From NCBI RefSeq assembly GCF_003991205.1, contig NZ_RXOZ01000004.1, positions 1 through 64,000 of the forward strand: 64,000 nt of DNA, in the 5' to 3' direction. Under the pieces are notes generated by a model. It did no database searches, was not told the origin of the DNA, and saw only the letters and a program-made list of their open reading frames with translations. The stretch is from Georgenia sp. SYP-B2076. GTDB lineage: Bacteria; Actinomycetota; Actinomycetes; Actinomycetales; Actinomycetaceae. Shown here piece after piece: positions 1 to 64,000 of this stretch (within the stretch, counting starts at the first letter, position 1; each line of letters starts with the position of its first letter). Both the position numbers and the translations under genes were made by a program.

Positions 1-85
1 CGACTCGGCGCTCGAGAAGGTCGCCTCCCTCGGCGGGTCGACCGTGGTGCCCAGGCAGCCCATCGGCGACATGGGTTACTCCGCC
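1..85 (+). pseudogene. Fragment of a VOC (glyoxalase-like) protein, both ends missing
   Basis: The first 28 codons in frame 2 read as the C-terminal half of a VOC-superfamily domain: a helix with ALEKVASLGG, a strand with STVVP, then PIGDMGYSA. In the COG3324 type this last motif is normally followed by a strand and a D-x-E-G-N metal/substrate loop. Here the similarity stops at GYSA and the frame continues as low-complexity sequence antisense to the neighbouring helicase gene, without a stop for over 600 codons. The 5' part lies outside the window. It is either a truncated gene or the edge of a deletion or assembly junction; no function can be assigned. Confidence 0.5.
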
Positions 86-1459
86 GCGGCCGCGCCGGCT
101 GCGCGTGGACGAGCGCCCGGCCGCGCCGGCCGACGTGCGGGGGGCCCCGCCGTTGCCGCGCCCGGCCTGCTGGGCGTCGACCTTGCGCGACGCCGCGACG
201 GGCGCCTGCTCCGGGGCGACGTACCCGGCGGTCTCGCCGACGAGCGCGACCACCCGCGGGTCCGTCGCCACGACCCTCGCGGGGGTAGCGTGGATCTTCG
301 CCGCGCGGGCGAGGGACCGGAAGTCCCCGCGCTGCTCGGGCAGCACGACGGTGACGACGTCCCCGGCGTGACCGGCGCGGGCGGTGCGCCCGGAGCGGTG
401 CAGGTACGCCTTGTGCTCGGCCGGCGGGTCGACGTGGACGACGAGGTCGACGTCGTCGACGTGGATCCCGCGCGCTGCGATGTCGGTCGCGACCATGACC
501 CGGACCTCGCCGGAGGCGAACGCCTCGAGGCCGCGCTCGCGCGCGTTCTGGGAGAGGTTGCCGTGCAGCTCGACGGCGGGGACGCCCGACGCGGTCAGCT
601 GGCGGGCCAGCTTCTTGGCCTGGTGCTTGGTGCGGGTGAACAGCAGCCGGCGGGACGTGCCGGAGGCGAGGGCCTGCACGAGGTCGTTCTTCTCGGCGGT
701 CCCGGCGACCTCGAAGACGTGGTGGTCCATCGCCGCGACGGGCGACTCGGCGGAGTCGACGCTGTGGTGCAGCGGCTTGTCCAGGAACTGCTTGACCAGC
801 CGGTCCACGCCGTTGTCGAGCGTCGCAGAGAACAGCAGGCGCTGCCCGCCGCCCGGGGTGGCCTTGAGGATGCGGGTGACGCCGGGCAGGAAGCCGAGGT
901 CGGCCATGTGGTCGGCCTCGTCCAGCACGGTCACAGCGACGGCGTCGAGGTGCACGAGGCGCTGGTTCATGAGGTCCTCGAGGCGGCCCGGGCAGGCGAC
1001 GACGATGTCGACGCCGCGCTGCAGCGCCTCGACCTGCCGGCCCTGCTTGACGCCACCGAAGATGACCGTGACGCGCAGCCCGGCCGCGGTGGCCAGCGGC
1101 GTGATGGTCTCGGCGATCTGCGTGGCGAGCTCGCGGGTGGGGGCGAGCACCAGGCCCCGGGGGTGGCTCGGCGCGCTGCGGCCGGGGAGCGTCTCGCCCG
1201 AGGGCACGAGTGCAGCGAGCCGGGCCACGAGCGGCAGGGAGAAGGCCAGGGTCTTGCCCGAGCCGGTGCGGCCGCGGCCGAGCACGTCGCGCCCGGCGAG
1301 GGTGTCCACCAGCGTGGCGGACTGGATGGGGAAGGGCGCGGTGAGGCCGCGGGAGATCAGGGACTTCTCCAGCACCGCGGGCACGCCGAGCGCGCCGAAG
1401 GTGGCTGCGCCGTCGGCGTTCGCGGGCATGGAGGGGGAAACAGTGGTGGTGTCGAGCAC
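1..1459 (-). CDS. DEAD/DEAH-box RNA helicase, 3' end not closed in the window
   Basis: ATP-dependent RNA helicase of superfamily 2, probably acting in ribosome assembly or RNA turnover. In order it shows a Q-motif (FPIQSATL), Walker A (GRTGSGKT), motif Ia (APTRELA), GG, motif Ib (CPGRL), DEAD, SAT as FSATL, then the second RecA domain ending HRSGRTARAG. After about residue 430 comes a Gly/Arg/Ser-rich tail typical of such enzymes. No stop codon is met before the window edge, and the last ~85 bases read better as a VOC protein on the other strand, so the real C-terminus is doubtful. The start taken is a GTG at 1459 with AGAGAAG upstream; ATG at 1429 is the alternative. No operon partner is seen. 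Confidence 0.85.
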   Translation of the reverse strand, partial: MLDTTTVSPSMPANADGAATFGALGVPAVLEKSLISRGLTAPFPIQSATLVDTLAGRDVLGRGRTGSGKTLAFSLPLVARLAALVPSGETLPGRSAPSHPRGLVLAPTRELATQIAETITPLATAAGLRVTVIFGGVKQGRQVEALQRGVDIVVACPGRLEDLMNQRLVHLDAVAVTVLDEADHMADLGFLPGVTRILKATPGGGQRLLFSATLDNGVDRLVKQFLDKPLHHSVDSAESPVAAMDHHVFEVAGTAEKNDLVQALASGTSRRLLFTRTKHQAKKLARQLTASGVPAVELHGNLSQNARERGLEAFASGEVRVMVATDIAARGIHVDDVDLVVHVDPPAEHKAYLHRSGRTARAGHAGDVVTVVLPEQRGDFRSLARAAKIHATPARVVATDPRVVALVGETAGYVAPEQAPVAASRKVDAQQAGRGNGGAPRTSAGAAGRSSTRSRRGRGGVTHVADGLPGHHGRPAEGGDLLERRV

Positions 1460-1693
1460 GAAGAGGTACTTCTCTCAGCAGGAGGTCACCGCAGGCATCT
1501 CCGCAGTTGCGTCATCGGCGGCCGAGCCGCCGGCGCTGTAAGCCGTGCTGTGCGATGTCGGGGCGCCGTCAAGCAGCGGTCCCTGCTGTCAGTATGGCAC
1601 GCGACGCGTGTTGTGGGGCGTCTCCGTCCGGTGACTGCACTCACAGCGTTGCCGGGCGGCCGCCCGCGCCGGCGGCCCCGCGACACCCCTCCG

Positions 1694-1741
1694 GCGCCCG
1701 GAACGGGCGTCGCCCAGGCACCCGGAGCGGGCGCCGCTCAG
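1694..1741 (-). repeat. Two-copy 24 bp repeat spanning the EamA stop codon
   Basis: Positions 1718-1741 contain the last codons and TGA of the EamA gene. Positions 1694-1717 repeat them with 20 of 24 bases identical, the TGA having become TGG. This resembles the stop-codon repeats seen at several other genes in the window. Confidence 0.6.
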
Positions 1742-2664
1742 GCCTTCGCCGGGGCCTCGCCCGCCCCCGAGGCGAGGGCCACGGCGACGCTGACGAGCAC
1801 GAGCCCCGCCGCCTCCCCCGGCGACGGCACCTGGCCGAGCACGACGAGCCCCACCAGCAGCGACGTCGCGGGCAGCAGCGAGGTCAGCAGCGCGAAGGTC
1901 GGGGCGGGCAGCCGGGTGAGCGCCACCTGGTCCACGGCGTAGGGCAGGAACGAGGAGAGCACCCCGACGCCGACGACGCCGAGCAGCAGCGCCGGCGACG
2001 CCAGCGCCTCCCCGGCCGTGCCGGCGGCCACCGGGGCGTACACGAGCGCGCCCGCCGCCATCCCCACGGCGAGTGAGTCCAGGCCGCTGCGCCCCGAGGC
2101 GATGCGCCGCCCCAGCACGATGTAGCCGGCCCACGCCGCGCCGGCCGCGAGCGCGAAGGCCACGCCGACGCCGGTGCCCGGGCGGGACCAGTCGAGCCCC
2201 AACCCGGAGATGGACAGCACCCCGAGCAGGGCGACGACGATCGCGCCGCGCACCCGCAGGCCCCGGCCGGCCACCGCCGCCACCGCCACGGGCCCGAGGT
2301 ACTCCAGCGACACGGCGCTGCCGAGCGGGAGGTGGTCGATGGCGACGTAGAACAGCAGGTTCATCCCGGCGAGGATGATGCCGAACAGCGCGGAGGCCGC
2401 CGCCGTGCGCGCGGTCCACACGCGGCGCCAGGGCCGGCGCCAGGCCACCAGCAGGACGGCGGCGACGAGGATCCGCCACCAGGCCACCGTGGTGGCGGGC
2501 ATGATGGCGAAGAGCCCGACGGCGAGCGCGGCGCCCAGGTACTGGCTGGCGCCCGAGACCATGAAGAGCGCGGGGGCCGGCACCACCGCGCCCCGGCGGG
2601 GGCCACCCGTCCCGCGCCCGCCCGGCCCGCCAGGCCGGGGCCGTGGCGCGCCGCGGCGGATCAT
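1738..2664 (-). CDS. EamA-family (DMT superfamily) transporter
   Basis: Integral membrane transporter of the drug/metabolite superfamily, 308 residues, substrate unknown. The first ~30 residues are Arg/Gly/Pro-rich; after them roughly ten hydrophobic segments form two EamA repeats. The first runs from about residue 33 and includes the signature region VSLEYLGPVAVA; the second starts near residue 170. The protein resembles the RhtA-like threonine/homoserine exporters, but that is only inference. The ATG overlaps the TGA of the upstream AEC transporter gene (ATGA), so the two are translationally coupled and probably form one operon. The frame stays open far upstream, but the coupled ATG at 2664 is the sensible start. 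Confidence 0.85.
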   Translation of the reverse strand: MIRRGAPRPRPGGPGGRGTGGPRRGAVVPAPALFMVSGASQYLGAALAVGLFAIMPATTVAWWRILVAAVLLVAWRRPWRRVWTARTAAASALFGIILAGMNLLFYVAIDHLPLGSAVSLEYLGPVAVAAVAGRGLRVRGAIVVALLGVLSISGLGLDWSRPGTGVGVAFALAAGAAWAGYIVLGRRIASGRSGLDSLAVGMAAGALVYAPVAAGTAGEALASPALLLGVVGVGVLSSFLPYAVDQVALTRLPAPTFALLTSLLPATSLLVGLVVLGQVPSPGEAAGLVLVSVAVALASGAGEAPAKA

Positions 2665-3584
2665 CCGAGCAGCCCCGTGAGGGCGACGACGACCGGGACG
2701 CACGCCACGGTGGTGAGGAGGATCGTCTCGCGGGAGGCCGCGACCGCCTGCCCGTAGCGCATGGCGTAGACGAAGACGTTCTGCGCGGTGGGCAGCGCGG
2801 CCACGACCACGGGCGCGAGCAGCGCCGTCCCGGTCAGGTCGAACGCGTAGCGGCCCAGGACGAAGGCGAGACCCGGTCCCGCGAGGTTCTTGAGGACGAC
2901 GGCGAACCACAGCGTCCCGCGACCCTCGCCGCGGCCGGGCGGGGGCGCGCCGCGCAGCGACAGGCCGAAGGAGAGCAGCATGATCGGCACGGCGATGTCG
3001 GCGATCATCTGGACGGGCAGGAGCACCGGCGCGGGCAGCTGCCAGCCGGTGAGGGAGAACACGAGCCCGAGGGCCACGCCGACCACGAGCGGGTTGCGCA
3101 GGGGTGACGTCAGGGTGGCCACGCGGGAGACGCCGCGGCGCCCCGTCTGCAGGTCGAGGATGGTGAAGCTCACCGGCACCATGACGAGCAGCTGGAAGAG
3201 CAGCACCGGGGCGATCGCCGCGGCGCTGCCGGCGGCGAAGACCAGGATGGGGATGCCCATGTTCCCGGCGTTGACGTAGCTCGCGGACAGGGCACCGAGG
3301 GTCACCTCCGCCCCGCGGCGGCGCAGCACGAACCGGGCGACGAGGGCGTAGACGGCGGCGAGCACGACCGCGGTGATCCAGTTGACCAGGGCGCTCTCGG
3401 AGAAGACGGCCGCCACGTCGGCGCGCGCGAGGGTGAGGAACATCAGCGCCGGCGTGCCCACGAAGAACGTCAGCTTCGAGAGGCCCTCGGCGGCGCCGGG
3501 GCCGAGCACGTGCCACCGCGCGAGCAGGTAGCCGAGGAGGACGATCACGGCCAGCGAGAGGAACCCGGTGAACACGGCAGCCAC
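2661..3584 (-). CDS. AEC-family (auxin efflux carrier type) transporter
   Basis: Membrane transporter of the AEC/BASS-like fold, 307 residues, with about ten transmembrane segments in two five-helix halves. The family signature YVNAGNMGIPI lies near residue 105 and a second Asn-containing crossover, LPTAQNVFVYAMRYG, near residue 270. Bacterial members move malate, malonate or other organic anions; the substrate here cannot be read from sequence. The GTG start at 3584 follows a strong GAGGAGGA site about seven bases upstream. It is the first gene of a two-gene unit with the EamA transporter, whose ATG overlaps its stop. Confidence 0.88.
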   Translation of the reverse strand: MAAVFTGFLSLAVIVLLGYLLARWHVLGPGAAEGLSKLTFFVGTPALMFLTLARADVAAVFSESALVNWITAVVLAAVYALVARFVLRRRGAEVTLGALSASYVNAGNMGIPILVFAAGSAAAIAPVLLFQLLVMVPVSFTILDLQTGRRGVSRVATLTSPLRNPLVVGVALGLVFSLTGWQLPAPVLLPVQMIADIAVPIMLLSFGLSLRGAPPPGRGEGRGTLWFAVVLKNLAGPGLAFVLGRYAFDLTGTALLAPVVVAALPTAQNVFVYAMRYGQAVAASRETILLTTVACVPVVVALTGLLG

Positions 3585-3647
3585 GCGATGTCCTCCTCAG
3601 CGTCTGGAGCCGTCGCCGCGACGGCGGTTCATCCTCGCACCCGGTCG

Positions 3648-4502
3648 CTAGTGCTCCAGAACCACGTCCACGCTGAGCCCGGCGTGGTCGGAGATCGCGA
3701 GGTGGTGGGTGCGGGCGGCGGACACGGCCGTGACGGCCCCGTCCCCGAGCAGGTGGTCGAGCTGGATGCGCGGGCGGGCGTTGGTGAAGGTCGGTGCGCT
3801 GGCGAGGGGCGTGAGGCCGCCGTCGGCCACCACGCCGGCGACCTCGGCCGGGCGGAGGTTGAGGTCCCCGCCGAGCACGCGCGGGCCGGGCAGGGCGCCG
3901 AGGACGGCGACGGCGTCGGCGAGCTGGCGCCGTGCCGTCGGGGGGTCCACGGACAGGTGCGTGACGGCGACCGAGAGCGGCCCTCCGGGGGTCTCGAGGA
4001 CGGCGGCGAGGCACACGCGGGCGGGGTCCAGGCGCGGGGACCAGGCCCGGGCGGCCCACCAGGGCGAACCGCCGCGCAGCACGCGCGGGCCGCCGCCCCG
4101 CAGGCGCCGCACGTGCCAGGAGCGCACGGGCAGGCGCGTGAGGAGGGCGACGCCGTAGCCCGGGAGCCGGGGCGCCGTGGCCCGCACGGCGGGCAGGCGC
4201 AGCCCCGTGGCGGAGCCGGCGAGGCTGGGGGCGAAGCGCCACCGCATGCCGAGCTCATCCGCCAGCAGGGCCGCCTGGTCGACGCGGCCCGAGCGCCGCT
4301 GCCCCCTGTCCACCTCCTGCAGGAGGACCACGTCCGCGCCCGTCGCGGCGATCTCGTGGGCGGCGGCGAACAGCGCGCCGCCCTCCGTGGCGCGGTCCTC
4401 GCGGGCGGTGCCCCGGGCGGGGGTGCCGTGCTGGAGGTTGAGGGTAAGCAGCCGGAGGGGGTCGGGCCCGCGCCCCGCGAGCGGGGCGACGGCGTCGCTC
4501 AC
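3648..4502 (-). CDS. Endonuclease/exonuclease/phosphatase (EEP) family hydrolase
   Basis: Metal-dependent phosphodiesterase fold of 284 residues, related to DNase I, AP endonucleases and sphingomyelinases. The catalytic landmarks are present: LNLQHG near residue 20 (Asn), LLQEVDRG near 62 (metal-binding Glu), a histidine in VTHLSVDPP near 175, GGDLNLRP near 210 (Asp and Asn) and a C-terminal SDHAGL (Asp-His pair). No signal peptide is visible, so it is probably cytoplasmic. Its GTG start lies ten bases after the msrB stop, so both are likely cotranscribed. The true substrate, whether nucleic acid, lipid head group or inositol phosphate, is unknown. Confidence 0.82.
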   Translation of the reverse strand: MSDAVAPLAGRGPDPLRLLTLNLQHGTPARGTAREDRATEGGALFAAAHEIAATGADVVLLQEVDRGQRRSGRVDQAALLADELGMRWRFAPSLAGSATGLRLPAVRATAPRLPGYGVALLTRLPVRSWHVRRLRGGGPRVLRGGSPWWAARAWSPRLDPARVCLAAVLETPGGPLSVAVTHLSVDPPTARRQLADAVAVLGALPGPRVLGGDLNLRPAEVAGVVADGGLTPLASAPTFTNARPRIQLDHLLGDGAVTAVSAARTHHLAISDHAGLSVDVVLEH

Positions 4503-4512
4503 GGGGCGGCCG

Positions 4513-4932
4513 TCAGGCCCCGTCCGGGCGCTCCTCGAACGTCAGGGAGACGGAGTTCATGCAGAACCGGTCGCCCGTGGGGGTCTGCGGGGCGTCGTCG
4601 AAGACGTGCCCGAGGTGGGAGCCGCAGCTGGCGCAGCGCACCTCCGTGCGCACCATGCCGTGCGAGCGGTCCTGGATGAGCTCGACGGCGTCGTTGTCCG
4701 TGGGGGCGTAGAAGCTGGGCCAGCCGCAGTGGGCCTCGAACTTGGTGGTCGAGCGGAACAGCTCCGCCCCGCACGCGCGGCAGCGGTAGACGCCCTCGCG
4801 CTGCTCGTTCAGCAGCGCACCGGTGAAGGGACGCTCCGTGCCGGCCTGGCGCAGCACCTGGTACTCGAACGGGTCGAGCTCGGCCCGCCACTCCTCGTCG
4901 GTCTTCTCGACAGCCTTCCTGGACTCATTCAT
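4513..4932 (-). CDS. msrB: Peptide-methionine (R)-S-oxide reductase MsrB
   Basis: Repairs oxidised methionine by reducing the R-sulfoxide in proteins. The 139-residue single-domain protein has the zinc-binding pairs C51-x2-C54 and C100-x2-C103 and the catalytic cysteine C124 in RFCMNSVSL. The characteristic HCGWPSF and GHVFDD motifs are present. The length is normal for a stand-alone cytoplasmic MsrB. The start ATG at 4932 lies behind GGAG-like sequence. It is probably the first gene of a short operon with the EEP hydrolase ten bases downstream. Confidence 0.95.
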
Positions 4933-4984
4933 GGCTCCATGGTCCTCCCCCGGCGGCGCCCCGTCATCTCGGTCCCGGCGCTGC

Positions 4985-6928
4985 TCAGTCGCCGTCGCCG
5001 CCGTCGCCGTCGGGCGAGGCGTCCTTCCCGAACACCTCCCGGGCCCGTTGCGCGTCGTCGCCGCCCTGCGACCCGTCCGCCGCGGCACGTTTGCGCTCGG
5101 CGACGAGCTCGCGCTCCTCCTGCGCCTCCGGCCCGGGCCCGGAGAAGGCCTGGGCCCGCTCCTCCGCCTCGGGGGAGCCGGTGAAGAGGCTGGCCTCGTG
5201 CCCCGCGGTGGTGGTGATCGGCGCGAGGACCGCGGTGCTGGCCCCCGGCGGCTCCGGCGCCGGGCCGGGCTGGAGGCGCTCGCGCAGGGACCGGCGGCGC
5301 CGCATGTCCGGTCTCGGCTGCCCGTCATGGTCGGCCGCGGGCACGGGCTCGGAGGCGCCCGTTCGCTCGGGCGCCGGCGCACTTGAGGGCGCGGGTGCCG
5401 GAGCGCCCTCAGGCTGGGGTGCCGGTGCGCCCACGGGCTCAGCTGCCGGTGTCCGCGCGGGTGCCGGAGCGGCCGCCGCCCGCTCGGGCGAGGAGGCGGT
5501 CCGGGCGTCGTCGCGGTGGGCCCCGCCGGGTGCCTCGGCCGGGTCCAGCCCGAGCTCGATGGGATCCATGACCTGCGTGGCGTCCGAGGACGGGCGCCGG
5601 CGCTGCTCGTCGCCCGCCCGGCCCAGGCCGCCGCCGGTCCGCAGGCTCCGGCGATCCTCCCGGCTCGCACGACGGCGGGCCCGGCGCGCCGCCGCCTCGC
5701 GCTTGCGGCGCTCCTCCGGGTCCTGCTGGACGGGCGCCTCGACGAGCGTGTCCTGCGTCGGCACCTGCGCCCCGTCGAGGTCCGCCAGCTCGGTGAGCTC
5801 CTGTGCCAGCTCGTCGTAGAGGATGTCGTTGCGGTCCTCGGTGACCTCGACGACGTCCTGCTGCTCCAGCCGGGTGCGCGGCAGCGCGTAGGGCGCCTGG
5901 GTCTGGAACCAGTCGACCAGGTTCTCGCGGAGGTAGTACTTCAGGTCGGTCAGCGTCGGGGCGTCCTTCCCGGAGACCAGCGCGCGCACCTGGACCACCC
6001 CGCCGACGGCCTTCTCCACCTGGAGGATGCCCACCCGCCCGTCCCACATGTCCGTCAGCCGCAGCAGCCGCTCGAGCTCCAGGCGGACGGCGGGGACGGG
6101 CACGCGCCAGTCGACGTCGAACTCGACCGTCCCGAGCAGCTCGGGGGCTTGCCGCGTCCAGTTCTCGAACGGCTTGGTGGTGAAGTCGGTCGACGGCATG
6201 ATCATGCGGCGGTCGTCCCACAGCCGCACCACCACGTACGTCAGGGTGATCTCCTCGACGTGGCCGAACTGCCCCTGGACGATGACGACGTCGTCGACGC
6301 GGATGGCGTCGGTCAGGGCCAGCTGGAGCCCGGCGAAGACGTTCCCGAGCGTGGTCTGGGCGGCAAGGCCGGCGACCACGGAGAGGATGCCCGCCGAGGC
6401 GAGGATGCTGGCCCCGGCGGCGCGCATCCCGGGGAACGTCAGCAGGATCGCGGCGATCCCGAGGACGACGATGACGGCGACCCCCACGCGGCGCAGCACC
6501 TGCGCCTGGGTCTGGATCCGGCGGGCATGGGAGGTGGGGTCACCGGCGGCCCGGATCCGGGCGAGCGCGGTGTCCTCCATCACCCGCAGGAGGCCGGCGG
6601 CCAGCCACGTGATCGCGGCGATGAGGGCCATGAGCAGGCCGTGCTGGGCGAGCGCGCGCCACGTCGGCTCCCGGATGCCGGCCGCGACCGGGGTGGCGAG
6701 CACCAGGCCCGTCCAGGCGCCCACGATCACGAGGATCACCCGGAGGGGCTTGCGCTCCCGCCGGGAGATGAGCGTGATGATCGGGTGCCTGCGGTTGACC
6801 ACGCGCATGGCGCCGGTGATCGCGTAGGAGACCAGCAGGCCGACGAAGATCCCGCCCGCGACCCACAGGACGACGGTGAGGAAGCTGACGGTGGTCTCGA
6901 CGGTCTTATCGAGCGAGGCGGGCGTCAT
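4985..6928 (-). CDS. Mechanosensitive channel of the MscS family with long disordered tail
   Basis: Small-conductance mechanosensitive channel, 647 residues, expected to open on membrane tension during hypo-osmotic shock. About five hydrophobic helices lie between residues 15 and 200. The pore-lining TM3 and beta domain follow, with the segments [41 protein letters not shown] and MIMPSTDF, all standard MscS motifs. A cytoplasmic alpha/beta domain continues to about residue 400. The last ~240 residues are Arg-, Pro-, Ala- and Glu-rich and look unstructured, a common actinobacterial addition of unknown role. No Shine-Dalgarno site precedes the ATG, but a -10 box lies six bases upstream. Confidence 0.9.
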
Positions 6929-6934
6929 GTCTCC

Positions 6935-6940
6935 AGGCTA
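6935..6940 (-). promoter_or_regulatory. -10 box of a leaderless promoter for the MscS-like gene
   Basis: TAGCCT on the minus strand lies exactly six bases before the ATG at 6928. Transcription would start at or next to the start codon, so the mRNA would be leaderless. The same spacing recurs elsewhere in this window. Confidence 0.5.
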
Positions 6941-7036
6941 CGTGCGCTTTCCTGGGAGTCCGCTGGGGACCCGAGATGAAGCCGGGACGAGTCGTCCGGT
7001 ACGGCCGGGGGTGGCGCGGGACCCCGGCCGGCGACC

Positions 7037-7540
7037 TCAGCCGAGATCCTTGCCGAGGTAGATCTGCACGAACGGGTTGTCCCCGAAGGGCGTGGTCGGC
7101 TCGTACCCGGCGGACTCGTAGAGGCTGACGGCTTCCGTGAGCGCCTCGTTGACGCTGAGCACCACGCGGCGCCCGCCGAGGGAGCGCGCCCGGTTCTCGA
7201 GCGCCCTCAGCAGGAACCGCCCGAGGCCCTTGCCCCGCGCGTCGGGCGAGAGCCACATCCGCCGAAGCTCCACCTCCGTGCCGGAGAGCACGCGGACCCC
7301 GCCGCAGCCGAGGACCGTCCCGGTGACCAGCTCGGTCAGCAGCATGAAGTCCCCGTGCGGCGGCGTGACGTCGGTGGGGTCGGCGGCCTCGAGCAGCGAG
7401 ACGTCGAAGCCCTCGATCCGCTCACCGAGCTCGGCGTAGTAGCGGGCGAGCGCCCGAGCCGCACGCTCGCTCGCGGCCTGCCCCTCCAGGATGCGCACGG
7501 GCCCGGCCGGCGACGTCGTCGTTCCCTCGGGGATCGTCAT
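7037..7540 (-). CDS. GNAT-family N-acetyltransferase
   Basis: Acetyl-CoA-dependent acyltransferase of 167 residues with unknown acceptor. The acetyl-CoA pyrophosphate loop is seen as RGKGLGRFLL near residue 110, preceded by the strand VELRRMWLSPD and followed by the C-terminal SLYESAGYEPTTPF typical of the fold. The C-terminal NPFVQIYLGKDL is common among actinobacterial members annotated only as GNAT. The start at 7540 is an ATG with GATGTGGGG just upstream, a poor ribosome site. It is divergent from the PfkB kinase gene across a repeat-rich intergenic region. Confidence 0.85.
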   Translation of the reverse strand: MTIPEGTTTSPAGPVRILEGQAASERAARALARYYAELGERIEGFDVSLLEAADPTDVTPPHGDFMLLTELVTGTVLGCGGVRVLSGTEVELRRMWLSPDARGKGLGRFLLRALENRARSLGGRRVVLSVNEALTEAVSLYESAGYEPTTPFGDNPFVQIYLGKDLG

Positions 7541-7610
7541 CCCCACATCGTGCCCCGCCCGCCCACCCGCTGCCAGCCCTTCGACGGCGGGAACCTGCCG
7601 GGCGCCGGGC

Positions 7611-7727
7611 GGACCTCTCGCGGGCCCGCGGCCCCTCGCTGCCACGCGGACCCCTCGGACGGCCCGCCGATCCCTCGCGCGGCCCGCGGGCCTTTCGCAC
7701 GGCCCGCCAACCTCTCGCGCGGGCCCC
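7611..7727. repeat. Six imperfect ~20 bp direct repeats in a divergent promoter region
   Basis: Units begin at about 7611, 7630, 7648, 7669, 7689 and 7709. They follow a pattern close to GGNCCCTCGCNCGGCCCGCC and are 18 to 21 bases long. They fill the space between the divergent GNAT and PfkB genes. They could be binding sites for a regulator or simply slippage products; no protein is encoded convincingly. Confidence 0.5.
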
Positions 7728-7737
7728 GGTGGCCGCA

Positions 7738-7743
7738 TAGGCT
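7738..7743 (+). promoter_or_regulatory. -10 box for the PfkB gene, probably leaderless
   Basis: TAGGCT lies seven bases before the ATG at 7751, and no ribosome binding site is present between them. This supports 7751 as the true start even though it gives the protein a long basic Pro-rich extension. Confidence 0.45.
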
Positions 7744-7750
7744 CCCGCAC

Positions 7751-8911
7751 ATGGACGGCCGCTCGCCCGAGGGGCGCTCCCCCCGGCAGCCCCTCGCGCA
7801 GGGCGCCCCGGGAGGGTTTCCTGGCCGTCCCCCCACCGAGGTCTCCGACCGCCCCGTCCTGCCCGGGCCCGCGCCGGTCGCGGCGACGCCTGCGCGACCC
7901 GTCCCGGCGTCTCGGCTCGCCGCCGGCGACCTGCCGGGCACCCCGGACGTCGCCGTCGGGGGTGGCGCGGGCCGCCCGCGCATCTGCGTCCTGGCGCCGA
8001 CGCCGCTGCTCGTCGTCGAGATCGCCTCGCCCCACGAGGACTCCGGCCGGGCGCCCGAGCACACGGACATCCACCTCCACCCGGGCGGTCAGGGCCTGTG
8101 GGTCGCCCGGATGGCCGTCTCGCTCGGCGCCGACGTCACCGTCTGCGGGCCCTTCGGCGGCGAGCTGGGGCCAGCGGTCGCGCAGATGCTGAGCAGCGAC
8201 CGGCTCACCATCCACGCCGTGACGTACAACGGCGGCAACGGCGCCTACGTCTACGACCTGCGCGGCGAGGACCGCGAGATCGTCTCCCACATGCCCCCTG
8301 CCGCCCTGAACCGTCACGAGCTCGACGACCTCTACGGCACGCTGCTGGTCGACGCCCTCGACTCCGACGTCCTCGTGGTCACCGGCGCGGAGCCGTCGTC
8401 CGTGGTGCCCTCGAGCTTCTTCGGCCGGATCATCCGGGATCTGCGCTCCGCCGGGAAGCCGGTGGTGGCCGACCTCTCCGGCAACGCCGCCCGCGTCGCG
8501 GCCAAGGCCGGTCCGAGCGTGCTCAAGATGAGCCACGAGGAGGTGCGCGCCGCGGGCCTGACCGAGGACGCCGAGCCGGCGTCGCTGCTGGCCGTCGCCC
8601 GCGAGATGGTCGCCGGCGGCGTGGAGGCGATGGTGGTCTCGCGCGCCCAGGATCCCGCACTGATCGTCACCGCCGACGGCTCCCGCCGGGCGGTGGGTCC
8701 CGTCGTGACCCCGCTCGACCACCGCGGCGCCGGGGACTCGATGACGGCCGGGATCGCCGTCGGGATCGGCCGCGGCCTCGACATCTACGGCGCGGTACGG
8801 CTCGGCGCCGCCGCGGGCGCGCTGAACGTGACCCGGCGCGGCCTGGGCACCGGCCGCCGCGACCAGATCGAACGCTTCGCGGAACGGATCACCATCGAAG
8901 AGATGGCCTAA
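7751..8911 (+). CDS. PfkB/ribokinase-family carbohydrate kinase
   Basis: Sugar or sugar-phosphate kinase, 386 residues. The first ~75 residues are Pro/Arg/Gly-rich and low in complexity. The kinase fold starts at RICVLAPTPLLVVE. The sugar-binding GGQG lies near residue 116, and the ATP/catalytic signature DHRGAGDSMTAG near 330 carries the GAGD anion hole and catalytic Asp. The pattern HPGGQG and the missing canonical N-terminal sugar loop bring it closer to the phosphofructokinase/tagatose-phosphate kinase branch than to ribokinase, but the substrate is unknown. It is followed 15 bases downstream by surE, probably in one transcript. The N-terminal extension is odd; a shorter start near residue 75 cannot be excluded. 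Confidence 0.8.
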   Translation: MDGRSPEGRSPRQPLAQGAPGGFPGRPPTEVSDRPVLPGPAPVAATPARPVPASRLAAGDLPGTPDVAVGGGAGRPRICVLAPTPLLVVEIASPHEDSGRAPEHTDIHLHPGGQGLWVARMAVSLGADVTVCGPFGGELGPAVAQMLSSDRLTIHAVTYNGGNGAYVYDLRGEDREIVSHMPPAALNRHELDDLYGTLLVDALDSDVLVVTGAEPSSVVPSSFFGRIIRDLRSAGKPVVADLSGNAARVAAKAGPSVLKMSHEEVRAAGLTEDAEPASLLAVAREMVAGGVEAMVVSRAQDPALIVTADGSRRAVGPVVTPLDHRGAGDSMTAGIAVGIGRGLDIYGAVRLGAAAGALNVTRRGLGTGRRDQIERFAERITIEEMA

Positions 8912-8926
8912 GGAGATGGTTCTCAG

Positions 8927-9790
8927 GTGCGTGTACTCGTCACCAACGACGACGGCATCGCCTCGCCGGGTCTGACCGTCCTCGCGCGCGCGGCGCTCGA
9001 CGCGGGCCACGAGGTCGTCGTCGTCGCCCCCCACCGCCAGTACTCGGGTGCCAGCGCGGCCCTGACCGCCCAGGAGGAGGACGGGCACCTCGTCCTCGTC
9101 GACGAGCGACCACCCGGCCTGCCCGACGGCGTGCGCGCCTTCGGGGTCAAGGCCGCCCCGGCGCTGATCACCTTCGTGGCCTCTTTCGGTGCCTTCGGCG
9201 AGAAGCCCGAGGTCGTCATGAGCGGCATCAACCTTGGTGCGAACACGGGCCGCGCCATCCTGCACTCCGGCACGGTCGGCGCTGCGCTCTCCGCCTCCGG
9301 CCACGGCATCCGCGCGATGGCGGTGTCGATCGCCTCGGCCGACCCGCAGCACTGGGACACCGCCGAGCAGGTCTCCGCCCTCGGCCTGGACTGGCTCGTC
9401 AAGCAGGACCAGGACGACCGGGTCCTCAACATCAACGTGCCCGACGTCGCCCCTGAACGGCTGCGCGGGCTCCGGTCAGCCGAGCTGGCGAGCTTCGGTG
9501 CCGTGCAAGCCCGGGTCAAGGAGCGGCGCAAGGGGTACGTGCAGCTGACCTACTCCGGTGTCGAGGCCGAGGACGAGCCCGGGACGGACCACTACCTTCT
9601 GGCGCGCGGGTGGGCCACGGCCACGATGCTGCGCGCCCCCGTCGACGACGACAGCGGCCTGACGCTGCCGACCTTCGACGGCCGCGCCGGCGGGCGTCCC
9701 GCCGAGGCACCCCTGGTGGAGGTCAGCTCCGGCACGGTCATGTCCACCGGCGCCGGGTCGTCGGACGGGCAGGCCGGCGCCGGGGAGTGA
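8927..9790 (+). CDS. surE: 5'/3'-nucleotidase SurE
   Basis: Metal-dependent nucleoside monophosphatase, 287 residues, linked to stress survival and overflow nucleotide hydrolysis. The N-terminal VTNDDGI carries the paired metal-binding aspartates at positions 8 and 9. A Ser-containing PHRQYSGASAA lies near residue 37 and the metal-binding Asn is in SGINLGANTG near 97. Core length is normal; the last ~30 residues are a Gly/Ser/Ala tail. The GTG start follows AAGGAGA, which overlaps the stop of the upstream kinase gene. It converges with the metallopeptidase gene. Confidence 0.93.
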   Translation: MRVLVTNDDGIASPGLTVLARAALDAGHEVVVVAPHRQYSGASAALTAQEEDGHLVLVDERPPGLPDGVRAFGVKAAPALITFVASFGAFGEKPEVVMSGINLGANTGRAILHSGTVGAALSASGHGIRAMAVSIASADPQHWDTAEQVSALGLDWLVKQDQDDRVLNINVPDVAPERLRGLRSAELASFGAVQARVKERRKGYVQLTYSGVEAEDEPGTDHYLLARGWATATMLRAPVDDDSGLTLPTFDGRAGGRPAEAPLVEVSSGTVMSTGAGSSDGQAGAGE

Positions 9791-9791
9791 C

Positions 9792-9854
9792 GGGCCGCGC
9801 CGTCAGACCCGCCGGGCCGCGCCGTCAGGCCCGGCCACGCCCTCAGGCCCAGCC
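9792..9854 (-). repeat. Three-copy repeat carrying the metallopeptidase stop codon
   Basis: The real stop (TGA, plus-strand 9843-9845) sits in a copy of GGCCTGA that recurs with TGA at 9825-9827 and 9803-9805, spacings of 18 and 22 bases. The unit GGGCCGCGCCGTCAG at 9792 and 9814 is identical over 15 bases. It lies between the convergent surE and metallopeptidase genes. Confidence 0.65.
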
Positions 9855-10223
9855 GAGCTCGTGCAGGCGCCGGTCGTCGATGCCGAAGTGGTGGGCGACC
9901 TCATGGACGACGGTGATCGCGACCTCGTCGACGACCTCCTCCGTCGTCTCGCACAGGCGCAGGGTGGGGCCCCGGAAGATCGTGATGCGGTCCGGCAGCG
10001 AGCCGGCCGCCCACCACGAGTCCCGCTCCGTCAGCGGCGTGCCCTCGTAGATCCCCAGGAGGTCCTCGTCCTCCTCGCCCTGCATCTGCTCCGCCGTCGG
10101 CTCGTCCTCGACGAGGACGACGACGTTGTCCATGCGGTCGGTCAGCTCGACGGGGATGAGGTCCAGGGCATCGGAGACTGCCTCTTCGAAGGCCTCGCGC
10201 GACATGTCCACCACGGGGTCCAT
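9843..10223 (-). CDS. Small zincin-like metallopeptidase family protein
   Basis: Protein of 126 residues with a C-terminal HEVAHHFGIDD, an HExxH zinc-binding motif followed by the third ligand region expected of the minimal zincin fold (the former DUF1025 family). An acidic stretch, GEEDEDLLGIYEG, precedes it. Members are compact cytoplasmic proteins whose protease activity has rarely been shown. The ATG at 10223 is chosen because GGAGGGCAGG lies directly upstream; an in-frame ATG at 10205 and a longer open frame to 10343 are less likely. Its 3' end carries stop-containing repeats. Confidence 0.85.
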   Translation of the reverse strand: MDPVVDMSREAFEEAVSDALDLIPVELTDRMDNVVVLVEDEPTAEQMQGEEDEDLLGIYEGTPLTERDSWWAAGSLPDRITIFRGPTLRLCETTEEVVDEVAITVVHEVAHHFGIDDRRLHELGWA

Positions 10224-10289
10224 CCTGCCCTCCTGCGCCCCGGACGCCAGACCCGACGCGAGCGTGACGGGAAGCACACCGTCCTGGTT

Positions 10290-10319
10290 TTGCTCTTGAG
10301 GACATCCTTCCCATATGCT
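10290..10319 (+). promoter_or_regulatory. Candidate promoter of the tRNA-Glu/Asp/Phe cluster
   Basis: TTGCTC at 10290-10295 and TATGCT at 10314-10319 are 18 bases apart in a short AT-richer stretch, 52 bases before tRNA-Glu. No other good promoter is seen between the three tRNAs, so they may be transcribed together. Confidence 0.45.
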
Positions 10320-10371
10320 TTCGGAGGTCTTGGGGCGCTGCAAGCGTCACGGGCGTCCACGGCAGTAACGG

Positions 10372-10444
10372 GCCCCCATCGTCTAGCGGCCTAGGACCCC
10401 GCCCTTTCACGGCGGTAGCACGGGTTCGAATCCCGTTGGGGGTA
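10372..10444 (+). tRNA. tRNA-Glu (anticodon TTC)
   Basis: A complete cloverleaf is visible: acceptor strands GCCCCCA and TGGGGGT with a terminal G-U pair, discriminator A, an anticodon stem CGCC/GGCG around CTTTCAC and T-arm ACGGG-TTCGAAT-CCCGT. CCA is not encoded. It is the first of three tRNA genes. Confidence 0.97.
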
Positions 10445-10502
10445 CGCACCACAGGTAGTATGAGAACAGAACAAGCAGTACCAGGCTCCACGCCTCACAC
10501 GA

Positions 10503-10576
10503 GGCCCCGTAGCGCAGTTGGTTAGCGCGCCGCCCTGTCACGGCGGAGGTCGCGGGTTCAAGTCCCGTCGGGGTCG
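10503..10576 (+). tRNA. tRNA-Asp (anticodon GTC)
   Basis: Acceptor GGCCCCG pairs with CGGGGTC, with discriminator G as expected for Asp. The anticodon loop is CTGTCAC in a CCGC/GCGG stem and the T-arm is CGGG-TTCAAGT-CCCG. CCA is not encoded. A strong hairpin follows six bases downstream. Confidence 0.97.
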
Positions 10577-10581
10577 CCGGT

Positions 10582-10613
10582 ACGGACGCCCAGTCCTAGG
10601 ACTGGGCGTTCGT
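10582..10613 (+). terminator. Hairpin between tRNA-Asp and tRNA-Phe
   Basis: ACGGACGCCCAGTCC at 10582-10596 pairs with GGACTGGGCGTTCGT at 10599-10613, 15 pairs including one G-U, around a two-base TA. No T-run follows, so it may be a tRNA processing structure or weak terminator rather than a full stop. Confidence 0.6.
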
Positions 10614-10618
10614 GTCTT

Positions 10619-10694
10619 GGCTCTGTAGCTCAGTTGGTAGAGCGTTCGACTGAAAATCGAAAGGTCACCGGATCGACGCCGGTCGGAGCCACCA
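10619..10694 (+). tRNA. tRNA-Phe (anticodon GAA), CCA encoded
   Basis: Acceptor GGCTCTG pairs with CGGAGCC, discriminator A, and CCA is encoded at 10692-10694. The anticodon loop CTGAAAA is closed by TTCGA/TCGAA. The T-loop reads ATCGACG instead of the usual TTCRANY, with A at the position that is normally T54, an atypical but readable arm. Confidence 0.96.
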
Positions 10695-10699
10695 CCCAG

Positions 10700-10728
10700 A
10701 GGCCCCGCACTCACCGAGTGCGGGGCCT
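10700..10728 (+). terminator. Terminator hairpin after the tRNA cluster
   Basis: AGGCCCCGCACTC at 10700-10712 pairs perfectly with GAGTGCGGGGCCT at 10716-10728 around a three-base loop. It lies six bases after tRNA-Phe. A pyrimidine tract CTCTC follows rather than a pure T-run. Confidence 0.7.
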
Positions 10729-10875
10729 CTCTCATGCCCGGCACCGGCCCGCGTCCGCCTCTCGTGCGCCCGGCACGCGCCGCGTCCGCACCTTCCCGCG
10801 CGGGCGTCGGGCGCCCCGGCGCGGCGGCGACGCCGATACTGGGCCCGTTCGGCCGCCGTGAGCGAGAATCTCTCC

Positions 10876-11955
10876 ATGGGCAGGCACACCAACGCCATAC
10901 CTGAGGACGACTCCCCCGCCGGGAGGCACGAGCCGGGTGCCGGCACCCCGACGCACGCCGGCACGCCGACGCACAACAGGGCCGCGGCGCACGCCGGCGC
11001 GCCCGCGCAACTGCGTCCCGCCCCGGCGCACCTCCCGGACCCGCCGGGGGACGGCGCCATCGCCTCGGCGCGCGGCCTGACCAAGGTCTACGGGGCCGGC
11101 AACACCCAGGTGCGCGCGCTCGACGCGGTGGACGTCGACCTCGGCCGCGGGGAGCTCACCGCCATCATGGGCCCGTCCGGGTCGGGCAAGTCCACGCTCA
11201 TGCACTGCATGGCCGGGCTCGACTCCCCCACCTCCGGCTCCGTCGTCGTCGACGGCGTGGAGATCTCCCGGATGAGCCAGCGCCAGCTCACCAAGCTGCG
11301 GCGCACCCGCATCGGCTTCGTGTTCCAGGCCTACAACCTCGTCCCCACGCTCACCGCGGCCGAGAACATCACCCTCCCCCTGGACATCGCGCGCCGGCCC
11401 GTGGACCAAGCCCGCTTCGACGCCGTCGTGCGCGCCGTGGGCCTGGAGGACCGCCTCCACCACCGCCCGAGCGAGCTCTCCGGCGGGCAGCAGCAGCGCG
11501 TGGCGTGCGCCCGTGCCCTGATCGCCGAGCCGTCGGTGGTCTTCGCCGACGAGCCCACCGGCAACCTCGACTCCCGCGCCGCGGCGGAGGTGCTCGGCTT
11601 CCTGCGCCGCAGCGTGGACGACCTCGGCCACTCGGTGGTCATGGTCACCCACGAGGCCTCCGCCGCCGCATACGCCCACCGCGTGCTGTTCCTCGCCGAC
11701 GGCCGCCTCGAGGCCGAGCTGCTGCGCCCCGACGCCGCCACGATCCTGGACGCCCTCGGCGCGCTCGGCGCGGCCCGGGAGCGCCGCCTGGCCGGTGACG
11801 CGCCGGCAGGCACGACGGCGGAGCCGGCCGCGGTTTTGGGCGCAGTGCCGGCCGCGGTTCCGGGCGCGTCACCCGCCGAGGTTCCGGGCGCCGGGGCCGG
11901 ACCGGGAGCGGTGCCGGCGAACGCGGGCCACGACCCGAGCGGGCACCGGGCCTGA
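10876..11955 (+). CDS. ABC transporter ATP-binding protein, MacB/LolD type
   Basis: Nucleotide-binding subunit of an FtsX-type ABC exporter, 359 residues from this start. Walker A is GPSGSGKST near residue 103, the Q-loop VFQAYNL near 150, the ABC signature LSGGQQQR near 200, Walker B VVFADEPTG near 220 and the switch His in VTHEAS. The ~55-residue N-terminal and ~70-residue C-terminal extensions are Ala/Pro/Gly-rich repeats. ATG at 10876 has a GAGCGAGA site; GTG at 10858 is an alternative. GATACT at 10835-10840 may be the -10 box. Its TGA overlaps the ATG of the permease gene, so the two work together. Confidence 0.92.
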   Translation: MGRHTNAIPEDDSPAGRHEPGAGTPTHAGTPTHNRAAAHAGAPAQLRPAPAHLPDPPGDGAIASARGLTKVYGAGNTQVRALDAVDVDLGRGELTAIMGPSGSGKSTLMHCMAGLDSPTSGSVVVDGVEISRMSQRQLTKLRRTRIGFVFQAYNLVPTLTAAENITLPLDIARRPVDQARFDAVVRAVGLEDRLHHRPSELSGGQQQRVACARALIAEPSVVFADEPTGNLDSRAAAEVLGFLRRSVDDLGHSVVMVTHEASAAAYAHRVLFLADGRLEAELLRPDAATILDALGALGAARERRLAGDAPAGTTAEPAAVLGAVPAAVPGASPAEVPGAGAGPGAVPANAGHDPSGHRA

Positions 11956-14519
11956 TGTTCCGGGTCGCCCTGCGCGAGGTCCGCGCCCACCTCGGCCGCT
12001 TCCTGCTCAGCGTGCTCGCCGTGACGCTCGGGATCGCCTTCGTCACCGGGACGTTCTCGCTGCGCGCGATGCTGGCGGACACCTTCAGCTCGATCATCGC
12101 CTCGACGACCCAGGGCGACCTCTACCTCCGGGGGGTGCCGGACGCCCGCGGCGACGCCGGCCCCGAGGGCCAGCCGCAGCAGTTCGGGCAGCCGCGCACG
12201 CCCGTCCCGATCCAGCTGGCGCACGAGGTCGCCGGCGTGAAGGGGGTGGACCAGGCCGTCCCGGACATCCTCGGCGCGGTGGTCCTCATCGGCGCCGACG
12301 GGCAGGCGGTGGTCAACGGCCAGGCCCCCTCGCTGGGCAGCGTGCTCCGCGAGCACGACCCGTCCGGCACCCTCGTGGCCGGCCGCGCGCCGCGCAACGC
12401 CGGCGAGATCGCGCTGGAGACGACGGCGCTGAAGACCTCCGGCCTGCGCATCGGGGACACCACCCGGGTCGTCGTGGGCGCCGGGCGCCTCACGGACGTG
12501 CGGGTGGTCGGCGAGGCCACCTACGGCAACCCCATGGTCGGCACCACGCTCGTCCTACTCGATCCCGCCACCGGGGAGGCCGCCTTCGCCCCCCAGGGGC
12601 TCGTCCCCTCCGTCGCCATCTTCGCCGACCCCGGCACCGACCTGGGGGCTTTGAAGGACCGCGTCGCCGCGGCCGTCGCCGGTCAGCAGGGCGTCGAGGT
12701 CGTCACCGGGGAGCAGGTGCGCGAGGAGGCCAACCAGGCCATCAACCAGCTGCTCGGGTTCCTCGGGACCTTCCTGCTGGTGTTCGCGCTGATCTCCCTG
12801 TTCGTCGGTGCCTTCATCATCGCCAACACGTTCGCGATGGCCGTGCGGCAGCGCCAGCGCGAGTTCGCGCTGCTGCGCGCCGTCGGGGCCTCCCCGCGGC
12901 AGGTGCTGACCACGGTGCTCGGCCAGGCCGTCGTCGTCGGCGTGGTCGGCTCCGCCGCGGGCATCGCCGCCGGCATCGGGCTCATCGCCCTGCTGCGCGA
13001 GTGGCTGGCCTCCATGGGCATGGACCTCGCCGGCGACGTCGTGATCACGTCCCGCCAGGGCCTCGGCGTCCTGGCGCTCGGCACCGCCCTATCGGTGCTC
13101 GCCGCCCTGGTTCCCGCCCGGCGGGCCGCCACCACGCCGCCGGTGGAGGCCATGCGCGACGACGTCGTCCTGGTCGAGCGCACCCTCCGCGTCCGCGCCG
13201 TGGTGGGCGCGGCGGTCCTCGCCGGCGGTGTGGCGGCGACGATCCTGTCGGTCCGGGACGGCACCACGCACGCAGGGAGCTGGCTCGGTGCCGGCGCGGG
13301 CGGCGTGCTGCTGGGCACGCTCGCCGTCTCCCCCGTCATCGCCGCGGTGACCCTGGGCGTCCTGGCGGTCCCGTTCGTCTCGCTCGCGCGGCCCATGGGG
13401 CGCCTCGCCCGCGGCAACGTCACCCGCAACCCGCGGCGCACCGCGAGCACGGCCGGCGCCCTCATGATCGGCATGGCCCTTGTGGGCGCGTGCGCCGTGC
13501 TCGCGGAGTCCGCGCAGGCCTCCACCAGCGCGATCGTGGCGTCCGAGTCGCGGGCCGACTTCTGGGTGCAGTCGGCGACCCGGACCGTGCCCGGGCAGGT
13601 GGCCACGGACATCGCCGCGCTCGACGTCGTCGGGCGGGCGGACACGGTGACCATCGGCCGGGCCGGCATCACCGGACCGGGCGGCACGGCCGGGACCTAC
13701 CGGGTCGCCGGTCTGCCCGCCGGCGCCCTCGGCCGCACCATCGCCGTGAAGGTCGACGAAGGCTCGCTCGGCGGCCTCGGCGCCGGCGAGGTGGCGGTGG
13801 CGCGGACCGCCGCCGTCGAGCACGGCTGGAGGGTCGGTGACGCCCTGACCGTGACCACGGCCCAGGGCCCGCGCGAGGCCCGGGTGGCCGCCGTCATCGA
13901 CTCCCAGCTGCTGGCCGCCCCGGTCGTCATGGACTCCGGCCTCTTCGCCGCGGCCGTCCCGGCGAACGAAAGCGCCGTCCTCGCCGTGCTGGTCAACGGC
14001 GCCCCGGGCGTGGACCAGAAGACGCTCCGCGGCGCGCTGGACGCCGTCGTCGCCCCCTACGTGGTGCTCACGGTCCAGGACGCGGCGGAGCTGACGAGCT
14101 CGCTGGCCGAGCAGGTGGACCGGGCGATGGTCATCCTCTACGCCCTGCTCGGGCTCAGCGTGGTCATCGCGGTGCTCGGCATCGTCAACACGCTGGCGCT
14201 CTCGGTCATCGAGCGCACCCGCGAGATCGGGCTGATGCGGGCGGTCGGGCTCGGGCGGCTGCAGCTGGCGGCGACGGTCGTCATCGAGTCGGTGCTGACC
14301 GCCGTCTTCGGCACCCTGCTGGGCGTGGCCGTGGGCGTCTCCCTCGCCTCGGCGCTGCCGACCGTCTTCGCCGACCAGGGGCTCACCGAGCTCGCCATCC
14401 CGTGGGACCTGCTCGGCGTGATGGTGCTCCTCTCCGGCGTCGTCGGCGTCGTCGCGGCCCTCCTGCCGGCCTGGCGGGCGACCAGCCTGCCCGTCCTCGA
14501 CGCCGTGGCCCAGGAGTAG
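11955..14519 (+). CDS. ABC transporter permease with two FtsX domains
   Basis: Membrane partner of the preceding ATPase, 854 residues. A transmembrane helix near residues 15-37 is followed by an extracellular MacB-type periplasmic domain. A first FtsX domain of three helices lies around 265-400 with the typical FALLRAVGASPRQV coupling motif. Further membrane segments, a second extracellular domain and a second FtsX domain around 725-850 (EIGLMRAVGLGRLQL) follow. This is the actinobacterial one-permease form equal to two fused FtsX units. Such exporters handle lipoproteins, lipids, peptides or antibiotics; the substrate is not identifiable. The start overlaps the ATPase stop (TGATG). Confidence 0.92.
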   Translation: MFRVALREVRAHLGRFLLSVLAVTLGIAFVTGTFSLRAMLADTFSSIIASTTQGDLYLRGVPDARGDAGPEGQPQQFGQPRTPVPIQLAHEVAGVKGVDQAVPDILGAVVLIGADGQAVVNGQAPSLGSVLREHDPSGTLVAGRAPRNAGEIALETTALKTSGLRIGDTTRVVVGAGRLTDVRVVGEATYGNPMVGTTLVLLDPATGEAAFAPQGLVPSVAIFADPGTDLGALKDRVAAAVAGQQGVEVVTGEQVREEANQAINQLLGFLGTFLLVFALISLFVGAFIIANTFAMAVRQRQREFALLRAVGASPRQVLTTVLGQAVVVGVVGSAAGIAAGIGLIALLREWLASMGMDLAGDVVITSRQGLGVLALGTALSVLAALVPARRAATTPPVEAMRDDVVLVERTLRVRAVVGAAVLAGGVAATILSVRDGTTHAGSWLGAGAGGVLLGTLAVSPVIAAVTLGVLAVPFVSLARPMGRLARGNVTRNPRRTASTAGALMIGMALVGACAVLAESAQASTSAIVASESRADFWVQSATRTVPGQVATDIAALDVVGRADTVTIGRAGITGPGGTAGTYRVAGLPAGALGRTIAVKVDEGSLGGLGAGEVAVARTAAVEHGWRVGDALTVTTAQGPREARVAAVIDSQLLAAPVVMDSGLFAAAVPANESAVLAVLVNGAPGVDQKTLRGALDAVVAPYVVLTVQDAAELTSSLAEQVDRAMVILYALLGLSVVIAVLGIVNTLALSVIERTREIGLMRAVGLGRLQLAATVVIESVLTAVFGTLLGVAVGVSLASALPTVFADQGLTELAIPWDLLGVMVLLSGVVGVVAALLPAWRATSLPVLDAVAQE

Positions 14520-14548
14520 GACGGCGGCGCCCCGGGTGCCGCCGTCCT
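14518..14548 (+). terminator. Terminator hairpin after the ABC exporter
   Basis: AGGACGGCGGC at 14518-14528 pairs with GCCGCCGTCCT at 14538-14548, 11 perfect pairs around a nine-base loop. The stem begins within the permease stop codon. No T-run follows, as is common in GC-rich actinobacteria. Confidence 0.65.
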
Positions 14549-14750
14549 GCCGCCGCCCTGCCGGTGCGCAGGCGACCGGTCGACGCCGGACGTGGGCGTG
14601 GCTGGTCCCCACGCAGGTCACAAACGTGGAAACCTAGGGCGGGTGGGCGTGCATGCCCGGCTACGGACCGCAATCATGGGGTGTCCGGGCCGACGCGCCC
14701 GCGGCAGCAACCAGGGCGCCGGCGACGGCGCCAGCGAGGAGAAGATCGCG

Positions 14751-15194
14751 GTGAGCACATCCGCAGAGCGGACCACCCCAGTGGTCGAGGCCGAACGTGT
14801 TGAGGGACCAGGCAAGGGGCGCAGCGTCGGTGAGCTCGTCGCCTCGGTGTCCGAGCAGTTCTCGCGGCTCGTGCGCGACGAGCTCCAGCTCGCCCAGCTG
14901 CAGCTGGCCGAGAAGGGCAAGCGGCTCGGCACGGGTGCCGGGTTCCTCGGGGTCGCGGGAGTGGTCGCGCTGTACGCGGTGGGCGTGCTCCTGGCCGCCG
15001 CGGTGCTCGGGCTGGCCACCGTGCTCCCGGCGTGGCTCTCGGCGCTGATCGTGGGTGTCGTGCTGCTGATCGTCGCCGCCATCGCGGGTCTGCTGGGCAA
15101 GAAGAAGATCGACGCCTCCAAGGCGTTCGCCGCGAATCCCCAGGAGGGGCTGAAGGAGGACGTCGACGCCGTCAAGAGAGGGATCAAGCGGTGA
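14751..15194 (+). CDS. Phage holin family (actinobacterial Holin-X type) membrane protein
   Basis: Small membrane protein of 147 residues. A soluble N-terminal region with a helical segment (SVGELVASVSEQFSRLVRDE) leads to two transmembrane helices, about residues 62-90 and 95-118, then a basic/acidic C-terminus. This matches the Holin-X/DUF1469 family of actinobacterial cell-envelope proteins, which despite the name is not evidence of a phage. The GTG at 14751 is preceded by GAGGAGAAG; a longer open frame to 14592 lacks a site. Its stop overlaps the GTG of the DUF3618 gene, the usual partner of this family, so both probably act on the envelope. Confidence 0.85.
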   Translation: MSTSAERTTPVVEAERVEGPGKGRSVGELVASVSEQFSRLVRDELQLAQLQLAEKGKRLGTGAGFLGVAGVVALYAVGVLLAAAVLGLATVLPAWLSALIVGVVLLIVAAIAGLLGKKKIDASKAFAANPQEGLKEDVDAVKRGIKR

Positions 15195-15520
15195 GCCACG
15201 CGACAGAGCAGCCCAGGAAGCGCACGCCGGAGGAGATCGAGGCGGACCTCGCCCGCACGCGGCTCGAGCTGACGAGCACCGTCAACGAGCTCAGCGACAA
15301 GCTCGACCCCCGGCGTCAGGTCGACGCGGCCAAGGACAGCGCCAAGGCCGCCGCGGCCGCGGCGGGCGGCCGGGCCAAGGCCGCCGCGGCCGCGGCGGGC
15401 GGCCAGGCCAAGGCGTTCGCCGACGACCTCGGGAGCGGGGACCGCAAGGCCCTCACGGTGCTCGGCGCCGTCCTCGCGGCCGGCGCCACCCTCATCGCGG
15501 TGGCCCGCCGCTCCCGCTGA
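15191..15520 (+). CDS. DUF3618 domain-containing membrane protein
   Basis: Protein of 109 residues. The DUF3618 signature lies at the N-terminus: RTPEEIEADLARTR, then ELSDKLDPRR. A central Ala/Gly/Lys linker with two copies of an 11-residue repeat (AKAAAAAAGGR/Q) leads to one transmembrane helix near residues 88-104 and a short basic end. The family has no defined function; it is regularly encoded next to Holin-X-like proteins, as here, with a GTGA overlap that couples their translation. It is likely an envelope-associated factor. Confidence 0.88.
   Translation: MSHATEQPRKRTPEEIEADLARTRLELTSTVNELSDKLDPRRQVDAAKDSAKAAAAAAGGRAKAAAAAAGGQAKAFADDLGSGDRKALTVLGAVLAAGATLIAVARRSR
15341..15406 (+). repeat. 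33 bp tandem duplication inside the DUF3618 gene
   Basis: Positions 15341-15373 and 15374-15406 are identical at 32 of 33 bases and encode the 11-residue linker repeat. The near identity suggests a recent in-frame duplication. Confidence 0.85.
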
Positions 15521-15669
15521 CCTCGGCGCGGCCCGGGTGCGGGCCGCGGCCACGGGACGCCGGCGGCAGGGCAGGCGGACCGGGCCGCCGCGGGTACGCC
15601 CGCGCCGGCCACGGGACGCCGTCGACCTCGTTCGGGCCCGGTCCGCCGTCGACCGCCTTCAGGTGCGGT

Positions 15670-15903
15670 CTACCGCGACGGTGCGGCGGCGTCGGGCTGC
15701 CCCTCGTCGGGCGTCATGCCGCTGGCCACGAGGAGGTCCTCGACCTCGCTGCGGCGGAACCGCCGATGACCGCCCAGGGTGCGGATCGAGGAGATCTTCC
15801 CCGCGTTTGCCCACCTGGTCACCGTCTTGGGATCCACCCGGAACCTCGCTGCCACCTCCGACGGCGTGAGCAGCTGCTCCGCCGTGCCATTGATCGTCGC
15901 CAT
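15670..15903 (-). CDS. bldC: BldC-type MerR-like DNA-binding protein
   Basis: Small helix-turn-helix regulator of 77 residues. LLTPSEVAARFRVDPKTVTRWANAG is split over the recognition helix, and the wing SIRTLGGHRRFRRSEVE is nearly the same as in Streptomyces BldC. BldC binds direct repeats cooperatively and controls development in sporulating species; in non-sporulating Micrococcales the role is less clear. The start ATG at 15903 is preceded by CGGGAGGG; the open frame continues upstream without a better start. It is divergent from the DUF3073 gene. The symbol is given by homology. Confidence 0.88.
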   Translation of the reverse strand: MATINGTAEQLLTPSEVAARFRVDPKTVTRWANAGKISSIRTLGGHRRFRRSEVEDLLVASGMTPDEGQPDAAAPSR

Positions 15904-16212
15904 GGCTACCCTCCCGGGAAACTCAACTCTCGCGCGCCGGGTGCGCGTGGGGCTGGAGCCAGCCAATCACGCCCCCCGCACGCCCGATCGGGCCCATGGT
16001 CCCGACAATCAGGACGTATACGCCCGTATGACCGCCAAGCGCGCAACCCCGACAGCGCCCGGATGAGACAGTGTCCACAGCGTGGCGGCCCCCGTGGAAT
16101 GGCTGCGGGGCACGTAGACCATGTACCGTGGCCACACGACACAGATGACCATAAACACGGGGCCGCACCGCACGGTGCCTGCCCCGGTTCTACGTTGGAG
16201 GGGGTCGACGCC
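15904..16212. other. Divergent intergenic region between bldC and the DUF3073 gene
   Basis: No gene is seen in these 309 bases. The stretch is less GC-rich than its surroundings and holds an 8-base palindrome CGTATACG at 16015-16022 and GTGGCCAC at 16128-16135. It should contain both promoters, but I cannot place convincing -35/-10 pairs. Confidence 0.5.
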
Positions 16213-16416
16213 ATGGGGCGCGGCCGTCAAAAGGCCAAGCAGACGAAGGTCGCTCGCAAGCTGAAGTACTTCAGCCCCGAGACCGACTACCGAGCTCTCG
16301 AGAAAGAGCTCACGTCGCGTACTGACGACGTAGACGGCGACGCCTACGGCCGGATCCCTCCTGCCACGGAGGACTGGGACGAACCTGGGAAGGACTGGGA
16401 CATCCGTTCCAGCTGA
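16213..16416 (+). CDS. DUF3073 domain-containing protein
   Basis: Protein of 67 residues beginning MGRGRQKAKQTKVARKLKY, followed by SPETDYRALEKEL and an acidic C-terminus with WDEPGKDWD. This basic-then-acidic layout is the conserved actinobacterial DUF3073 family, which is almost always single copy and has no assigned function. The basic N-terminus could bind nucleic acid, which is only inference. GGAGGGGG upstream of the ATG supports the start. A strong terminator hairpin follows, so the gene is probably a single transcription unit. Confidence 0.93.
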   Translation: MGRGRQKAKQTKVARKLKYFSPETDYRALEKELTSRTDDVDGDAYGRIPPATEDWDEPGKDWDIRSS

Positions 16417-16485
16417 TGTGCCGCCACCGTCGCCTCCGGGCGCGGTGACAGCCTCCCGCACGTCGTCCGGTCAGTTCCGCGACTC

Positions 16486-16520
16486 ATCGCCGTGCCCACC
16501 CCAGTGGTGGGCACGGCGAT
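16486..16520 (+). terminator. Terminator after the DUF3073 gene
   Basis: ATCGCCGTGCCCACC at 16486-16500 pairs perfectly with GGTGGGCACGGCGAT at 16506-16520, a 15-base-pair stem with a five-base loop, followed by CTTCC. It could serve purM transcription from the other side as well. Confidence 0.8.
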
Positions 16521-16651
16521 CTTCCGTGCGCCGACGTGGCCCGCCCGGGGCGCGGCGCTCCCCGCCGAGCCACGGCGCACCATGCCCGGTCTGGGGCGAC
16601 CCATCGGGGTCACGGCGCACCCCGCCCGGCCGAACCCGGCACACGGCGCCG

Positions 16652-16714
16652 GCTCAGCTCGTGCGGTAGCGGCCGGCAGCGCCGCGACGGCTCAGCTGGT
16701 GCGGTAATGGCCAC
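16652..16714 (-). repeat. Duplicated purM 3' end including the stop codon
   Basis: Minus-strand TACCGCAC(C/G)AGCTGAGCCG, which encodes YRTS-stop at the purM end (TGA at 16692-16694), is repeated 38 bases further on with TGA at 16654-16656. Twenty or so bases match with one difference. Confidence 0.65.
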
Positions 16715-17828
16715 CCAGGCGCACGGCCCCGCCGTCGACGCCCTTGGTGCCCCGCACGGCGTCGCCGTCGGTTCCGGGCGTGCCGTCGTCCTCGCTGACG
16801 CCGCCGAGCACCCACGCGTCGATCCCGCGCGCGGTCACGGCCGCGACCGCGGCGTCGACGTCGGCCGCGGGCACCACGGCGACCATGCCGATCCCCAGGT
16901 TGAGCGTGTTCTGCAGGTCCTGCCACGGCACCTGGCCGAGCCTGCGGACCAGCTCGAAGATCGGCGGCACCACCCAGCTGGACCGGTCGACGTCGGCGAC
17001 GAGCCCCCGGGGAAGCACCCGGGCGAGGTTGGCCGCGAGCCCCCCGCCGGTGACGTGGCTGAAGGCGTGCACGTCGATGGCAGGGTCGTCGACCAGGTCC
17101 AGGCAGGCGGGCGTGTACAGCCTGGTTGGTTCGAGGAGCTCCTCGCCCAGCGTGCGGCCCAGCTCCGGCACCTGCCGGTCGTAGGCCCAGCCCGCGACGT
17201 CGAGGACCCGGCGGACGAGCGAGTAGCCGTTGGAGTGCAGGCCGGAGGCGGCCATCGCCACGACGACGTCCCCCGCGCGCACCCGCTCCGCGCCGAGCAC
17301 GGCGTCGGCCTCGACCACGCCGGTGGCCGCGCCGGCCACGTCGTACTCGTGCTCGCCGAGCAGCCCCGGATGCTCGGCGGTCTCCCCGCCCAGCAGCGGC
17401 GTGCCGACGAGGGCGCACGCCTCGGCGATGCCGCGGACGATGTCCGCGACGCGCTCGGGCACCACCTTGCCGGTGGCGATGTAGTCGGTCATGAGCAGCG
17501 GCCGGGCGCCCACGACGACGATGTCGTCCACGACCATGCCCACGAGGTCGTGGCCGATGGTGTGGTGCACGTCCATCGCCTGCGCGACGGCCACCTTGGT
17601 GCCCACCCCGTCGGTGGAGGTGGCGAGCAGGGGCCGGCGGTAGTCCTTCAGCGCCGAGACGTCGACGAGCCCGGCGAACCCGCCCACGCCGCCCACCACG
17701 GCGCCGGTGTGGGTGGCGCGCACGGCCTCCTTCATGAGCTCGACGGCCCGGTCCCCCGCCTCGGTGTCCACCCCCGCGGCGGCGTAGGTGATCGGCGCGT
17801 CGGGCCGGGCGGGGCTGGTCTCGCTCAC
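16692..17828 (-). CDS. purM: Phosphoribosylformylglycinamidine cyclo-ligase (AIR synthetase)
   Basis: Catalyses ATP-dependent closure of formylglycinamidine ribonucleotide to aminoimidazole ribonucleotide in de novo purine synthesis. The 378-residue protein has the N-terminal ITYAAAGVDTEAGD, the STDGVGTK nucleotide motif near residue 72, DDIVVVGARPL, GGETAEHPG and the C-terminal HVTGGGLAANLARVLP, all diagnostic. Residues 340-370 are a Gly/Asp-rich insert, and the last residues are repeated in the DNA downstream. The GTG start overlaps the purF stop (GTGA), so purF and purM are coupled, the usual actinobacterial order. Confidence 0.96.
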   Translation of the reverse strand: MSETSPARPDAPITYAAAGVDTEAGDRAVELMKEAVRATHTGAVVGGVGGFAGLVDVSALKDYRRPLLATSTDGVGTKVAVAQAMDVHHTIGHDLVGMVVDDIVVVGARPLLMTDYIATGKVVPERVADIVRGIAEACALVGTPLLGGETAEHPGLLGEHEYDVAGAATGVVEADAVLGAERVRAGDVVVAMAASGLHSNGYSLVRRVLDVAGWAYDRQVPELGRTLGEELLEPTRLYTPACLDLVDDPAIDVHAFSHVTGGGLAANLARVLPRGLVADVDRSSWVVPPIFELVRRLGQVPWQDLQNTLNLGIGMVAVVPAADVDAAVAAVTARGIDAWVLGGVSEDDGTPGTDGDAVRGTKGVDGGAVRLGGHYRTS

Positions 17829-19396
17829 TGCTGCATCGCTCCTGAGATCGTGGTGGGGCCGGCCACGGCGGGCTCGGCCGGGACGCCCGGGACGTCCGGC
17901 CCGGCGGTCGGTGCACCAGGTGCGCCGGGGACGCTGGGTGCGTCCGCCCCCGAGACGGTGGCGGCCCCCCGGATCGGCACGGGGTACGAACCGGTGAAGC
18001 AGGCGGTGCACAGCCGGTTCGTGGGCACGGTGGTGGCCTCGACCATGCCGTCGATGGAGATGTACGCCAGGGAGTCGGCCCCGAGGGAGCTCCTGATCTC
18101 CTCGATGGTCAGCCCGTTGGCGATCAGCTCTGCCCGCGTGGCGAAGTCGATGCCGTAGAAGCAGGGCCACTTCACCGGCGGGGAGGAGATCCGCACGTGG
18201 ACCTCCGCGGCTCCCGCCTCCCGGAGCATCCGGACCAGGGCGCGCTGGGTGTTGCCGCGCACGATCGAGTCGTCCACGACCACCAGCCGCTTGCCGGCGA
18301 TGACCTCCTTGAGGGGGTTGAGCTTGAGCCGGATGCCGAGCTGGCGGATCGTGTCGGTCGGCTGGATGAAGGTGCGGCCCACGTAGGAGTTCTTCACCAG
18401 GCCCTGGGCGAACGGGATCCCGGACTCCTGCGCGTAGCCGATCGCGGCGGGCGTGCCGGACTCGGGGGTGGGGATGACCAGGTCGGCGTCGACCGGGTTC
18501 TCGCGGGCGAGGACCCGGCCCATCTCGGTGCGCGCGCCGTTGACCGGCACCCCGGCGATCTTCGTGTCGGGACGGGCGAGGTACACGTACTCGAAGACGC
18601 AGCCGTGCGGAGTGGCGTCGGCGAAGCGACGGGAGCGCATGCCGTCCGCGTCGATGACCAGGAGCTCGCCCGGCTCCACCTCGCGGACGAAGGTCGCGCC
18701 GACGATGTCGAGCGCCGCCGTCTCCGAGGCCACGGCCCAGCCCCGTTCGAGCCGGCCGAGCACGAGGGGGCGGATGCCGTGCGCGTCCCGGGCAGCGTAG
18801 AGGGTGTGCTCGTCCATGAAGGCGAGCGAGAAGGCGCCCTCGAGGAGCGGGAGCACCTCCATGGCGACGTCCTCGAGCCGGTCCCCGCCCTCCGCGGTGC
18901 CGCCGAGGAGCGCAGTGATGACGGCGGTGTCGGTGGAGGAGCCGCGGCCCAGCTCGCCGCTGAGGTCCTTGCCGAAGCGCTCGTGGACGAGGCCCATCAG
19001 GGCGCGGGTGTTGGTGAGGTTCCCGTTGTGCCCGAGGGCGACCGTCCCGGAGGCGGTCGGGCCGAGGGTGGGCTGGGCGTTCTCCCACGACGAGGAGCCG
19101 GTGGTGGAGTAGCGGGTGTGGCCGATCGCGATGTGACCGGTCAGCGCCTGGAGGGCTCGGTCGTCGAAGACCTGGGAGACCAGCCCCATGTCCTTGTAGA
19201 CGAGGATCTTCTCGCCGTCGGAGGTCGCGATGCCGGCGGACTCCTGCCCGCGGTGCTGCAGCGCGTAGATGCCGAAGTAGGTCAGGCGGGCGACGTCCTC
19301 CCCCGGCGCCCAGACCCCGAAGACGCCGCACTCGTCCTGCGGGCCCTTCTCACCTGGTAGAAGTTCGTGCGAGAGCCGTCCATCACCGCGTGCCAC
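17825..19396 (-). CDS. purF: Amidophosphoribosyltransferase
   Basis: First committed enzyme of purine synthesis: transfers ammonia from glutamine to PRPP. The 523-residue protein has a 22-residue propeptide, then Cys23 in DECGVFG, which becomes the N-terminal glutaminase nucleophile. QHRGQESAG and GHTRYSTTG follow. The PRPP loop VVVDDSIVRGNT lies near residue 360. CTACFTGSYP near 460 and WPCFYG fit the Fe-S cluster ligands of the Bacillus-type enzyme. The last ~45 residues are a Gly/Ala/Pro tail. GTG at 19396 gives the family N-terminus ARGDGRLSHELLPGEKGPQ. It is coupled to purM. Confidence 0.96.
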   Translation of the reverse strand: MARGDGRLSHELLPGEKGPQDECGVFGVWAPGEDVARLTYFGIYALQHRGQESAGIATSDGEKILVYKDMGLVSQVFDDRALQALTGHIAIGHTRYSTTGSSSWENAQPTLGPTASGTVALGHNGNLTNTRALMGLVHERFGKDLSGELGRGSSTDTAVITALLGGTAEGGDRLEDVAMEVLPLLEGAFSLAFMDEHTLYAARDAHGIRPLVLGRLERGWAVASETAALDIVGATFVREVEPGELLVIDADGMRSRRFADATPHGCVFEYVYLARPDTKIAGVPVNGARTEMGRVLARENPVDADLVIPTPESGTPAAIGYAQESGIPFAQGLVKNSYVGRTFIQPTDTIRQLGIRLKLNPLKEVIAGKRLVVVDDSIVRGNTQRALVRMLREAGAAEVHVRISSPPVKWPCFYGIDFATRAELIANGLTIEEIRSSLGADSLAYISIDGMVEATTVPTNRLCTACFTGSYPVPIRGAATVSGADAPSVPGAPGAPTAGPDVPGVPAEPAVAGPTTISGAMQQ

Positions 19397-19452
19397 GGCG
19401 CAATGGTCGCACACCCCCGCCCGCCCGGCGGAGGCCCGTCCACGGGAATCGG

Positions 19453-19779
19453 TCACAGCACCGGGTCGTAGCGGCGGTAGCCCGCCGCCAGCGTGACGCC
19501 CTCCGTCGTGACCGAGACGACGTCGGGCCAGAGCACCAGCACCGTGCCCCGGTGACGCCACGCGAGGAAGGAGCCGATCAGGCGGGGTGACGTGACGGTG
19601 GAGCGCTCGTAGCCGAGGAAGGACCCGCGGGTGCGGGGGCTGACCAGCAGCCCGTGCAGGCGCGCCCGGGCGAGGCGCCCCTCCGGGGGGCCGTCGAGGA
19701 CGAACCGCACGTCGGTGACGTAGCCGACGGCCTCGCCGGCCGCGCGGACGGGCAGCCCGATGAGCTCAGTGAGGAGCAT
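19453..19779 (-). CDS. PRC-barrel-like protein of the Nramp operon
   Basis: Protein of 108 residues with no signal peptide or membrane helix. The N-terminal LIGLPVRAAGEAVGYVTDVRF and the later LLVSPRTRGSFLGY look like a PRC-barrel module, the fold found at the edge of ribosome maturation and photosynthetic H proteins and next to MgtE-type transporters. The assignment is by pattern only. It is the last gene of a four-gene unit, its ATG lying 14 bases inside the preceding gene, so it is probably made together with the transporter and may sense or regulate it. Confidence 0.65.
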   Translation of the reverse strand: MLLTELIGLPVRAAGEAVGYVTDVRFVLDGPPEGRLARARLHGLLVSPRTRGSFLGYERSTVTSPRLIGSFLAWRHRGTVLVLWPDVVSVTTEGVTLAAGYRRYDPVL

Positions 19780-20191
19780 GCCGCCCCCCGGGGATCCGGG
19801 CGATGACGTGGTCGCGGACCCAGCGCTCGAACCAGGTCAGGTCGAGGTTCTCGCCCCGGACGCCCAGCGACACGGCGACGCCGACGTTGCTCACGTCCGA
19901 CCAGGGCATCCGCAGCCAGCGGTGGCTGGGCGGATGGCCGCCGAAGATCCGGGTGCCGAGCACCGGCCCGGTCAGGAGCGCGGCGATGTACGGCACCTCC
20001 CCGGCCTCGTGCCCGGGCCGCCGGCCGGGCTCGAGGCCCGCGATGTCGATGTCGTCCACGGTGCTGACGGGGACGTCGTCGACGTCGAGCACCTGACGGT
20101 CGAGCAGGTGCAGGCGGGCGTCGAGGACCTGCCCCGCGGGGCGGGGCGGCGTCTGAAGCCGCTCGGCGGCCCGGCGCGCGCGCGGGCTCAT
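19766..20191 (-). CDS. PRC-barrel/MgtE-N-like regulatory protein next to Nramp
   Basis: Protein of 141 residues. GQVLDARLHLLDRQVLDVD-x-VPVSTVDDIDI matches the PRC-barrel part of actinobacterial MgtE-N-type proteins that accompany divalent metal transporters. PYIAALLTGPVLGTRIFGG and WSDVSNVGVAVSLG continue the fold. No membrane helix is seen. ATGA overlap with the Nramp gene upstream and a 14-base overlap with the next gene show tight coupling. It is likely a cytoplasmic partner of the transporter; that role is inference from context. Confidence 0.7.
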   Translation of the reverse strand: MSPRARRAAERLQTPPRPAGQVLDARLHLLDRQVLDVDDVPVSTVDDIDIAGLEPGRRPGHEAGEVPYIAALLTGPVLGTRIFGGHPPSHRWLRMPWSDVSNVGVAVSLGVRGENLDLTWFERWVRDHVIARIPGGRHAPH

Positions 20192-21417
20192 GCGCCGGCC
20201 CCGGTGAGGAGCATGAGCGGGATGGCGGCCACGGAGGCGACGACGATGATCACCAGGTAGACCATCCCCGCGCCGTTGGTGAACCGGCCGTTGACGTGCT
20301 CGCCCATGTACTGCGGGTCGTTGGCGATGATGAGGATGGGCAGGTAGGTCAGCGGCAGCGCGATCGCGGAGAACACCACCGAGTACTCGGTCACCTTGAC
20401 CGGGTCCACCCCCGTCATCAGCACACCCACCGCCACCAGCAGGGAGATGATGACGACGAGGTGGAAGCGGGCGGCCTGCACGGGGCGGCGGAACTTCCCC
20501 CAGGACCAGCCGAAGAACTGCGCGACGGTGTACCCGCCCGACAGCGCCGTCTCCAGGGCGGCACCGAAGGTGGCGGCGACGATGCCGACGATGACCACGG
20601 CGAGCGCGAGCTTGCCGCCGGCGAGGGCGACGGGTCCGACGACCTCGGACAGGGAGGTCACCTCGATCCCTGCGGGCAGGAGCACGACGGTCGCGCAGCC
20701 GGCGATCGCCAGCGACAGCAGCCCGCCGAACGGGAAGCCGACGAGGACGTTGAGCCGTTCCTGGCCCAGGTCCTTCACGCTCCACTTCTCCTCGACCGCA
20801 CCGGAGGAGAAGAAGAACACCTCGTACGGCGTCATCGCCGCCCCGAACAGCGCGATCGCGTAGTACCAGTAGGTGAGGGGGTGCTCGCCGGTGGGCACCG
20901 ACGGCGCCAGGGCGTCCTGCGCGAGCCGCGACCAGTCGGGGGCGAGGAGGAACAGCGCGACCGCGAAGACCACGAGAGTGAGCCCCACCAGCCCGGTGAC
21001 GTTCTCCAGCACCTGGAACTTCACCCGCCACACCACGAGCCAGACGGCGAGCGCCGCGACGGGGATCCACAGCCGCGGGGCGACGTCGCTGGCGAGCTGC
21101 AGGGCGAGGGCGATGCCGCCGACCTCCGCCGTGAGGGTGAGCAGGTTGATCAGGAACGAGGCGCTCAGGTTCGCGAAGGCCATGCGGGGGCTGAGCCGCT
21201 CCCGGATGATCTCGAACGTGGCGCGGCCGCTCACGGCGGCGACCCGCCCGGACATCTCCGCGAACAGGCAGATGCCGATGACGCCGACCACGACCACCCA
21301 GGCCAGCGACAGGCCGAAGCGGGAGCCGACGACGGCGTTGGTCACCAGGTCCCCGATGTCGAGGAACCCGCCGATGGCCGTGAGGATGCCCAGGGCGAGG
21401 CCGAGGACCTTCTTCAT
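20188..21417 (-). CDS. Nramp-family divalent metal transporter with atypical metal site
   Basis: Membrane transporter of 409 residues with about eleven hydrophobic helices. TM1 reads GGFLDIGDLVTNAV, where the canonical DPGN is replaced by D20-I-G-D23. TM6 reads GAAMTPYEVFFFSSG, with M195-T-P-Y198 in place of the canonical MPH. Overall topology and the FGAALE and YLPILIIAN helices still fit Nramp. The changes argue against a classical Mn2+/Fe2+ carrier and point to the divergent Nramp-related proteins, some of which move Mg2+; the ion is inference. It is coupled by ATGA overlaps to an upstream lipoprotein gene and to two downstream PRC-barrel-like genes. Confidence 0.85.
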   Translation of the reverse strand: MKKVLGLALGILTAIGGFLDIGDLVTNAVVGSRFGLSLAWVVVVGVIGICLFAEMSGRVAAVSGRATFEIIRERLSPRMAFANLSASFLINLLTLTAEVGGIALALQLASDVAPRLWIPVAALAVWLVVWRVKFQVLENVTGLVGLTLVVFAVALFLLAPDWSRLAQDALAPSVPTGEHPLTYWYYAIALFGAAMTPYEVFFFSSGAVEEKWSVKDLGQERLNVLVGFPFGGLLSLAIAGCATVVLLPAGIEVTSLSEVVGPVALAGGKLALAVVIVGIVAATFGAALETALSGGYTVAQFFGWSWGKFRRPVQAARFHLVVIISLLVAVGVLMTGVDPVKVTEYSVVFSAIALPLTYLPILIIANDPQYMGEHVNGRFTNGAGMVYLVIIVVASVAAIPLMLLTGAGA

Positions 21418-21908
21418 CCCGCGGCCGCCTCGAGGCGGTCCGCCGTGGCGGAGAGCGTGTCGGCGCGGGTCCGCAGGTCCTCCACGAGCGCCGCACCGTC
21501 CGCGCGGGGCGCGGCGCCGGCCACGATCGCCCGCGCCTGGACGATCCGGTCGGCGGCCTTGCCGATGGCCGCCGACACCGTGGTGCGCAGCTCCTGGTCC
21601 TGCGGGGTGGCGACGGCCTGGGCCGCGGCCGCGTCCTGGGCCCGTCCCGCCTCGTCGAGCATGTCGATCAGCGTGATGTCCGCGACCGTCGCGGTGGTCG
21701 AGCCCGCGAGGTAGAGCTCGAGCCCGAGGGCGCTGCTCGCCGATGCGGACGCCGCCTGGGCCGCGGCGACCGAGAGGTGACCGGTGACGCCGCCGGGCTG
21801 GGTGCACCCCGCCAGGCCCGCGGCGACGAGCCCCGCCGCCGCGAGACCGTGCACGCCGCGGGCCACGCCCTTCCGCCGCGAACCGCGTCCCGAGCGTCCC
21901 ACGGCCAC
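21414..21908 (-). CDS. Small lipoprotein, first gene of the Nramp operon
   Basis: Protein of 164 residues with a basic start, a hydrophobic h-region and the lipobox LAGC (cysteine near residue 35), so it should be anchored outside the membrane. The mature part is Ala-rich and predicted helical, with alternating charged residues (LDEAGRAQDAAAAQAVATPQ; LVEDLRTRADTLSATADRLEA), like a four-helix or coiled-coil bundle. I recognise no family. Its TGA overlaps the Nramp ATG. A metal-binding or transporter-accessory role is possible but not shown. A second GTG two codons downstream has CACACT six bases before it and could be the real, leaderless start. Confidence 0.75.
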   Translation of the reverse strand: MAVGRSGRGSRRKGVARGVHGLAAAGLVAAGLAGCTQPGGVTGHLSVAAAQAASASASSALGLELYLAGSTTATVADITLIDMLDEAGRAQDAAAAQAVATPQDQELRTTVSAAIGKAADRIVQARAIVAGAAPRADGAALVEDLRTRADTLSATADRLEAAAG

Positions 21909-22022
21909 AGTGTGGACCTGGTTGCGGCGTCACGCCTGCTCAGAGAAGTGGTGGCACCGCGGGGCGGGGCCGGGCGCCCCTCGGTGGCGCTGCGGGTGGC
22001 GTAAGCGGCCTCCTCCGGCGGG

Positions 22023-23534
22023 TCACGCGAGCACGAAGCGGACCCTGCGCTCGGGGACGTCGACGTCGTCCAGGCGGACCGTGACCCGCTCGCCGAGGGG
22101 CAGCGCGTCGCCGTCGACCCGCGCCCGGACGGCGGGCCGGTTCAGCACCACGGTGCCCCGCTGCGGCGCGCCGTCGCGGTCGCCGTCGACGTCCACGACG
22201 ACGCCGTCGAACGTCTCCCCCACGTGGCCCTCGAGCACCAGCGCCTCGACGGCGTCGAGCGCCCCGCGCTCGTAGGCGCCGGCGCGCCGGACGGTGCCGG
22301 CCATGGTCCCGGGCAGCCCGGGCAACGCCTCCCGCACCCAGTCCGGCACCTCGTTGCCGGCGCAGTGGGCCACGCACACCTCCAGCCCGTACCTGTCGAC
22401 GAGCCGGCGCAGCGGCGCCGTGACGTGCGCGTACTCCGCCGCGATGGCGGCGTGCGCGGTGGTACGCGCGGGCTCCGCGGTGCCCGCGGGCTGGGCGGTG
22501 CCCGCGGGCACCGCGGCGGCGGGCTGCGGGTCGACGCCGAAGGCCAGGTATCCGGCGCCGCGGAAGAGCGTGGTGGCCTCGTTGAGGAACGCCGCGTGCG
22601 CCGGGACGCCGGAGTCGAGCGTGCGCAGCAGCTCGCCGTAGCCCATCGGCGCCGGCCACGGCACGCCGAGGGCCGTGGCGGTGCGGCGCAGGCGGGCGAC
22701 ATCTCGTGGGTCGGCCGACGGGAGGGTGCGCAGGATGCCCACGCCCGCGTCGCGCATGATCCCGGCGGCGGCGATCCCGGTGAGCAGGGACATCTGCGCG
22801 TTCCAGCCCTCCACCGGGAGGGTGGCCCGGTAGGTGAGCACGTACCCGTGGTCGGCTCGCTCGGCGTCCTGCTCCGGGATGTCCAGCGAGACCCCGCCGC
22901 GCCGGACCTCCTGCCGCTGCCGGAGGCGTCCGACGGCGCGCAGCCGCTCGGGCAGGTCCCCGGGGACGGCCGGCGGCAGGGGCGCACCGCCGTCGAGCGC
23001 GGCCTGCAACTGCTCGTACGTGAGCTGGGCGCGGGACCGCACGGTGGCCCGCTCCACCCGCGCGTCGACCAGGCCGCCGTCGGCGCCGAGCCGCAGGTGC
23101 CACACGCAGGCCGGACGCACCTGGCCCTCGAGGAGGCTGGCGGCCCCGGCACTGAGGATCGGCGGGTGCAGCGGGACCGTGCCGTCGGGACCGTAGACGG
23201 TCACGCCGCGCTGGTGGGTCTCGCGGTCGATCGCGCCCCCCGGGGCGACGAAGCTGGCCACGGAGGCGATGGCGTACCTGACCAGGTAGCCGTCGCCGTC
23301 GGCCTGGATGTGCAGGGCCTGGTCGAGGTCCCTGGAACCGGGCGGGTCGATGGTGACGAACGGGACGTCCGTCGCGTCGGCCCCGTCCGGGGCGAGCCGG
23401 CTGGCCCACGTCGCCTCGGTGAGCACCTCGGGCGGGAACTCTGCGGGGAGGTCGAGCTCGTCCCGCAGGCGGGCGAGAGCGGTGCGCACCTTCTCGGGCG
23501 CGGCGGCCTGGATCCTCAGGTAGCGGCTGGGCAC
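22023..23534 (-). CDS. RNB-domain ribonuclease (RNase II/R family)
   Basis: Exoribonuclease catalytic domain, 503 residues, without obvious N-terminal cold-shock domains, the short actinobacterial form. The RNB signature FVTIDPPGSRDLDQALHI near residue 58-75 has the metal-binding aspartates. PLHPPILS near 118, LDIPEQDAE and HVTAPLRRLVDRYG near 388-400 complete the active site. A short S1-like strand region ends the protein. An Ala/Pro/Gly-Thr-rich insert lies around residues 345-375. It probably acts in 3'-to-5' RNA degradation. The GTG start has no ribosome site but a -10 box six bases upstream. Confidence 0.9.
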   Translation of the reverse strand: MPSRYLRIQAAAPEKVRTALARLRDELDLPAEFPPEVLTEATWASRLAPDGADATDVPFVTIDPPGSRDLDQALHIQADGDGYLVRYAIASVASFVAPGGAIDRETHQRGVTVYGPDGTVPLHPPILSAGAASLLEGQVRPACVWHLRLGADGGLVDARVERATVRSRAQLTYEQLQAALDGGAPLPPAVPGDLPERLRAVGRLRQRQEVRRGGVSLDIPEQDAERADHGYVLTYRATLPVEGWNAQMSLLTGIAAAGIMRDAGVGILRTLPSADPRDVARLRRTATALGVPWPAPMGYGELLRTLDSGVPAHAAFLNEATTLFRGAGYLAFGVDPQPAAAVPAGTAQPAGTAEPARTTAHAAIAAEYAHVTAPLRRLVDRYGLEVCVAHCAGNEVPDWVREALPGLPGTMAGTVRRAGAYERGALDAVEALVLEGHVGETFDGVVVDVDGDRDGAPQRGTVVLNRPAVRARVDGDALPLGERVTVRLDDVDVPERRVRFVLA

Positions 23535-23540
23535 GTGGGC

Positions 23541-23546
23541 AGACTA
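23541..23546 (-). promoter_or_regulatory. -10 box of a leaderless promoter for the RNB gene
   Basis: TAGTCT on the minus strand lies six bases before the GTG at 23534, with no ribosome binding site. Confidence 0.5.
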
Positions 23547-23559
23547 CGGCCGCCGGCCG

Positions 23560-24129
23560 CTACGCGCCGGGGACGGCCCCGGGCGCGGACGGCTCGTCAC
23601 CGGGCGAGGACGCACCGGCGTCGGCCGAGGACGCGGCGGCGTCGGCGGGGCGGGCGGCGCGCCCTCGCAGCGAGCGCCGGTCGAGCCACAGGGCGACGAC
23701 GGCGCCGCCGAGCGCCCCGAGGCTGCCGAACGAGATGAAGAGGAGCCAGAAGAGGTCCGAGCGTGCGAGGTCCCCGGCACCGGGGACGAGGGTGAGCAGG
23801 AACGAGAGAAGGGCGCCGACCAGGATGCCGACGAGGATGAACCGGCCGAAGCGAGGGGCGTGGCGCACGGTGCCGGGGTCCACCACGTCGGCGACGCGGT
23901 AGAGCGGCGCGTCGGCGTCGGCGTCGGCGGCGTCGTCGGCGTCGGGTGTGGCGGCTTCCCGCGTGTCGGCGCCGGGCGTCTCCACGCCCGCGCCGTCCCG
24001 CGTCACAGCCTCGGGCTCCTCGTCGCCCGCCGCGACCGACGCACGCTGCGGGTCCGGCTGAGGCTCCGGCGTCGTTCCTTCCGGCTGATCGGGGGCGGGA
24101 AGGTTCTCGTCGGCAGGGCTCGGACTCAC
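23560..24129 (-). CDS. Two-helix membrane protein of unknown function
   Basis: Protein of 189 residues not recognised as a named family. The first ~75 residues are acidic and Pro/Asp/Ala-rich, likely disordered and cytoplasmic. Two transmembrane helices follow, about residues 95-117 (ILVGILVGALLSFLLTL) and 125-147 (DLFWLLFISFGSLGALGGAVV), then a basic stretch WLDRRSLRGRA and an Ala/Ser-rich tail. The arrangement resembles many small actinobacterial inner-membrane proteins sometimes encoded near folate or cell-envelope genes. Its GTG start carries an upstream -10 box at six bases, so the mRNA is probably leaderless. Confidence 0.75.
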   Translation of the reverse strand: MSPSPADENLPAPDQPEGTTPEPQPDPQRASVAAGDEEPEAVTRDGAGVETPGADTREAATPDADDAADADADAPLYRVADVVDPGTVRHAPRFGRFILVGILVGALLSFLLTLVPGAGDLARSDLFWLLFISFGSLGALGGAVVALWLDRRSLRGRAARPADAAASSADAGASSPGDEPSAPGAVPGA

Positions 24130-24135
24130 GGGCCC

Positions 24136-24141
24136 AACCTA
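24136..24141 (-). promoter_or_regulatory. -10 box of a leaderless promoter
   Basis: TAGGTT on the minus strand is six bases before the GTG at 24129 of the two-helix membrane protein. No ribosome site is present. Confidence 0.5.
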
Positions 24142-24285
24142 CCGTCCGGACCGCGGGAGCCCGATGGCGGCGTTCCTCGCCACGGTTTGTCGCCCTGGCC
24201 CGGTTGAGCTGTGGCGCCGTCGGACGGTGCGCGACCACCGGCGCATGCGCGCCTCCCACCCGCTCGACGGCGCGTGGGCACGACC

Positions 24286-25833
24286 TCAGCGCGAAGGTGT
24301 CGCCGAGCCCTCGAGGGCCACGTTGTCGACGGCCGGGCGCGCCCGGCCCGCCGGGCCGGCGGCGAACGTCCGCAGCAGGTTCGTCGTCACCTGGCTGACG
24401 ATCGCGTCGTTGCGGGCGGCGTCCGGGCCGCTGCCCGCGCCGTCGTCCAGCGCGCGCACCCACATGTTCGTGCCGACATCGAGCACGCCGGCGCCGCTGG
24501 GCGCCGAGTAGTAGGCCATGTCGGCGTGGGAGTGGCGCCCGCGGCAGGTCACCGGAGAGTGCGCCAGTATCTGGATCGGTCGCGGCGTCGGCACCGCGGT
24601 GTTGACCCGGTCGTACTCCGAGCCGACCAGGTCGGTCAGGGTCGTGTCGGGGCCCGCGCCGCTGCCGCCGAACAACCATCCCGGGGCGTCGGTGACGACC
24701 ATCGGAGCCCTCACCGGGTTGCACTCGTAGAAGGTGCCGGTCAGGTCCGACTGCGGGCGCGGGCGCGGGCCGCTCGGCCAGTCCGCCGTCACCTCGGCGT
24801 CGTTCTTGCCGAGCAACGGGTCGAGCCTCGGCTCCTTGTAGTCGATCTGCAGGCGCCGATCGCCGGTGCTCGTGCCGGCGAACCGGATGTGCCGGTAGAC
24901 GGCGTTCGCGCCGAGAAAGGCGATGTTCGTGCCGGCGTCGCGGGCGGCGGTCAGCCGGTCCCGCATGGTGCTGGACCAGTACTCGTCATGGCCGAGGGAG
25001 ATCACCGCCCGGGCGCCCTGCACGGCGGCGGGGTCGCGGTCGAGGTCGACGTCGGTGAGGTAGCCCAGGTTGAGGCCGAGCCGCTCGGCGAGGCGGACCG
25101 CCGGCAGCTCGTCGGCCAGGAACAGTCCGGTGCCGACGTTGTCGTCGTAGGGCCGGTCGAAGCTCACCGCGTAGGAGCGGTCCGTGAAGCCGCCGGGTCC
25201 GGCGTACAGGCTTCGCCCGCCCCACCGGTTGTACGCCTGCCAGGTAGTGACGGCATTGAGGATCATGACGCGGCCGGCCGCGTCAGGGGTGCGCAGCGTG
25301 AGCGGCACGTAGGTCTGGCCGCCGGAGTCCGAGGTGAGGCGAACGACGTAGTCTCCGGGCGTCCAGCGTGAGGTCGGCAGCGTCAGCGACGGCTGCCACG
25401 GGGCGCTTGCCGTGCGGGTGGAGCCTACGGTGACCGCCGGGGCCTGCCGCCGGCCGGGCACGTGCGGTGAGGACCAGAGCCGGCGGGCCCCGACCCCCGA
25501 GTACCAGCCGACCCGGAACGCCTCGGCGCGGAACCCCGTGGCCGTGGTCGACACGAACAGCCGCACCCGCTGGCCCGGCCGCGCGCTCACGGAGTCGGCG
25601 TAGCCCTCGATCTCGCCCGGCCGGCCGGGTTGCGAGATCTGCCATCCGGGTGTTCCCGGCTGTCCGTTCTCGATGCTCACCCAGGCGGCCGAGGACGGCC
25701 GGGACGCGGCGGTGCTCGCGCTGGGCCCGGCGGAACGACCCGGCGAACCGGCCTCTTGCGGCATCGCGGTGCAGGCAGCGCAGACGAGCAGTGCGCTGGC
25801 CGCCGCGGCGAGCCGAAGGCGTCGCGGTCTCAC
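24286..25833 (-). CDS. Secreted N,N-dimethylformamidase beta-subunit-like lipoprotein
   Basis: Lipoprotein of 515 residues. The signal peptide RRLRLAAAASALLVCAAC ends in a lipobox cysteine near residue 21, followed by a Ser/Ala/Pro linker to ~50. The rest matches the C-terminal domain of the large subunit of N,N-dimethylformamidase: WYSGVGARRLW, NAVTTWQAYNRWGG, SFDRPYD, ISLGHDEYWS and FLGANAVYRHIRF. In the true enzyme this domain is cytoplasmic; here it is exported, so amide hydrolysis is unproven and a polysaccharide or surface role is equally possible. The GTG at 25833 is chosen for the AAGGGAG site; starts at 25851 and 25866 are in frame. It stands alone. Confidence 0.75.
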   Translation of the reverse strand: MRPRRLRLAAAASALLVCAACTAMPQEAGSPGRSAGPSASTAASRPSSAAWVSIENGQPGTPGWQISQPGRPGEIEGYADSVSARPGQRVRLFVSTTATGFRAEAFRVGWYSGVGARRLWSSPHVPGRRQAPAVTVGSTRTASAPWQPSLTLPTSRWTPGDYVVRLTSDSGGQTYVPLTLRTPDAAGRVMILNAVTTWQAYNRWGGRSLYAGPGGFTDRSYAVSFDRPYDDNVGTGLFLADELPAVRLAERLGLNLGYLTDVDLDRDPAAVQGARAVISLGHDEYWSSTMRDRLTAARDAGTNIAFLGANAVYRHIRFAGTSTGDRRLQIDYKEPRLDPLLGKNDAEVTADWPSGPRPRPQSDLTGTFYECNPVRAPMVVTDAPGWLFGGSGAGPDTTLTDLVGSEYDRVNTAVPTPRPIQILAHSPVTCRGRHSHADMAYYSAPSGAGVLDVGTNMWVRALDDGAGSGPDAARNDAIVSQVTTNLLRTFAAGPAGRARPAVDNVALEGSATPSR

Positions 25834-25942
25834 GTGCGCTCCCTTCCGCATGGCGGCGAAGGCCACCCGGACCAGGTGGGACGCCGCCGCCTGGCGCCGC
25901 GGAGGCCGGCCCGGACCGGGGGCCGCCCTCCGCGGTGCCCGC

Positions 25943-26209
25943 CTACGCGTCGACGGCGTCCAGGTCCTTCTCGACGAGTCCCGCGATCTCCTCGAGCGCC
26001 TGCGCGTTGTCCGAGGTGACGGTGACCTCGGCGCCGTGCTCCGCGCCGAGCGTCATGATCATCAGCGACGAGGCCGCGTCCACGGGCTCCTCGCCGGTCA
26101 CGGCCAGGGTGATCTCGTCCTCGTACCGGCCGGCCGCCTCGGCGATGAGGGCGGCGGGACGGGCGTGCAGGCCGATGGAGGATCCGACGATGACGGTCTT
26201 GCTGGGCAT
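25943..26209 (-). CDS. ptsH: HPr phosphocarrier protein of the PTS
   Basis: Phosphocarrier of 88 residues passing phosphate from enzyme I to sugar-specific EIIA domains. The active His15 lies in GLHARPAALI, and the second conserved region SLMIMTLGAEHG contains the regulatory serine position. AAGGAACC precedes the ATG. It is the last gene of the fructose operon, 29 bases after the EIIABC gene, a usual actinobacterial position. Whether it also serves other PTS systems cannot be told from this window. Confidence 0.95.
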   Translation of the reverse strand: MPSKTVIVGSSIGLHARPAALIAEAAGRYEDEITLAVTGEEPVDAASSLMIMTLGAEHGAEVTVTSDNAQALEEIAGLVEKDLDAVDA

Positions 26210-26238
26210 GGGGGTTCCTTCGGGGAGTTGGTGGTGGG

Positions 26239-28377
26239 TCAACGGGCGGTGGCCATGGTGGGCTCGGGCTGGGCACGCACCTCCTCGGGCTTCTTGACGC
26301 CGACGAACTGCTTGGCGGCGACCACCAGGAGCGCGGAGACCACCATCCCGGCGAGGATCGCCCCCACGAACGCGGCGACGTGCGTCATGGCGAAGAAGAC
26401 GAAGATCCCGCCGTGCGGGGCGCGGGACTGGGCGTCGAAGAACATGGCGAGACCGCCGGTGAGCGCCCCGCCGGCCATCATCGACGGGATCACCCGCAGC
26501 GGGTCGGCGGCCGCGAACGGGATGGCGCCCTCGGAGATGAACGAGGCGCCCAGCAGCCACGCCGCGGTGCCGTTCTCCCGCTCCACCTCGGTGAAGAGCT
26601 TGGGCCGGATCACGGTCGCCAGGGCCATCGCGAGGGGCGGGACCATGCCGGCGGCCATGACGGCCGCCATGATGCGCAGCGTGGCCGGGTCGCTGACGTT
26701 GAGGCCGGCGACGGCGAAGGCGTACGCCGCCTTGTTGACCGGGCCGCCCAGGTCGAAGCACATCATCAGGCCGAGGATGATGCCGAGGACGACGGCGGAG
26801 GTCCCGCTCAGGCCGCTGAGCCAGCTCGACAGGCCGGTGGAGATCGCGGCCAGGGGCTGGCCGAAGAGGAACATCAACCCGCCGGCGACGATCGTGGCCA
26901 GGAGCGGGATGATCACCACGGGCATGAGGCCCGCCAGCCAGCGCGGCGCCTTGATCCGGGAGATGTACAGGGCCGCGACGCCCGCCAGGAGGCCGCCCAG
27001 GAGGCCGCCGATGAAGCCGGCGCCCACGAAGACGGCCACCGCCCCCGCGGTGAAGCCGGGGGCGATGCCGGGCCGGTCGGCGATCGCGAAGGCGATGTAG
27101 CCGGCGAGGGCCGGGACGAGGAAGCCGAAGGCAGCCGACCCGAGCTGGTGGAAGACCGCGCCGACGTAGATCGCCAGGCCCCCGGGTGGGAGGTTGAGCA
27201 GGCTGTTCTGCAGGACGATGTCGTGGGAGTTGTTGACGATGTCGTACCCGCCGAACAGGAATCCCAGCGCGATGATGAGGCCGCCCGCCGCGACGAACGG
27301 GATCATGTAGCTCACGCCCGTGAGCAGCGCCCGCTTCAGGTTCGAGCCCAGGCCGACGCCGGTCGTGGAGGCGGCGGCGGCCACGCCGGCGGCGCCTGCG
27401 GCCACGCGCCTGCCGTTCGGGTCGTCGGCCGTGGCGAGGGCCTCGGCGATCATCACGCGCGGCTCGCTGATCGCCCGCTTGACGCCCGACTCGACGACGG
27501 GCTTACCGGCGAACCGCTCCCGGCCCTTGACGCCGACGTCGGTCGCGAAGATCACGGCGTCGGCCCGGGCGATCGCCTCGGCGCTGACCGGCGTCGTGGC
27601 CGCCGACCCCTGCGTCTCGACCTCGACGGTGACGCCGTCCTCCTTGCCCGCGGCCACGAGGGCGTCCGCGGCCATATAGGTGTGCGCGATGCCGGTCGGG
27701 CAGGCGGTGATGGCGACGATGCTGCGCCGGGCGCCGTCGCCGCCGGGGGTGCCGGTGCCGGCGGGGACCTCGGTGGCCGCCCCGGCCCGGAGGGCCGCGT
27801 CCATGCCGGCCGGGGCGGAGCCCGCCGCACCGGCCGAGGCGGCGCCGGTGGCGCCGACCGCGGTGGCACCGGCGGCCGCAGTCGCGGCGCCGGCCGGGAC
27901 GGTCGCCTGCTGGGCCGGGGGGTTCACGACCGCGTCGACGAGCTCGACGACGTCGTGCGGCGTCCGGGCCGCGCGCAGCGAGGCGACGAAGTCCTTGCGC
28001 ACCAGTGCGCGCGCGAGCTTGGTCAGGAGCTTCATGTGCTCGGCGCCGCCCTCCTCCGCCGCGGCGATGAGGAAGACGAGGTCGGCCGGCCCGTCCGGGG
28101 CGCCGAAGTCGGCGGGGGGCGAGAGCCGGGCGAAGGCCAGGGACCCCTGGCGGACGTGGGGGGATCGGCAGTGCGGGATCGCGATACCGCCGGGGAGGCC
28201 GGTCGCGGACTTCGCCTCACGCGCGAGCGCGTCGGCGGTGAGGCCCTCCGCGTCGGCGCGCCCGGCGGCGGCGACCATCGCGGCGAGGCCGGCGATGACC
28301 TCGTCCTTGGCCGTGCCGAGGTCGGCGTCGAGCCGGACGAGGTCGGTGGTGATGAGCCCCGGTGCGTCGATGGGCAT
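26239..28377 (-). CDS. fruA: PTS fructose transporter subunit IIABC
   Basis: Imports and phosphorylates fructose to fructose 1-phosphate. The 712-residue fusion has an EIIA domain (1-150, phospho-His69 in AIPHCRSPH) and an Ala/Gly-rich linker to ~215. An EIIB domain of fructose type follows (Cys226 in ITACPTGIAHTYMAA), then a membrane EIIC domain from ~350 with motifs FVAAGGLIIALGF, GGPVNKAAYAFA and SEGAIPFAAADP. The ATG at 28377 has AAGGAGA at ideal spacing. It lies between fruK upstream and the HPr gene downstream and works with both. Confidence 0.96.
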   Translation of the reverse strand: MPIDAPGLITTDLVRLDADLGTAKDEVIAGLAAMVAAAGRADAEGLTADALAREAKSATGLPGGIAIPHCRSPHVRQGSLAFARLSPPADFGAPDGPADLVFLIAAAEEGGAEHMKLLTKLARALVRKDFVASLRAARTPHDVVELVDAVVNPPAQQATVPAGAATAAAGATAVGATGAASAGAAGSAPAGMDAALRAGAATEVPAGTGTPGGDGARRSIVAITACPTGIAHTYMAADALVAAGKEDGVTVEVETQGSAATTPVSAEAIARADAVIFATDVGVKGRERFAGKPVVESGVKRAISEPRVMIAEALATADDPNGRRVAAGAAGVAAAASTTGVGLGSNLKRALLTGVSYMIPFVAAGGLIIALGFLFGGYDIVNNSHDIVLQNSLLNLPPGGLAIYVGAVFHQLGSAAFGFLVPALAGYIAFAIADRPGIAPGFTAGAVAVFVGAGFIGGLLGGLLAGVAALYISRIKAPRWLAGLMPVVIIPLLATIVAGGLMFLFGQPLAAISTGLSSWLSGLSGTSAVVLGIILGLMMCFDLGGPVNKAAYAFAVAGLNVSDPATLRIMAAVMAAGMVPPLAMALATVIRPKLFTEVERENGTAAWLLGASFISEGAIPFAAADPLRVIPSMMAGGALTGGLAMFFDAQSRAPHGGIFVFFAMTHVAAFVGAILAGMVVSALLVVAAKQFVGVKKPEEVRAQPEPTMATAR

Positions 28378-28449
28378 GGGGGTCTCCTTCTCGGGATGTG
28401 GGGGACGGGGGCCGGGCACTTTGGTGGGCCCGGACGGGTCGATGGACGG

Positions 28450-29409
28450 TCAGTCGACGTGCTGGACCCGGACGCGGTCGACGTCGAGCTGGTCGGGACG
28501 GGGCAGCGACGTCCCCGGCAGGGACGTGGCGGCAGAGCCGTAGGCGACGGCGTGGCGCAGGCGGCCCGGGGCGTCGGCGCCCGAGGTCGCGGCGAGCAGG
28601 TACCCGGCGAGCGCCGAGTCCCCGGCTCCGACGGTGCTGCGGGGCACGATCGGGGGCGGTGCGGCGCTCCAGGCGCCGTCCGCCGTGACGAGCAGGGCAC
28701 CGGCGGCGCCGAGCGTCGCGAGCACGGCGCCCACGCCGGCGTCGAGGAGGCCGCGGGCCGCGCCGACCGACGGGCCAAGGTCCCCGGCCGCGGCGGAGGC
28801 CTCGAGCGCGGCGGGGTCCGTCCCGGTGAGCTGCGCGAGCTCCTCGGAGTTCGGCTTGAGCAGATCCGGGGCGGAACGGGGGAAGGCGGCCGCGAGCGCC
28901 CGCAACGGGGCGTCGGAGGTGTCCACGGCCACGCGCGCCCCGGCCGCCCGGACCTGGACGACGAGCTCGGCGTACCAGCTCGCCGGCACCCCGGGCGGGA
29001 GGGAGCCCGAGAGCACGACCCAGCCGTCCTCGTCGGACGCGGTCAGGACCCGCCGCGCCAGCGCCGCGAGCTCCTCGCTCCCGAGCTCGGTGCCGGGCTC
29101 GTTGATCTTGGTCGTGGTGCCGTCCGGCTCGGTCACCGCCAGGTTGGTCCGCACGAGCGCGGGCACCGCGACGGCGCGGTAGGTGACCCGCAGGGTGTCG
29201 AGCGCGGCCAGGAGCGGGTCGTCCGGGCGGGCGGGCAGCACGGCGAGCGCCTCCTCGCCGGCGAGCGTGACGACCCGGGCGACGTTGACGCCCTTGCCGC
29301 CCGCCTCGACGCCGACCGAGACGATCCGGTTGACCCCGCCGCGGACGAGCGGCCCGGCGAGGGTCGCGGTGCGGTCCAGGCTCGGGTTGGCCGTGAGGGT
29401 GACGATCAT
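28450..29409 (-). CDS. fruK: 1-phosphofructokinase
   Basis: Converts fructose 1-phosphate from the PTS to fructose 1,6-bisphosphate. The 319-residue PfkB-family protein has the hallmark N-terminus MIVTLTANPSLDRT, the GGKGVNVARV sugar-binding loop near residue 38, and the catalytic TVGAGDSALAGYL near 255. LKPNSEEL is typical of the 1-phosphofructokinase branch. Its ATG overlaps the TGA of a 25-codon open frame, probably the remains of a regulator, so translation may be coupled. It is the first enzyme gene of the fructose operon. Confidence 0.95.
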   Translation of the reverse strand: MIVTLTANPSLDRTATLAGPLVRGGVNRIVSVGVEAGGKGVNVARVVTLAGEEALAVLPARPDDPLLAALDTLRVTYRAVAVPALVRTNLAVTEPDGTTTKINEPGTELGSEELAALARRVLTASDEDGWVVLSGSLPPGVPASWYAELVVQVRAAGARVAVDTSDAPLRALAAAFPRSAPDLLKPNSEELAQLTGTDPAALEASAAAGDLGPSVGAARGLLDAGVGAVLATLGAAGALLVTADGAWSAAPPPIVPRSTVGAGDSALAGYLLAATSGADAPGRLRHAVAYGSAATSLPGTSLPRPDQLDVDRVRVQHVD

Positions 29410-29483
29410 GCGGTCACCACGTCGAGGCCGGGCTCTGCGTCATCGCCCGGTCGGCGATGGATGTGGCTCTCCTCGGCAAGCAT
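29406..29483 (-). pseudogene. 25-codon ORF before fruK, probable relic of a DeoR-type regulator
   Basis: Short frame of 25 residues beginning MLAEESHIHRR and ending GLDVVTA, overlapping fruK by ATGA. MLAEE-(R/S)-H is how many DeoR/GlpR-family fructose regulators begin, GLDV-V-x-A is a common way for them to end, and such a gene normally sits exactly here, before fruK. The simplest reading is an in-frame deletion that removed the middle of the gene and kept the translational coupling. Alternatively it is a genuine leader peptide. A GGGGCGAGGG sequence precedes its ATG. Only ~18 residues support the homology, so this is inference. Confidence 0.45.
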
Positions 29484-29542
29484 GGCGCCCTCGCCCCTGT
29501 GTCGACCGACAGAACAAACCCAACCGGATGTTGCCTGATGTG

Positions 29543-29572
29543 AGGTTAAGCCCGACTGTGTGTGGTTGGCAA
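29543..29572 (-). promoter_or_regulatory. Promoter of the fructose operon
   Basis: On the minus strand TTGCCA (29572-29567) and TAACCT (29548-29543) are 18 bases apart, a good sigma-70-type pair. Transcription would start near 29535, ~50 bases before the 25-codon ORF. GTTGGCAAC overlapping the -35 is a small palindrome and could be an operator. Confidence 0.55.
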
Positions 29573-29620
29573 CACCTGTGGCAGAGAATCTGGGGTGTGG
29601 GGTTGCGCGGCGGCCGGCCC

Positions 29621-29709
29621 GTCAGTGCCGCGGGCGGCGGGGCGTCAGCGCCTCGGTCGGCGGCCCTCAGCGCCGCGGCGGGCGAGCGTCAGCGCCGCGG
29701 CGGGCGGAT
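29621..29709 (-). repeat. Four-copy ~22 bp repeat carrying the SCP2-like gene's stop codon
   Basis: Minus-strand TGA codons occur at plus positions 29689, 29667, 29645 and 29622 (first base), spacings 22, 22 and 23, each in the setting CGCCGCGGCGCTGA or a close variant. The first is the true stop. The two gene-proximal copies are identical over 18 bases. The stops fall in all three reading frames. Confidence 0.75.
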
Positions 29710-30126
29710 GCGCACCAGGGGCAGGACGGCGCTCAGGTCCGCGCGGGTCCCGGACGCGCTCACCCGCCCGGCGGCGACGGCGTCGTGCCACGCGATCCGG
29801 CCCGTCGCGAGGGCGAGCCAGGTCTCCTGGTCCGTCTCGATGACGTTCGGCGGCGTGCCGCGGGTGTGGCGGGGGCCGGCGATGGCCTGGACCGCGCCCG
29901 CCGGGGGCACCCGCACCTCCACGCTGTTGCCGGGCGAGCTGACGGCCAGCTCCTCGAGGGTGAAGCGCACGGCGGTACGCACGACGGCGGCCGGCAGGGC
30001 CGCCGCGTCGCCCGCCCCGGCCTCCGGGGCCGGGCCGGCGGGTCCGTCGCCCGAATCCTGGAACGCCGACCACCGGCGCAGGGCCGTCATGCCGTCGGAG
30101 GGGTCGATGCGTCTGCGGGGTGGCAC
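29689..30126 (-). CDS. Sterol-carrier (SCP2-like) family protein
   Basis: Protein of 145 residues resembling the actinobacterial sterol carrier family: [17 protein letters not shown] at the N-terminus, a central [22 protein letters not shown] and C-terminal [25 protein letters not shown], the SCP2 pattern of a ligand-binding groove. The ligand is unknown, likely a lipid or acyl compound. The GTG at 30126 has a -10 box six bases upstream and no ribosome site. Its 3' end is repeated four times. A second ATG at codon 13 exists. It stands alone, upstream of and codirectional with the fructose operon. Confidence 0.8.
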
Positions 30127-30132
30127 CGTTCC

Positions 30133-30138
30133 ACCGTA
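30133..30138 (-). promoter_or_regulatory. -10 box of a leaderless promoter for the SCP2-like gene
   Basis: TACGGT on the minus strand is six bases before the GTG at 30126. Confidence 0.45.
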
Positions 30139-30264
30139 ACCGGCCCCCCGCCGCCGGGTCGGACGCGACGACGCCGCGGCCCCGGCGGTCGGGACGACGC
30201 CGCGGCCCCAGGCGGCTCGGCGCCCCCGGTTTCCTTCCTCCCCCCGCCCTGCTAAACCAGTGCG

Positions 30265-31767
30265 ATGACCCCTCGGGCAACGCCCTCCCCCGGCGAGCGC
30301 GACGCCGACCGCAGCCGGTGGCGCGCCTTCGCGGTCTGCCTGGGCGCGGGCTTCGTGACGCTCCTCGACGTCTCGATCGTCAACGTCGCGCTCCCCTCGG
30401 TCGAGAGGTCGCTGGCCGCCGGCCCGGCCGAGCTGCAGTGGATCGTGGCCGGGTACACCCTCGCCTTCGGCCTGTCCCTGGTGCCCGCGGGCCGGATCGG
30501 TGATGTGCTCGGGCGCCGCGGGGTCTTCGTCGCCGGCCTCACGGCGTTCGTGCTCGCCTCGGCCGCCTGCGGCCTCGCCACGACCCCCGAGATGCTCGCG
30601 CTGACCCGGGTGGTGCAGGGCCTCAGCGCCGGGGTGCTCAACCCGCAGGTGGTCGGGCTCATCCAGCAGCTCTTCACCGGCCGCGACCGCGGGCGCGCCT
30701 TCGGGCTGTTCGGCGCGACCATCGGGATCTCGACGGCCACCGGGCCGTTGCTGGGCGGGGCGCTGCTGGCCCTCTTCGGCGAAGCCGAGGGCTGGCGGTC
30801 GGTCTTCCTCGTCAACGTCCCCATCGGCGCCGTGCTGATCGTCCTCGCCCTGCGGTACCTGCCCCGGCCCGCTCCCGGCGCCGACCGGGCGCCCCGGGCG
30901 CGGCTGGACATCGACGTCGTCGGCCTCGTCCTGGTCGCGGCCAGCGTGCTGTGCGTGATGCTGCCGTTCATCTCCCTCGCGGAGCGCTCCGCGAACACGC
31001 CCTGGTGGCTGCTGGGCGTCGCGGTGGTCGTCCTGGTCGTGTTCTGGTGGTGGGAGCGGCGCACCGAGCGCGCCGGCCGCGCACCGGTGCTCTCGGCCTC
31101 GCTGCTGCGCACGCGCTCGTTCACCTTCGGCGCGGCGGTGGGGACCGCCTACTTCGCGGGTTTCACCGGGATCTTCCTCGTCGGCACCCTGTACCTCCAG
31201 CTCGGCCTCGGCCTGACGCCGCTGGAGGCGGGTCTGGTGCAGACCCCCTTCGCGCTGGTCGGCGCGGTCTCCGCGGCACTGAGCGGGCGGCTCGTCGAGC
31301 GCTTCGGGCGGTGGACCGTCGTCGTCGGGATCGTCGTGATGTCGGCGGGGATCGTGGGGGTGGACATCACCGTCGGCCGCACGGACGGCGTCCCCGCCGC
31401 GCTCGCGATGGCGGCGTGGCTGGCGCTGGCGGGCCTCGGGAACGGCGTGGTGATCTCGCCGAACCAGACCCTCACCCTCCACGACGTGCCCGTCGCCGAG
31501 GGCGGCACCGCGGGCGGGGTGCTGCAGACCACCCAGCGCATCGGCGCCGCCGTGGGGATCGCGATCATCAGCTCGGTGTTCTTCTCCACCCTGGCCACGG
31601 ACGGCGGCCCTGGCGCGCTGGCCCACGGGTTCGGCCCGGCCCTGAGCGCGGGTCTGCGGGTCACGCTGGGGCTGTTCGTCCTCGCCGTCCTGATCGCCGT
31701 GGTCGACGCCGTGCGGCGCTCGCACGGCGAGCCCGTCAGCCCTGCAGGCGCTCCTCCACCCGCCTGA
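30265..31767 (+). CDS. MFS exporter, DHA2 (14-helix) family
   Basis: Proton-driven multidrug efflux protein of the EmrB/QacA type, 500 residues with about 14 transmembrane helices. TM1 carries [13 protein letters not shown], the D-x-x-I-V-N-V-A-L-P motif of DHA2 proteins; motif A appears as [13 protein letters not shown] near residue 72 and motif C as [16 protein letters not shown] near 155. Substrates cannot be told. The ATG at 30265 has TAAACC six bases upstream, a weak -10 consistent with a leaderless start. The last 32 bases overlap the convergent gene for a thiamine-binding protein. No regulator is adjacent. Confidence 0.9.
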
Positions 31768-32038
31768 CCTTCTCGGTCAGCTGCCCGGTGTGGCCGGGGC
31801 GGATGTCCGCCTTGATGACCAGGGTCACCCGCGGGCTCGTGGCCGCGACGGCCTCGGTCGCGCGCCTGATGACGTCGAGGCACTCGTCCCACCCGCCCTC
31901 GACGGTCGTGAACATCGACGTGGTCTCGTTCGGCAGGCCCGACTCGCGGACGATGCGCACCGCCTCCGCCACGGCGGCGCTGACCGAGCCGTCGGGGGTG
32001 TCGGAAGTGGTGGGGGCGACGGAGAAGGCGAAGAGCAT
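31736..32038 (-). CDS. Thiamine-binding (MTH1187/YkoF-like) protein
   Basis: Protein of 100 residues with the ferredoxin-like fold of the thiamine-binding family: MLFAFSVAP at the start, [27 protein letters not shown] in the middle (split here for length) and [14 protein letters not shown] near residue 75. Such proteins bind thiamine or HMP pyrimidine in the cytoplasm; no thiamine gene is near. The gene converges with the MFS exporter and their ends overlap by 32 bases, so full expression of one crosses the other. A TACGCT box six bases before the ATG suggests a leaderless mRNA. Confidence 0.85.
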
Positions 32039-32044
32039 GCCGCC

Positions 32045-32050
32045 AGCGTA
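32045..32050 (-). promoter_or_regulatory. -10 box of a leaderless promoter for the thiamine-binding protein
   Basis: TACGCT on the minus strand is exactly six bases before the ATG at 32038. Confidence 0.5.
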
Positions 32051-32061
32051 GTGAGCGCGGG

Positions 32062-32131
32062 GCCGCCGGCGCGAAGCCGCCGGCGCGAAGCCGCCGGCGC
32101 GGGGCCGCCGGCGCGGGGCCCGTCAGCGCGG
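32062..32131 (-). repeat. 14 bp tandem repeat after cutC
   Basis: Four units start at 32062, 32076, 32090 and 32104 (plus strand GCCGCCGGCGCGAA twice, then GCCGCCGGCGCGGG twice). A fifth diverged unit at 32118-32131 contains the cutC stop codon. The four regular copies have lost the stop. Confidence 0.85.
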
Positions 32132-32866
32132 CGAGCGGCCGGCCTCGAGCACGGCGGAGCGCGCCGCCTGGACGAGCGCCGGGTCGGTGGAGTCGTACAC
32201 GACCGGCCCCCCGCCCGGGCCCGCCGGGCCGGCGTCGTGCGCCGGGGTGCGGGCGGACAGGTGCACGGCGTCCACGCCCGCCTGGGCCAGCGCGGCCATG
32301 TGCCCGGGGCGCACCCGCCCGCCGGCCATGACCTCGAGGCGGCCGTCCGCGGCGTCGACCAGCGCGGCCAGCGTGCCGACCCCGCCCAGCGCCCACGGCG
32401 CCCCGCCGGAGGTGAGCACCCGGGCGACGCCGAGGCCGACCAGCCGCTCGACCAGGGCGGCCGGGTCCGCCGCGCGCGCCAGAAGCACGTCGACACAGCG
32501 GTGGACGGTGACCTCGATGCCCTCGGCGGCGCGCACGAGCGCCTTGAGGGCGTGCCGGTCCAGCTCCACGCCCCCGCCGTCGTCCGTGAGCGCGCCGACG
32601 ACGACCCCGGCGGCCCCGGCGTCGACGAGGGCCTCGATGTCCCGGACCATGACGGAGACCTCGGTGGCGGTGAAGAGGAACCCCCCGGCGCGGGGCCGCA
32701 CGAGCACGTGGACGTCCGTGCCGACGCCGGTGGCGAGCTCGACCAGGCCGAGGCTCGGCGTGAGGCCGCCGAGCGGGAGGGCCTGACACAGCTCGACCCG
32801 GTCGGCGCCGCCTTGCGCGGCGACCCGCACGCCGTCGACGTCCTGCACCGCGATCTCGAGCTTCAT
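32123..32866 (-). CDS. cutC: Copper homeostasis protein CutC
   Basis: TIM-barrel protein of 247 residues. Signature segments are KLEIAVQDVDGVRVAAQGGADRVELC (split), LVRPRAGGF, DIEALVDAGAAGVVVGALT, EVTVHRCVD, LTSGGAPWALGG and VMAGGRVRPGHM. CutC was named for copper tolerance in E. coli, but a direct role in copper handling is disputed, and the barrel may be an unassigned enzyme. A GAGGATGTGGCG stretch precedes the ATG. The 3' end abuts a 14 bp tandem repeat, and the downstream gene codes for the thiamine-binding protein. Confidence 0.92.
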   Translation of the reverse strand: MKLEIAVQDVDGVRVAAQGGADRVELCQALPLGGLTPSLGLVELATGVGTDVHVLVRPRAGGFLFTATEVSVMVRDIEALVDAGAAGVVVGALTDDGGGVELDRHALKALVRAAEGIEVTVHRCVDVLLARAADPAALVERLVGLGVARVLTSGGAPWALGGVGTLAALVDAADGRLEVMAGGRVRPGHMAALAQAGVDAVHLSARTPAHDAGPAGPGGGPVVYDSTDPALVQAARSAVLEAGRSPR

Positions 32867-32936
32867 CGCCACATCCTCGCCGACGGCCTCACGGCCGCCC
32901 GCACCGACCCGCCCGGTCGGGCGGAGAGCGGCGCGG

Positions 32937-34466
<1,530 letters not shown>

Positions 34467-34484
34467 GGGGCGGGGGGGCGGGCG

Positions 34485-36791
34485 TCAGCCGAAGTATTTC
34501 GGCAGGGTCGCCGCCGAGGCCTCGGCCAGCTCCGCCAGCGGGATGGTGAAGCCGTCCCGGACGCTGAGGTCCGCGCCGCCGGTGGTGCCGATCCGCGCCG
34601 CGGGGATGCCGTGGCCCTCGGCCAGCTCGATGAGCCGGGCCTCGTGCTCGGGCGTGACGGCGACGACGGCGCGGGCGCCGGTCTCGGCGAACAGGAGCGT
34701 GGCGAGGTCGACGCCGTCCCGGGCGGCCACCTCGCCCAGGTCCACCGAAGCGCCGACGCCGAAGCGCAGCGAGCTGTCGACGAGGGTCTGGACCAGGCCG
34801 CCGGTGGAGACGTCGTGCGCGGCGTGCGCGGTGGTGCCCGCGGCGGCGATGAGCACGTCACCGAGGCGCATCTCGGCGGCCAGGTCCACCTTCGGCGGGG
34901 TGCCGCCGAGGTGCTGGTGGACGACGTCGGCCCAGGCGGAGCCGTCGAGCTCCTCGGCGGTGGCGCCCAGGAGGTAGACCGCGGCGCCGGCCTCGGTCCA
35001 GCCCGACGGGGTGGCGCGGGTCACGTCGTCGAGGACCCCGAGGACGCCCACCACGGCGGTGGGGTTGATCGAGGAGTCGATGCGGCCCGGCTCGCCGGTG
35101 CCGTTGTAGAGGGACACGTTGCCGCCCGTGACGGGCACGCCCATCACCTGGCAGGCGTCGGCCAGCCCGGTCATGGCCTCGACCAGCTGCCACATGGCGT
35201 CGGGGTCTTCGGGCGAGCCGAAGTTCAGGCAGTCGGTCACCGCGAGCGGCCGGGCGCCCACGGTGGCGACGTTCCGGTAGGCCTCCGCGAGGGCCTGCTG
35301 GGCGCCGGCGTAGGGGTCGAGCTTCGTGAAGCGGCCGTTCGCGTCGGTCGAGAGCGCGACCCCGAGGCCGGTGGTCTCGTCCACGCGGACCACGCCGGCG
35401 TCGTCGGGCTGGGCCAGGGCGGTGTTGCCCTGGACGTACCGGTCGTACTGGTCCGTCACCCAGGCCTTGGAGGCCAGGTTGGGCGAGGCCACCATGGCGA
35501 GGACCTGCGCGCGCAGGTCTGCCGCCGTGGCCGGCCGGGGCAGGTGCCGGGCGGAGGCGGCGTCGGCGACGAGCTCGTCCTGCCAGGACGGGCGCGCATA
35601 GGGCCGGTCGTACACCGGTCCCTCGTGGGCGACGGTCCTGGGGTCGACGTCGACGATGCGGTGGCCGTGGTGGTCGATGGTCAGCCGGCCGGTGCCGGTG
35701 ACCTCGCCGATCACGGCCGTCTCGACGTCCCACCTCGAGGTGATGGCGAGGAACGCGTCGAGCTTGTCCGGGGCGACGACGGCCATCATCCGCTCCTGCG
35801 ACTCGCTCATGAGGATCTCGCCGGCGGTGAGCGTGGGGTCGCGGAGCAGGACCTTCTCCAGCTCCACGTGCATGCCGCCGTCGCCGTTGGAGGCGAGCTC
35901 GGAGGTCGCGCAGGAGATGCCGGCCGCGCCGAGGTCCTGGATGCCCTCGACCACGCCCGCGGCGTAGAGCTCGAGGCAGCACTCGATGAGGACCTTCTCC
36001 ATGAACGGGTCGCCGACCTGGACGCTCGGGCGCTTGGTGGGCACGCCGTCGACGAAGGTCTCGCTGGCCAGGATCGACGCGCCGCCGATGCCGTCCCCGC
36101 CGGTGCGGGCGCCGAAGAGGACGACCTTGTTGCCGGCGCCGGACGCGTTGGCCAGGTGGATGTCCTCGTGGCGCAGCACGCCCACGCACAGGGCGTTGAC
36201 CAGCGGGTTGCCCTGGTAGGAGGGGTCGAAGTCCACCTCGCCGCCGATGTTGGGCAGGCCGAGGCAGTTGCCGTAGCCGCCGACGCCGGCCACGACGCCG
36301 TGCACGACGCGGGCTGTGTCCGGGTGGTCGATGGCGCCGAAGCGCAGCTGGTCCATGACGGCGACGGGACGCGCCCCCATGGAGATGATGTCGCGGACGA
36401 TGCCGCCGACGCCGGTCGCGGCGCCCTGGTAGGGCTCGACGTAGCTGGGGTGGTTGTGGGACTCGATCTTGAAGGTCACGGCCCAGCCCTGCCCGATGTC
36501 CACGACGCCGGCGTTCTCGCCGATGCCGACGAGGAGGTGCTCGCGCATGGCGTCGGTGGTCTTCTCGCCGAACTGGCTCAGGTGCTTCTTCGAGGACTTG
36601 TACGAGCAGTGCTCGGACCACATCACCGAGTACATCGCGAGCTCCGCGGCCGTGGGCCGCCGGCCGAGGATGGCGACGACCCGCTCGTACTCGTCGGTCT
36701 TGAGACCGAGCTCGCGGTAGGGCAGCGCGACCTCGGGGGTCGCCGCTGCGTTCTCGACGGTGTCCGGCATCTGCTCGGCCACGCTGGTCAT
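34485..36791 (-). CDS. purL: Phosphoribosylformylglycinamidine synthase subunit PurL
   Basis: Synthetase subunit that converts FGAR and ammonia to FGAM with ATP; it works with PurS and PurQ, which are not in this window. The 768-residue small-type PurL shows the expected [15 protein letters not shown] near residue 50, [10 protein letters not shown] near 95, [21 protein letters not shown] near 222, [14 protein letters not shown] near 282 and MMSESQERM-like [23 protein letters not shown] lies near 670. GGAGGAATC precedes the ATG at 36791; a longer frame to 36890 is unlikely. The other purine genes purF/purM lie 15 kb away. Confidence 0.97.
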
Positions 36792-36829
36792 GATTCCTCC
36801 GCGAGCTGGGTACGGCGATGACGGGTGCC

Positions 36830-36835
36830 AGGCTA
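36830..36835 (-). promoter_or_regulatory. Candidate -10 box of purL
   Basis: TAGCCT on the minus strand lies 38 bases before the purL ATG, giving a short leader that includes GGAGGAATC. No clear -35 is seen. Confidence 0.35.
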
Positions 36836-36946
36836 CCCGCGCGGCGCGCGCGCCCGGAGGGTCGTCCGCGGGAGAGGTGACCTGCGCCATGGCCGCTCCG
36901 GCGATCCGCTCGCCTCCGCACCGAAGTGGGAGTTGGATCAGGAGGC

Positions 36947-38362
36947 ATGAGGACCGTCGCTGTCGAGACCTCCCCCCTGGCGGCGCTCGCCGCGGAACTT
37001 GACGAGGTGGCGGCCCGGCGTCTCGAGGCGGGCGCCCAGCGCGCCCGCGCGCTGCTCCGCGACCGCGTCGTGTGGAACATCAGCGCGACGGACGGCGGCG
37101 GCGGGGTGGCCGAGCTGCTGCGCACCCTCCTGCCCTACGTCCGCGACGCCGGGGTGGACACCCGCTGGCTCGTGCTGGACGGGGACGCCGACTTCTTCGC
37201 CCTGGCCACGCGGCTGCACCTCGTGCTCCACGGCGACCCGGGCGACGGTGGCGAGCTCGGGCCCGAGGAGATGGCGCACTACGACCGCGTCCTGGCCGCG
37301 AACCTGGCGGAGGTGCGCGACGTCGTCTCCCCCGGCGACGTCGTCATCCTGCACGACCCGGCCACCGCCGGGCTGGTCCCCGGCCTGAAGAGCCGCGGCG
37401 CGATCGTGCTGTGGCGCAGCCACATCGGCACCGACGCCGCCGACGGCGTGGCGGACCGGGCGTGGGCCTTCCTCGAGCCGTCCCTGGACCGCGTCGACCG
37501 GGTCATCCTCACCCGCGCGACCTACCGGCCGGGCTTCCTCGACGAGGGCCTGGTGCGGGTCATCGCGCCGTCCGTGGACCCCCTCTCGCCGAAGAACCGC
37601 CATCTCGACGCGGCGACCGTCACCTCGCTGCTGCGCTCGTGCGGCGCCCTCGCGGGCGGGGCGGACGCGGGCCCGACCGGCGACACCCAGGACGCCGGTG
37701 ACCCCGCCACCGGCGAGACCGGCGGGCCGTCGTCGCAGAGGGCGGGCGGTCCCGTCCCCGCCGACGCCCGGGTGGTGCTGCAGGTCTCCCGCTGGGACCG
37801 CCTCAAGGACATGACCGGGGTGCTCATCGCCTTCGACGAGGGCTTCGACCAGGTCCCGCCGGACGTCCACCTCGTCCTCGCGGGCGCCGAGGCGCGGGCG
37901 GAGGACCGCGCCGGCACCGAGGTACTCGAGCAGTGCCTGCAGATGTGGCACGGGCTCGAGGGCGACGTCCGCGCCCGGGTGCACGTGGTGTGCCTGCCGG
38001 CCGACGATGTCGCGCACAACGCCCTGCTGGTCAACGCCCTCCAGCGCTACGCCACGGTGGTGGTCCAGAAGAGCCTCGTGGAGGGCTTCGGGCTGACCGT
38101 CGCGGAGTCGCTGTGGAAGGGGCGGCCCGTCGTCGCCACGGCGGTGGGCGGGATCCTCGACCAGATCGAGGACGGCACCAACGGCCTGCTCGTGCCCGAC
38201 CCGAGGGACCTGGAGGGGCTGATGACCCGGGTGTGCCGGCTCCTGGCGGAGCCCGGCTTCGCCGCGCAGCTCGGTGCCACCGCCCAGGCCCGCGTGCGCC
38301 GGGAGTTCCTCAGCGACCGCCATCTGCTGCAGTACGTCGACGTGCTCGAGGAGCTGCTGTGA
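36947..38362 (+). CDS. GT4 glycosyltransferase related to trehalose synthase TreT
   Basis: GT-B fold glycosyltransferase of 471 residues. The N-terminal [31 protein letters not shown] and [14 protein letters not shown] match trehalose glycosyltransferring synthase (TreT), which makes trehalose from NDP-glucose and glucose. [13 protein letters not shown] opens the second domain near residue 285, and the donor site [17 protein letters not shown] near 383 has the E-x7-E motif. A disordered Gly/Asp/Thr insert lies between the domains, residues ~240-275. AGGAGG before the ATG at 36947 is an ideal site. Trehalose synthesis is the best guess, but another glucosyl acceptor is possible. It is divergent from purL. 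Confidence 0.82.
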
Positions 38363-38392
38363 CGGCCGACGGCGCGGGAAGCTGCCAGGCCT

Positions 38393-38474
38393 GAGCCGGC
38401 GCGGAGACCCGCCCCACCGGGGCTCGAGCCGGCGCGGAGACCCGCCCCGCCGGGGCTCGAGCCGGCGCGGAGCC
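38393..38474 (+). repeat. 33 bp tandem repeat after the glycosyltransferase gene
   Basis: Two full copies, 38393-38425 and 38426-38458, differ at one base; a third partial copy covers 38459-38474 and runs into the terminator. Each copy starts GAGCCGGCGCGGAG. Confidence 0.9.
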
Positions 38475-38515
38475 GAAGAGAACGTACGGACAATCCGTAC
38501 GTTCTTTTCGGGGCT
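38471..38515 (+). terminator. Intrinsic terminator with internal T-rich arm
   Basis: AGAACGTACGGA (38479-38490) pairs perfectly with TCCGTACGTTCT (38494-38505) around CAA. The stem extends through CCGAAG/TTTTCGG with one G-U, and the descending arm contains TTCTTTT. It is the most AT-rich hairpin in the window and probably ends the glycosyltransferase transcript. Confidence 0.8.
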
Positions 38516-38789
38516 GACACCGAGGGACCCACTTCCGGGCGGGGTACCGCCCGGGAGCGCCCTGGGGGCCGCCCCGGGTCCCGCGCCCGCGACCACGGGG
38601 AGCACCGTTCGGGCCTCCAGGGTGGGCAGGCCGGGCGTGGCCCGCGAGGTCAGCGCGGGGGGCCGCGCCACCTTGACGGCGCGCCCCGACCTGCGCGGAT
38701 ACTCGACCTGCCAGGGCTGGCGATGACGCGCGCCACTTGCGAGAGGCTCAGCCGCCAGCCGGTCCGTCCGGTCCGCTGCGGGAGAAGCC
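38516..38789. other. Intergenic region before the ScyD-like gene
   Basis: Together with the repeats above, 427 bases separate the two genes. This part has no gene that I can support. It holds one small palindrome CCGGGCGG-GGTA-CCGCCCGG at 38535-38554 and, at its end, the GGGAGAAG ribosome site of the next gene. Confidence 0.5.
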
Positions 38790-39971
38790 ATGAAGTCACG
38801 AGTACCCCTGGCCGGCGCGGCAGCGGCGTGCCTGACCCTGCCGCTTGTCGGGGTCGGGCCCGCCCTCGCCGGCCACGACGACGGGCCCCGTGCGGCGGCC
38901 GGCGGCGTCGAGGTCGTCGCGTCCGGCCTCGCCAACCCGCGAGGCCTCGCCGTGCTGGACGGAGACGTGTACGTCGCGCAGGCGGGCAGCGGCAGGGCGG
39001 CCGGCGACCCGGAGCGGTGCTTCATCGGCGCGGAGGAGATGCGCGTCTGCCTGGGCGCCACCGGGAAGATCTCGCGGCTCGACGTCGACGACGACGGCAC
39101 GGCCAAGGTGACCGACGTCGTCACGGGCCTGGCCTCGCTCGCGGGCGAGGGGGGCGCCCAGGCCGTCGGCCCCACGGACGTCACGGTCGACGGCAACGAC
39201 CGGCTGCACGCCGTCATCGGGCTGGGCGGGAACCCCGAGGCCGCCAAGGCGCTCGGTGCCGAGGCGCCCGCCGACCAGCTGGCGACGGCGGGGCTTGTCG
39301 ACCGGCACGACGGGACCTACGACGCATACGCGGACGTCGGCGCCTTCGAGGTCGCCCACAACCCTGACGGCAACGTCCCGTTCGACACCAACCCGTACGC
39401 GATCGCCGCGAGCCGAGGCGTGCGCGTGGTCGCCGACGCCGGCGGCAACACCCTGCTGCGCGTCAAGCGGAACGGCGACGTCTCCACGCTCGCGGTGTTC
39501 CCCGACGAGGCGTCGGTCCAGGTGCCCGGGGCCCCGCCCGGGACGATGATCGAGCCCCAGGCCGTGCCCAACGCCGTGGTCCGCGGACCCGACGGCGCGT
39601 TCTACGTCGGCCAGCTCACGGGCTTCCCGTTCGTCCCCGGCACCGCCACCGTCTGGCGCGTCACCCCCGGCAAGGACCCGAAGGTCTACGCAGACGGCTT
39701 CACCAACATCATCGACCTCGCCTTCACGCGCGAGGGCAACCTCCTGGTCCTCGAGATCGCGAAGGACGGGTTGCTGGCCACCCCGCCCGGCGCCCTGCCC
39801 ACCGGTGCGCTCATCGAGGTCTCCCGCAAGGACACGGACGACCGTGAGGTCCTCACCGAGGACCTCGCCGCGCCGGGCGGCGTGGCGGTGGACGGCTCGA
39901 CGGCATACATCACGAACAAGGCGGTCACCCCCGACGCCGGAGAGGTCCTCAGGCTGGACCTGGGCGACTGA
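38790..39971 (+). CDS. Secreted ScyD/ScyE-family beta-propeller protein
   Basis: Exported protein of 393 residues. The signal peptide has a basic start, a hydrophobic core PLAGAAAACLTLPLVGVGP and a likely cleavage site after ALA near residue 27. The mature part fits the ScyD/ScyE family, NHL/SMP-30-like propellers: VVASGLANPRGLAVLDGDVYVAQAG (split), GLASLAGEGG, VGPTDVTVDG, GLGGNPE, FEVAHNPDG, IAASRGVRVVADAGGNTLL and YVGQLTGFPFVPG. ScyD and ScyE occur in the cyanobacterial scytonemin cluster, but actinobacterial members lie outside any such pathway, so the function is unknown. GGGAGAAG precedes the ATG. Confidence 0.82.
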   Translation: MKSRVPLAGAAAACLTLPLVGVGPALAGHDDGPRAAAGGVEVVASGLANPRGLAVLDGDVYVAQAGSGRAAGDPERCFIGAEEMRVCLGATGKISRLDVDDDGTAKVTDVVTGLASLAGEGGAQAVGPTDVTVDGNDRLHAVIGLGGNPEAAKALGAEAPADQLATAGLVDRHDGTYDAYADVGAFEVAHNPDGNVPFDTNPYAIAASRGVRVVADAGGNTLLRVKRNGDVSTLAVFPDEASVQVPGAPPGTMIEPQAVPNAVVRGPDGAFYVGQLTGFPFVPGTATVWRVTPGKDPKVYADGFTNIIDLAFTREGNLLVLEIAKDGLLATPPGALPTGALIEVSRKDTDDREVLTEDLAAPGGVAVDGSTAYITNKAVTPDAGEVLRLDLGD

Positions 39972-40048
39972 GCCGCCCGACGGGCGCCGTGGCCGATCCG
40001 TCTCGCTCCTCCGGCACCACGCCAGCCCGACGCGGCCTGCGCATCCAC

Positions 40049-40093
40049 TGTGGTGAGGGATCGCTGGCATATGACCGGCAAATCCTCACCACA
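40049..40093. repeat. Inverted repeat between convergent genes
   Basis: TGTGGTGAGG at 40049-40058 and CCTCACCACA at 40084-40093 are perfect inverted repeats around a 25-base spacer, extendable by AT on the inner side with a bulge. It lies between the ScyD-like gene and the convergent oxidoreductase gene and may be a terminator or a protein site. Confidence 0.45.
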
Positions 40094-40216
40094 CGGGTTG
40101 ATGGGCGCCGGGGCCATGGTCGCCCTGCCGGTCAGCGCGCCGGCCGTGGCGGCGTGCCCCCCGGCCCCGCGTCCGTGGTCGGCGTGCCCCTCGGCGCCGG
40201 GGCCGTGGGCGCCACC

Positions 40217-41770
40217 TCAGCGCCGGCGGTCGGCCTCCAGGAGACGCAGCCACACCTCGCTCATCGTGGGGTAGGCCGGCACCGCGTGCCAGAGCCGGCC
40301 GAGCGGCACCTCGCCGACGACGGCGATGGTCGCGGCGTGCAGCAGCTCGGCCACGTCCTGGCCCACAAAGGTCGCGCCCAGCACGACGTCGCTCTCGTCG
40401 TCGAGCACCAGCTGCGCCCAGCCGGAGTACCCGTCCGCGACCAGGCTGGCGCCCGCGACGTCGCCGAGGTCCTCCTCGACGGTGCGGACCCGGCGCCCGT
40501 GCTCCCGCGCGTCGGCGTCCGTCAGGCCGACGTGGGCGACCTCGGGGTCGGTGAAGATCACCTGGGGCACGGCCACGTGATCGGAGGTGGACGCGTAGCG
40601 GGTCCAGGCCTCGACCTCGTCGCCGAGCGTGCCCGCGGCGCGTGCGGCGATGGCGTCGCCCACCACCCGGCCGGCGTACTTGCCCTGGTGCGTCAGGGGC
40701 GCCCGGCCGGTCAGGTCGCCGGCGGCGTAGAGCCAGCCGTCCTCGACCTGCGTCACCCGCCCGGAGTCGTCGACCTCGATCGGCGCGCCGTCGTCGAGCT
40801 GGACGCCGACGGTCTCCAGCCCGAGCCCGGTGGTCGCGGGACGGCGGCCGACGGCCACGAGGAGCTCATCTGCTGTCACCGCGGTGCCGTCGTCGAGGTG
40901 GACGACGACGGCGGCGTCCGGCCCGCCCGGACGCTCCACGCTGGAAGGGCTGACGCCCTCGCGCACGTCCACGCCGCTCTCGCCCAGGGCGCGGCCGACC
41001 CGCTCGCTCACCTGCGGCGCGAACGACGCGAGCACCTGGTGGCGCGCGACCAGGGTGACGCGCGCACCGAGGCGGGCGTAGGCCTGGGCCAGCTCGACCC
41101 CGGACACCCCGGCGCCCACCACGACCAGGCTCCCCGGCACCGCCCGGGCGCTCGTCGCGTCCCGGGTCGTCCAGTGCCGGGTGCCGGCGAGCCCCTCGAC
41201 CGGCAGGGTCCTCGGCTCGGAGCCGGTCGCCAGGACCACCGCGTGCCGCGCCCGCAGCACCCGCTCGCCGCCACCGCCGGCCGTGCCCGCGTCGCCGCCC
41301 GCGCCCGCGCCGCCACTGCCGCCCGCGCCCGCGCCCGCGCCGCCACCCTCGCCTTCACCCGCACCGCCCCCCTCGCTGGCGACGACGACCCGGCGGTCGC
41401 CGTCCAGGCGGGCGGAGCCCCGCACGACGGTGATCCCGGCACCGTCGGCCCACCTCACCTGGGAGCTGTCGTCCCACCCGTGGGTGAAGGTGGTGCGTCG
41501 CTGGAGCACCGCGGCGGCGTCGAGGCCACCGTCGACGGCCTGCGCCGCGCCGTCCACCCGGCGTGCTGCAGCGAGCGCCTGGCCCGGCCGGAGCAGCGCC
41601 TTCGAGGGCATGCACGCGTAGTAGGAGCACTCGCCGCCGACGAGGCCGCGCTCGACCATCGCGACGCTGAGGCCGCCCTCGTGGGCGTAGTCGGCGACGT
41701 TCTCCCCCGTGGACCCGCCGCCGATGACGACGACGTCGAAGGTGTCCGGGGTCTGCGCGGTCTGGGCCAT
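40217..41770 (-). CDS. Flavoprotein disulfide oxidoreductase (lipoamide dehydrogenase-like)
   Basis: NAD(P)/FAD-dependent pyridine nucleotide-disulfide oxidoreductase of 517 residues. FAD loop VVIGGGSTGENVA starts at about residue 13. The redox pair is C-S-Y-Y-A-C in GGECSYYACMPSK, the two cysteines five residues apart as in the family. The NAD(P) Rossmann motif is VVVGAGVSGVELA near 230. The FAD-closing segment YAAGDLTG lies near 335, followed by the dimerisation domain. The usual C-terminal His-Glu pair appears as HAVPAYPTMSE. The substrate is not known; mercuric, mycothione and lipoamide reductases belong here. A Gly/Ala/Glu low-complexity insert of ~35 residues lies near 140-178. CAGGCT seven bases before the ATG is a possible -10. 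Confidence 0.85.
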   Translation of the reverse strand: MAQTAQTPDTFDVVVIGGGSTGENVADYAHEGGLSVAMVERGLVGGECSYYACMPSKALLRPGQALAAARRVDGAAQAVDGGLDAAAVLQRRTTFTHGWDDSSQVRWADGAGITVVRGSARLDGDRRVVVASEGGGAGEGEGGGAGAGAGGSGGAGAGGDAGTAGGGGERVLRARHAVVLATGSEPRTLPVEGLAGTRHWTTRDATSARAVPGSLVVVGAGVSGVELAQAYARLGARVTLVARHQVLASFAPQVSERVGRALGESGVDVREGVSPSSVERPGGPDAAVVVHLDDGTAVTADELLVAVGRRPATTGLGLETVGVQLDDGAPIEVDDSGRVTQVEDGWLYAAGDLTGRAPLTHQGKYAGRVVGDAIAARAAGTLGDEVEAWTRYASTSDHVAVPQVIFTDPEVAHVGLTDADAREHGRRVRTVEEDLGDVAGASLVADGYSGWAQLVLDDESDVVLGATFVGQDVAELLHAATIAVVGEVPLGRLWHAVPAYPTMSEVWLRLLEADRRR

Positions 41771-41879
41771 GACGCCGAGCCTGTTCCAGGCCCGGGTGCG
41801 CCGCAACCAGAGCGCTGCGGCGCCGCGACGGACAGTGGACCGGCACCGTGCAAGCACGGGGTGACCAGCGGCGCGGCGC

Positions 41880-43037
41880 TCAGCCCGGCGCGAGCACGCG
41901 GGCGGACGGTGGCTCGATGTAGCGGGCGAGCAGCGGACCGGCGACGGCGAGGACCATCACGTAGCCGGTCGCCACGGGGCCGACGCCGGCGAGCCCCGCG
42001 CTCGCCGCGAGCCCGGCGATGATGATGGAGAACTCGCCGCGGGCCACGAGCGCCGCGCCGGCCCGCCGGCGCCCCGGCCTTCCCACGTGGTCGCGCCGGG
42101 CGGCGAACCAGCCGGTGGCCATCTTCGTCACGAGGGTGACGGCGGCCAGCGCGAGCACCGCCGGCAGGACCGGCCACACGGCTGCCGGGTCGGTGGACAG
42201 CCCGAAGGCGACGAAGAACGTCGCCGCGAACAGGTCGCGGAGCGGGCCCAGGATGGACCGCGCGCGGTCGGCGAAGGACGAGGGCACGGCGATCCCGACG
42301 AGGAACGCCCCGACCGCAGCGGAGGCCCCGACCGCCTGGGTGAGCCCCGCCACGAGCAGGGTCAGCCCCAGCAGCCGCAGGAGCACCTGCTCGTCGTCCG
42401 GGTGGGTGAGCAGCCGCCCGAGCCGGTGCCCGTGCCGGTGCGCGGCGCGCAGCACGAGCAGGACCGCGCCGAGCGCGAGGGCGACGCCCCCCGCCGCCTG
42501 CGCGGGGGTGCCGCCGGCGAGCGCCACGACCAGCACGGGCAGGAACAGCGCCATCGCGACGTCCTCCAGGACGAGCACCGCGAGGACGGCCGGCGTCTCA
42601 CGGTTGGCGATCCGGTCGAGGGTGCCGAGCAGGCGCGCGATGATGCCCGACGACGAGACCCAGGTGATGCCGCCCAGCGCCATCGCCCCCTGCCACGGCA
42701 GCCCGAGGAGCAGCCCCGCGATAAGCCCCGGCGGCGCGTTGAGCGCGAGGTCGACGACGCCGGAGGGCCAGTGGCGGCGCAGGGAGATGACCAGCTCCGT
42801 CGCGGAGAACTCCAGGCCGAGGGTGAGCAGCAGCATGATCACGCCGATCTCGGCGGCGGTCTCCACGAAGGACTTCGCGGCGCTGAGGTCCACGAAGCCG
42901 CCGTCGCCCAGGGCGAGCGCGGCGAGCAGGATGAACGGGATCGCCGGCACGCCGAGTCGCCGCGCGAGCAGGCCCAGCAGCGACAGGCCGAGGTAGAGCG
43001 CACCGAGCTCCAGCAGCAGCGCGGTGATCTCGCCCAC
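41880..43037 (-). CDS. Cation:proton antiporter, CPA2 family (KhtU-like)
   Basis: Membrane antiporter of 385 residues with about 12 helices. Family landmarks are LGVPAIPFILLAALALGD near residue 30, TLGLEFSATEL near 72, GGITWVSSSGIIARLLG near 122 (the unwound helix region) and LVLEDVAMALFLPVL near 155 with the ion-binding Asp. It lacks the C-terminal TrkA-N domain of KefB. The gene just upstream codes for a TrkA-C protein, which together match the two-component KhtT-KhtU K+/H+ antiporter of Bacillus. That points to potassium export and pH control, an inference from architecture. Twelve bases separate the genes. Confidence 0.87.
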   Translation of the reverse strand: MGEITALLLELGALYLGLSLLGLLARRLGVPAIPFILLAALALGDGGFVDLSAAKSFVETAAEIGVIMLLLTLGLEFSATELVISLRRHWPSGVVDLALNAPPGLIAGLLLGLPWQGAMALGGITWVSSSGIIARLLGTLDRIANRETPAVLAVLVLEDVAMALFLPVLVVALAGGTPAQAAGGVALALGAVLLVLRAAHRHGHRLGRLLTHPDDEQVLLRLLGLTLLVAGLTQAVGASAAVGAFLVGIAVPSSFADRARSILGPLRDLFAATFFVAFGLSTDPAAVWPVLPAVLALAAVTLVTKMATGWFAARRDHVGRPGRRRAGAALVARGEFSIIIAGLAASAGLAGVGPVATGYVMVLAVAGPLLARYIEPPSARVLAPG

Positions 43038-43048
43038 GGGGCACCGCC

Positions 43049-43534
43049 TCAGCCGTGCTCGGCCAGCATCGCGTCGAGCTCCGCGAGGCCCTCCTCGGAA
43101 CCGAGCACCACGAGCACGTCGCCGCCCTGGAGCACCGTGTCCGGGCCGGGGGCGGCGACGACGTCCGCGTCCCGCACGACCGCCACGATCGAGCAGCCGG
43201 TCAGGGTGCGGGCCCGCGTCGCCCCCAGCGGCCGGCCCGCGTACCGGGAGCCGGGCCTCACGGCGAGCCTGGCCGAGCGGAGGCCGGGCACCTCGCGGGA
43301 GATGTCGGCGAACCGCTGGGTCAGCCGGGGCGCGCCGAGGATGTCGGCGACGGCGTCGGCCTCGTCCGGGTCGAGGTGGAGCATCGCGTGCGCGCGGTCG
43401 GGATCCTTCTCCTCGTAGACGACGATCTCGACGGGCCCGTCGCGGCGCACCACGATCCCCAGCAACGGCCCCGCGCTCGTCTTGAGCTCGTAGCGGATGC
43501 CGACGCCGGGCAGCAGGGTCTCCACGAGATCCAT
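43049..43534 (-). CDS. TrkA-C (RCK-C) regulatory subunit, KhtT-like
   Basis: Cytoplasmic protein of 161 residues. The N-terminal ~85 residues form an alpha/beta KhtT-type domain (VETLLPGVGIRYELKTSAG, LLGIVVRRDG). A TrkA-C domain follows from ~90 (VPGLRSARLAVRPGSRYAGRPLG, then LQGGDVLVVLGSEEGLAEL), the nucleotide-binding regulatory module of potassium channels and antiporters. In Bacillus KhtT inhibits KhtU and is released by cyclic-di-AMP or pH. It is encoded directly before the antiporter gene, and 18 bases after the stop of a broken GntR-type gene. Confidence 0.88.
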   Translation of the reverse strand: MDLVETLLPGVGIRYELKTSAGPLLGIVVRRDGPVEIVVYEEKDPDRAHAMLHLDPDEADAVADILGAPRLTQRFADISREVPGLRSARLAVRPGSRYAGRPLGATRARTLTGCSIVAVVRDADVVAAPGPDTVLQGGDVLVVLGSEEGLAELDAMLAEHG

Positions 43535-43552
43535 CTCGTCATCGTCCCACCG

Positions 43553-43770
43553 TCACCCCCGCAGGGTGTCGCGGACGGCGTCGGCAGTCCGGGCGTCGTC
43601 GACGGACAGGTGCTGCGCCTGGAGCACGTACGTGGCGGCGAGCTCCGCGAGCAGCTCGGCCCGGCGCCCGCTGGAGTACGTGCTCGTCGGCGCCACGCGG
43701 GTGCCCCGCCGCGGCGGGACAGGACCAGCCCCGCCGCCTCGAGCTCGCGGTAGGCCCGCGCGGCCGGGCG
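43553..43770 (-). pseudogene. Broken GntR-family regulator in front of the KhtT-like gene
   Basis: The minus strand holds two halves of a short GntR protein in different frames. ARAYRELEAAGLVLSRRG, the recognition helix and wing of a YtrA-type winged helix, is in one frame. GTRVAPTSTYSSGRRAELLAEL to DAVRDTLRG-stop is in the next. One missing base in the G/C run near 43702-43712 would explain the switch. The N-terminal helices (normally LPSVR-x-LA) are not found upstream, so the gene is also truncated. Its stop is 18 bases before the KhtT-like gene, suggesting it once led that operon. A sequencing error could cause the frameshift but not the missing start. Confidence 0.65.
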
Positions 43771-43889
43771 CGCAGCCGACCGGGCGGCCCGGGGGGCCCG
43801 GCGTCCCCACGCCGCCTGCGTGAGAAGATCGCCGCGGCCAACCTGACGCCGCCGGACGGCGGCGCTCGATCGCCTGAGGAGAAGCCCCC

Positions 43890-46800
43890 GTGAGTGCCCC
43901 GTCACCGTCGGTCGACCCGGACCCGTTGCTGGCCGGTGACCGCGTCCCCGAACCACGCACCCTGGTCGACGTCCTCGCCGCCACGGCGGCCGCGTTCCCC
44001 GCGGCCCTCGCCATCGACGACGGCGACGAGGAGCTCACGTACGAGGCCCTCCTCGAGGCCGTCGAGGCGCGGGCCGGCCGACTCGCGGCGGCCGGGGTGC
44101 GCCGCGGCGACCGCGTCGGGGTGCGCGCCACCTCCGGCACGGTGGACCTCTACCTCAGCATCCTCGCCATCCTGCAGGCAGGCGCCGCCTACGTTCCGGT
44201 CGACGCGGACGACCCTGACGAGCGGGCCGCCCTGGTCTTCGCCGAGGCGGACGTGGTCGGCGTCGTCCAGGGCGACGGCCTCCTCGCCCGCGCGGACGGG
44301 ACGACCGTGTCAAGGCGCCCGGCAGCGGGGACCACCGGCGCGGCAGCGGGGACGACCGGCCCGGTGGTGGGGACGACCGGCGCGGCAGCGGGGACGACCG
44401 GCCCGGTGGTGGGGACGACCGGCGCGGCAGCGGGGACCACCGACGGCGCCGCGGCGGCGCCCCGCCCGGATGGCACCCCGGACGCGCCCGAGGCCCCCAG
44501 GCTGGACGACGACGCGTGGGTCATCTTCACCTCCGGCTCCACCGGCAAGCCCAAGGGGGTGGCCGTCACGCACCGCAGCGCCGCCGCGCTGGTGGACGCG
44601 GAGGCCCGCCTCTTCCTCCAGCACGACCCCATCCACCCGGGCGACCGGGTCCTGGCCGGCCTGTCCGTGGCGTTCGACGCGTCCTGCGAGGAGATGTGGC
44701 TCGCGTGGCGCCACGGCGCCACCCTCGTCCCGGCGCCGCGTGCGCTGGTGCGCGCGGGCACGGACCTCGGCCCGTGGCTCGTGGAGCGGGAGATCACGGT
44801 CGTCTCGACCGTGCCGACCCTGGCCGGGATGTGGCCGGTGGACACCCTCGACGACGTGCGCCTGCTCATCTTCGGCGGCGAGGCCATCCCGCCGGAGCTG
44901 GCCACCCGCCTGTCCCGCCCGGGACGGGAGCTGTGGAACACGTACGGCCCCACGGAGGCCACCGTCATCGCGTGCGCCGCGCAGCTCGAGCCCCACGAGC
45001 CCGTGCGCATCGGGCTGCCGCAGGACGGCTGGGACCTCGCCGTCGTCGACGCGGGGGGCAACCCCGTCGCCGAGGGGGAGACCGGCGAGCTCATCATCGG
45101 CGGCGTGGGCCTGGCCCGGTACCTCGACCCGGAGCTCGACGCGAAGAAGTTCGCGCCGATGCCCTCGCTCGGCTGGGCGCGCGCCTACCGCAGCGGGGAC
45201 CTCGTCCAGCTGGACCGGTCGGGCCTGATCTTCGTGGGCCGTGCGGACGACCAGGTCAAGGTCAACGGGCGGCGGATCGAGCTGGGCGAGGTCGACGCGG
45301 CGCTGCTCGGGCTGACCGGCGTGGGGGCGGCGGCCGCGGCGGTGCGCCACACCCCCACCGGGACCGCCGTCCTCGTCGGGTACGTCGTCCCGGCCGGCCC
45401 CGGGGGGCTGGACACCGGCGCCCTGCTCGCGGAGCTGCGGGAGGAGCTGCCGGCGTCGCTGATCCCGCTCCTCGCGGTCGTCGACTCCATCCCCACCCGC
45501 ACCTCCGGCAAGGTCGACCGCGCCGCCCTCCCGTGGCCGCTGGACTTTGGGGCGCAGGAGCGCCCCTCGACCCTGACCGGGACCGCTGCGTGGATCGGCG
45601 AGCAGTGGTCGGCCGTGACGGGCGTGCGTCCCACCGGCCCGGAGGACGACTTCTTCTCCCACGGCGGCAGCTCGCTGACCGCCGCGCAGCTCGTCTCCGC
45701 GCTGCGGGCCCGCTATCCCGAGGTCACCGTCGCCGAGGTCTACCGCCACCCGGAGGTCGGTGACCTCGCCACCCACCTGGAAGCGAGCTACCCGGCGCCG
45801 TCCGCGAGCGCCACCGACGCCGACGCGCTCGGCGAGGCCCGCGAGGTCCGCCCGGTGCCCGTGGGCAGCCAGCTGGCCCAGCTGCTCGCGCTGGTCCCCC
45901 TGCGCACCCTCGTGGCGCTGCGGTGGCTGACGGCGCTGGCCGCGATGAACAACGTCCTCGACTGGGCCTGGCAGGTGCCCTGGGCCGTGCCGGTGCCGTG
46001 GTGGTGGGTGGCGGTGGGCTGGCTGCTCACGGTCAGCCCCCTGGGGCGCATGGGCGTCAGCGCCCTCGGCGCCCGCCTCCTGCTGGCCGGGGTGTCCCCC
46101 GGCACGTACCCGCGGGCGGGCGGCGTGCACCTGCGCCTGTGGGCGGCGGAGCGGCTGGTGGACGGCTTCGGCGCGGTGACCACCGCGAGCGCCCCGTGGG
46201 TGGCGCTGTACGCCCGGGCGCTCGGGGTGCGCATGGGCCGCGGCGTGGACCTGCACGCCGTCCCGCCCGTCACGGGCATGCTCACGCTGGGCCCGGAGTG
46301 CGCCGTCGAGCCCGAGGTGGACCTGTCCGGGCACTGGGTCGACGGCGACGAGGTGCGCATCGGGCGCATCGTCGTCGGGGAGCGGGCGACCGTGGGGGCG
46401 CGCAGCGTGCTCTACCCCGGCGCCCGGGTCGGCGCCGGGACCGACATCGCCGCCGGCTCGGCGGTGCACGGGCGCACCGGTGAGGACGAGTACTGGGCCG
46501 GGTCGCCCGCGGCGAAGGTTCACGACGCCCGGCACCCGTGGCCCTCGCGGCGCCCCGAGCAGCCGGCCGTGTGGGTGTGGGGCTACGGCCTCTCGGCGGC
46601 GACGCTCGCCCTGCTGCCGGTGGCCGCCGTCGCCGTCGGCCTGGCGCTGGTGGGCGTCGCCGTGCGCGGCAGCACGACGCTCGGCTCCGCCGTCGGCCCG
46701 GCGCTGCTGGCGGGCCTGGCGGCCACGGTGGTCGCGTACGTGGTGTACGCGGTGCTCGTCGTCGTCGCGGTGCGGCTGCTGGGCCTCGGCCTGGTCGAGG

Positions 46801-47963
46801 GCTTCCACCCGGTGCGCTCCCGCGTGGGGTGGCAGGCCTGGTGCACCGAGCGGCTGATGGACTCCGCCCGCACGGCGCTCTTCCCGCTGTACTCCTCGGT
46901 CGTCACCCCGGCATGGCTGCGGCTGCTCGGCGCCAAGGTGGGCGACGGCGTCGAGGCCTCGACCGTCATCGGGCTGCCCAGCATGATGCGCGTGAAGTCG
47001 GGGGCCTTCCTGGCGGACGACACCATGATCGCCCCCTACGAGCTCGGCGGCGGGTGGGTGCGGGTCGCGCGGGCGAAGGTGGGCCGGCGGGCCTTCCTCG
47101 GCAACTCGGGCATGACGGCGCCGGGACGCACGGTCCCGAAGAACGGCCTCGTCGCCGTCCTCTCGGCCACGCCGGCCAAGACCCGCGCGGGCTCGAGCTA
47201 CATCGGCAGCCCGCCCGTGCTGCTCCCCCGCGCCGCGACCCTGGACGACGGCGAGCTCACGTACTCCCCGCCCGCGCGCCTGCGCCGGGCCCGGGCGATG
47301 GTCGAGGCGTGCCGCGTGGCGCCCGCCGTCCTCGTCGGGATCCTCGCGCTCGCCACGGCGCTGACGCTGCAGGCGCTCGTCCTCGCCGGCGGCTGGGGGC
47401 TGGCCGCGTGGCTCGGCGGGATCGTGCTGCTGGCCGCCGGGGCGGTGGCGGCGCTGGTGACGATCGCCGCGAAGTGGCTGCTCGTCGGCCGGGTCCGGCC
47501 CGGGGAGCACCCGCTGTGGAGCTCGTTCGTGTGGCGCGGCGAGCTGGCCGACACCTTCACCGAGATGCTGGCCGCGCCGTTCTTCGCCGACGCCGCCACC
47601 GGCACCGTCGCGCTGGTGTGGTGGCTGCGCGGCATGGGCTCCCGCATCGGGCGCGGCGTGTGGTGCCAGACGTACTGGCTGCCCGAGGCCGACCTCGTCC
47701 GCCTGGGCCGCGGCGCCAGCGTGGGCCCGGGCTGCGTGGTGCAGACCCACCTCTTCCACGACCGGATCATGAGCCTGGACACCGTGACCCTCGCGGGCGG
47801 CGCCACCCTCGGCCCGCACGGGGTGATCCTGCCCGCCTCCACGCTCGGCGCGGGCAGCTGCGTCGGCCCGGCGTCGCTGGTCATGCGCGGCGAGGGCGTG
47901 CCGGCCGGCACCCGCTGGGTGGGCAACCCCATCGCGCCGTGGCGCTCGGGCGGTGCCGCGTGA
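43890..47963 (+). CDS. Pls/PosA-family non-ribosomal peptide synthetase
   Basis: Single-module synthetase of 1357 residues in the architecture of epsilon-poly-lysine synthetase. An adenylation domain occupies 30-545: A3 IFTSGSTGKPKG near 212, A5 NTYGPTEA near 351, A8 GRADDQVKVNGRRIELGE near 450, A10 SGKVDRAAL near 537. A carrier domain follows at 585-635, with phosphopantetheine serine in HGGSSLTA. Then come membrane helices and three left-handed beta-helix (hexapeptide) acyltransferase-like domains near 800-875, 1025-1110 and 1255-1357, separated by helix pairs. In Pls these tandem domains join amino acids into a homopolymer. The amino acid is not predictable by eye. GAGGAGAAG precedes the GTG. 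It is coupled to an M1 peptidase gene. Confidence 0.88.
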   Translation: MSAPSPSVDPDPLLAGDRVPEPRTLVDVLAATAAAFPAALAIDDGDEELTYEALLEAVEARAGRLAAAGVRRGDRVGVRATSGTVDLYLSILAILQAGAAYVPVDADDPDERAALVFAEADVVGVVQGDGLLARADGTTVSRRPAAGTTGAAAGTTGPVVGTTGAAAGTTGPVVGTTGAAAGTTDGAAAAPRPDGTPDAPEAPRLDDDAWVIFTSGSTGKPKGVAVTHRSAAALVDAEARLFLQHDPIHPGDRVLAGLSVAFDASCEEMWLAWRHGATLVPAPRALVRAGTDLGPWLVEREITVVSTVPTLAGMWPVDTLDDVRLLIFGGEAIPPELATRLSRPGRELWNTYGPTEATVIACAAQLEPHEPVRIGLPQDGWDLAVVDAGGNPVAEGETGELIIGGVGLARYLDPELDAKKFAPMPSLGWARAYRSGDLVQLDRSGLIFVGRADDQVKVNGRRIELGEVDAALLGLTGVGAAAAAVRHTPTGTAVLVGYVVPAGPGGLDTGALLAELREELPASLIPLLAVVDSIPTRTSGKVDRAALPWPLDFGAQERPSTLTGTAAWIGEQWSAVTGVRPTGPEDDFFSHGGSSLTAAQLVSALRARYPEVTVAEVYRHPEVGDLATHLEASYPAPSASATDADALGEAREVRPVPVGSQLAQLLALVPLRTLVALRWLTALAAMNNVLDWAWQVPWAVPVPWWWVAVGWLLTVSPLGRMGVSALGARLLLAGVSPGTYPRAGGVHLRLWAAERLVDGFGAVTTASAPWVALYARALGVRMGRGVDLHAVPPVTGMLTLGPECAVEPEVDLSGHWVDGDEVRIGRIVVGERATVGARSVLYPGARVGAGTDIAAGSAVHGRTGEDEYWAGSPAAKVHDARHPWPSRRPEQPAVWVWGYGLSAATLALLPVAAVAVGLALVGVAVRGSTTLGSAVGPALLAGLAATVVAYVVYAVLVVVAVRLLGLGLVEGFHPVRSRVGWQAWCTERLMDSARTALFPLYSSVVTPAWLRLLGAKVGDGVEASTVIGLPSMMRVKSGAFLADDTMIAPYELGGGWVRVARAKVGRRAFLGNSGMTAPGRTVPKNGLVAVLSATPAKTRAGSSYIGSPPVLLPRAATLDDGELTYSPPARLRRARAMVEACRVAPAVLVGILALATALTLQALVLAGGWGLAAWLGGIVLLAAGAVAALVTIAAKWLLVGRVRPGEHPLWSSFVWRGELADTFTEMLAAPFFADAATGTVALVWWLRGMGSRIGRGVWCQTYWLPEADLVRLGRGASVGPGCVVQTHLFHDRIMSLDTVTLAGGATLGPHGVILPASTLGAGSCVGPASLVMRGEGVPAGTRWVGNPIAPWRSGGAA
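44328..44450 (+). repeat. 21 bp tandem repeat inside the synthetase gene
   Basis: Units start at 44328, 44349, 44370, 44391, 44412 and 44433 (the last diverged), alternating GTTGAAA and GTTGPVV in the protein (residues ~147-187). The repeat lies in a surface loop of the adenylation domain before the A3 motif and keeps the frame. Confidence 0.9.
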
Positions 47964-49285
47964 GCGCGACCGACCCCTATGAGCCGACCCACGGCTGCCG
48001 GACCATCCACGTCGAGCACTACGACCTGGACCTGTCCTACCGGGTGTCCACGAACCGGCTGACGGGCACCGCGGTGCTGCGGGTGCAGGCCCGCGAGGAC
48101 CTCAAGGAGCTCGCCCTCGACCTCGAGGGCCTGACGGTGAAGAAGGTCGCCGTCTCGGGGGCCGCGCTGGCCAAGTACGCGCACCGGCAGTCGCGCCTGC
48201 GCCTCAAGCTCGCGGACAAGGTGGCCGCGGGGACCACGTTCGAGGTCACCGTCGGCTACGAGGGTTATCCGGCGCCGGTGCCCAGCGCCTGGGGCGAGGT
48301 GGGCTGGGAGGAGCTCACGGACGGCGTCATCGTGGCGAGCCAGCCCATCGGGGCCTCGTCCTGGTTCCCCTGCAACGACCTCCCGGCGGACAAGGCCACC
48401 TACCGCACCTCGGTGACGACGGAGAGCGCCTACCGCGTCCTCGCGCACGGCACCCTGGCCGGCCGCCACGTGCGGGCCGGCACCACCCGGTGGGTCTACG
48501 AGGAGCGGCACCCCACGAGCGCCTACCTCGCCACCGTGCAGATCGGCCGCTACGAGGAGGTCGTCCTGGCGGAGGGGCCGGTGCCCCAGCGCGCCCTGGT
48601 CCCGGCCCACCTGCGCGGTCTCGCGCGGGAGAAGCTGGCGTACCACGGGCAGCTCATGGGCGAGCTCACCGCGATGTTCGGGCCGTACCCGTTCAGCGCC
48701 TACACGCTCGTCTTTACCGACGACGAGCTTGAGATCCCCGTCGAGGCCCAGGGCGTCTCGATCTTCGGCACCAACCACCTGGCGGCGCAGGACGGCGAGG
48801 AGCGGCTGATCCCGCACGAGCTCGCGCACCAGTGGTTCGGCAACTCCGTCTCGGTGGACCGCTGGCAGCACATCTGGCTCAACGAGGGGTTCGCGTGCTA
48901 CGCCGAGTGGCTGTGGTCCCCGCTCGCGGGCGGCGCGGGCACCGACGCGCTGGCCCGGACGTGGCACAAGCACCTCGCCGCCGACGAGCAGGACCTCGTC
49001 CTGGCCGACCCTGGACCGACGAACATCTTCGACGACCGTATCTACAAGCGCGGCGCGATGACCCTGCACGCGCTGCGCCTGACGGTCGGCGACGGGGTGT
49101 TCTTCCCGCTGCTGCGGGACTGGGCCGCGCGGTACCGGTACCGCGGCGTCACCACCGACGACTTCCGTGCGCTCGCCCTCGAGCACGCCGAGGCGGCCGG
49201 CGGGGACACCCTGACGCGGTCCGTGCGGTCGTTGCTGGCGAACTGGCTCGACGACGCGCGGCTGCCGGCGCTACCGAAGGCGTGA
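47960..49285 (+). CDS. M1-family zinc aminopeptidase
   Basis: Metallopeptidase of 441 residues, the short M1 form without the long C-terminal helical domain. The N-terminal beta domain runs to ~200, with SAWGEVGWEELTDGVIVASQ (shortened family exopeptidase region) and ASSWFPCNDLPADKATY. The zinc site IPHELAHQWFGN near 292 is HExxH, and the third ligand is in WLNEGFACYAEW near 315. The GTG overlaps the stop of the synthetase gene (GTGA), so both are made together. It may trim or degrade the peptide product, or be a general peptidase. Repeats follow its stop codon. Confidence 0.92.
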   Translation: MSATDPYEPTHGCRTIHVEHYDLDLSYRVSTNRLTGTAVLRVQAREDLKELALDLEGLTVKKVAVSGAALAKYAHRQSRLRLKLADKVAAGTTFEVTVGYEGYPAPVPSAWGEVGWEELTDGVIVASQPIGASSWFPCNDLPADKATYRTSVTTESAYRVLAHGTLAGRHVRAGTTRWVYEERHPTSAYLATVQIGRYEEVVLAEGPVPQRALVPAHLRGLAREKLAYHGQLMGELTAMFGPYPFSAYTLVFTDDELEIPVEAQGVSIFGTNHLAAQDGEERLIPHELAHQWFGNSVSVDRWQHIWLNEGFACYAEWLWSPLAGGAGTDALARTWHKHLAADEQDLVLADPGPTNIFDDRIYKRGAMTLHALRLTVGDGVFFPLLRDWAARYRYRGVTTDDFRALALEHAEAAGGDTLTRSVRSLLANWLDDARLPALPKA

Positions 49286-49402
49286 ACCGGCACTGCAGAA
49301 GGCGGTGAGCGGCGCTGCCGAAGGCGGTGAGCGGCGCTGCCGAAGGCGGTGAGCCGGCACTGCCGAAGGCGTGAGCCGGCACTGCCGAAGGCGTGAGCCG
49401 GC
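49266..49402 (+). repeat. Six-copy 22 bp repeat of the M1 gene's 3' end with its stop codon
   Basis: TGA codons, each after a G-C-C-G-A-A-G-G-C-G type context (CAGAAGGCG in the second copy), lie at 49283, 49306, 49328, 49350, 49372 and 49394, spacings 23, 22, 22, 22 and 22. The first is the true stop. The unit is GGCACTGCCGAAGGCGTGAGCC. Stops fall in all three frames, and the array fills the whole gap to the convergent phosphopantetheinyl transferase gene. Confidence 0.92.
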
Positions 49403-49403
49403 G

Positions 49404-50276
49404 CTAGGGCGCGAGGGCCGCGGCGCCGTCGTGTACCCGGACCACGAGCCCGCGGGCGGCCGGTTCGGCGAGGTCCGAGCCGCCCGCCGCGAGGAACGCC
49501 ACGGAACCGGCGATGCCCGGGTCCAGGTCGAGGTCCGCAAGGACGATGCCCGGGTCACCTCTCTCCGAATACTGACCCCCGGCGCCCGCGGCCGTTGCGG
49601 TCGGGGACGTTGCGCCCCGGGCCGTTGCGGTCGAGCCCGTTGCGGCCGCCTGCCGGCCGAGGCTTCGGGGGGCTGGCGCCCCGAGGACACATGCGGACCG
49701 CCCATCTTCACCGAGGTCGAGTCGGGAGGGCTCGAGGTCCAGGCCTGCGCCGAGGGCCTTGAGCACCGCCTCCTTCCGCGCCCAGAGCCGGGTGAGGGAC
49801 GAGGCACGTTCGGTGGCGGGCAGCCGCCTGTACCGAGCCAGCTCGGATGGGGTCAGGGCGACGTCGGCGACCGGCGCGGCCCCCACCGTGAGCGAGGACT
49901 CGATGTCGATCCCGACCGGGCCGTCGGCGCACACGGCGACGCCCAGCAGGGGCCCGGACCGGGTGACGCTGACGTGCAACGGCGGTTCGACGCCCACCCG
50001 GACCCGGCCGTGCGGGCGCCCGCAGACGTCACACCGGGCCGACAAGGGAACTCCCTGCGGCGGCACGCCGAGCCTCTCGCCCAGAACGGCACGGAGCAGA
50101 GCCCGTGCCGTCACGAAACGCGCGGCCTGCCCCTCCGGCAGGGCCGCGGCCCTCTCGCGCTCGGCATCGCCCAGGACGGCAAGAATCGTGGCACGGGCAG
50201 CGATGCGGGCGATCGGTGTGGTCGACGGATCGAGAAGCCAGACGTCGACCGAGGCTGGGTGCCGATCGGTGTGCAC
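49404..50276 (-). CDS. 4'-phosphopantetheinyl transferase (Sfp type)
   Basis: Moves phosphopantetheine from CoA to carrier-protein serines. The 290 residues show the Sfp signatures: HVSVTRSGPLLGVAV near 120, GIDIES near 140 with the Mg-binding residues, and LTRLWARKEAVLKALG near 175 (W-x-x-K-E-A). A Gly/Ala/Thr-rich insert lies at about 210-235, where the DNA carries GCCGTTGCGGTC-like repeats. The neighbouring synthetase has a carrier domain and is the obvious substrate; that is inference from position. GTG at 50276 is chosen because CAAGAT lies six bases upstream as a leaderless -10; a GTG at 50315 is also in frame. Confidence 0.85.
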   Translation of the reverse strand: MHTDRHPASVDVWLLDPSTTPIARIAARATILAVLGDAERERAAALPEGQAARFVTARALLRAVLGERLGVPPQGVPLSARCDVCGRPHGRVRVGVEPPLHVSVTRSGPLLGVAVCADGPVGIDIESSLTVGAAPVADVALTPSELARYRRLPATERASSLTRLWARKEAVLKALGAGLDLEPSRLDLGEDGRSACVLGAPAPRSLGRQAAATGSTATARGATSPTATAAGAGGQYSERGDPGIVLADLDLDPGIAGSVAFLAAGGSDLAEPAARGLVVRVHDGAAALAP

Positions 50277-50282
50277 CGTGCC

Positions 50283-50288
50283 ATCTTG
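50283..50288 (-). promoter_or_regulatory. Possible -10 box of the phosphopantetheinyl transferase gene
   Basis: CAAGAT on the minus strand is six bases before the GTG at 50276. It departs from TANNNT at the first base, so this is a weak call supported by the recurring spacing. Confidence 0.3.
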
Positions 50289-50379
50289 CCGCTCTCGTCC
50301 TCGACAGGTCGGCACGGCCGTCCAATCCGTGCTCGTCCCATGGATGGTCTGACGAGGTCAGGATTGAACGGCCTGGTGC

Positions 50380-52068
50380 CTAGAACGGCGGTGGGGCGTC
50401 GTCAACGTGCTGGTGGGAACCTGATGGGCCGGCGGCGAGCGCTCCCGCCGTTCTGGACAGGACGACTCCGGAGGTGCTGGATAGGGCGCCGGGGGGCCGG
50501 TCGGGTTTTCGCGTGTAGGTGTGGCCGGTGGGCGCGGTCCAGGTGATGGCACCGTCCGGGGCGCGGGTCGCGTCCCATATCTTTTGGGTCTTGAGGTTGT
50601 GGTGACGTCGGCACAGGGCCTGAAGGCGGATCTTGGTGGTCTGCTCGAGCTGGGCGGCCACGGCGGGATCGTAGGAGTCGATGTGGTCCAGGTCGGACTT
50701 CCAGGCGGGCTGCCGGCAGCCGGGGAAGGTGCAGGTCACGTCGCGGGCGATGACCGTGCGGGTCAGGTCCGCGCCGGGGCGGTAGGCGTGGGTGCCCAGG
50801 GCGGTGAACTCCCCGGCCGCATCGGTGAACAACGCCCGCCACGTCCCGTCCTGGGCGAGGCAGCGGGCCAGGTCGGCCGGGATGGGCCCGTGACCACCCA
50901 GCACGGCCGGCTCGTCGTCGGTGCCCAGCAGGGTGCCGGCGCCGATGGTGACGTGGACCTGGGCGCGCCGGCCGTGGAACGTGGGCAGGTCCTGTCCGCG
51001 GGGGTCGACGCCGCGGTCCAGGAGGGTCGTGAACACGTCTGTGAACGCGTCCGCGCGCCGCTGGTCCAGAGTGCGGGTGTCGGTCTCGAACTTGGCCGCC
51101 ACGGCCAGGGAGTCCAGCACCACCCGGGTGGCCTCGGCCAGGTCCGCGCGGACCAGCGCGGCGACCCAGGCCATAGCGTCCCCGGCCGGCTCGATGCTCA
51201 CGTGCCGCTGCGCGAGGGCCGCGGCGCGGCGTTTCGCGCCGGCGTCCGGGTCGGTGGTCAGCGCCCCGGCCCGGAGCCGGGCGTGGAGCTGCGGGCCCGT
51301 CAGGTTGGTCGCGTCGGGGAGCAGGTCCAGGATCACGCGGCGCTGCTCAGCGATCGACAGGCCCGGCTCCCGGGCGATCAGCACGGTGGCCTTGCGCGCG
51401 TCGATTCGGCCCGCGGCAAGGGCGTCGGCGACCTCGGGGTACAGGTCCAGGCCGGCCGCGAGGTTGACCTTGACCTCGGCCGCGCTGTGCGTGGTCCCCA
51501 GCCGGGCGGAGACCTCCGCGGTCACCGCCTGCACGGCGGCCGTGGACGAGCCACGCCGGTCCCACAGCTCCCTGACGACCCGGGCTTGGCTGGCCAGGGC
51601 CCAGGACGCGACCCGTTCCCAGCCCGCGATCGCCTCGACAAGGGTCGCGTCATCGAGATCCGCGACGGCCAGCTCGTCCAGCGCCACCACCAGCCCTACC
51701 CCCGGACGCTGCCCCTCTAACGCCACCGCCCCCGCAGACGTCAACCGGAACGCCGACACCACCGCGGCATCCTCGACCGCGGTGGTGACCTTGGCAGCGT
51801 CCTCGGCTGCGGTGGTGGCTTCGGCAGCGTCCTCGGCTGCGGTGGTGGCGACGTCCTCGACGGCGGTGGGGATCTCTTCGGCCACCCGGGTGGAGGGGGC
51901 CGTGGCGTCTGCGGACGCGGCATCCGCCGACGTGGTGACGTCACGGGCGTGGGCGGCAGGACCAGCCTCGAGGACCTCAGCGGCAGTCTCGGCGGCGGCG
52001 ACACGCCGGGAGCCGGAAGGAAGCGGCAGCTCCCCGCCCGGCTCGACTCCCCCGTCGCCTGTGACCAT
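50380..52068 (-). CDS. DUF222 / HNH endonuclease domain protein
   Basis: Protein of 562 residues of the actinobacterial DUF222-HNH (13E12-type) family, common in many copies in Micrococcales. The first ~100 residues are acidic, Ala/Glu/Thr-rich, with repeated TTAAEDAA blocks. DUF222 follows at ~110-400 (LAVADLDDATLVEAIAGWERVASW, split; AGRIDARKATVLI). The HNH domain lies near 460-510: CTFPGCRQPAWKSDLDHI with the DH pair, then LCRRHHNLKT. The role is unknown; mobility or DNA restriction has been proposed. ATG at 52068 is chosen because TAGGGT lies six bases upstream; GTG at 52074 is in frame. Confidence 0.9.
   Translation of the reverse strand: MVTGDGGVEPGGELPLPSGSRRVAAAETAAEVLEAGPAAHARDVTTSADAASADATAPSTRVAEEIPTAVEDVATTAAEDAAEATTAAEDAAKVTTAVEDAAVVSAFRLTSAGAVALEGQRPGVGLVVALDELAVADLDDATLVEAIAGWERVASWALASQARVVRELWDRRGSSTAAVQAVTAEVSARLGTTHSAAEVKVNLAAGLDLYPEVADALAAGRIDARKATVLIAREPGLSIAEQRRVILDLLPDATNLTGPQLHARLRAGALTTDPDAGAKRRAAALAQRHVSIEPAGDAMAWVAALVRADLAEATRVVLDSLAVAAKFETDTRTLDQRRADAFTDVFTTLLDRGVDPRGQDLPTFHGRRAQVHVTIGAGTLLGTDDEPAVLGGHGPIPADLARCLAQDGTWRALFTDAAGEFTALGTHAYRPGADLTRTVIARDVTCTFPGCRQPAWKSDLDHIDSYDPAVAAQLEQTTKIRLQALCRRHHNLKTQKIWDATRAPDGAITWTAPTGHTYTRKPDRPPGALSSTSGVVLSRTAGALAAGPSGSHQHVDDAPPPF
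51791..51850 (-). repeat. 30 bp tandem duplication in the HNH gene's N-terminal region
   Basis: Positions 51791-51820 and 51821-51850 differ at two bases and encode the repeated acidic block TTAAEDAA. It keeps the frame. Confidence 0.85.
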
Positions 52069-52074
52069 AACCAC

Positions 52075-52080
52075 ACCCTA
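52075..52080 (-). promoter_or_regulatory. -10 box of a leaderless promoter for the HNH gene
   Basis: TAGGGT on the minus strand is six bases before the ATG at 52068. Confidence 0.5.
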
Positions 52081-52303
52081 CGAACGACCACTGACATCCG
52101 ACCTGGGTCGCCCTCCACCTGCGGTGACACATACCGGGCGGCACACGCGACGTTCGCATCCGGCGCTAGGCCCGGCGCCCGTCGTCGCCGCAGCGGCCGG
52201 TCGCCGCACGCCGTCCATCGAAGCTCGCCACACAAGGGCGCCTCACCCTCTTGCCTCTCGTCGCGAACAGCGCACAATCGAATGGTCGGAGAAAGGAACG
52301 ACG

Positions 52304-52483
52304 ATGTGCTACGACAGCCGCTACAGCGAACGCACCACCCGCGCCGAAAGGGAGCGCTGGTGGGGCAGCAGGCAAAAGGAAGCGCCGAAGGAGGAAACCA
52401 CCGCTGACAAGCCTGAGACCGTCGAGACGGAGGTCCCGGCAGAGTTCGTCATGGAGGAGTTCGAGCCCACGAGCGCTCACTAG
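52304..52483 (+). CDS. Small charged protein of unknown function
   Basis: Protein of 59 residues, starting MCYDSRYSERTTRAERERWW, then a Lys/Glu/Thr-rich middle and an acidic end, EFVMEEFEPTSAH. Half of it looks helical and highly charged. It is not a shadow of another gene: GGAGAAAGGAAC precedes the ATG at the right distance, and codon use changes to fewer GC-ending codons at the start. I recognise no family. The AT content is higher than in its neighbours. It lies alone between the divergent HNH gene and the convergent PfkB gene. Confidence 0.7.
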   Translation: MCYDSRYSERTTRAERERWWGSRQKEAPKEETTADKPETVETEVPAEFVMEEFEPTSAH

Positions 52484-52621
52484 TCCCTGCGCTCTCGTCC
52501 ATCACCCACACACAACCTGCGGTAGCCCGGCGTCCTCGTGATGCCGGGCTCCGCCCGTCTTGGGACGCGGGCTGCCACGCCCCACCAGGCGCAGGCCAAG
52601 GACCCCGGAGCCGGCCGGGAT

Positions 52622-52690
52622 CCGGTCCCGTCGTCGCGAAGCCGGCCCGGTCGTCCCTCAGCCGACCCCCGTCGTCGCTCAGCCGACCCG
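52622..52690 (-). repeat. Repeated 3' end of the PfkB gene with its stop codon
   Basis: The minus-strand sequence around the true stop (GACCGGGTCGGCTGAG, plus 52679-52681) recurs ~21 bases on with TGA at 52658-52660. It recurs again in two diverged copies without the stop, starting near 52642 and 52622. Spacing is 20-21 bases. Confidence 0.7.
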
Positions 52691-53629
52691 GTCGTCGTCG
52701 GCCTCGACCGCCGCCAGGAGGTCATCGCGCCCCGGATACCTGTCCAGCGACCCTCTCCCCACCACCGTGGAGGCGAGCCGCACCCCGGTGGTCAGGGCGG
52801 CCGGCAGGCTCGCGCCCTCGGCGAGATCGGCGAGCACGCCGGCCGCGAGGCTGTCGCCGGCGCCGGTGCTGTCCAGCGCGGCCACCGGCGGCGCGGAGAT
52901 CCGCACCACGTCACCCGGTGGCCCCAGGGCCACCGCCCCGCGCTCTCCGCGTTTGACCACCACCCAGCCGCCGCAGCGGTCGACCAGCGTCGCGAGCGCC
53001 CGCTCGACGTCGTCCTCCCCCGTGAGCGCCAGGGCCTCCGGCTCGTTGGGCAGGAAGATGTCGACGAGCGGCAGCAGCTCGAGGACCTCGCGGACGGCAC
53101 CGCCCTGCCAGTCGTCGGGATCCCAGCCGGTGTCGAAGAGCGTCACGGCCCCGTGCTTGCGGGCCCGCTGGAGCAGATGCGCCGTCGCCTCCCCGCGGAG
53201 CCCGGGGATGGAGAAGTACCCGGTGAGGAGCACGAGGTCCGCCTCGCAGGCCTGCACGGGCACGTCGCCCTCGCCGTAATTGGTCAGCACGCCGTGCGCG
53301 GTCAGGAAGGCGCGCTCACGGCCGGGTGCCTCGAGCGCGATCGAGATGCCCGTCTCCTGGCCGTGGACCACCTGCAGGTCAGCGCCGACCCCCGCGCGCC
53401 GGAGCTCGGCCGCCACCCACCGGCCGGCCTGGTCATCCCCCACCGCACCGAACAGCCGGTGGCGGACGCCGAGACCGGCGAGCGCCAGCGACACGTTCCC
53501 CGCCGCGCCGGCGGGCCGGACGGCGATCCGCTCGACCACGTCGTCGCCGCCCGGGCGTGGCAGCGCGGTCACCGGGCCCGCCAGCACGTCGAGCTGGATG
53601 TTGCCGATGACGTGAACGACGCGGCCCAT
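52679..53629 (-). CDS. PfkB-family sugar kinase of an ABC sugar operon
   Basis: Ribokinase-type kinase of 316 residues. VHVIGNIQLDVLAGPV at the start, the sugar-binding RPAGAAGNVSLALAGLG near 38 and the ATP site ALDSTGAGDSLAAGVLADL near 250 with the GAGD motif are complete. IFLPNEPEAL is typical of the carbohydrate-kinase branch. The substrate is unknown but should be the sugar, or its isomerised product, taken up by the four genes upstream. It is the last gene of that operon; its ATG comes three bases after the SIS gene stop. The DNA at its 3' end is repeated. Confidence 0.9.
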   Translation of the reverse strand: MGRVVHVIGNIQLDVLAGPVTALPRPGGDDVVERIAVRPAGAAGNVSLALAGLGVRHRLFGAVGDDQAGRWVAAELRRAGVGADLQVVHGQETGISIALEAPGRERAFLTAHGVLTNYGEGDVPVQACEADLVLLTGYFSIPGLRGEATAHLLQRARKHGAVTLFDTGWDPDDWQGGAVREVLELLPLVDIFLPNEPEALALTGEDDVERALATLVDRCGGWVVVKRGERGAVALGPPGDVVRISAPPVAALDSTGAGDSLAAGVLADLAEGASLPAALTTGVRLASTVVGRGSLDRYPGRDDLLAAVEADDDRVG

Positions 53630-53632
53630 CGA

Positions 53633-54625
53633 CTAGTCCAGCTTCGTGTCGCCCTGCCGGTACCGGAACCCGCGAACGGCCAGGCCTCTCCGGTCGGCGA
53701 GGTCCCGTCCGAGGAGCTGGACCGGAAGGATCTGCAGCACCGCCCCCGCCAGCGCCGATGGGGGCCGCGGCAGGCGGACGACGGCGAGCGCGCCCGTCCC
53801 CGCAACATCCGGGCGGGTGGTGATCAGCAGGGTGTGGCAGCCGAGGGCCGCGACGTCGTGGGCGAGCTCCACCTCTCGGCCGTCCCCGACGATGATGCAG
53901 GCGGCCTGGGGATCCAGCGTCTCCATGGGCCCGTGGAGGTAGTTGCGCGTCTCGTGCGCCGCCGTGTGGAGGCGCGCCGCCTCCCGCAGCAGGAGAGCCC
54001 CCTCCCCCGCGGTGGCGTTGGAGGCACCCGAGCCCACGACGTCGACCAGACGCGCATGGTCGGACGCGTCCACGACGTCCTTCACCACCGGCTCCGCGGA
54101 CCGCAGCACGTCCGCCACGAGCCTCGGCACTGCGGACCAGTCGCTGCCCCGCCCCGCCCACTGCTCACCCAGCATGCCCACGGCCTGGAGCGTCGCGGTG
54201 TACCCCGTGGTGTACACAGGGCTGTCCGGTCCGCTCTGCAGCAGCACGACCTCGTCCGCGACGGCGGCCAGGGGCGAGTCGCCGTCGTTGGTGACGCACA
54301 CCTTCCGGGCGGCCACGCTCTCGAGCGCGGCGACCGTCTCGGCGCTGCGCCCGGACTCGCTCATGCCGACGTACACGTCGGCGCCCCCGTGGCCGCCGTC
54401 GGCGAGCTCCGCGGCCGAGACGGGAAACGCCCGCAACCCCCAGCTGCGCCACACGGGCGCGGCACCGCGGGCCACGTACTCGCTCGCGCCGATGCCGACG
54501 AGGGCGACCACGGCGTCGCGCGGCGGCGGCCTCAGCCGGGGCAGCGTCGTCGCCAGCGCCGCCGCGCTGGATTCCAGCGCCGCCGGCTGGGCGTCGATGC
54601 CCTCGTGGAACCGCACCGGCGTCAC
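53633..54625 (-). CDS. SIS-domain sugar isomerase-like protein
   Basis: Protein of 330 residues with two SIS (sugar isomerase) domains, the fold of the GlmS isomerase half and AgaS. The first has VALVGIGASEYVARG near residue 40 and YVGMSESGRSAETVAAL near 85, the phosphate-binding serine loop. The second has DVVGSGASNATAGEGALLLREAARLHTAA (split) near 215 and ETRNYLHGPMETL near 242. It probably isomerises or deaminates an amino-sugar phosphate. The GTG overlaps the permease stop (GTGA). A kinase gene follows, so import, phosphorylation and isomerisation may be linked. Confidence 0.85.
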   Translation of the reverse strand: MTPVRFHEGIDAQPAALESSAAALATTLPRLRPPPRDAVVALVGIGASEYVARGAAPVWRSWGLRAFPVSAAELADGGHGGADVYVGMSESGRSAETVAALESVAARKVCVTNDGDSPLAAVADEVVLLQSGPDSPVYTTGYTATLQAVGMLGEQWAGRGSDWSAVPRLVADVLRSAEPVVKDVVDASDHARLVDVVGSGASNATAGEGALLLREAARLHTAAHETRNYLHGPMETLDPQAACIIVGDGREVELAHDVAALGCHTLLITTRPDVAGTGALAVVRLPRPPSALAGAVLQILPVQLLGRDLADRRGLAVRGFRYRQGDTKLD

Positions 54626-55476
54626 CCCTTCACCGCGCCGGAGGTGAGCCCTCCCACGATGTAGCGTTGGAAGACCAGGGCGAGGAGCACCGGTGGCACG
54701 GTGGCGAGGACGCCCCCGGCGGCGATCAGCCCGAAGTCGGAGGAGTACTTTCCGGTGAACTCGGCGATGGAGACCGGGATGGTCTTCGCCTGGGTGGTGG
54801 AGGTGAAGATCAGCGCGTAGAGGAACTCGTCCCACGCGAGCAGGAAGCCGAACATCGCCGTCGCCAGCAGTCCCGGGCTCGCGAGCGGCAGGATGATCCG
54901 GACGAGGGCGCCAAGGCGCGTGCACCCGTCGACCCGCGCCGCGTCCTCGAGGTCCGGCGGCATGCTCAGGTAGAAGTTGCTCATCGTCCACAGCGCGAAC
55001 GGGGTGACGATGGAGCAGTAGGTCAGCACGAGCCCGGTCCTGGTGTCGAGGAGACCCAGGTTCGCCAGGGCGAGGTACAGGGGGATGACCAGGGCGATCG
55101 GCGGGAGCATGTAGATGGCCAGGAAGCCGAAGAGGGAGGTCCGCCGGAACCGGAACCGCAGCCGGGCGAACGCGTAGCCGCCGAGCGCTCCCACGGCGAG
55201 GGAGATCACCGTCGTCAGCGCCGCGACGATCAGGCTGTTGAGCATGGCCAGGCGGAAGGTGGCGGCGACATTGTCACCGCCGGGCGCCGAGGTGAAGATC
55301 TGGTGGTAGCGGCTCAGGGTGGGGTCGCTCGGCCACCAGTGCGGGTGCGCCGCGAGCAGCTCGGTGGACGGCGAGATGCTCGAGATGAACAACCAGGCGA
55401 TCGGCGCCAGCACGATCACCGCCATCACCACCGCCGCGACGTGGATGCCGATGACGTACCTCGTGCTGGTCCTCAT
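54622..55476 (-). CDS. ABC sugar transporter permease, MalG type
   Basis: Inner-membrane permease of 284 residues with six hydrophobic segments. The EAA loop is EDAARVDGCTRLGALVRIILPLASPGL (split; E-A-A as DAA then G) near residue 195, the docking site for a cytoplasmic ATPase not encoded here. It begins with MRTSTRYVIGIHVAAVVMAV. The ATG overlaps the stop of the first permease gene. It pairs with that permease and the binding protein; the ATPase is probably a shared MsiK-like protein, as in other actinobacteria. Confidence 0.93.
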   Translation of the reverse strand: MRTSTRYVIGIHVAAVVMAVIVLAPIAWLFISSISPSTELLAAHPHWWPSDPTLSRYHQIFTSAPGGDNVAATFRLAMLNSLIVAALTTVISLAVGALGGYAFARLRFRFRRTSLFGFLAIYMLPPIALVIPLYLALANLGLLDTRTGLVLTYCSIVTPFALWTMSNFYLSMPPDLEDAARVDGCTRLGALVRIILPLASPGLLATAMFGFLLAWDEFLYALIFTSTTQAKTIPVSIAEFTGKYSSDFGLIAAGGVLATVPPVLLALVFQRYIVGGLTSGAVKG

Positions 55477-56507
55477 TCCACACCCGCCATCTGACCCTGC
55501 CTCAGGATCCGCAGATATCCCATCGCCAGCGCGAACACGGCCAGGACGATGAGCACGGCCAGCGCCGCCCCGTAGCCGAAGAGCTGGTTGGAGAAGGCCT
55601 GGAGGTAGGTGTAGAACGCGATGGTCTGGGTGCCGCTGGCCGGCCCACCACCCGTCATCACGTAGATGATGTCGAACACCTTGAACGCCTCGATCGTGCG
55701 CAGGATCAGCACGACGGCGATGCTCGGCGCCAGGAGCGGCATCGTGATCCGCCAGAAGGTTCGCCACGCCCCGGCGCCGTCCATCCGTGCCGCCTCGTAC
55801 ACGTCACCGGAGATGGTCTGCAGGCCCGCCAGGATGAAGAAGACGACGATCGAGGTGTTCTTCCAGACGTCCGCGACGATGACCATGTTCAGGGCGAGGA
55901 ACGGCGAACCCAGCCACTGGTGCGGGGTGTCTGAGATGCCGAGGGTGCTCAGCAGCCCGTTGAGCGCGCCGTACTGGCCGTTGTAGATCCACCGCCACAG
56001 CGCGCCGTTGACGATGGTCGGCAGCGCCCACGGCAGGACGATGATGCTCCGCCAGAGCCACCGGGCCCGCAGGGGCGCGTTGAGGAGCAGGGCCACCGCG
56101 ATCCCCAGGGTCAGCTCGGCCAGCGTGGAGACGAGCGTGAAGTACAGGGTGTGGCCGAGCACGGTGTAGAACGCGCTGTCCTGGAACACCCGGGTGTAGT
56201 TGGCCAGTCCGGCGAAGGGGTAGGACCCCGGCATGGGGCTGTTGATGTCGAAGAAGGACACCACGACCGTGCGCACCACGGGGTAGAGCACGACGCCGAA
56301 GACGACGATCGCGGCGGGGAGGAGGAGCGCGAGGGCGAGGCGGGCCTCGCCCCGGGCGCCGCCCACGCCGCCGCGACGGCGGCGCCCCCCGGCGCCGCCG
56401 GGGCTGACGTCACCCGGCCCCGTGCCCGCCCCAGGGGGGCCTGCCGCGCCGCCCGGACGCGCGCGGCCCGGACGTGCGAGGCGCGCCGGGCGACCGACGG
56501 TGGTCAC
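55473..56507 (-). CDS. ABC sugar transporter permease, MalF type
   Basis: Permease of 344 residues. The first ~55 residues are Gly/Arg/Pro-rich, not usual for the family; helices begin at RLALALLLPAAIVVFGVVLYP. The EAA loop YEAARMDGAGAWRTFWRITMP lies near 240, split over the coupling helix, with the Gly in place. Six or so transmembrane helices fit the MalF/UgpA class without the large periplasmic insert. GTG at 56507 lies seven bases after the binding protein gene. It forms the channel with the MalG-type partner. Confidence 0.93.
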   Translation of the reverse strand: MTTVGRPARLARPGRARPGGAAGPPGAGTGPGDVSPGGAGGRRRRGGVGGARGEARLALALLLPAAIVVFGVVLYPVVRTVVVSFFDINSPMPGSYPFAGLANYTRVFQDSAFYTVLGHTLYFTLVSTLAELTLGIAVALLLNAPLRARWLWRSIIVLPWALPTIVNGALWRWIYNGQYGALNGLLSTLGISDTPHQWLGSPFLALNMVIVADVWKNTSIVVFFILAGLQTISGDVYEAARMDGAGAWRTFWRITMPLLAPSIAVVLILRTIEAFKVFDIIYVMTGGGPASGTQTIAFYTYLQAFSNQLFGYGAALAVLIVLAVFALAMGYLRILRQGQMAGVE

Positions 56508-56513
56508 GGCCCG

Positions 56514-57836
56514 CTATCCCAGCACTGAGGCCGCCTGCGAGGCGGCGTCGTCGAGCGCCTGCTGCGACGGCTTCTGGCCCAGCAGGGCCTTCTGGATCTC
56601 GGACTGCAGGGACTGCGAGATGGCGTTGTAGGCCTCGACCTGGGGCCGCAGGATCAGGTCCGCGAGCTGCTTCTTGGCCTGCGGGATGACCGCGGGGTTG
56701 GTCTTGATGACGGCGGGGTCGTCGTAGGAGCTCGTCCACACGGGCAGGGAGCTCAGGGCGTACTTGTTCTGCACCGGCTGGCTGGTCAGGTAGGTGATGT
56801 ACTTCCAGGCGGCGTCCTGGTTCTTGCTCCCTGCCGCCAGGGCGAGCGCCATGCTGCCGTTGACGCCAGGGCGGCCGGCCGGGCCGGCGGGCGTCTGCAG
56901 CACCTGCACGTCGCCCGGGATCTGGCTCTGGGAGGGGTCGTTCGCCATGCCGTACATGTACGTCCAGTTCAGCGCGATGCTGGCCTGACCGGCGGAGAAC
57001 ACCCGCCGGACGTCCTCCTCGAGGGACTGCGTCGACGTGGGGTTGCTCAGACCGTCCACGACGCTCTGCCGCATGAACTCCAGCGCCTGCACGCCCCCCG
57101 CCTGGTTGAACGCGGGCTTGCCCGCGTCGTCGAGGAACTTCCCGCCGAAGGCGCCCAGCAGCTGGGCGTAGTCGCAGATCAGCGCCTCCGCCTGCTGCCA
57201 GGACCAGATCAGCGGGTACTGCACGACGCCGCCGTCCCGCAGCGAGCGCGCAGCGGCCATGACGCCGTCCCAGGTGTCGAGCTGGCCGGCGTCGACGCCG
57301 GCCTTCTGCAGGTGCGCGGTGTTGTAGAAGAGGTACTTGGTGTCCAGGATCCACGGCACGCCGTAGAACGCGCCGTCGAACTGCGGCGTGGCCACCGCGC
57401 CGGGGAGCATCTGGCTCTTCCACTCGGCGGGCCACTTGTCCGTCACGTCGGCCACGATCCGCTTGCTCCCGAACTCCGCGGGCCAGATGACGTCGATGAG
57501 GACGACGTCGTAGGTGCCGGCGGGCGCGGCGGCCACGATCTTGTCGTGCAGCGCCTCGTAGGAGACGAAGTCAGGCGTGACGGTGATGTCCGGGTTGGCC
57601 TTCTGGAACGCGGTGGTCATCTCGCGGATGTTCTCCTCGGAGTACCCCGCCTGTTTCATAAACAGGGCCCGGATACTGCCTTTGCCACTACCACCACCAC
57701 CCCCACCACCGCCATTGCCCCCGCCGCACGCGGCAAGGAGGGCGCCGAGTCCCAGCGCACCGCCGGCGGCCAGGAACGCCCGCCGCGTCGGGGTGGCAGT
57801 GAAGAGCTGGGAGAGGACAGGTGCGTCATCGTCCAT
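56514..57836 (-). CDS. Extracellular sugar-binding lipoprotein
   Basis: Solute-binding protein of an ABC importer, 440 residues, family 1 (COG1653). TRRAFLAAGGALGLGALLAAC is a twin-arginine-like signal peptide, split here, ending at a lipobox cysteine near residue 38. A Gly-rich linker (GGGGGGGG) follows. The mature part has the expected VSYEALHDKIVAAAPAG, YDVVLIDVIWPAEF, GVPWILDTKYLFYN and NPAVIPQAKKQLAD segments. The bound sugar is unknown. The ATG has GGAG about ten bases upstream. It is the first gene of a five-gene operon, with an operator-like palindrome overlapping its -10 box. Confidence 0.93.
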   Translation of the reverse strand: MDDDAPVLSQLFTATPTRRAFLAAGGALGLGALLAACGGGNGGGGGGGGSGKGSIRALFMKQAGYSEENIREMTTAFQKANPDITVTPDFVSYEALHDKIVAAAPAGTYDVVLIDVIWPAEFGSKRIVADVTDKWPAEWKSQMLPGAVATPQFDGAFYGVPWILDTKYLFYNTAHLQKAGVDAGQLDTWDGVMAAARSLRDGGVVQYPLIWSWQQAEALICDYAQLLGAFGGKFLDDAGKPAFNQAGGVQALEFMRQSVVDGLSNPTSTQSLEEDVRRVFSAGQASIALNWTYMYGMANDPSQSQIPGDVQVLQTPAGPAGRPGVNGSMALALAAGSKNQDAAWKYITYLTSQPVQNKYALSSLPVWTSSYDDPAVIKTNPAVIPQAKKQLADLILRPQVEAYNAISQSLQSEIQKALLGQKPSQQALDDAASQAASVLG

Positions 57837-57868
57837 GATGAGTCTCCATCGACCAGGCAGAGCCTTGG

Positions 57869-57891
57869 TCACAGACGATAGACCTCTGTGT
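57869..57891 (-). promoter_or_regulatory. Operator-like palindrome over the -10 box of the sugar operon
   Basis: CACAGA at 57870-57875 and TCTGTG at 57885-57890 are inverted repeats separated by nine bases. The minus-strand -10 candidate TATCGT (57880-57875) lies inside. A repressor bound here would block transcription of the binding-protein operon; no regulator gene is adjacent. Confidence 0.55.
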
Positions 57892-57986
57892 ACGGGCGGC
57901 AAACGGACGGCGTTCGCCTCATCTGGCCCCCTCGGGACGGCCCGGCCACCCGCTACGCGGCAGGGGTCGCCAGCCGGGCCGACCGG

Positions 57987-60191
57987 CTACTCGGCGGGCG
58001 TCGCCAGCCCGGAGCGCTGCTGGCTGGCGTGGAGCTCCTTCTCGTTCACCGGCTCCAGGCCCGCGGCGCGCAGCCGCCGGAAGTACTCCCGGGCCTCGTG
58101 CTGGCGCTGCCCCTCCGCCCCGGTGGCGATCGTGGCCCGCAGGTGCGCGGGCGTGTACCCGAACGCCGCGACCAGGTCCCCCGCGTGCGGCCGCAGGCGC
58201 ACGAGCAGCCGGTCGACGTAGCTGGTGACCGTCTTGGCGCGCTGGGCGGAGATCCGGCCGTTCATGAGGTACCAGGCGAGGTTCTTCTCGACCAGGGTGA
58301 GGCCGAAGAGGTCGCGCAGGGTGGTGAGCACCTCCCTCGTGCGCGGGTCCCGGACCCGGGCCAGCGCGGCCGTGAAGGCCTCCCACTGCAGCAGCTCGGC
58401 GTGCGCGCGGGCGGCCTCGATGAGCTCGTGCTGGTGCGCGTTGAAGACGGCGGCCGCCTCGACCGGCGAGGCGTGGCGCGACCGCAGGGCACCGGCGATC
58501 TCGGCGACCATCGCCTCGACCCGGTCCTCGAGGAGCTCGCGCTGGGTGTCGGCGGCGCGCAGGTGGCCGGCCGCGCGGGCGCGCGACCCCGTGTCGTGGA
58601 TGGACTGCGCCGCCCGGCGCAGCGGCGTGCGGTGCAGCGTCATGTCCGCGGCCCGCGCGGCCACGTAGCGGGCGGCGCCGGCGATGTCGATCTTGGCCAT
58701 GGACTTGCCGTAGTCGGTGAGCAGGCGCTTGCCGACGAGCTGGAGGAGCACGTTGTTGTCACCCTCGAAGGTGACGTAGACGTCCATGTCCTGGCGCAGC
58801 CCCGCCAGGCGGTTCTCCGCGATGAACCCCGCTCCCCCGCAGGCTTCGCGCGCCTCCTGCAGCGCGTCGAGCGCGAGCCAGGTGGTCAGCGGCTTGGCGG
58901 CGGCCGCCTGCGTCTCGAGGTCCTGGCGGTCGGCGTCGGTGTCGTGCGCACCGGAGAAGACGTCGTGGAAGCGCTCGAGCAGCTCCGCCTGCGCGAACGC
59001 CGCCGCGTAGGTGCGGGCGAGCAGCGGCAGCAGGCGGCGCTGGTGCTGCTGGTAGTCCAGGAGCACCACCTCGCCCGTCTCGTCGGCGCCGGTGAACTGG
59101 CGCCGCTCGAGGCCGTACCTCACGGCGATGTCCAGGGCCATCTTCGAGGCGGTCACCGCAGCGCCCGAGAGGGACACCCGCCCCTGCACGAGCGTGCCCA
59201 GCATGGTGAAGAACCGCCGCCCGGGGTTCTCGATGGGCGAGGAGTAGGTGCCGTCCGCGGTGACCTCGCCGTACCGGTTCAGCAGGTTCGCCCGCGGGAC
59301 GCGGACGTGGTCGAACCACAGCCGGCCGTTGTCGATGCCGTTCAGGCCGCCCTTGACGCCGTCGTCCTCGGCGTGCACGCCGGGCAGGAGCACCGGGGCC
59401 CCGTCGGCGCCGTCGCCCCGCAACGTCACGTAGAGGGCGTGGACCCCGTGGTTGACGCCGCGGGTGATGAGCTGCGCGAAGACGACGGCGGCGCGGCCGT
59501 GGAGCGCTGCGTTGCCGATGTACTCCTTGCGGGCCGCGGCGATGGGCGTGTGGAGGACGAACTCCTCGGTGCCGGCGTCGTAGGTCGCCGTCGTGGCGAT
59601 GGAGGCGACGTCGGAGCCGTGCCCGATCTCCGTCATGGCGAAGCAGCCGGGGACGGTGAGGTCCATGATCCCCGGCAGCAGGCGGGCGTGGTGCTCCGCG
59701 TTGCCCAGGTGCAGGACGGCGGAGCCGAACAGGCCCCACTGCACCCCGCCCTTGATCTGCAGCGAGGGGTCGGCGACGACGAGCTCCTCGAAGCCGGCGA
59801 TGTTGCCGCCCGGGTCGTCCTTGCCGCCGAGGGCGACCGGGAAGGCGCGCAGCACCTCGCCCTGGGCGACCAGCGTGCGGAGCTGGCGCAGCACACGCTC
59901 GCGGTGCTCCGCCATCGGCAGCCCCTCGATCTTCTGCAGGTCGGGGTCCAGGGCGAGGTCGCGGGCCCGGCGGCGCAGCTGCCACCACCGGCCGTCGAGC
60001 AGCCTGCCCAGGGCGGTGACGTCGATCCGCTCGCCGGGCTCGGGCCGGACGGCGCCCGGGCTGGGCGGGGTGGCGGCCGACGGCGCACTCAGGTTCGCAG
60101 CGGCAGGCGCGGGCGCCGTCGTGCCGGGCGCCGTCGTGCTTGCGGCGGGCGCCGCGTCGAGGGGCCCGGTGGTTCGGGTGGTGCTGGTCAT
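57987..60191 (-). CDS. Acyl-CoA dehydrogenase/oxidase family protein
   Basis: Flavoenzyme of 734 residues, oxidising acyl-CoA at the alpha-beta bond. It has the size and layout of acyl-CoA oxidases: an Ala/Pro/Thr-rich start to ~50, an N-terminal helical domain, then the FAD/substrate segment CFAMTEIGHGSDVASIATTATYD (split) near residue 190. NGIDNGRLWFDHVRVPRANLLNRYG (split), ACGGAGFIAENRLAGLRQD near 465 and the Glu-containing FEGDNNVLLQLVGKRLL near 485 follow. The ATG at 60191 has CGGAGC upstream; GTG at 60224 is in frame. It is divergent to thiolase/FabG and next to a TetR regulator gene, suggesting a fatty-acid breakdown locus. Confidence 0.88.
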   Translation of the reverse strand: MTSTTRTTGPLDAAPAASTTAPGTTAPAPAAANLSAPSAATPPSPGAVRPEPGERIDVTALGRLLDGRWWQLRRRARDLALDPDLQKIEGLPMAEHRERVLRQLRTLVAQGEVLRAFPVALGGKDDPGGNIAGFEELVVADPSLQIKGGVQWGLFGSAVLHLGNAEHHARLLPGIMDLTVPGCFAMTEIGHGSDVASIATTATYDAGTEEFVLHTPIAAARKEYIGNAALHGRAAVVFAQLITRGVNHGVHALYVTLRGDGADGAPVLLPGVHAEDDGVKGGLNGIDNGRLWFDHVRVPRANLLNRYGEVTADGTYSSPIENPGRRFFTMLGTLVQGRVSLSGAAVTASKMALDIAVRYGLERRQFTGADETGEVVLLDYQQHQRRLLPLLARTYAAAFAQAELLERFHDVFSGAHDTDADRQDLETQAAAAKPLTTWLALDALQEAREACGGAGFIAENRLAGLRQDMDVYVTFEGDNNVLLQLVGKRLLTDYGKSMAKIDIAGAARYVAARAADMTLHRTPLRRAAQSIHDTGSRARAAGHLRAADTQRELLEDRVEAMVAEIAGALRSRHASPVEAAAVFNAHQHELIEAARAHAELLQWEAFTAALARVRDPRTREVLTTLRDLFGLTLVEKNLAWYLMNGRISAQRAKTVTSYVDRLLVRLRPHAGDLVAAFGYTPAHLRATIATGAEGQRQHEAREYFRRLRAAGLEPVNEKELHASQQRSGLATPAE

Positions 60192-60234
60192 GGGTGCTCC
60201 GCTCGCGTCGTTGCTTCGGGTCACGTGGTTGCTG

Positions 60235-60969
60235 TCAGGTGGTGCGGCGGCGGGCGCGGCGGGTGACGCCGACGGCCCCGTCCCAGAGCCAGTCCGCCAG
60301 GTGCGCCGCGAGCTCCTCGCGGGTCATGCGGGTCAGCGCCGCGTCGACGCCGGGGGTGTTCGCGTCCGGGCCGTCGACCTGCTCGCCGATCCATCGCTCG
60401 GCCGCGCCGCGCACCAGGCCGACGACGCCGGACGCCCAGAGGTTGGCGACGGCGAGGGTCTCGTCGTCGACCGGCCCGTCCGCCGCCTCGTCCCCGCCCG
60501 CGCCGCGCAGCGCCGGGAGCAGCGACTCGGCGACCATGTCGTTGACCTCGGCGACGAAGCCCCGCAGGGCACCGGCGGCCGCGGCCGCCTCCGGGCGGGT
60601 GACGAAGGTGTAGACGTGCGGCGAGGAGGCCACCATCTCGAGGTAGACCGTGACCATGGCGGAGATCCGCTCCCGCGAGCCCTGCGCCCGGTCGGCCGCC
60701 TCCTCGAGCGCCCCGCGCATCCGCGCCAGCACGGCATCGCCGACGGCGGTCTGCAGGCCGGTCTTGTCCGTGAAGTAGCGGTAGAGGATGGACTTCGACG
60801 TCCCGATCTCGGTCGCGATCTCCTCCATGGACAGATCCGGCCCGAGGCGGTGCACCGCGCGTCGCGCGGCCCGCACGAGCTCGGCGCGCCGGGAGGTGCG
60901 GTGGCCCGCCCAGCGGGTGGCCCGCCCGTCCGACGGCTCCCCGTCCGTGCTGTCGGTGACCTGTATCAC
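60235..60969 (-). CDS. TetR-family transcriptional regulator
   Basis: Regulator of 244 residues. The N-terminal helix-turn-helix is LSMEEIATEIGTSKSILYRYFTDKTGL split over helices 2 and 3, near 48-72. The ligand domain follows with VYLEMVASSPHVYTFV and a C-terminal basic tail. It lies between the acyl-CoA dehydrogenase gene (43 bases downstream) and the divergent thiolase gene, so control of this fatty-acid locus in response to an acyl-CoA is likely, by analogy with FadR-type TetR proteins. GTG at 60969 has TACTGT seven bases upstream and no ribosome site. Confidence 0.9.
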   Translation of the reverse strand: MIQVTDSTDGEPSDGRATRWAGHRTSRRAELVRAARRAVHRLGPDLSMEEIATEIGTSKSILYRYFTDKTGLQTAVGDAVLARMRGALEEAADRAQGSRERISAMVTVYLEMVASSPHVYTFVTRPEAAAAAGALRGFVAEVNDMVAESLLPALRGAGGDEAADGPVDDETLAVANLWASGVVGLVRGAAERWIGEQVDGPDANTPGVDAALTRMTREELAAHLADWLWDGAVGVTRRARRRTT

Positions 60970-61000
60970 GCTACCGACAGTATCAGGTACTCTGGGTATC
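60963..61000. promoter_or_regulatory. Candidate operator between the TetR and thiolase genes
   Basis: GTATC occurs at 60963, 60980 and 60996, spacings 17 and 16, and GTATCAGGTAC at 60980-60990 is close to palindromic. The TetR gene's own -10 (TACTGT, minus strand 60982-60977) lies inside. This fits autoregulation and control of the divergent thiolase operon. Confidence 0.45.
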
Positions 61001-61074
61001 GCAATGGTGCCACCGCCACACGGGACCAACGTCCCGGCCGGCACCGCCCTCGCACCCAGGAAGAGGACGACGAC

Positions 61075-62427
61075 GTGACCACTTCTGGCCTCTCGCCCCT
61101 GACCGGCGGCGCCCCCACGCGCGCCGCGGTCGTGGGCGCCAACCGCATCCCGTTCGCCAAGGCGGGCGGCTCCTACGCCAGCGCGTCCGACCAGGACATG
61201 CTCACCGCGGCCCTCGAGGGCCTCGTGGCCCGCTTCGGCCTGGCCGGGGAGCGCCTCGACGAGGTGGCCGCCGGCGCGGTGCTCAAGCACCCCAAGAACT
61301 TCAACCTCACGCGCGAGACCGTGCTCGGCTCGTCCCTCGACCCGCACACGCCCGCCTACGACGTCCAGCGGGCCTGCGGCACCGGGCTCGAGGCGATCAT
61401 CGGCGTGGCCAACAAGATCGCCCTCGGCCAGGCCGAGGTGGGCGTCGGGGGCGGCGTGGACTCCGCCTCGGACGCGCCGATCGTGGTCTCGGAACGGCTG
61501 CGCAAGGCGCTGCTCAGGGCGTCGCGCGCGCGGACGCTGCCGGACCGGCTCAGGGCGCTGGCCACCGTCCGGCCCCGCGACCTCGCGCCGGTGGCGCCGG
61601 ACGTGGCGGAGCCGCGCACGGGCCTGAGCATGGGCGAGCACCAGGCCCTGACGACGGCGCGCTGGGGCATCTCCCGCCAGGACCAGGACGCCCTGGCGCT
61701 GGCCTCCCACCAGAACCTCGCCGCCGCGTACGAGCGTGGGTTCTTCGAGGACCTGATCACCCCTTACCGCGGCGTCGGCCGCGACGAGTCCCTGCGCGCC
61801 GACACCTCCCTCGAGAAGCTGGCCAAGCTGAAGCCCGTCTTCGGGCAGCGCACGGCGACGGCGGACGGTCCCGCCCCCACGATGACGGCGGGGAACTCGA
61901 CGCCCCTGTCCGACGGCGCGTCCCTCGTCCTGCTCGCCTCCGACGCCTGGGCCGCCGGGCGCGGGCTGCCGGTGCTCGCCCACGTCGTGGACGCACAGAC
62001 GGCCGCGGTGGACTTCACCGGCGGAGCGGAGGGCCTGCTCATGGGCGGCGCCTACGCCATCCCCCGGCTGCTCACCCGGCAGGGCATGGGCCTGGGCGAC
62101 TTCGACCTCGTCGAGATCCACGAGGCCTTCGCCGCCACGGTGCTGGCCACGCTCGCGGCGCTGGAGGACGAGGACTTCGCCCGGACCCGCCTGGGCCTGG
62201 ACCGGCCGCTGGGCTCCGTGGACCGTTCGCGGCTCAACGTCACCGGGTCCTCCCTCGCCGCCGGGCACCCGTTCGCCGCTACCGGCGGCCGGATCGTCGG
62301 CGCGCTCGCCAAGCTGCTGCACGAGCGCGGCGAGTCCCAGGTCCGTCCGGGCGAGCCCGCCCGCGGACTGATCTCCGTGTGCGCCGCCGGCGGGCAGGCC
62401 GTGACGATGATCCTGGAGGCGGCGTGA
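61075..62427 (+). CDS. Acetyl-CoA C-acyltransferase (thiolase)
   Basis: Cleaves 3-ketoacyl-CoA or condenses acetyl-CoA, 450 residues. The nucleophile is Cys in VQRACGTGLEAI near 102. The second half has HEAFAA near 348, GHPFAATGGR near 400 with the catalytic His and the C-terminal Cys in CAAGGQAV near 440. IPFAKAGGSY at the start is shared with FadA2/FadI-type thiolases. AGGAAGAGG precedes the GTG at 61075. Its TGA overlaps the GTG of fabG (GTGA). The order thiolase, large FabG, next gene, with an acyl-CoA dehydrogenase nearby, is the same as fadA2-fabG4-htdX in mycobacteria. Confidence 0.93.
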   Translation: MTTSGLSPLTGGAPTRAAVVGANRIPFAKAGGSYASASDQDMLTAALEGLVARFGLAGERLDEVAAGAVLKHPKNFNLTRETVLGSSLDPHTPAYDVQRACGTGLEAIIGVANKIALGQAEVGVGGGVDSASDAPIVVSERLRKALLRASRARTLPDRLRALATVRPRDLAPVAPDVAEPRTGLSMGEHQALTTARWGISRQDQDALALASHQNLAAAYERGFFEDLITPYRGVGRDESLRADTSLEKLAKLKPVFGQRTATADGPAPTMTAGNSTPLSDGASLVLLASDAWAAGRGLPVLAHVVDAQTAAVDFTGGAEGLLMGGAYAIPRLLTRQGMGLGDFDLVEIHEAFAATVLATLAALEDEDFARTRLGLDRPLGSVDRSRLNVTGSSLAAGHPFAATGGRIVGALAKLLHERGESQVRPGEPARGLISVCAAGGQAVTMILEAA

Positions 62428-63806
62428 GCGACAAGTACCTCGACCTGGTCAGCGGCGGGCTGCCCGCCGCCCTCGCCAAGAAGCTCGGCCTGCCGCGCCC
62501 GGCGCGCCTGCGCCGGACCGACCCGTCCTCGGTGGACGTGCCGCTCGCGCCCGGGCCGGTGCTGGTGCTCTCTGACCCGCGGTCCATGGGCGACGCCGAC
62601 GCCGTGGCGGAGGGGCTCCTCGACTGGGACGTCGACGTGCGCCGCGACGCCCGGCTCGGTGAGCACGGGCGCTGGGGCGGGGTCGTCGTCGTCCTCACGC
62701 GCCTCGCGCACCCCGCCGAGCTGTCCGAACCCGCGCTGGCCCTCGGTTCCGTGCTGCGCCAGCTCGCGCCGGGCGCCCGCGTCGTCACCCTCTCCCGGCC
62801 CGCCCCGCCGGCCGGCCAGGACGGCGACCCCGCCGTCGCCGCCGCCCGCCAGGGCGTGGACGGGTTCCTGCGCTCTCTGGCCAAGGAGCTGCGTGCCGGC
62901 GCCACCGCCAACGGGCTCGTGCTCGGCGACGGCGTGGGCGTCGCCGCACCGTCGGTGCGCGGGGGCCTGCGGTTCCTGCTCTCGGCCCGCTCGGCGTTCG
63001 TGGACGGCCAGCTCCTCGCCGTCGGCACCGACGGCGGGCACCCGCCCGCGGACTGGGCCCGGCCCCTGGCCGGCTCGGTCGCCGTCGTGACCGGCGCCGC
63101 GCGCGGGATCGGCGCGGCCGTCGCCCGGGTGCTCGCCCGCGACGGCGCGCAGGTTGTGGGCGTGGACGTGCCGGCCGCAGGCGAGAGCCTCGCCGCCGTG
63201 ATGAACGAGGTCCACGGGACGGCGCTGCAGCTGGACATCACGGCCCCCGACGCGGCCGAACGGATCCTCGCCGTCGCGCGGGCGCGCTACGGGCACCTGG
63301 ACATCGTCGTGCACAACGCGGGCATCCTCCGGGACAAGCTGCTGGCCAACATGACGCCCGACCGCTTCGACGGCCTGCTCGCGGTCAACGTCACCGCGCC
63401 GCTGCGCATGAACGAGACCTTCGCCGTCCCCGGCACCCTCGGCGGCCCCGGGACCTCGCCGCGGATCATCTCGCTGGCATCGACGTCGGGCATCGCCGGC
63501 AACCGGGGGCAGACGAACTACGCCACCGCGAAGGCGGGCATCATCGGGATGACGCGTTCCCTCGCCCCGGCGCTGGCGCAGGCCGGCGGCACGGTCAACG
63601 CGGTCGCCCCCGGGTTCATCGAGACCGACATGACCGCGACGATCCCGCCGCTGCCACGGCAGATCTCCCGCCGGTCGAGCTCCTTGCAGCAGGGCGGCCA
63701 GCCCGTCGACGTGGCCGAGGCGATCGCGTTCCTCGCATCCCCGCAGGCCGGGGGCATCAATGGGCAGGTGCTGCGCGTGTGCGGCCAGCTCCTGGTGGGG
63801 CAGTGA
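62424..63806 (+). CDS. High-molecular-weight 3-oxoacyl-[ACP] reductase (FabG4-like)
   Basis: NAD(P)H-dependent ketoacyl reductase of 460 residues, the long form. An N-terminal flavodoxin-like domain (~1-205), starting with the family SDKYLDLVSGGLPAALAKKLGLP (split), precedes a classical SDR domain. The SDR part has TGAARGIGAA near 225, HNAG near 308, the catalytic Ser in LASTSG and Tyr-x3-Lys in NYATAKAG near 370. PGFIETDM is standard. High-molecular-weight FabG acts on CoA-bound substrates in mycobacteria. GGAGGC precedes the GTG, which overlaps the thiolase stop. Coupled to the next gene by another GTGA. Confidence 0.93.
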   Translation: MSDKYLDLVSGGLPAALAKKLGLPRPARLRRTDPSSVDVPLAPGPVLVLSDPRSMGDADAVAEGLLDWDVDVRRDARLGEHGRWGGVVVVLTRLAHPAELSEPALALGSVLRQLAPGARVVTLSRPAPPAGQDGDPAVAAARQGVDGFLRSLAKELRAGATANGLVLGDGVGVAAPSVRGGLRFLLSARSAFVDGQLLAVGTDGGHPPADWARPLAGSVAVVTGAARGIGAAVARVLARDGAQVVGVDVPAAGESLAAVMNEVHGTALQLDITAPDAAERILAVARARYGHLDIVVHNAGILRDKLLANMTPDRFDGLLAVNVTAPLRMNETFAVPGTLGGPGTSPRIISLASTSGIAGNRGQTNYATAKAGIIGMTRSLAPALAQAGGTVNAVAPGFIETDMTATIPPLPRQISRRSSSLQQGGQPVDVAEAIAFLASPQAGGINGQVLRVCGQLLVGQ

Positions 63807-64000
63807 GCCGCCGGGGCGGTCCGTCCGGCCGGGGCGGCGCGGCGCCCGACGGCGGCGCCGGGCCCGACGGCCACGCGGGGCCCGACGGCGGCGCCGGCCA
63901 CGACGGCCGCCGCGCCCTCCGGGGCACCGGAAAGCTCTCGGACCTGCCTGCGCAGGCGCCTCCCGGCTACCGCGAGGAGGTCCTCGCACGGATGCCGTCG
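63803..64000 (+). CDS. Start of a gene coupled to fabG, product not identifiable
   Basis: GTG at 63803 overlaps the fabG stop and opens a frame to the window end (66 codons). The first ~35 residues are a Gly/Asp/Pro repeat (PDGGAGPDGHAGPDGG), then RALRGTGKLSDLPAQAPPGY. No domain is reached. In the equivalent mycobacterial locus the next gene codes for a MaoC-type hydratase (HtdX), so that is the natural guess, but the residues seen neither support nor exclude it. Confidence 0.6.
   Translation, partial: MSRRGGPSGRGGAAPDGGAGPDGHAGPDGGAGHDGRRALRGTGKLSDLPAQAPPGYREEVLARMPS

Follow-up and report, generated by a model that had tools for sequence, protein, structure and literature searches.

Tandem repeats of several described kinds bear comparison with the arrays of Georgenia sp. 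SYP-B2076 (hereafter the source genome). Dispersed repeat families of the MIRU type carry the same unit at many loci, whereas within the 1.25 Mb searched here the sharing of units across loci did not exceed that of shuffled controls. Additional tandem stop codons in yeasts have reportedly been studied as a fail-safe. In both that case and ours extra stops lie shortly past the real one, but the Georgenia copies appear to be passengers of duplication, with no frame preference and no extra conservation. Satellites of 22/44 and 52 nt are said to be the subject of a 2020 J Bacteriol paper by Subirana and Messeguer. Bacterial minisatellites (VNTR) are likewise private arrays of short units, found in gaps and, in frame, in genes, and consistent with slippage; the difference is that some Georgenia arrays take in a gene's stop.

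The closest described class, going by the available part of PMC8161180, is that of the bacterial non-coding satellites of 20–23 nt reported by Subirana and Messeguer, which are variable in sequence and for which at least four copies are required. The likeness to the satellites in that part of the paper lies in non-coding arrays, many of them near 20–22 bp, with locus-specific sequence; the differences are that Georgenia periods are not constant, that no shared family was detected, and that four copies are reached by 8 of 65 non-coding arrays here. The text available of PMC2884548 holds slippage between short repeats to be the probable origin of many variable short segments in bacteria. Another parallel is the rnc–fpg1 gap of Mycobacterium tuberculosis, which according to the accessible portion of PMC2734929 was enlarged by variable tandem repeats and is only a few bases long in related species. 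A non-exhaustive search of literature titles and abstract openings returned no description of stop-spanning arrays in actinobacteria.

We read the Georgenia arrays as private, minisatellite-like arrays that arose by short tandem duplication, probably through slippage, and were kept where tolerated, the copied stops being passengers; we give this reading a probability of roughly 85%. The pattern is genuine and its cause ordinary: short duplications were tolerated, and some of them include a stop by chance.

Arrays at gene ends in the window

The window is the whole stretch of 64,000 nucleotides (64 kb) that was analysed, and its gene names were checked against Pfam. The features concerned are the following.

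47960..49285, + strand: M1 family aminopeptidase (PepN) gene (gene call; Pfam Peptidase_M1 PF01433, E=1.7e-25)
49265..49406, no strand assigned: PepN tandem array, period 22–23, about 6.2 copies (TRF and sequence)
49265..49273, + strand: CCGGCGCTA, 9-base direct repeat, left outer copy of the PepN array (sequence)
49398..49406, + strand: CCGGCGCTA, right outer copy of the PepN array, including the TAG of the convergent gene, CTA on the + strand (sequence)
49404..50276, - strand: 4'-phosphopantetheinyl transferase superfamily gene, the convergent neighbour (gene call; Pfam ACPS, E=1.7e-14)
29606..29707, - strand: array spanning the 3' end of the gene for SCP_3, which is sterol-carrier-like (29689–30126), with four TGAs (TRF period 22/44; sequence)
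9791..9854, - strand: array where the convergent genes SurE (8927–9790, + strand) and Zincin_1 (9843–10277, - strand) meet (TRF; comparison of nine Georgenia)
52627..52697, - strand: array spanning the 3' end of PfkB (52679–53629) (TRF period 20; sequence)
16646..16706, - strand: weak two-copy array, period 38, at the end of the PurM gene (16692–17828) (score 17)
1693..1743, - strand: weak two-copy array, period 24, at the end of the EamA gene (1738–2586) (TRF, score 15, sequence)

The first copy of the main array consists of the last codons and the TGA of the M1 aminopeptidase gene; five further copies follow, and the array wholly occupies the gap between this gene and the convergent phosphopantetheinyl transferase gene, whose stop lies at 49404–49406 (CTA on the + strand, that is TAG). 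TRF placed the array at 49265–49402, with period 22, 6.2 copies, 88% matches and a score of 171. The TGA that ends the gene starts at 49283 and the further ones at 49306, 49328, 49350, 49372 and 49394; the spacings are 23, 22, 22, 22 and 22, and the six triplets fall in frames 0, 2, 0, 1, 2 and 0. The sequence-only reading of this DNA had described exactly this, six TGAs spaced 22–23 bp apart in all three frames at the end of PepN, and both the sequence and TRF bear it out.

The PepN copies differ among themselves by substitutions, and the inner ones have CTG where the outer CCGGCGCTA copies have CTA. This outer pair may have served as the seed of slippage, which would fit priming by a short direct repeat. 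The array is absent in all five congeners that have a close ortholog, where the gene ends with a similar LPAL/LPPL tail and no array; the remaining three congeners gave no PepN match above 41% identity. Two of the congeners, G001 and G004, have the same aminopeptidase loci as Georgenia sp. EYE_87 and Georgenia ruanii, which points to Georgenia as the genus.

The five further gene ends named in the sequence-only reading all carry real repeats, of unequal quality, and the stop was not copied and kept in each of them. The SCP_3 end has four TGAs (detector score 22), and the end of the Zincin_1 metallopeptidase has three minus-strand TGAs, 18 and 22 bp apart (score 18), the gene's own TGA being outside the array scored by the detector and inside that delimited by TRF. 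At the PfkB end, which scores 20, the TGA is present in the gene and in the first repeat of it, and two further copies have other triplets, so that the stop is lost in the later units. The PurM end has two TGAs separated by 38 bp, and the second copy of the EamA array reads TGG instead of TGA, so that its stop is not duplicated; the scores of these last two (17 and 15, respectively) are under the main threshold of 18.

Placement of arrays relative to stops, starts and reading frames

Arrays were detected with an exact period of 12–70, +1/-2 scoring and a score of at least 18. In 1.25 Mb of the source genome, which is about 29% of a 4.28-Mb draft in 37 contigs, we obtained 82 non-coding and 61 coding arrays. 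The joined intergenic DNA of this genome contained 70 arrays, and none appeared in any of four first-order Markov shuffles; the head-to-tail copies are therefore beyond chance. Genes were called with a home-made caller; its retraining on more sequence dropped SCP_3, one of the 89 gene stops compared, which is for this reason missing from the counts of stop overlaps.

For the placement test each array was slid randomly within its own gap, with entry into genes allowed up to one period, under two rules, and the gaps were used as found, with the arrays lengthening their own gap. The pooled Georgenia samples are the source genome, G008 and G006, under one gene model. The pool has 137 non-coding arrays. 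A stop is overlapped by 32 of them (28.7 or 32.4 expected) and a start by 4 (20.2 expected if entry is allowed). Taken singly, the source genome has 20 stop overlaps (18.4 or 20.6 expected) and 2 start overlaps (12.3 expected, P 0.0005), G008 has 7 stop overlaps (6.1 or 6.6 expected) and 2 start overlaps (3.7 expected, not significant, P 0.22), and G006 has 5 stop overlaps (4.5 or 5.6 expected) and no start overlap (4.6 expected). Neither a threshold of 14 or 24 nor the use of TRF changed the result for stops. Avoidance of starts held at every setting in the source genome and was lost at threshold 24 in both smaller samples. Two genomes beyond Georgenia yielded just 2 and 7 arrays, too few for this test.

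Array coverage past the stop is 4% in the first 20 bases and higher downstream (7–8% at 20–80 bases, 6–8% at 20–100 bases), and repeats are thus at least as common away from stops as at them, an outcome that the sequence-only reading had itself named as a refutation. Based on the placement tests and this profile, arrays avoid starts but do not target stops. The proposal of a process directed at gene ends is not borne out by these counts, in which the overlap with stops is that of random placement.

Inside genes, a strong filter by reading frame was observed: 118 of the 123 coding arrays pooled from the three Georgenia samples have a period divisible by 3, and TRF showed a weaker filter of the same kind in the source genome (208 of 234 coding arrays). 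Per Mb, 575 arrays lie in non-coding DNA, while coding DNA has 196 with an in-frame period (per third of periods) and 4 with an out-of-frame one; these rates make the balance of mutation and selection countable. Such an in-frame bias is what genome-wide duplication followed by selection predicts. Coding arrays of the three samples were also over-represented near the C-terminal end, with 19 of 120 lying within 60 nt of it (7.8 expected, range 3–13), compared with 12 at the N-terminal end. One coding example in the window is an in-frame 21/42-base repeat at 44317–44469, which encodes a linker repeat of the GTTGAAA/GTTGPVV type within the large gene at 43890–47963; the translation of this gene suggests an adenylation protein of the peptide-synthetase type.

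We propose that duplications of about 12–60 bp would arise genome-wide, probably when replication slips from one short direct repeat to another, and that the duplicated units could later expand. Selection would then sort the survivors: within genes almost solely in-frame arrays would persist, duplications over start codons or ribosome sites would be purged, and those in post-gene DNA would be tolerated. Because ribosomes terminate at the first copy, duplications across a stop would be silent at any period, and the stop copies would hence be passengers; in convergent gaps, a duplication would also widen the space between the two genes. The data show where the arrays lie, the filter by frame, the privacy of those arrays that were compared and the lack of extra conservation in copied stops; the origin of the copies by slippage and their neutrality are inferred. 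Among 43 perfect two-copy non-coding arrays, 15 have clean flanks, and 11 of these 15 show at least four extra matching bases (chance extension 3.2%), a signal that remnants of a third copy can mimic. In coding two-copy arrays, flanks were clean in 12 of 43, with at least four extra matching bases in 5 of the 12. The extra partial copy fits priming by short direct repeats, to which truncated third copies may contribute. A replication error kept at harmless sites had been listed third among the options of the sequence-only reading, and the random placement at stops, the avoidance of starts and the frame filter all support it.

Other readings of the stop-spanning arrays

A role in ending transcription, in which the units would be hairpins and the array a multiplied terminator or buffer between convergent genes, is unlikely. 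In each of the three Georgenia samples, array density does peak where genes converge (58, 62 and 54 bp/kb, against 38, 33 and 44 in same-strand gaps, with a small margin in G006), but an excess of this kind is equally expected from avoidance of promoters and starts alone. For the PepN array, the + strand transcript has a strong fold (z -4.3) and may act locally as a terminator, but the minus strand has a z of only -0.9. Gene 3' ends are structured in general (mean z -0.77 against -0.09 in coding DNA), and 60-base windows after the stop that lie at least half in an array are no more structured (mean z -0.66, n=42) than those with no array (mean z -0.77, n=501; P 0.63 for these two classes). The mean z of windows that an array covers only in part is -1.27 (n=19). 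Single array units were not rich in hairpins either (fold mean z -0.26, n=75). The equal structure of 3' ends with and without arrays thus speaks against the second of the functions put forward from the sequence.

The first of those functions was a fail-safe, by which selection would multiply the stop codon so that ribosomes that read through or shift meet a second stop in any frame. In its favour, the stops of the PepN array cover all three frames, and in the source genome a second in-frame stop lies within 75 nt in 47% of the 19 genes with a stop-spanning array, against 25% of 613 genes (20% of 5 against 26% of 180 in G008; 50% of 4 against 25% of 169 in G006), but copying alone would give the same result. 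The arrays themselves show no sign of such selection: stops are not overlapped in excess of random placement, copied stop triplets are less conserved than the flanking bases (identity 0.826 against 0.884, 44 copies), the periods of stop-spanning arrays have no frame preference (8/11/10 by remainder modulo 3), and the spanned stops are not biased to TGA (19 of 22, against 852 of 1090 overall; Fisher P 0.44). Nor are the arrays that were compared common to congeners. A broad test described in the available part of PMC6764699 found extra 3' stops to be scarce rather than abundant in eubacteria, and no selection for them. A fail-safe is largely refuted by the present tests, and we regard it as very unlikely.

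An excess of sense-strand stops after genes was considered as a further line of evidence and was not used; copies of a gene's own stop are also counted within arrays. In same-strand gaps of the source genome there are 682 sense and 610 antisense stops outside arrays (48,257 triplets) and 36 sense and 20 antisense stops inside arrays (2,746 triplets); the counts inside arrays were 15 and 6 in G008, and 9 and 6 in G006.

A protein-binding satellite, for which a period of 20–22 bp would matter as two helical turns in the way suggested for constant-size satellites of bacteria, is highly improbable. The commonest single non-coding period in the source genome is indeed 22 (8 of 82 arrays, with 20–22 in 17 of 82), and sequence-variable non-coding satellites of 20–23 nt occur in many bacterial groups according to the available part of PMC8161180. 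The periods nevertheless range from 12 to 61 and show no 10.5-bp phasing (nR2 = 1.1; 148 arrays, five genomes), which gives no weight to the sequence-only remark that 22 makes two turns of the helix. Helical phasing had also seemed plausible by eye from periods 22, 33, 41–42 and 51, and was ruled out by the same value. The units form no family beyond shuffled controls, with matches elsewhere for 31 of 82 arrays against 26 of 82 after shuffling (1.25 Mb; very short motifs escape this search). Period 19 was seen in 6 of 22 non-coding arrays of G008, 4 of 35 of G006 and 2 of 82 of the source genome.

Finally, an assembly artefact is barely credible, for although the source genome is a draft of 37 contigs, two single-contig congeners have a similar density of arrays (55 and 88 against 66 per Mb), the repeats are of small extent, and substitutions distinguish the copies within the main array.

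The duplication reading explains the growth of convergent gaps and the copies of stops without any safety device, and counsels caution in inferring function from repeats at gene ends.

Arrays in relatives and at the Zincin_1/SurE junction

The ends of SCP_3, Zincin_1, PurM and EamA were read past the stop in all eight congeners, with unit differences between species judged by eye from the printed sequence and the period; for PfkB the congeners have no close ortholog (best identity 38%). By eye, none of the eight congeners has an array identical to that of the source genome at any of these four ends, and at SCP_3 none of the eight has a like array after the stop. Different arrays were found at the same ends in three congeners for Zincin_1, two for PurM, five for SCP_3 and one for EamA (before the stop). 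Among the SCP_3 congener arrays, one starts 8 bases past the stop and the others further away; all their periods are divisible by three, and they possibly lie inside the next gene.

The convergent SurE/Zincin_1 gap (window 9787–9846; L241–L249) measures from 2 to 87 bp among the nine Georgenia. Four of the nine have arrays at this junction, each with its own period and, as judged by eye, its own unit. The gap measures 2, 12, 21, 31 and 43 bp where there is no array, and 52, 64, 77 and 87 bp where there is one, with periods, ordered by gap length, of 22, 27, 23 and 17; this relation is partly built in, because an array needs room. The Zincin_1 tail before the stop is nearly identical across the nine genomes, so the downstream units in L247 would be copies of the gene end, and the L247 tail the probable source of the repeated units.

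The C-terminal excess of coding arrays, together with the coincidence of the four longest Zincin_1/SurE gaps with the four that have independent arrays, leads us to a more speculative suggestion. In some actinobacterial lineages, stop-spanning duplication at a high rate might act as a silent ratchet that repeatedly and independently rebuilds convergent gaps and lays down in-frame copies of gene tails. If that were true, one later loss of a stop would add a C-terminal repeat. We hold this extension to be doubtful.

Array density differs widely between lineages. Non-coding arrays number 55–88 per Mb in the Georgenia samples and 10 and 35 per Mb in two other genomes. At the named loci (74 of 80 loci, after five MAG records and one locus shorter than 12 kb were dropped) we counted 70 arrays per Mb in Georgenia (3 arrays), 52 in Cellulomonas (4), 31 in Williamsia (2), 23 in Actinotalea (1), 6.7 in Kribbella (1), 5.9 in Tsukamurella (1), and 0 in both Rhodococcoides and Antrihabitans. 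The Nocardia loci have 4.4 arrays per Mb (4 arrays over 0.9 Mb of a single syntenic region), and the density of non-coding arrays is thus more than tenfold higher in the Georgenia samples, with few Nocardia arrays behind this ratio. Slippage alone does not account for this difference between Georgenia and Nocardia. Repair genes gave no explanation of density in the 37 genomes searched: NucS is present in all 37 and Ku in 24, including all nine Georgenia, with the source genome part of both counts.

Two single loci may be added. At the EamA end, G007 (L277) has a 13-base near-copy that spans the TAG and that G006 (L276) does not have; from the sequence, it is possibly a duplication near its birth, the divergence after the stop from G006 being too large to decide. 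In G002, the whole SurE/Zincin_1 gap region reads TGA-GC-TCA, a palindrome built from both stops.
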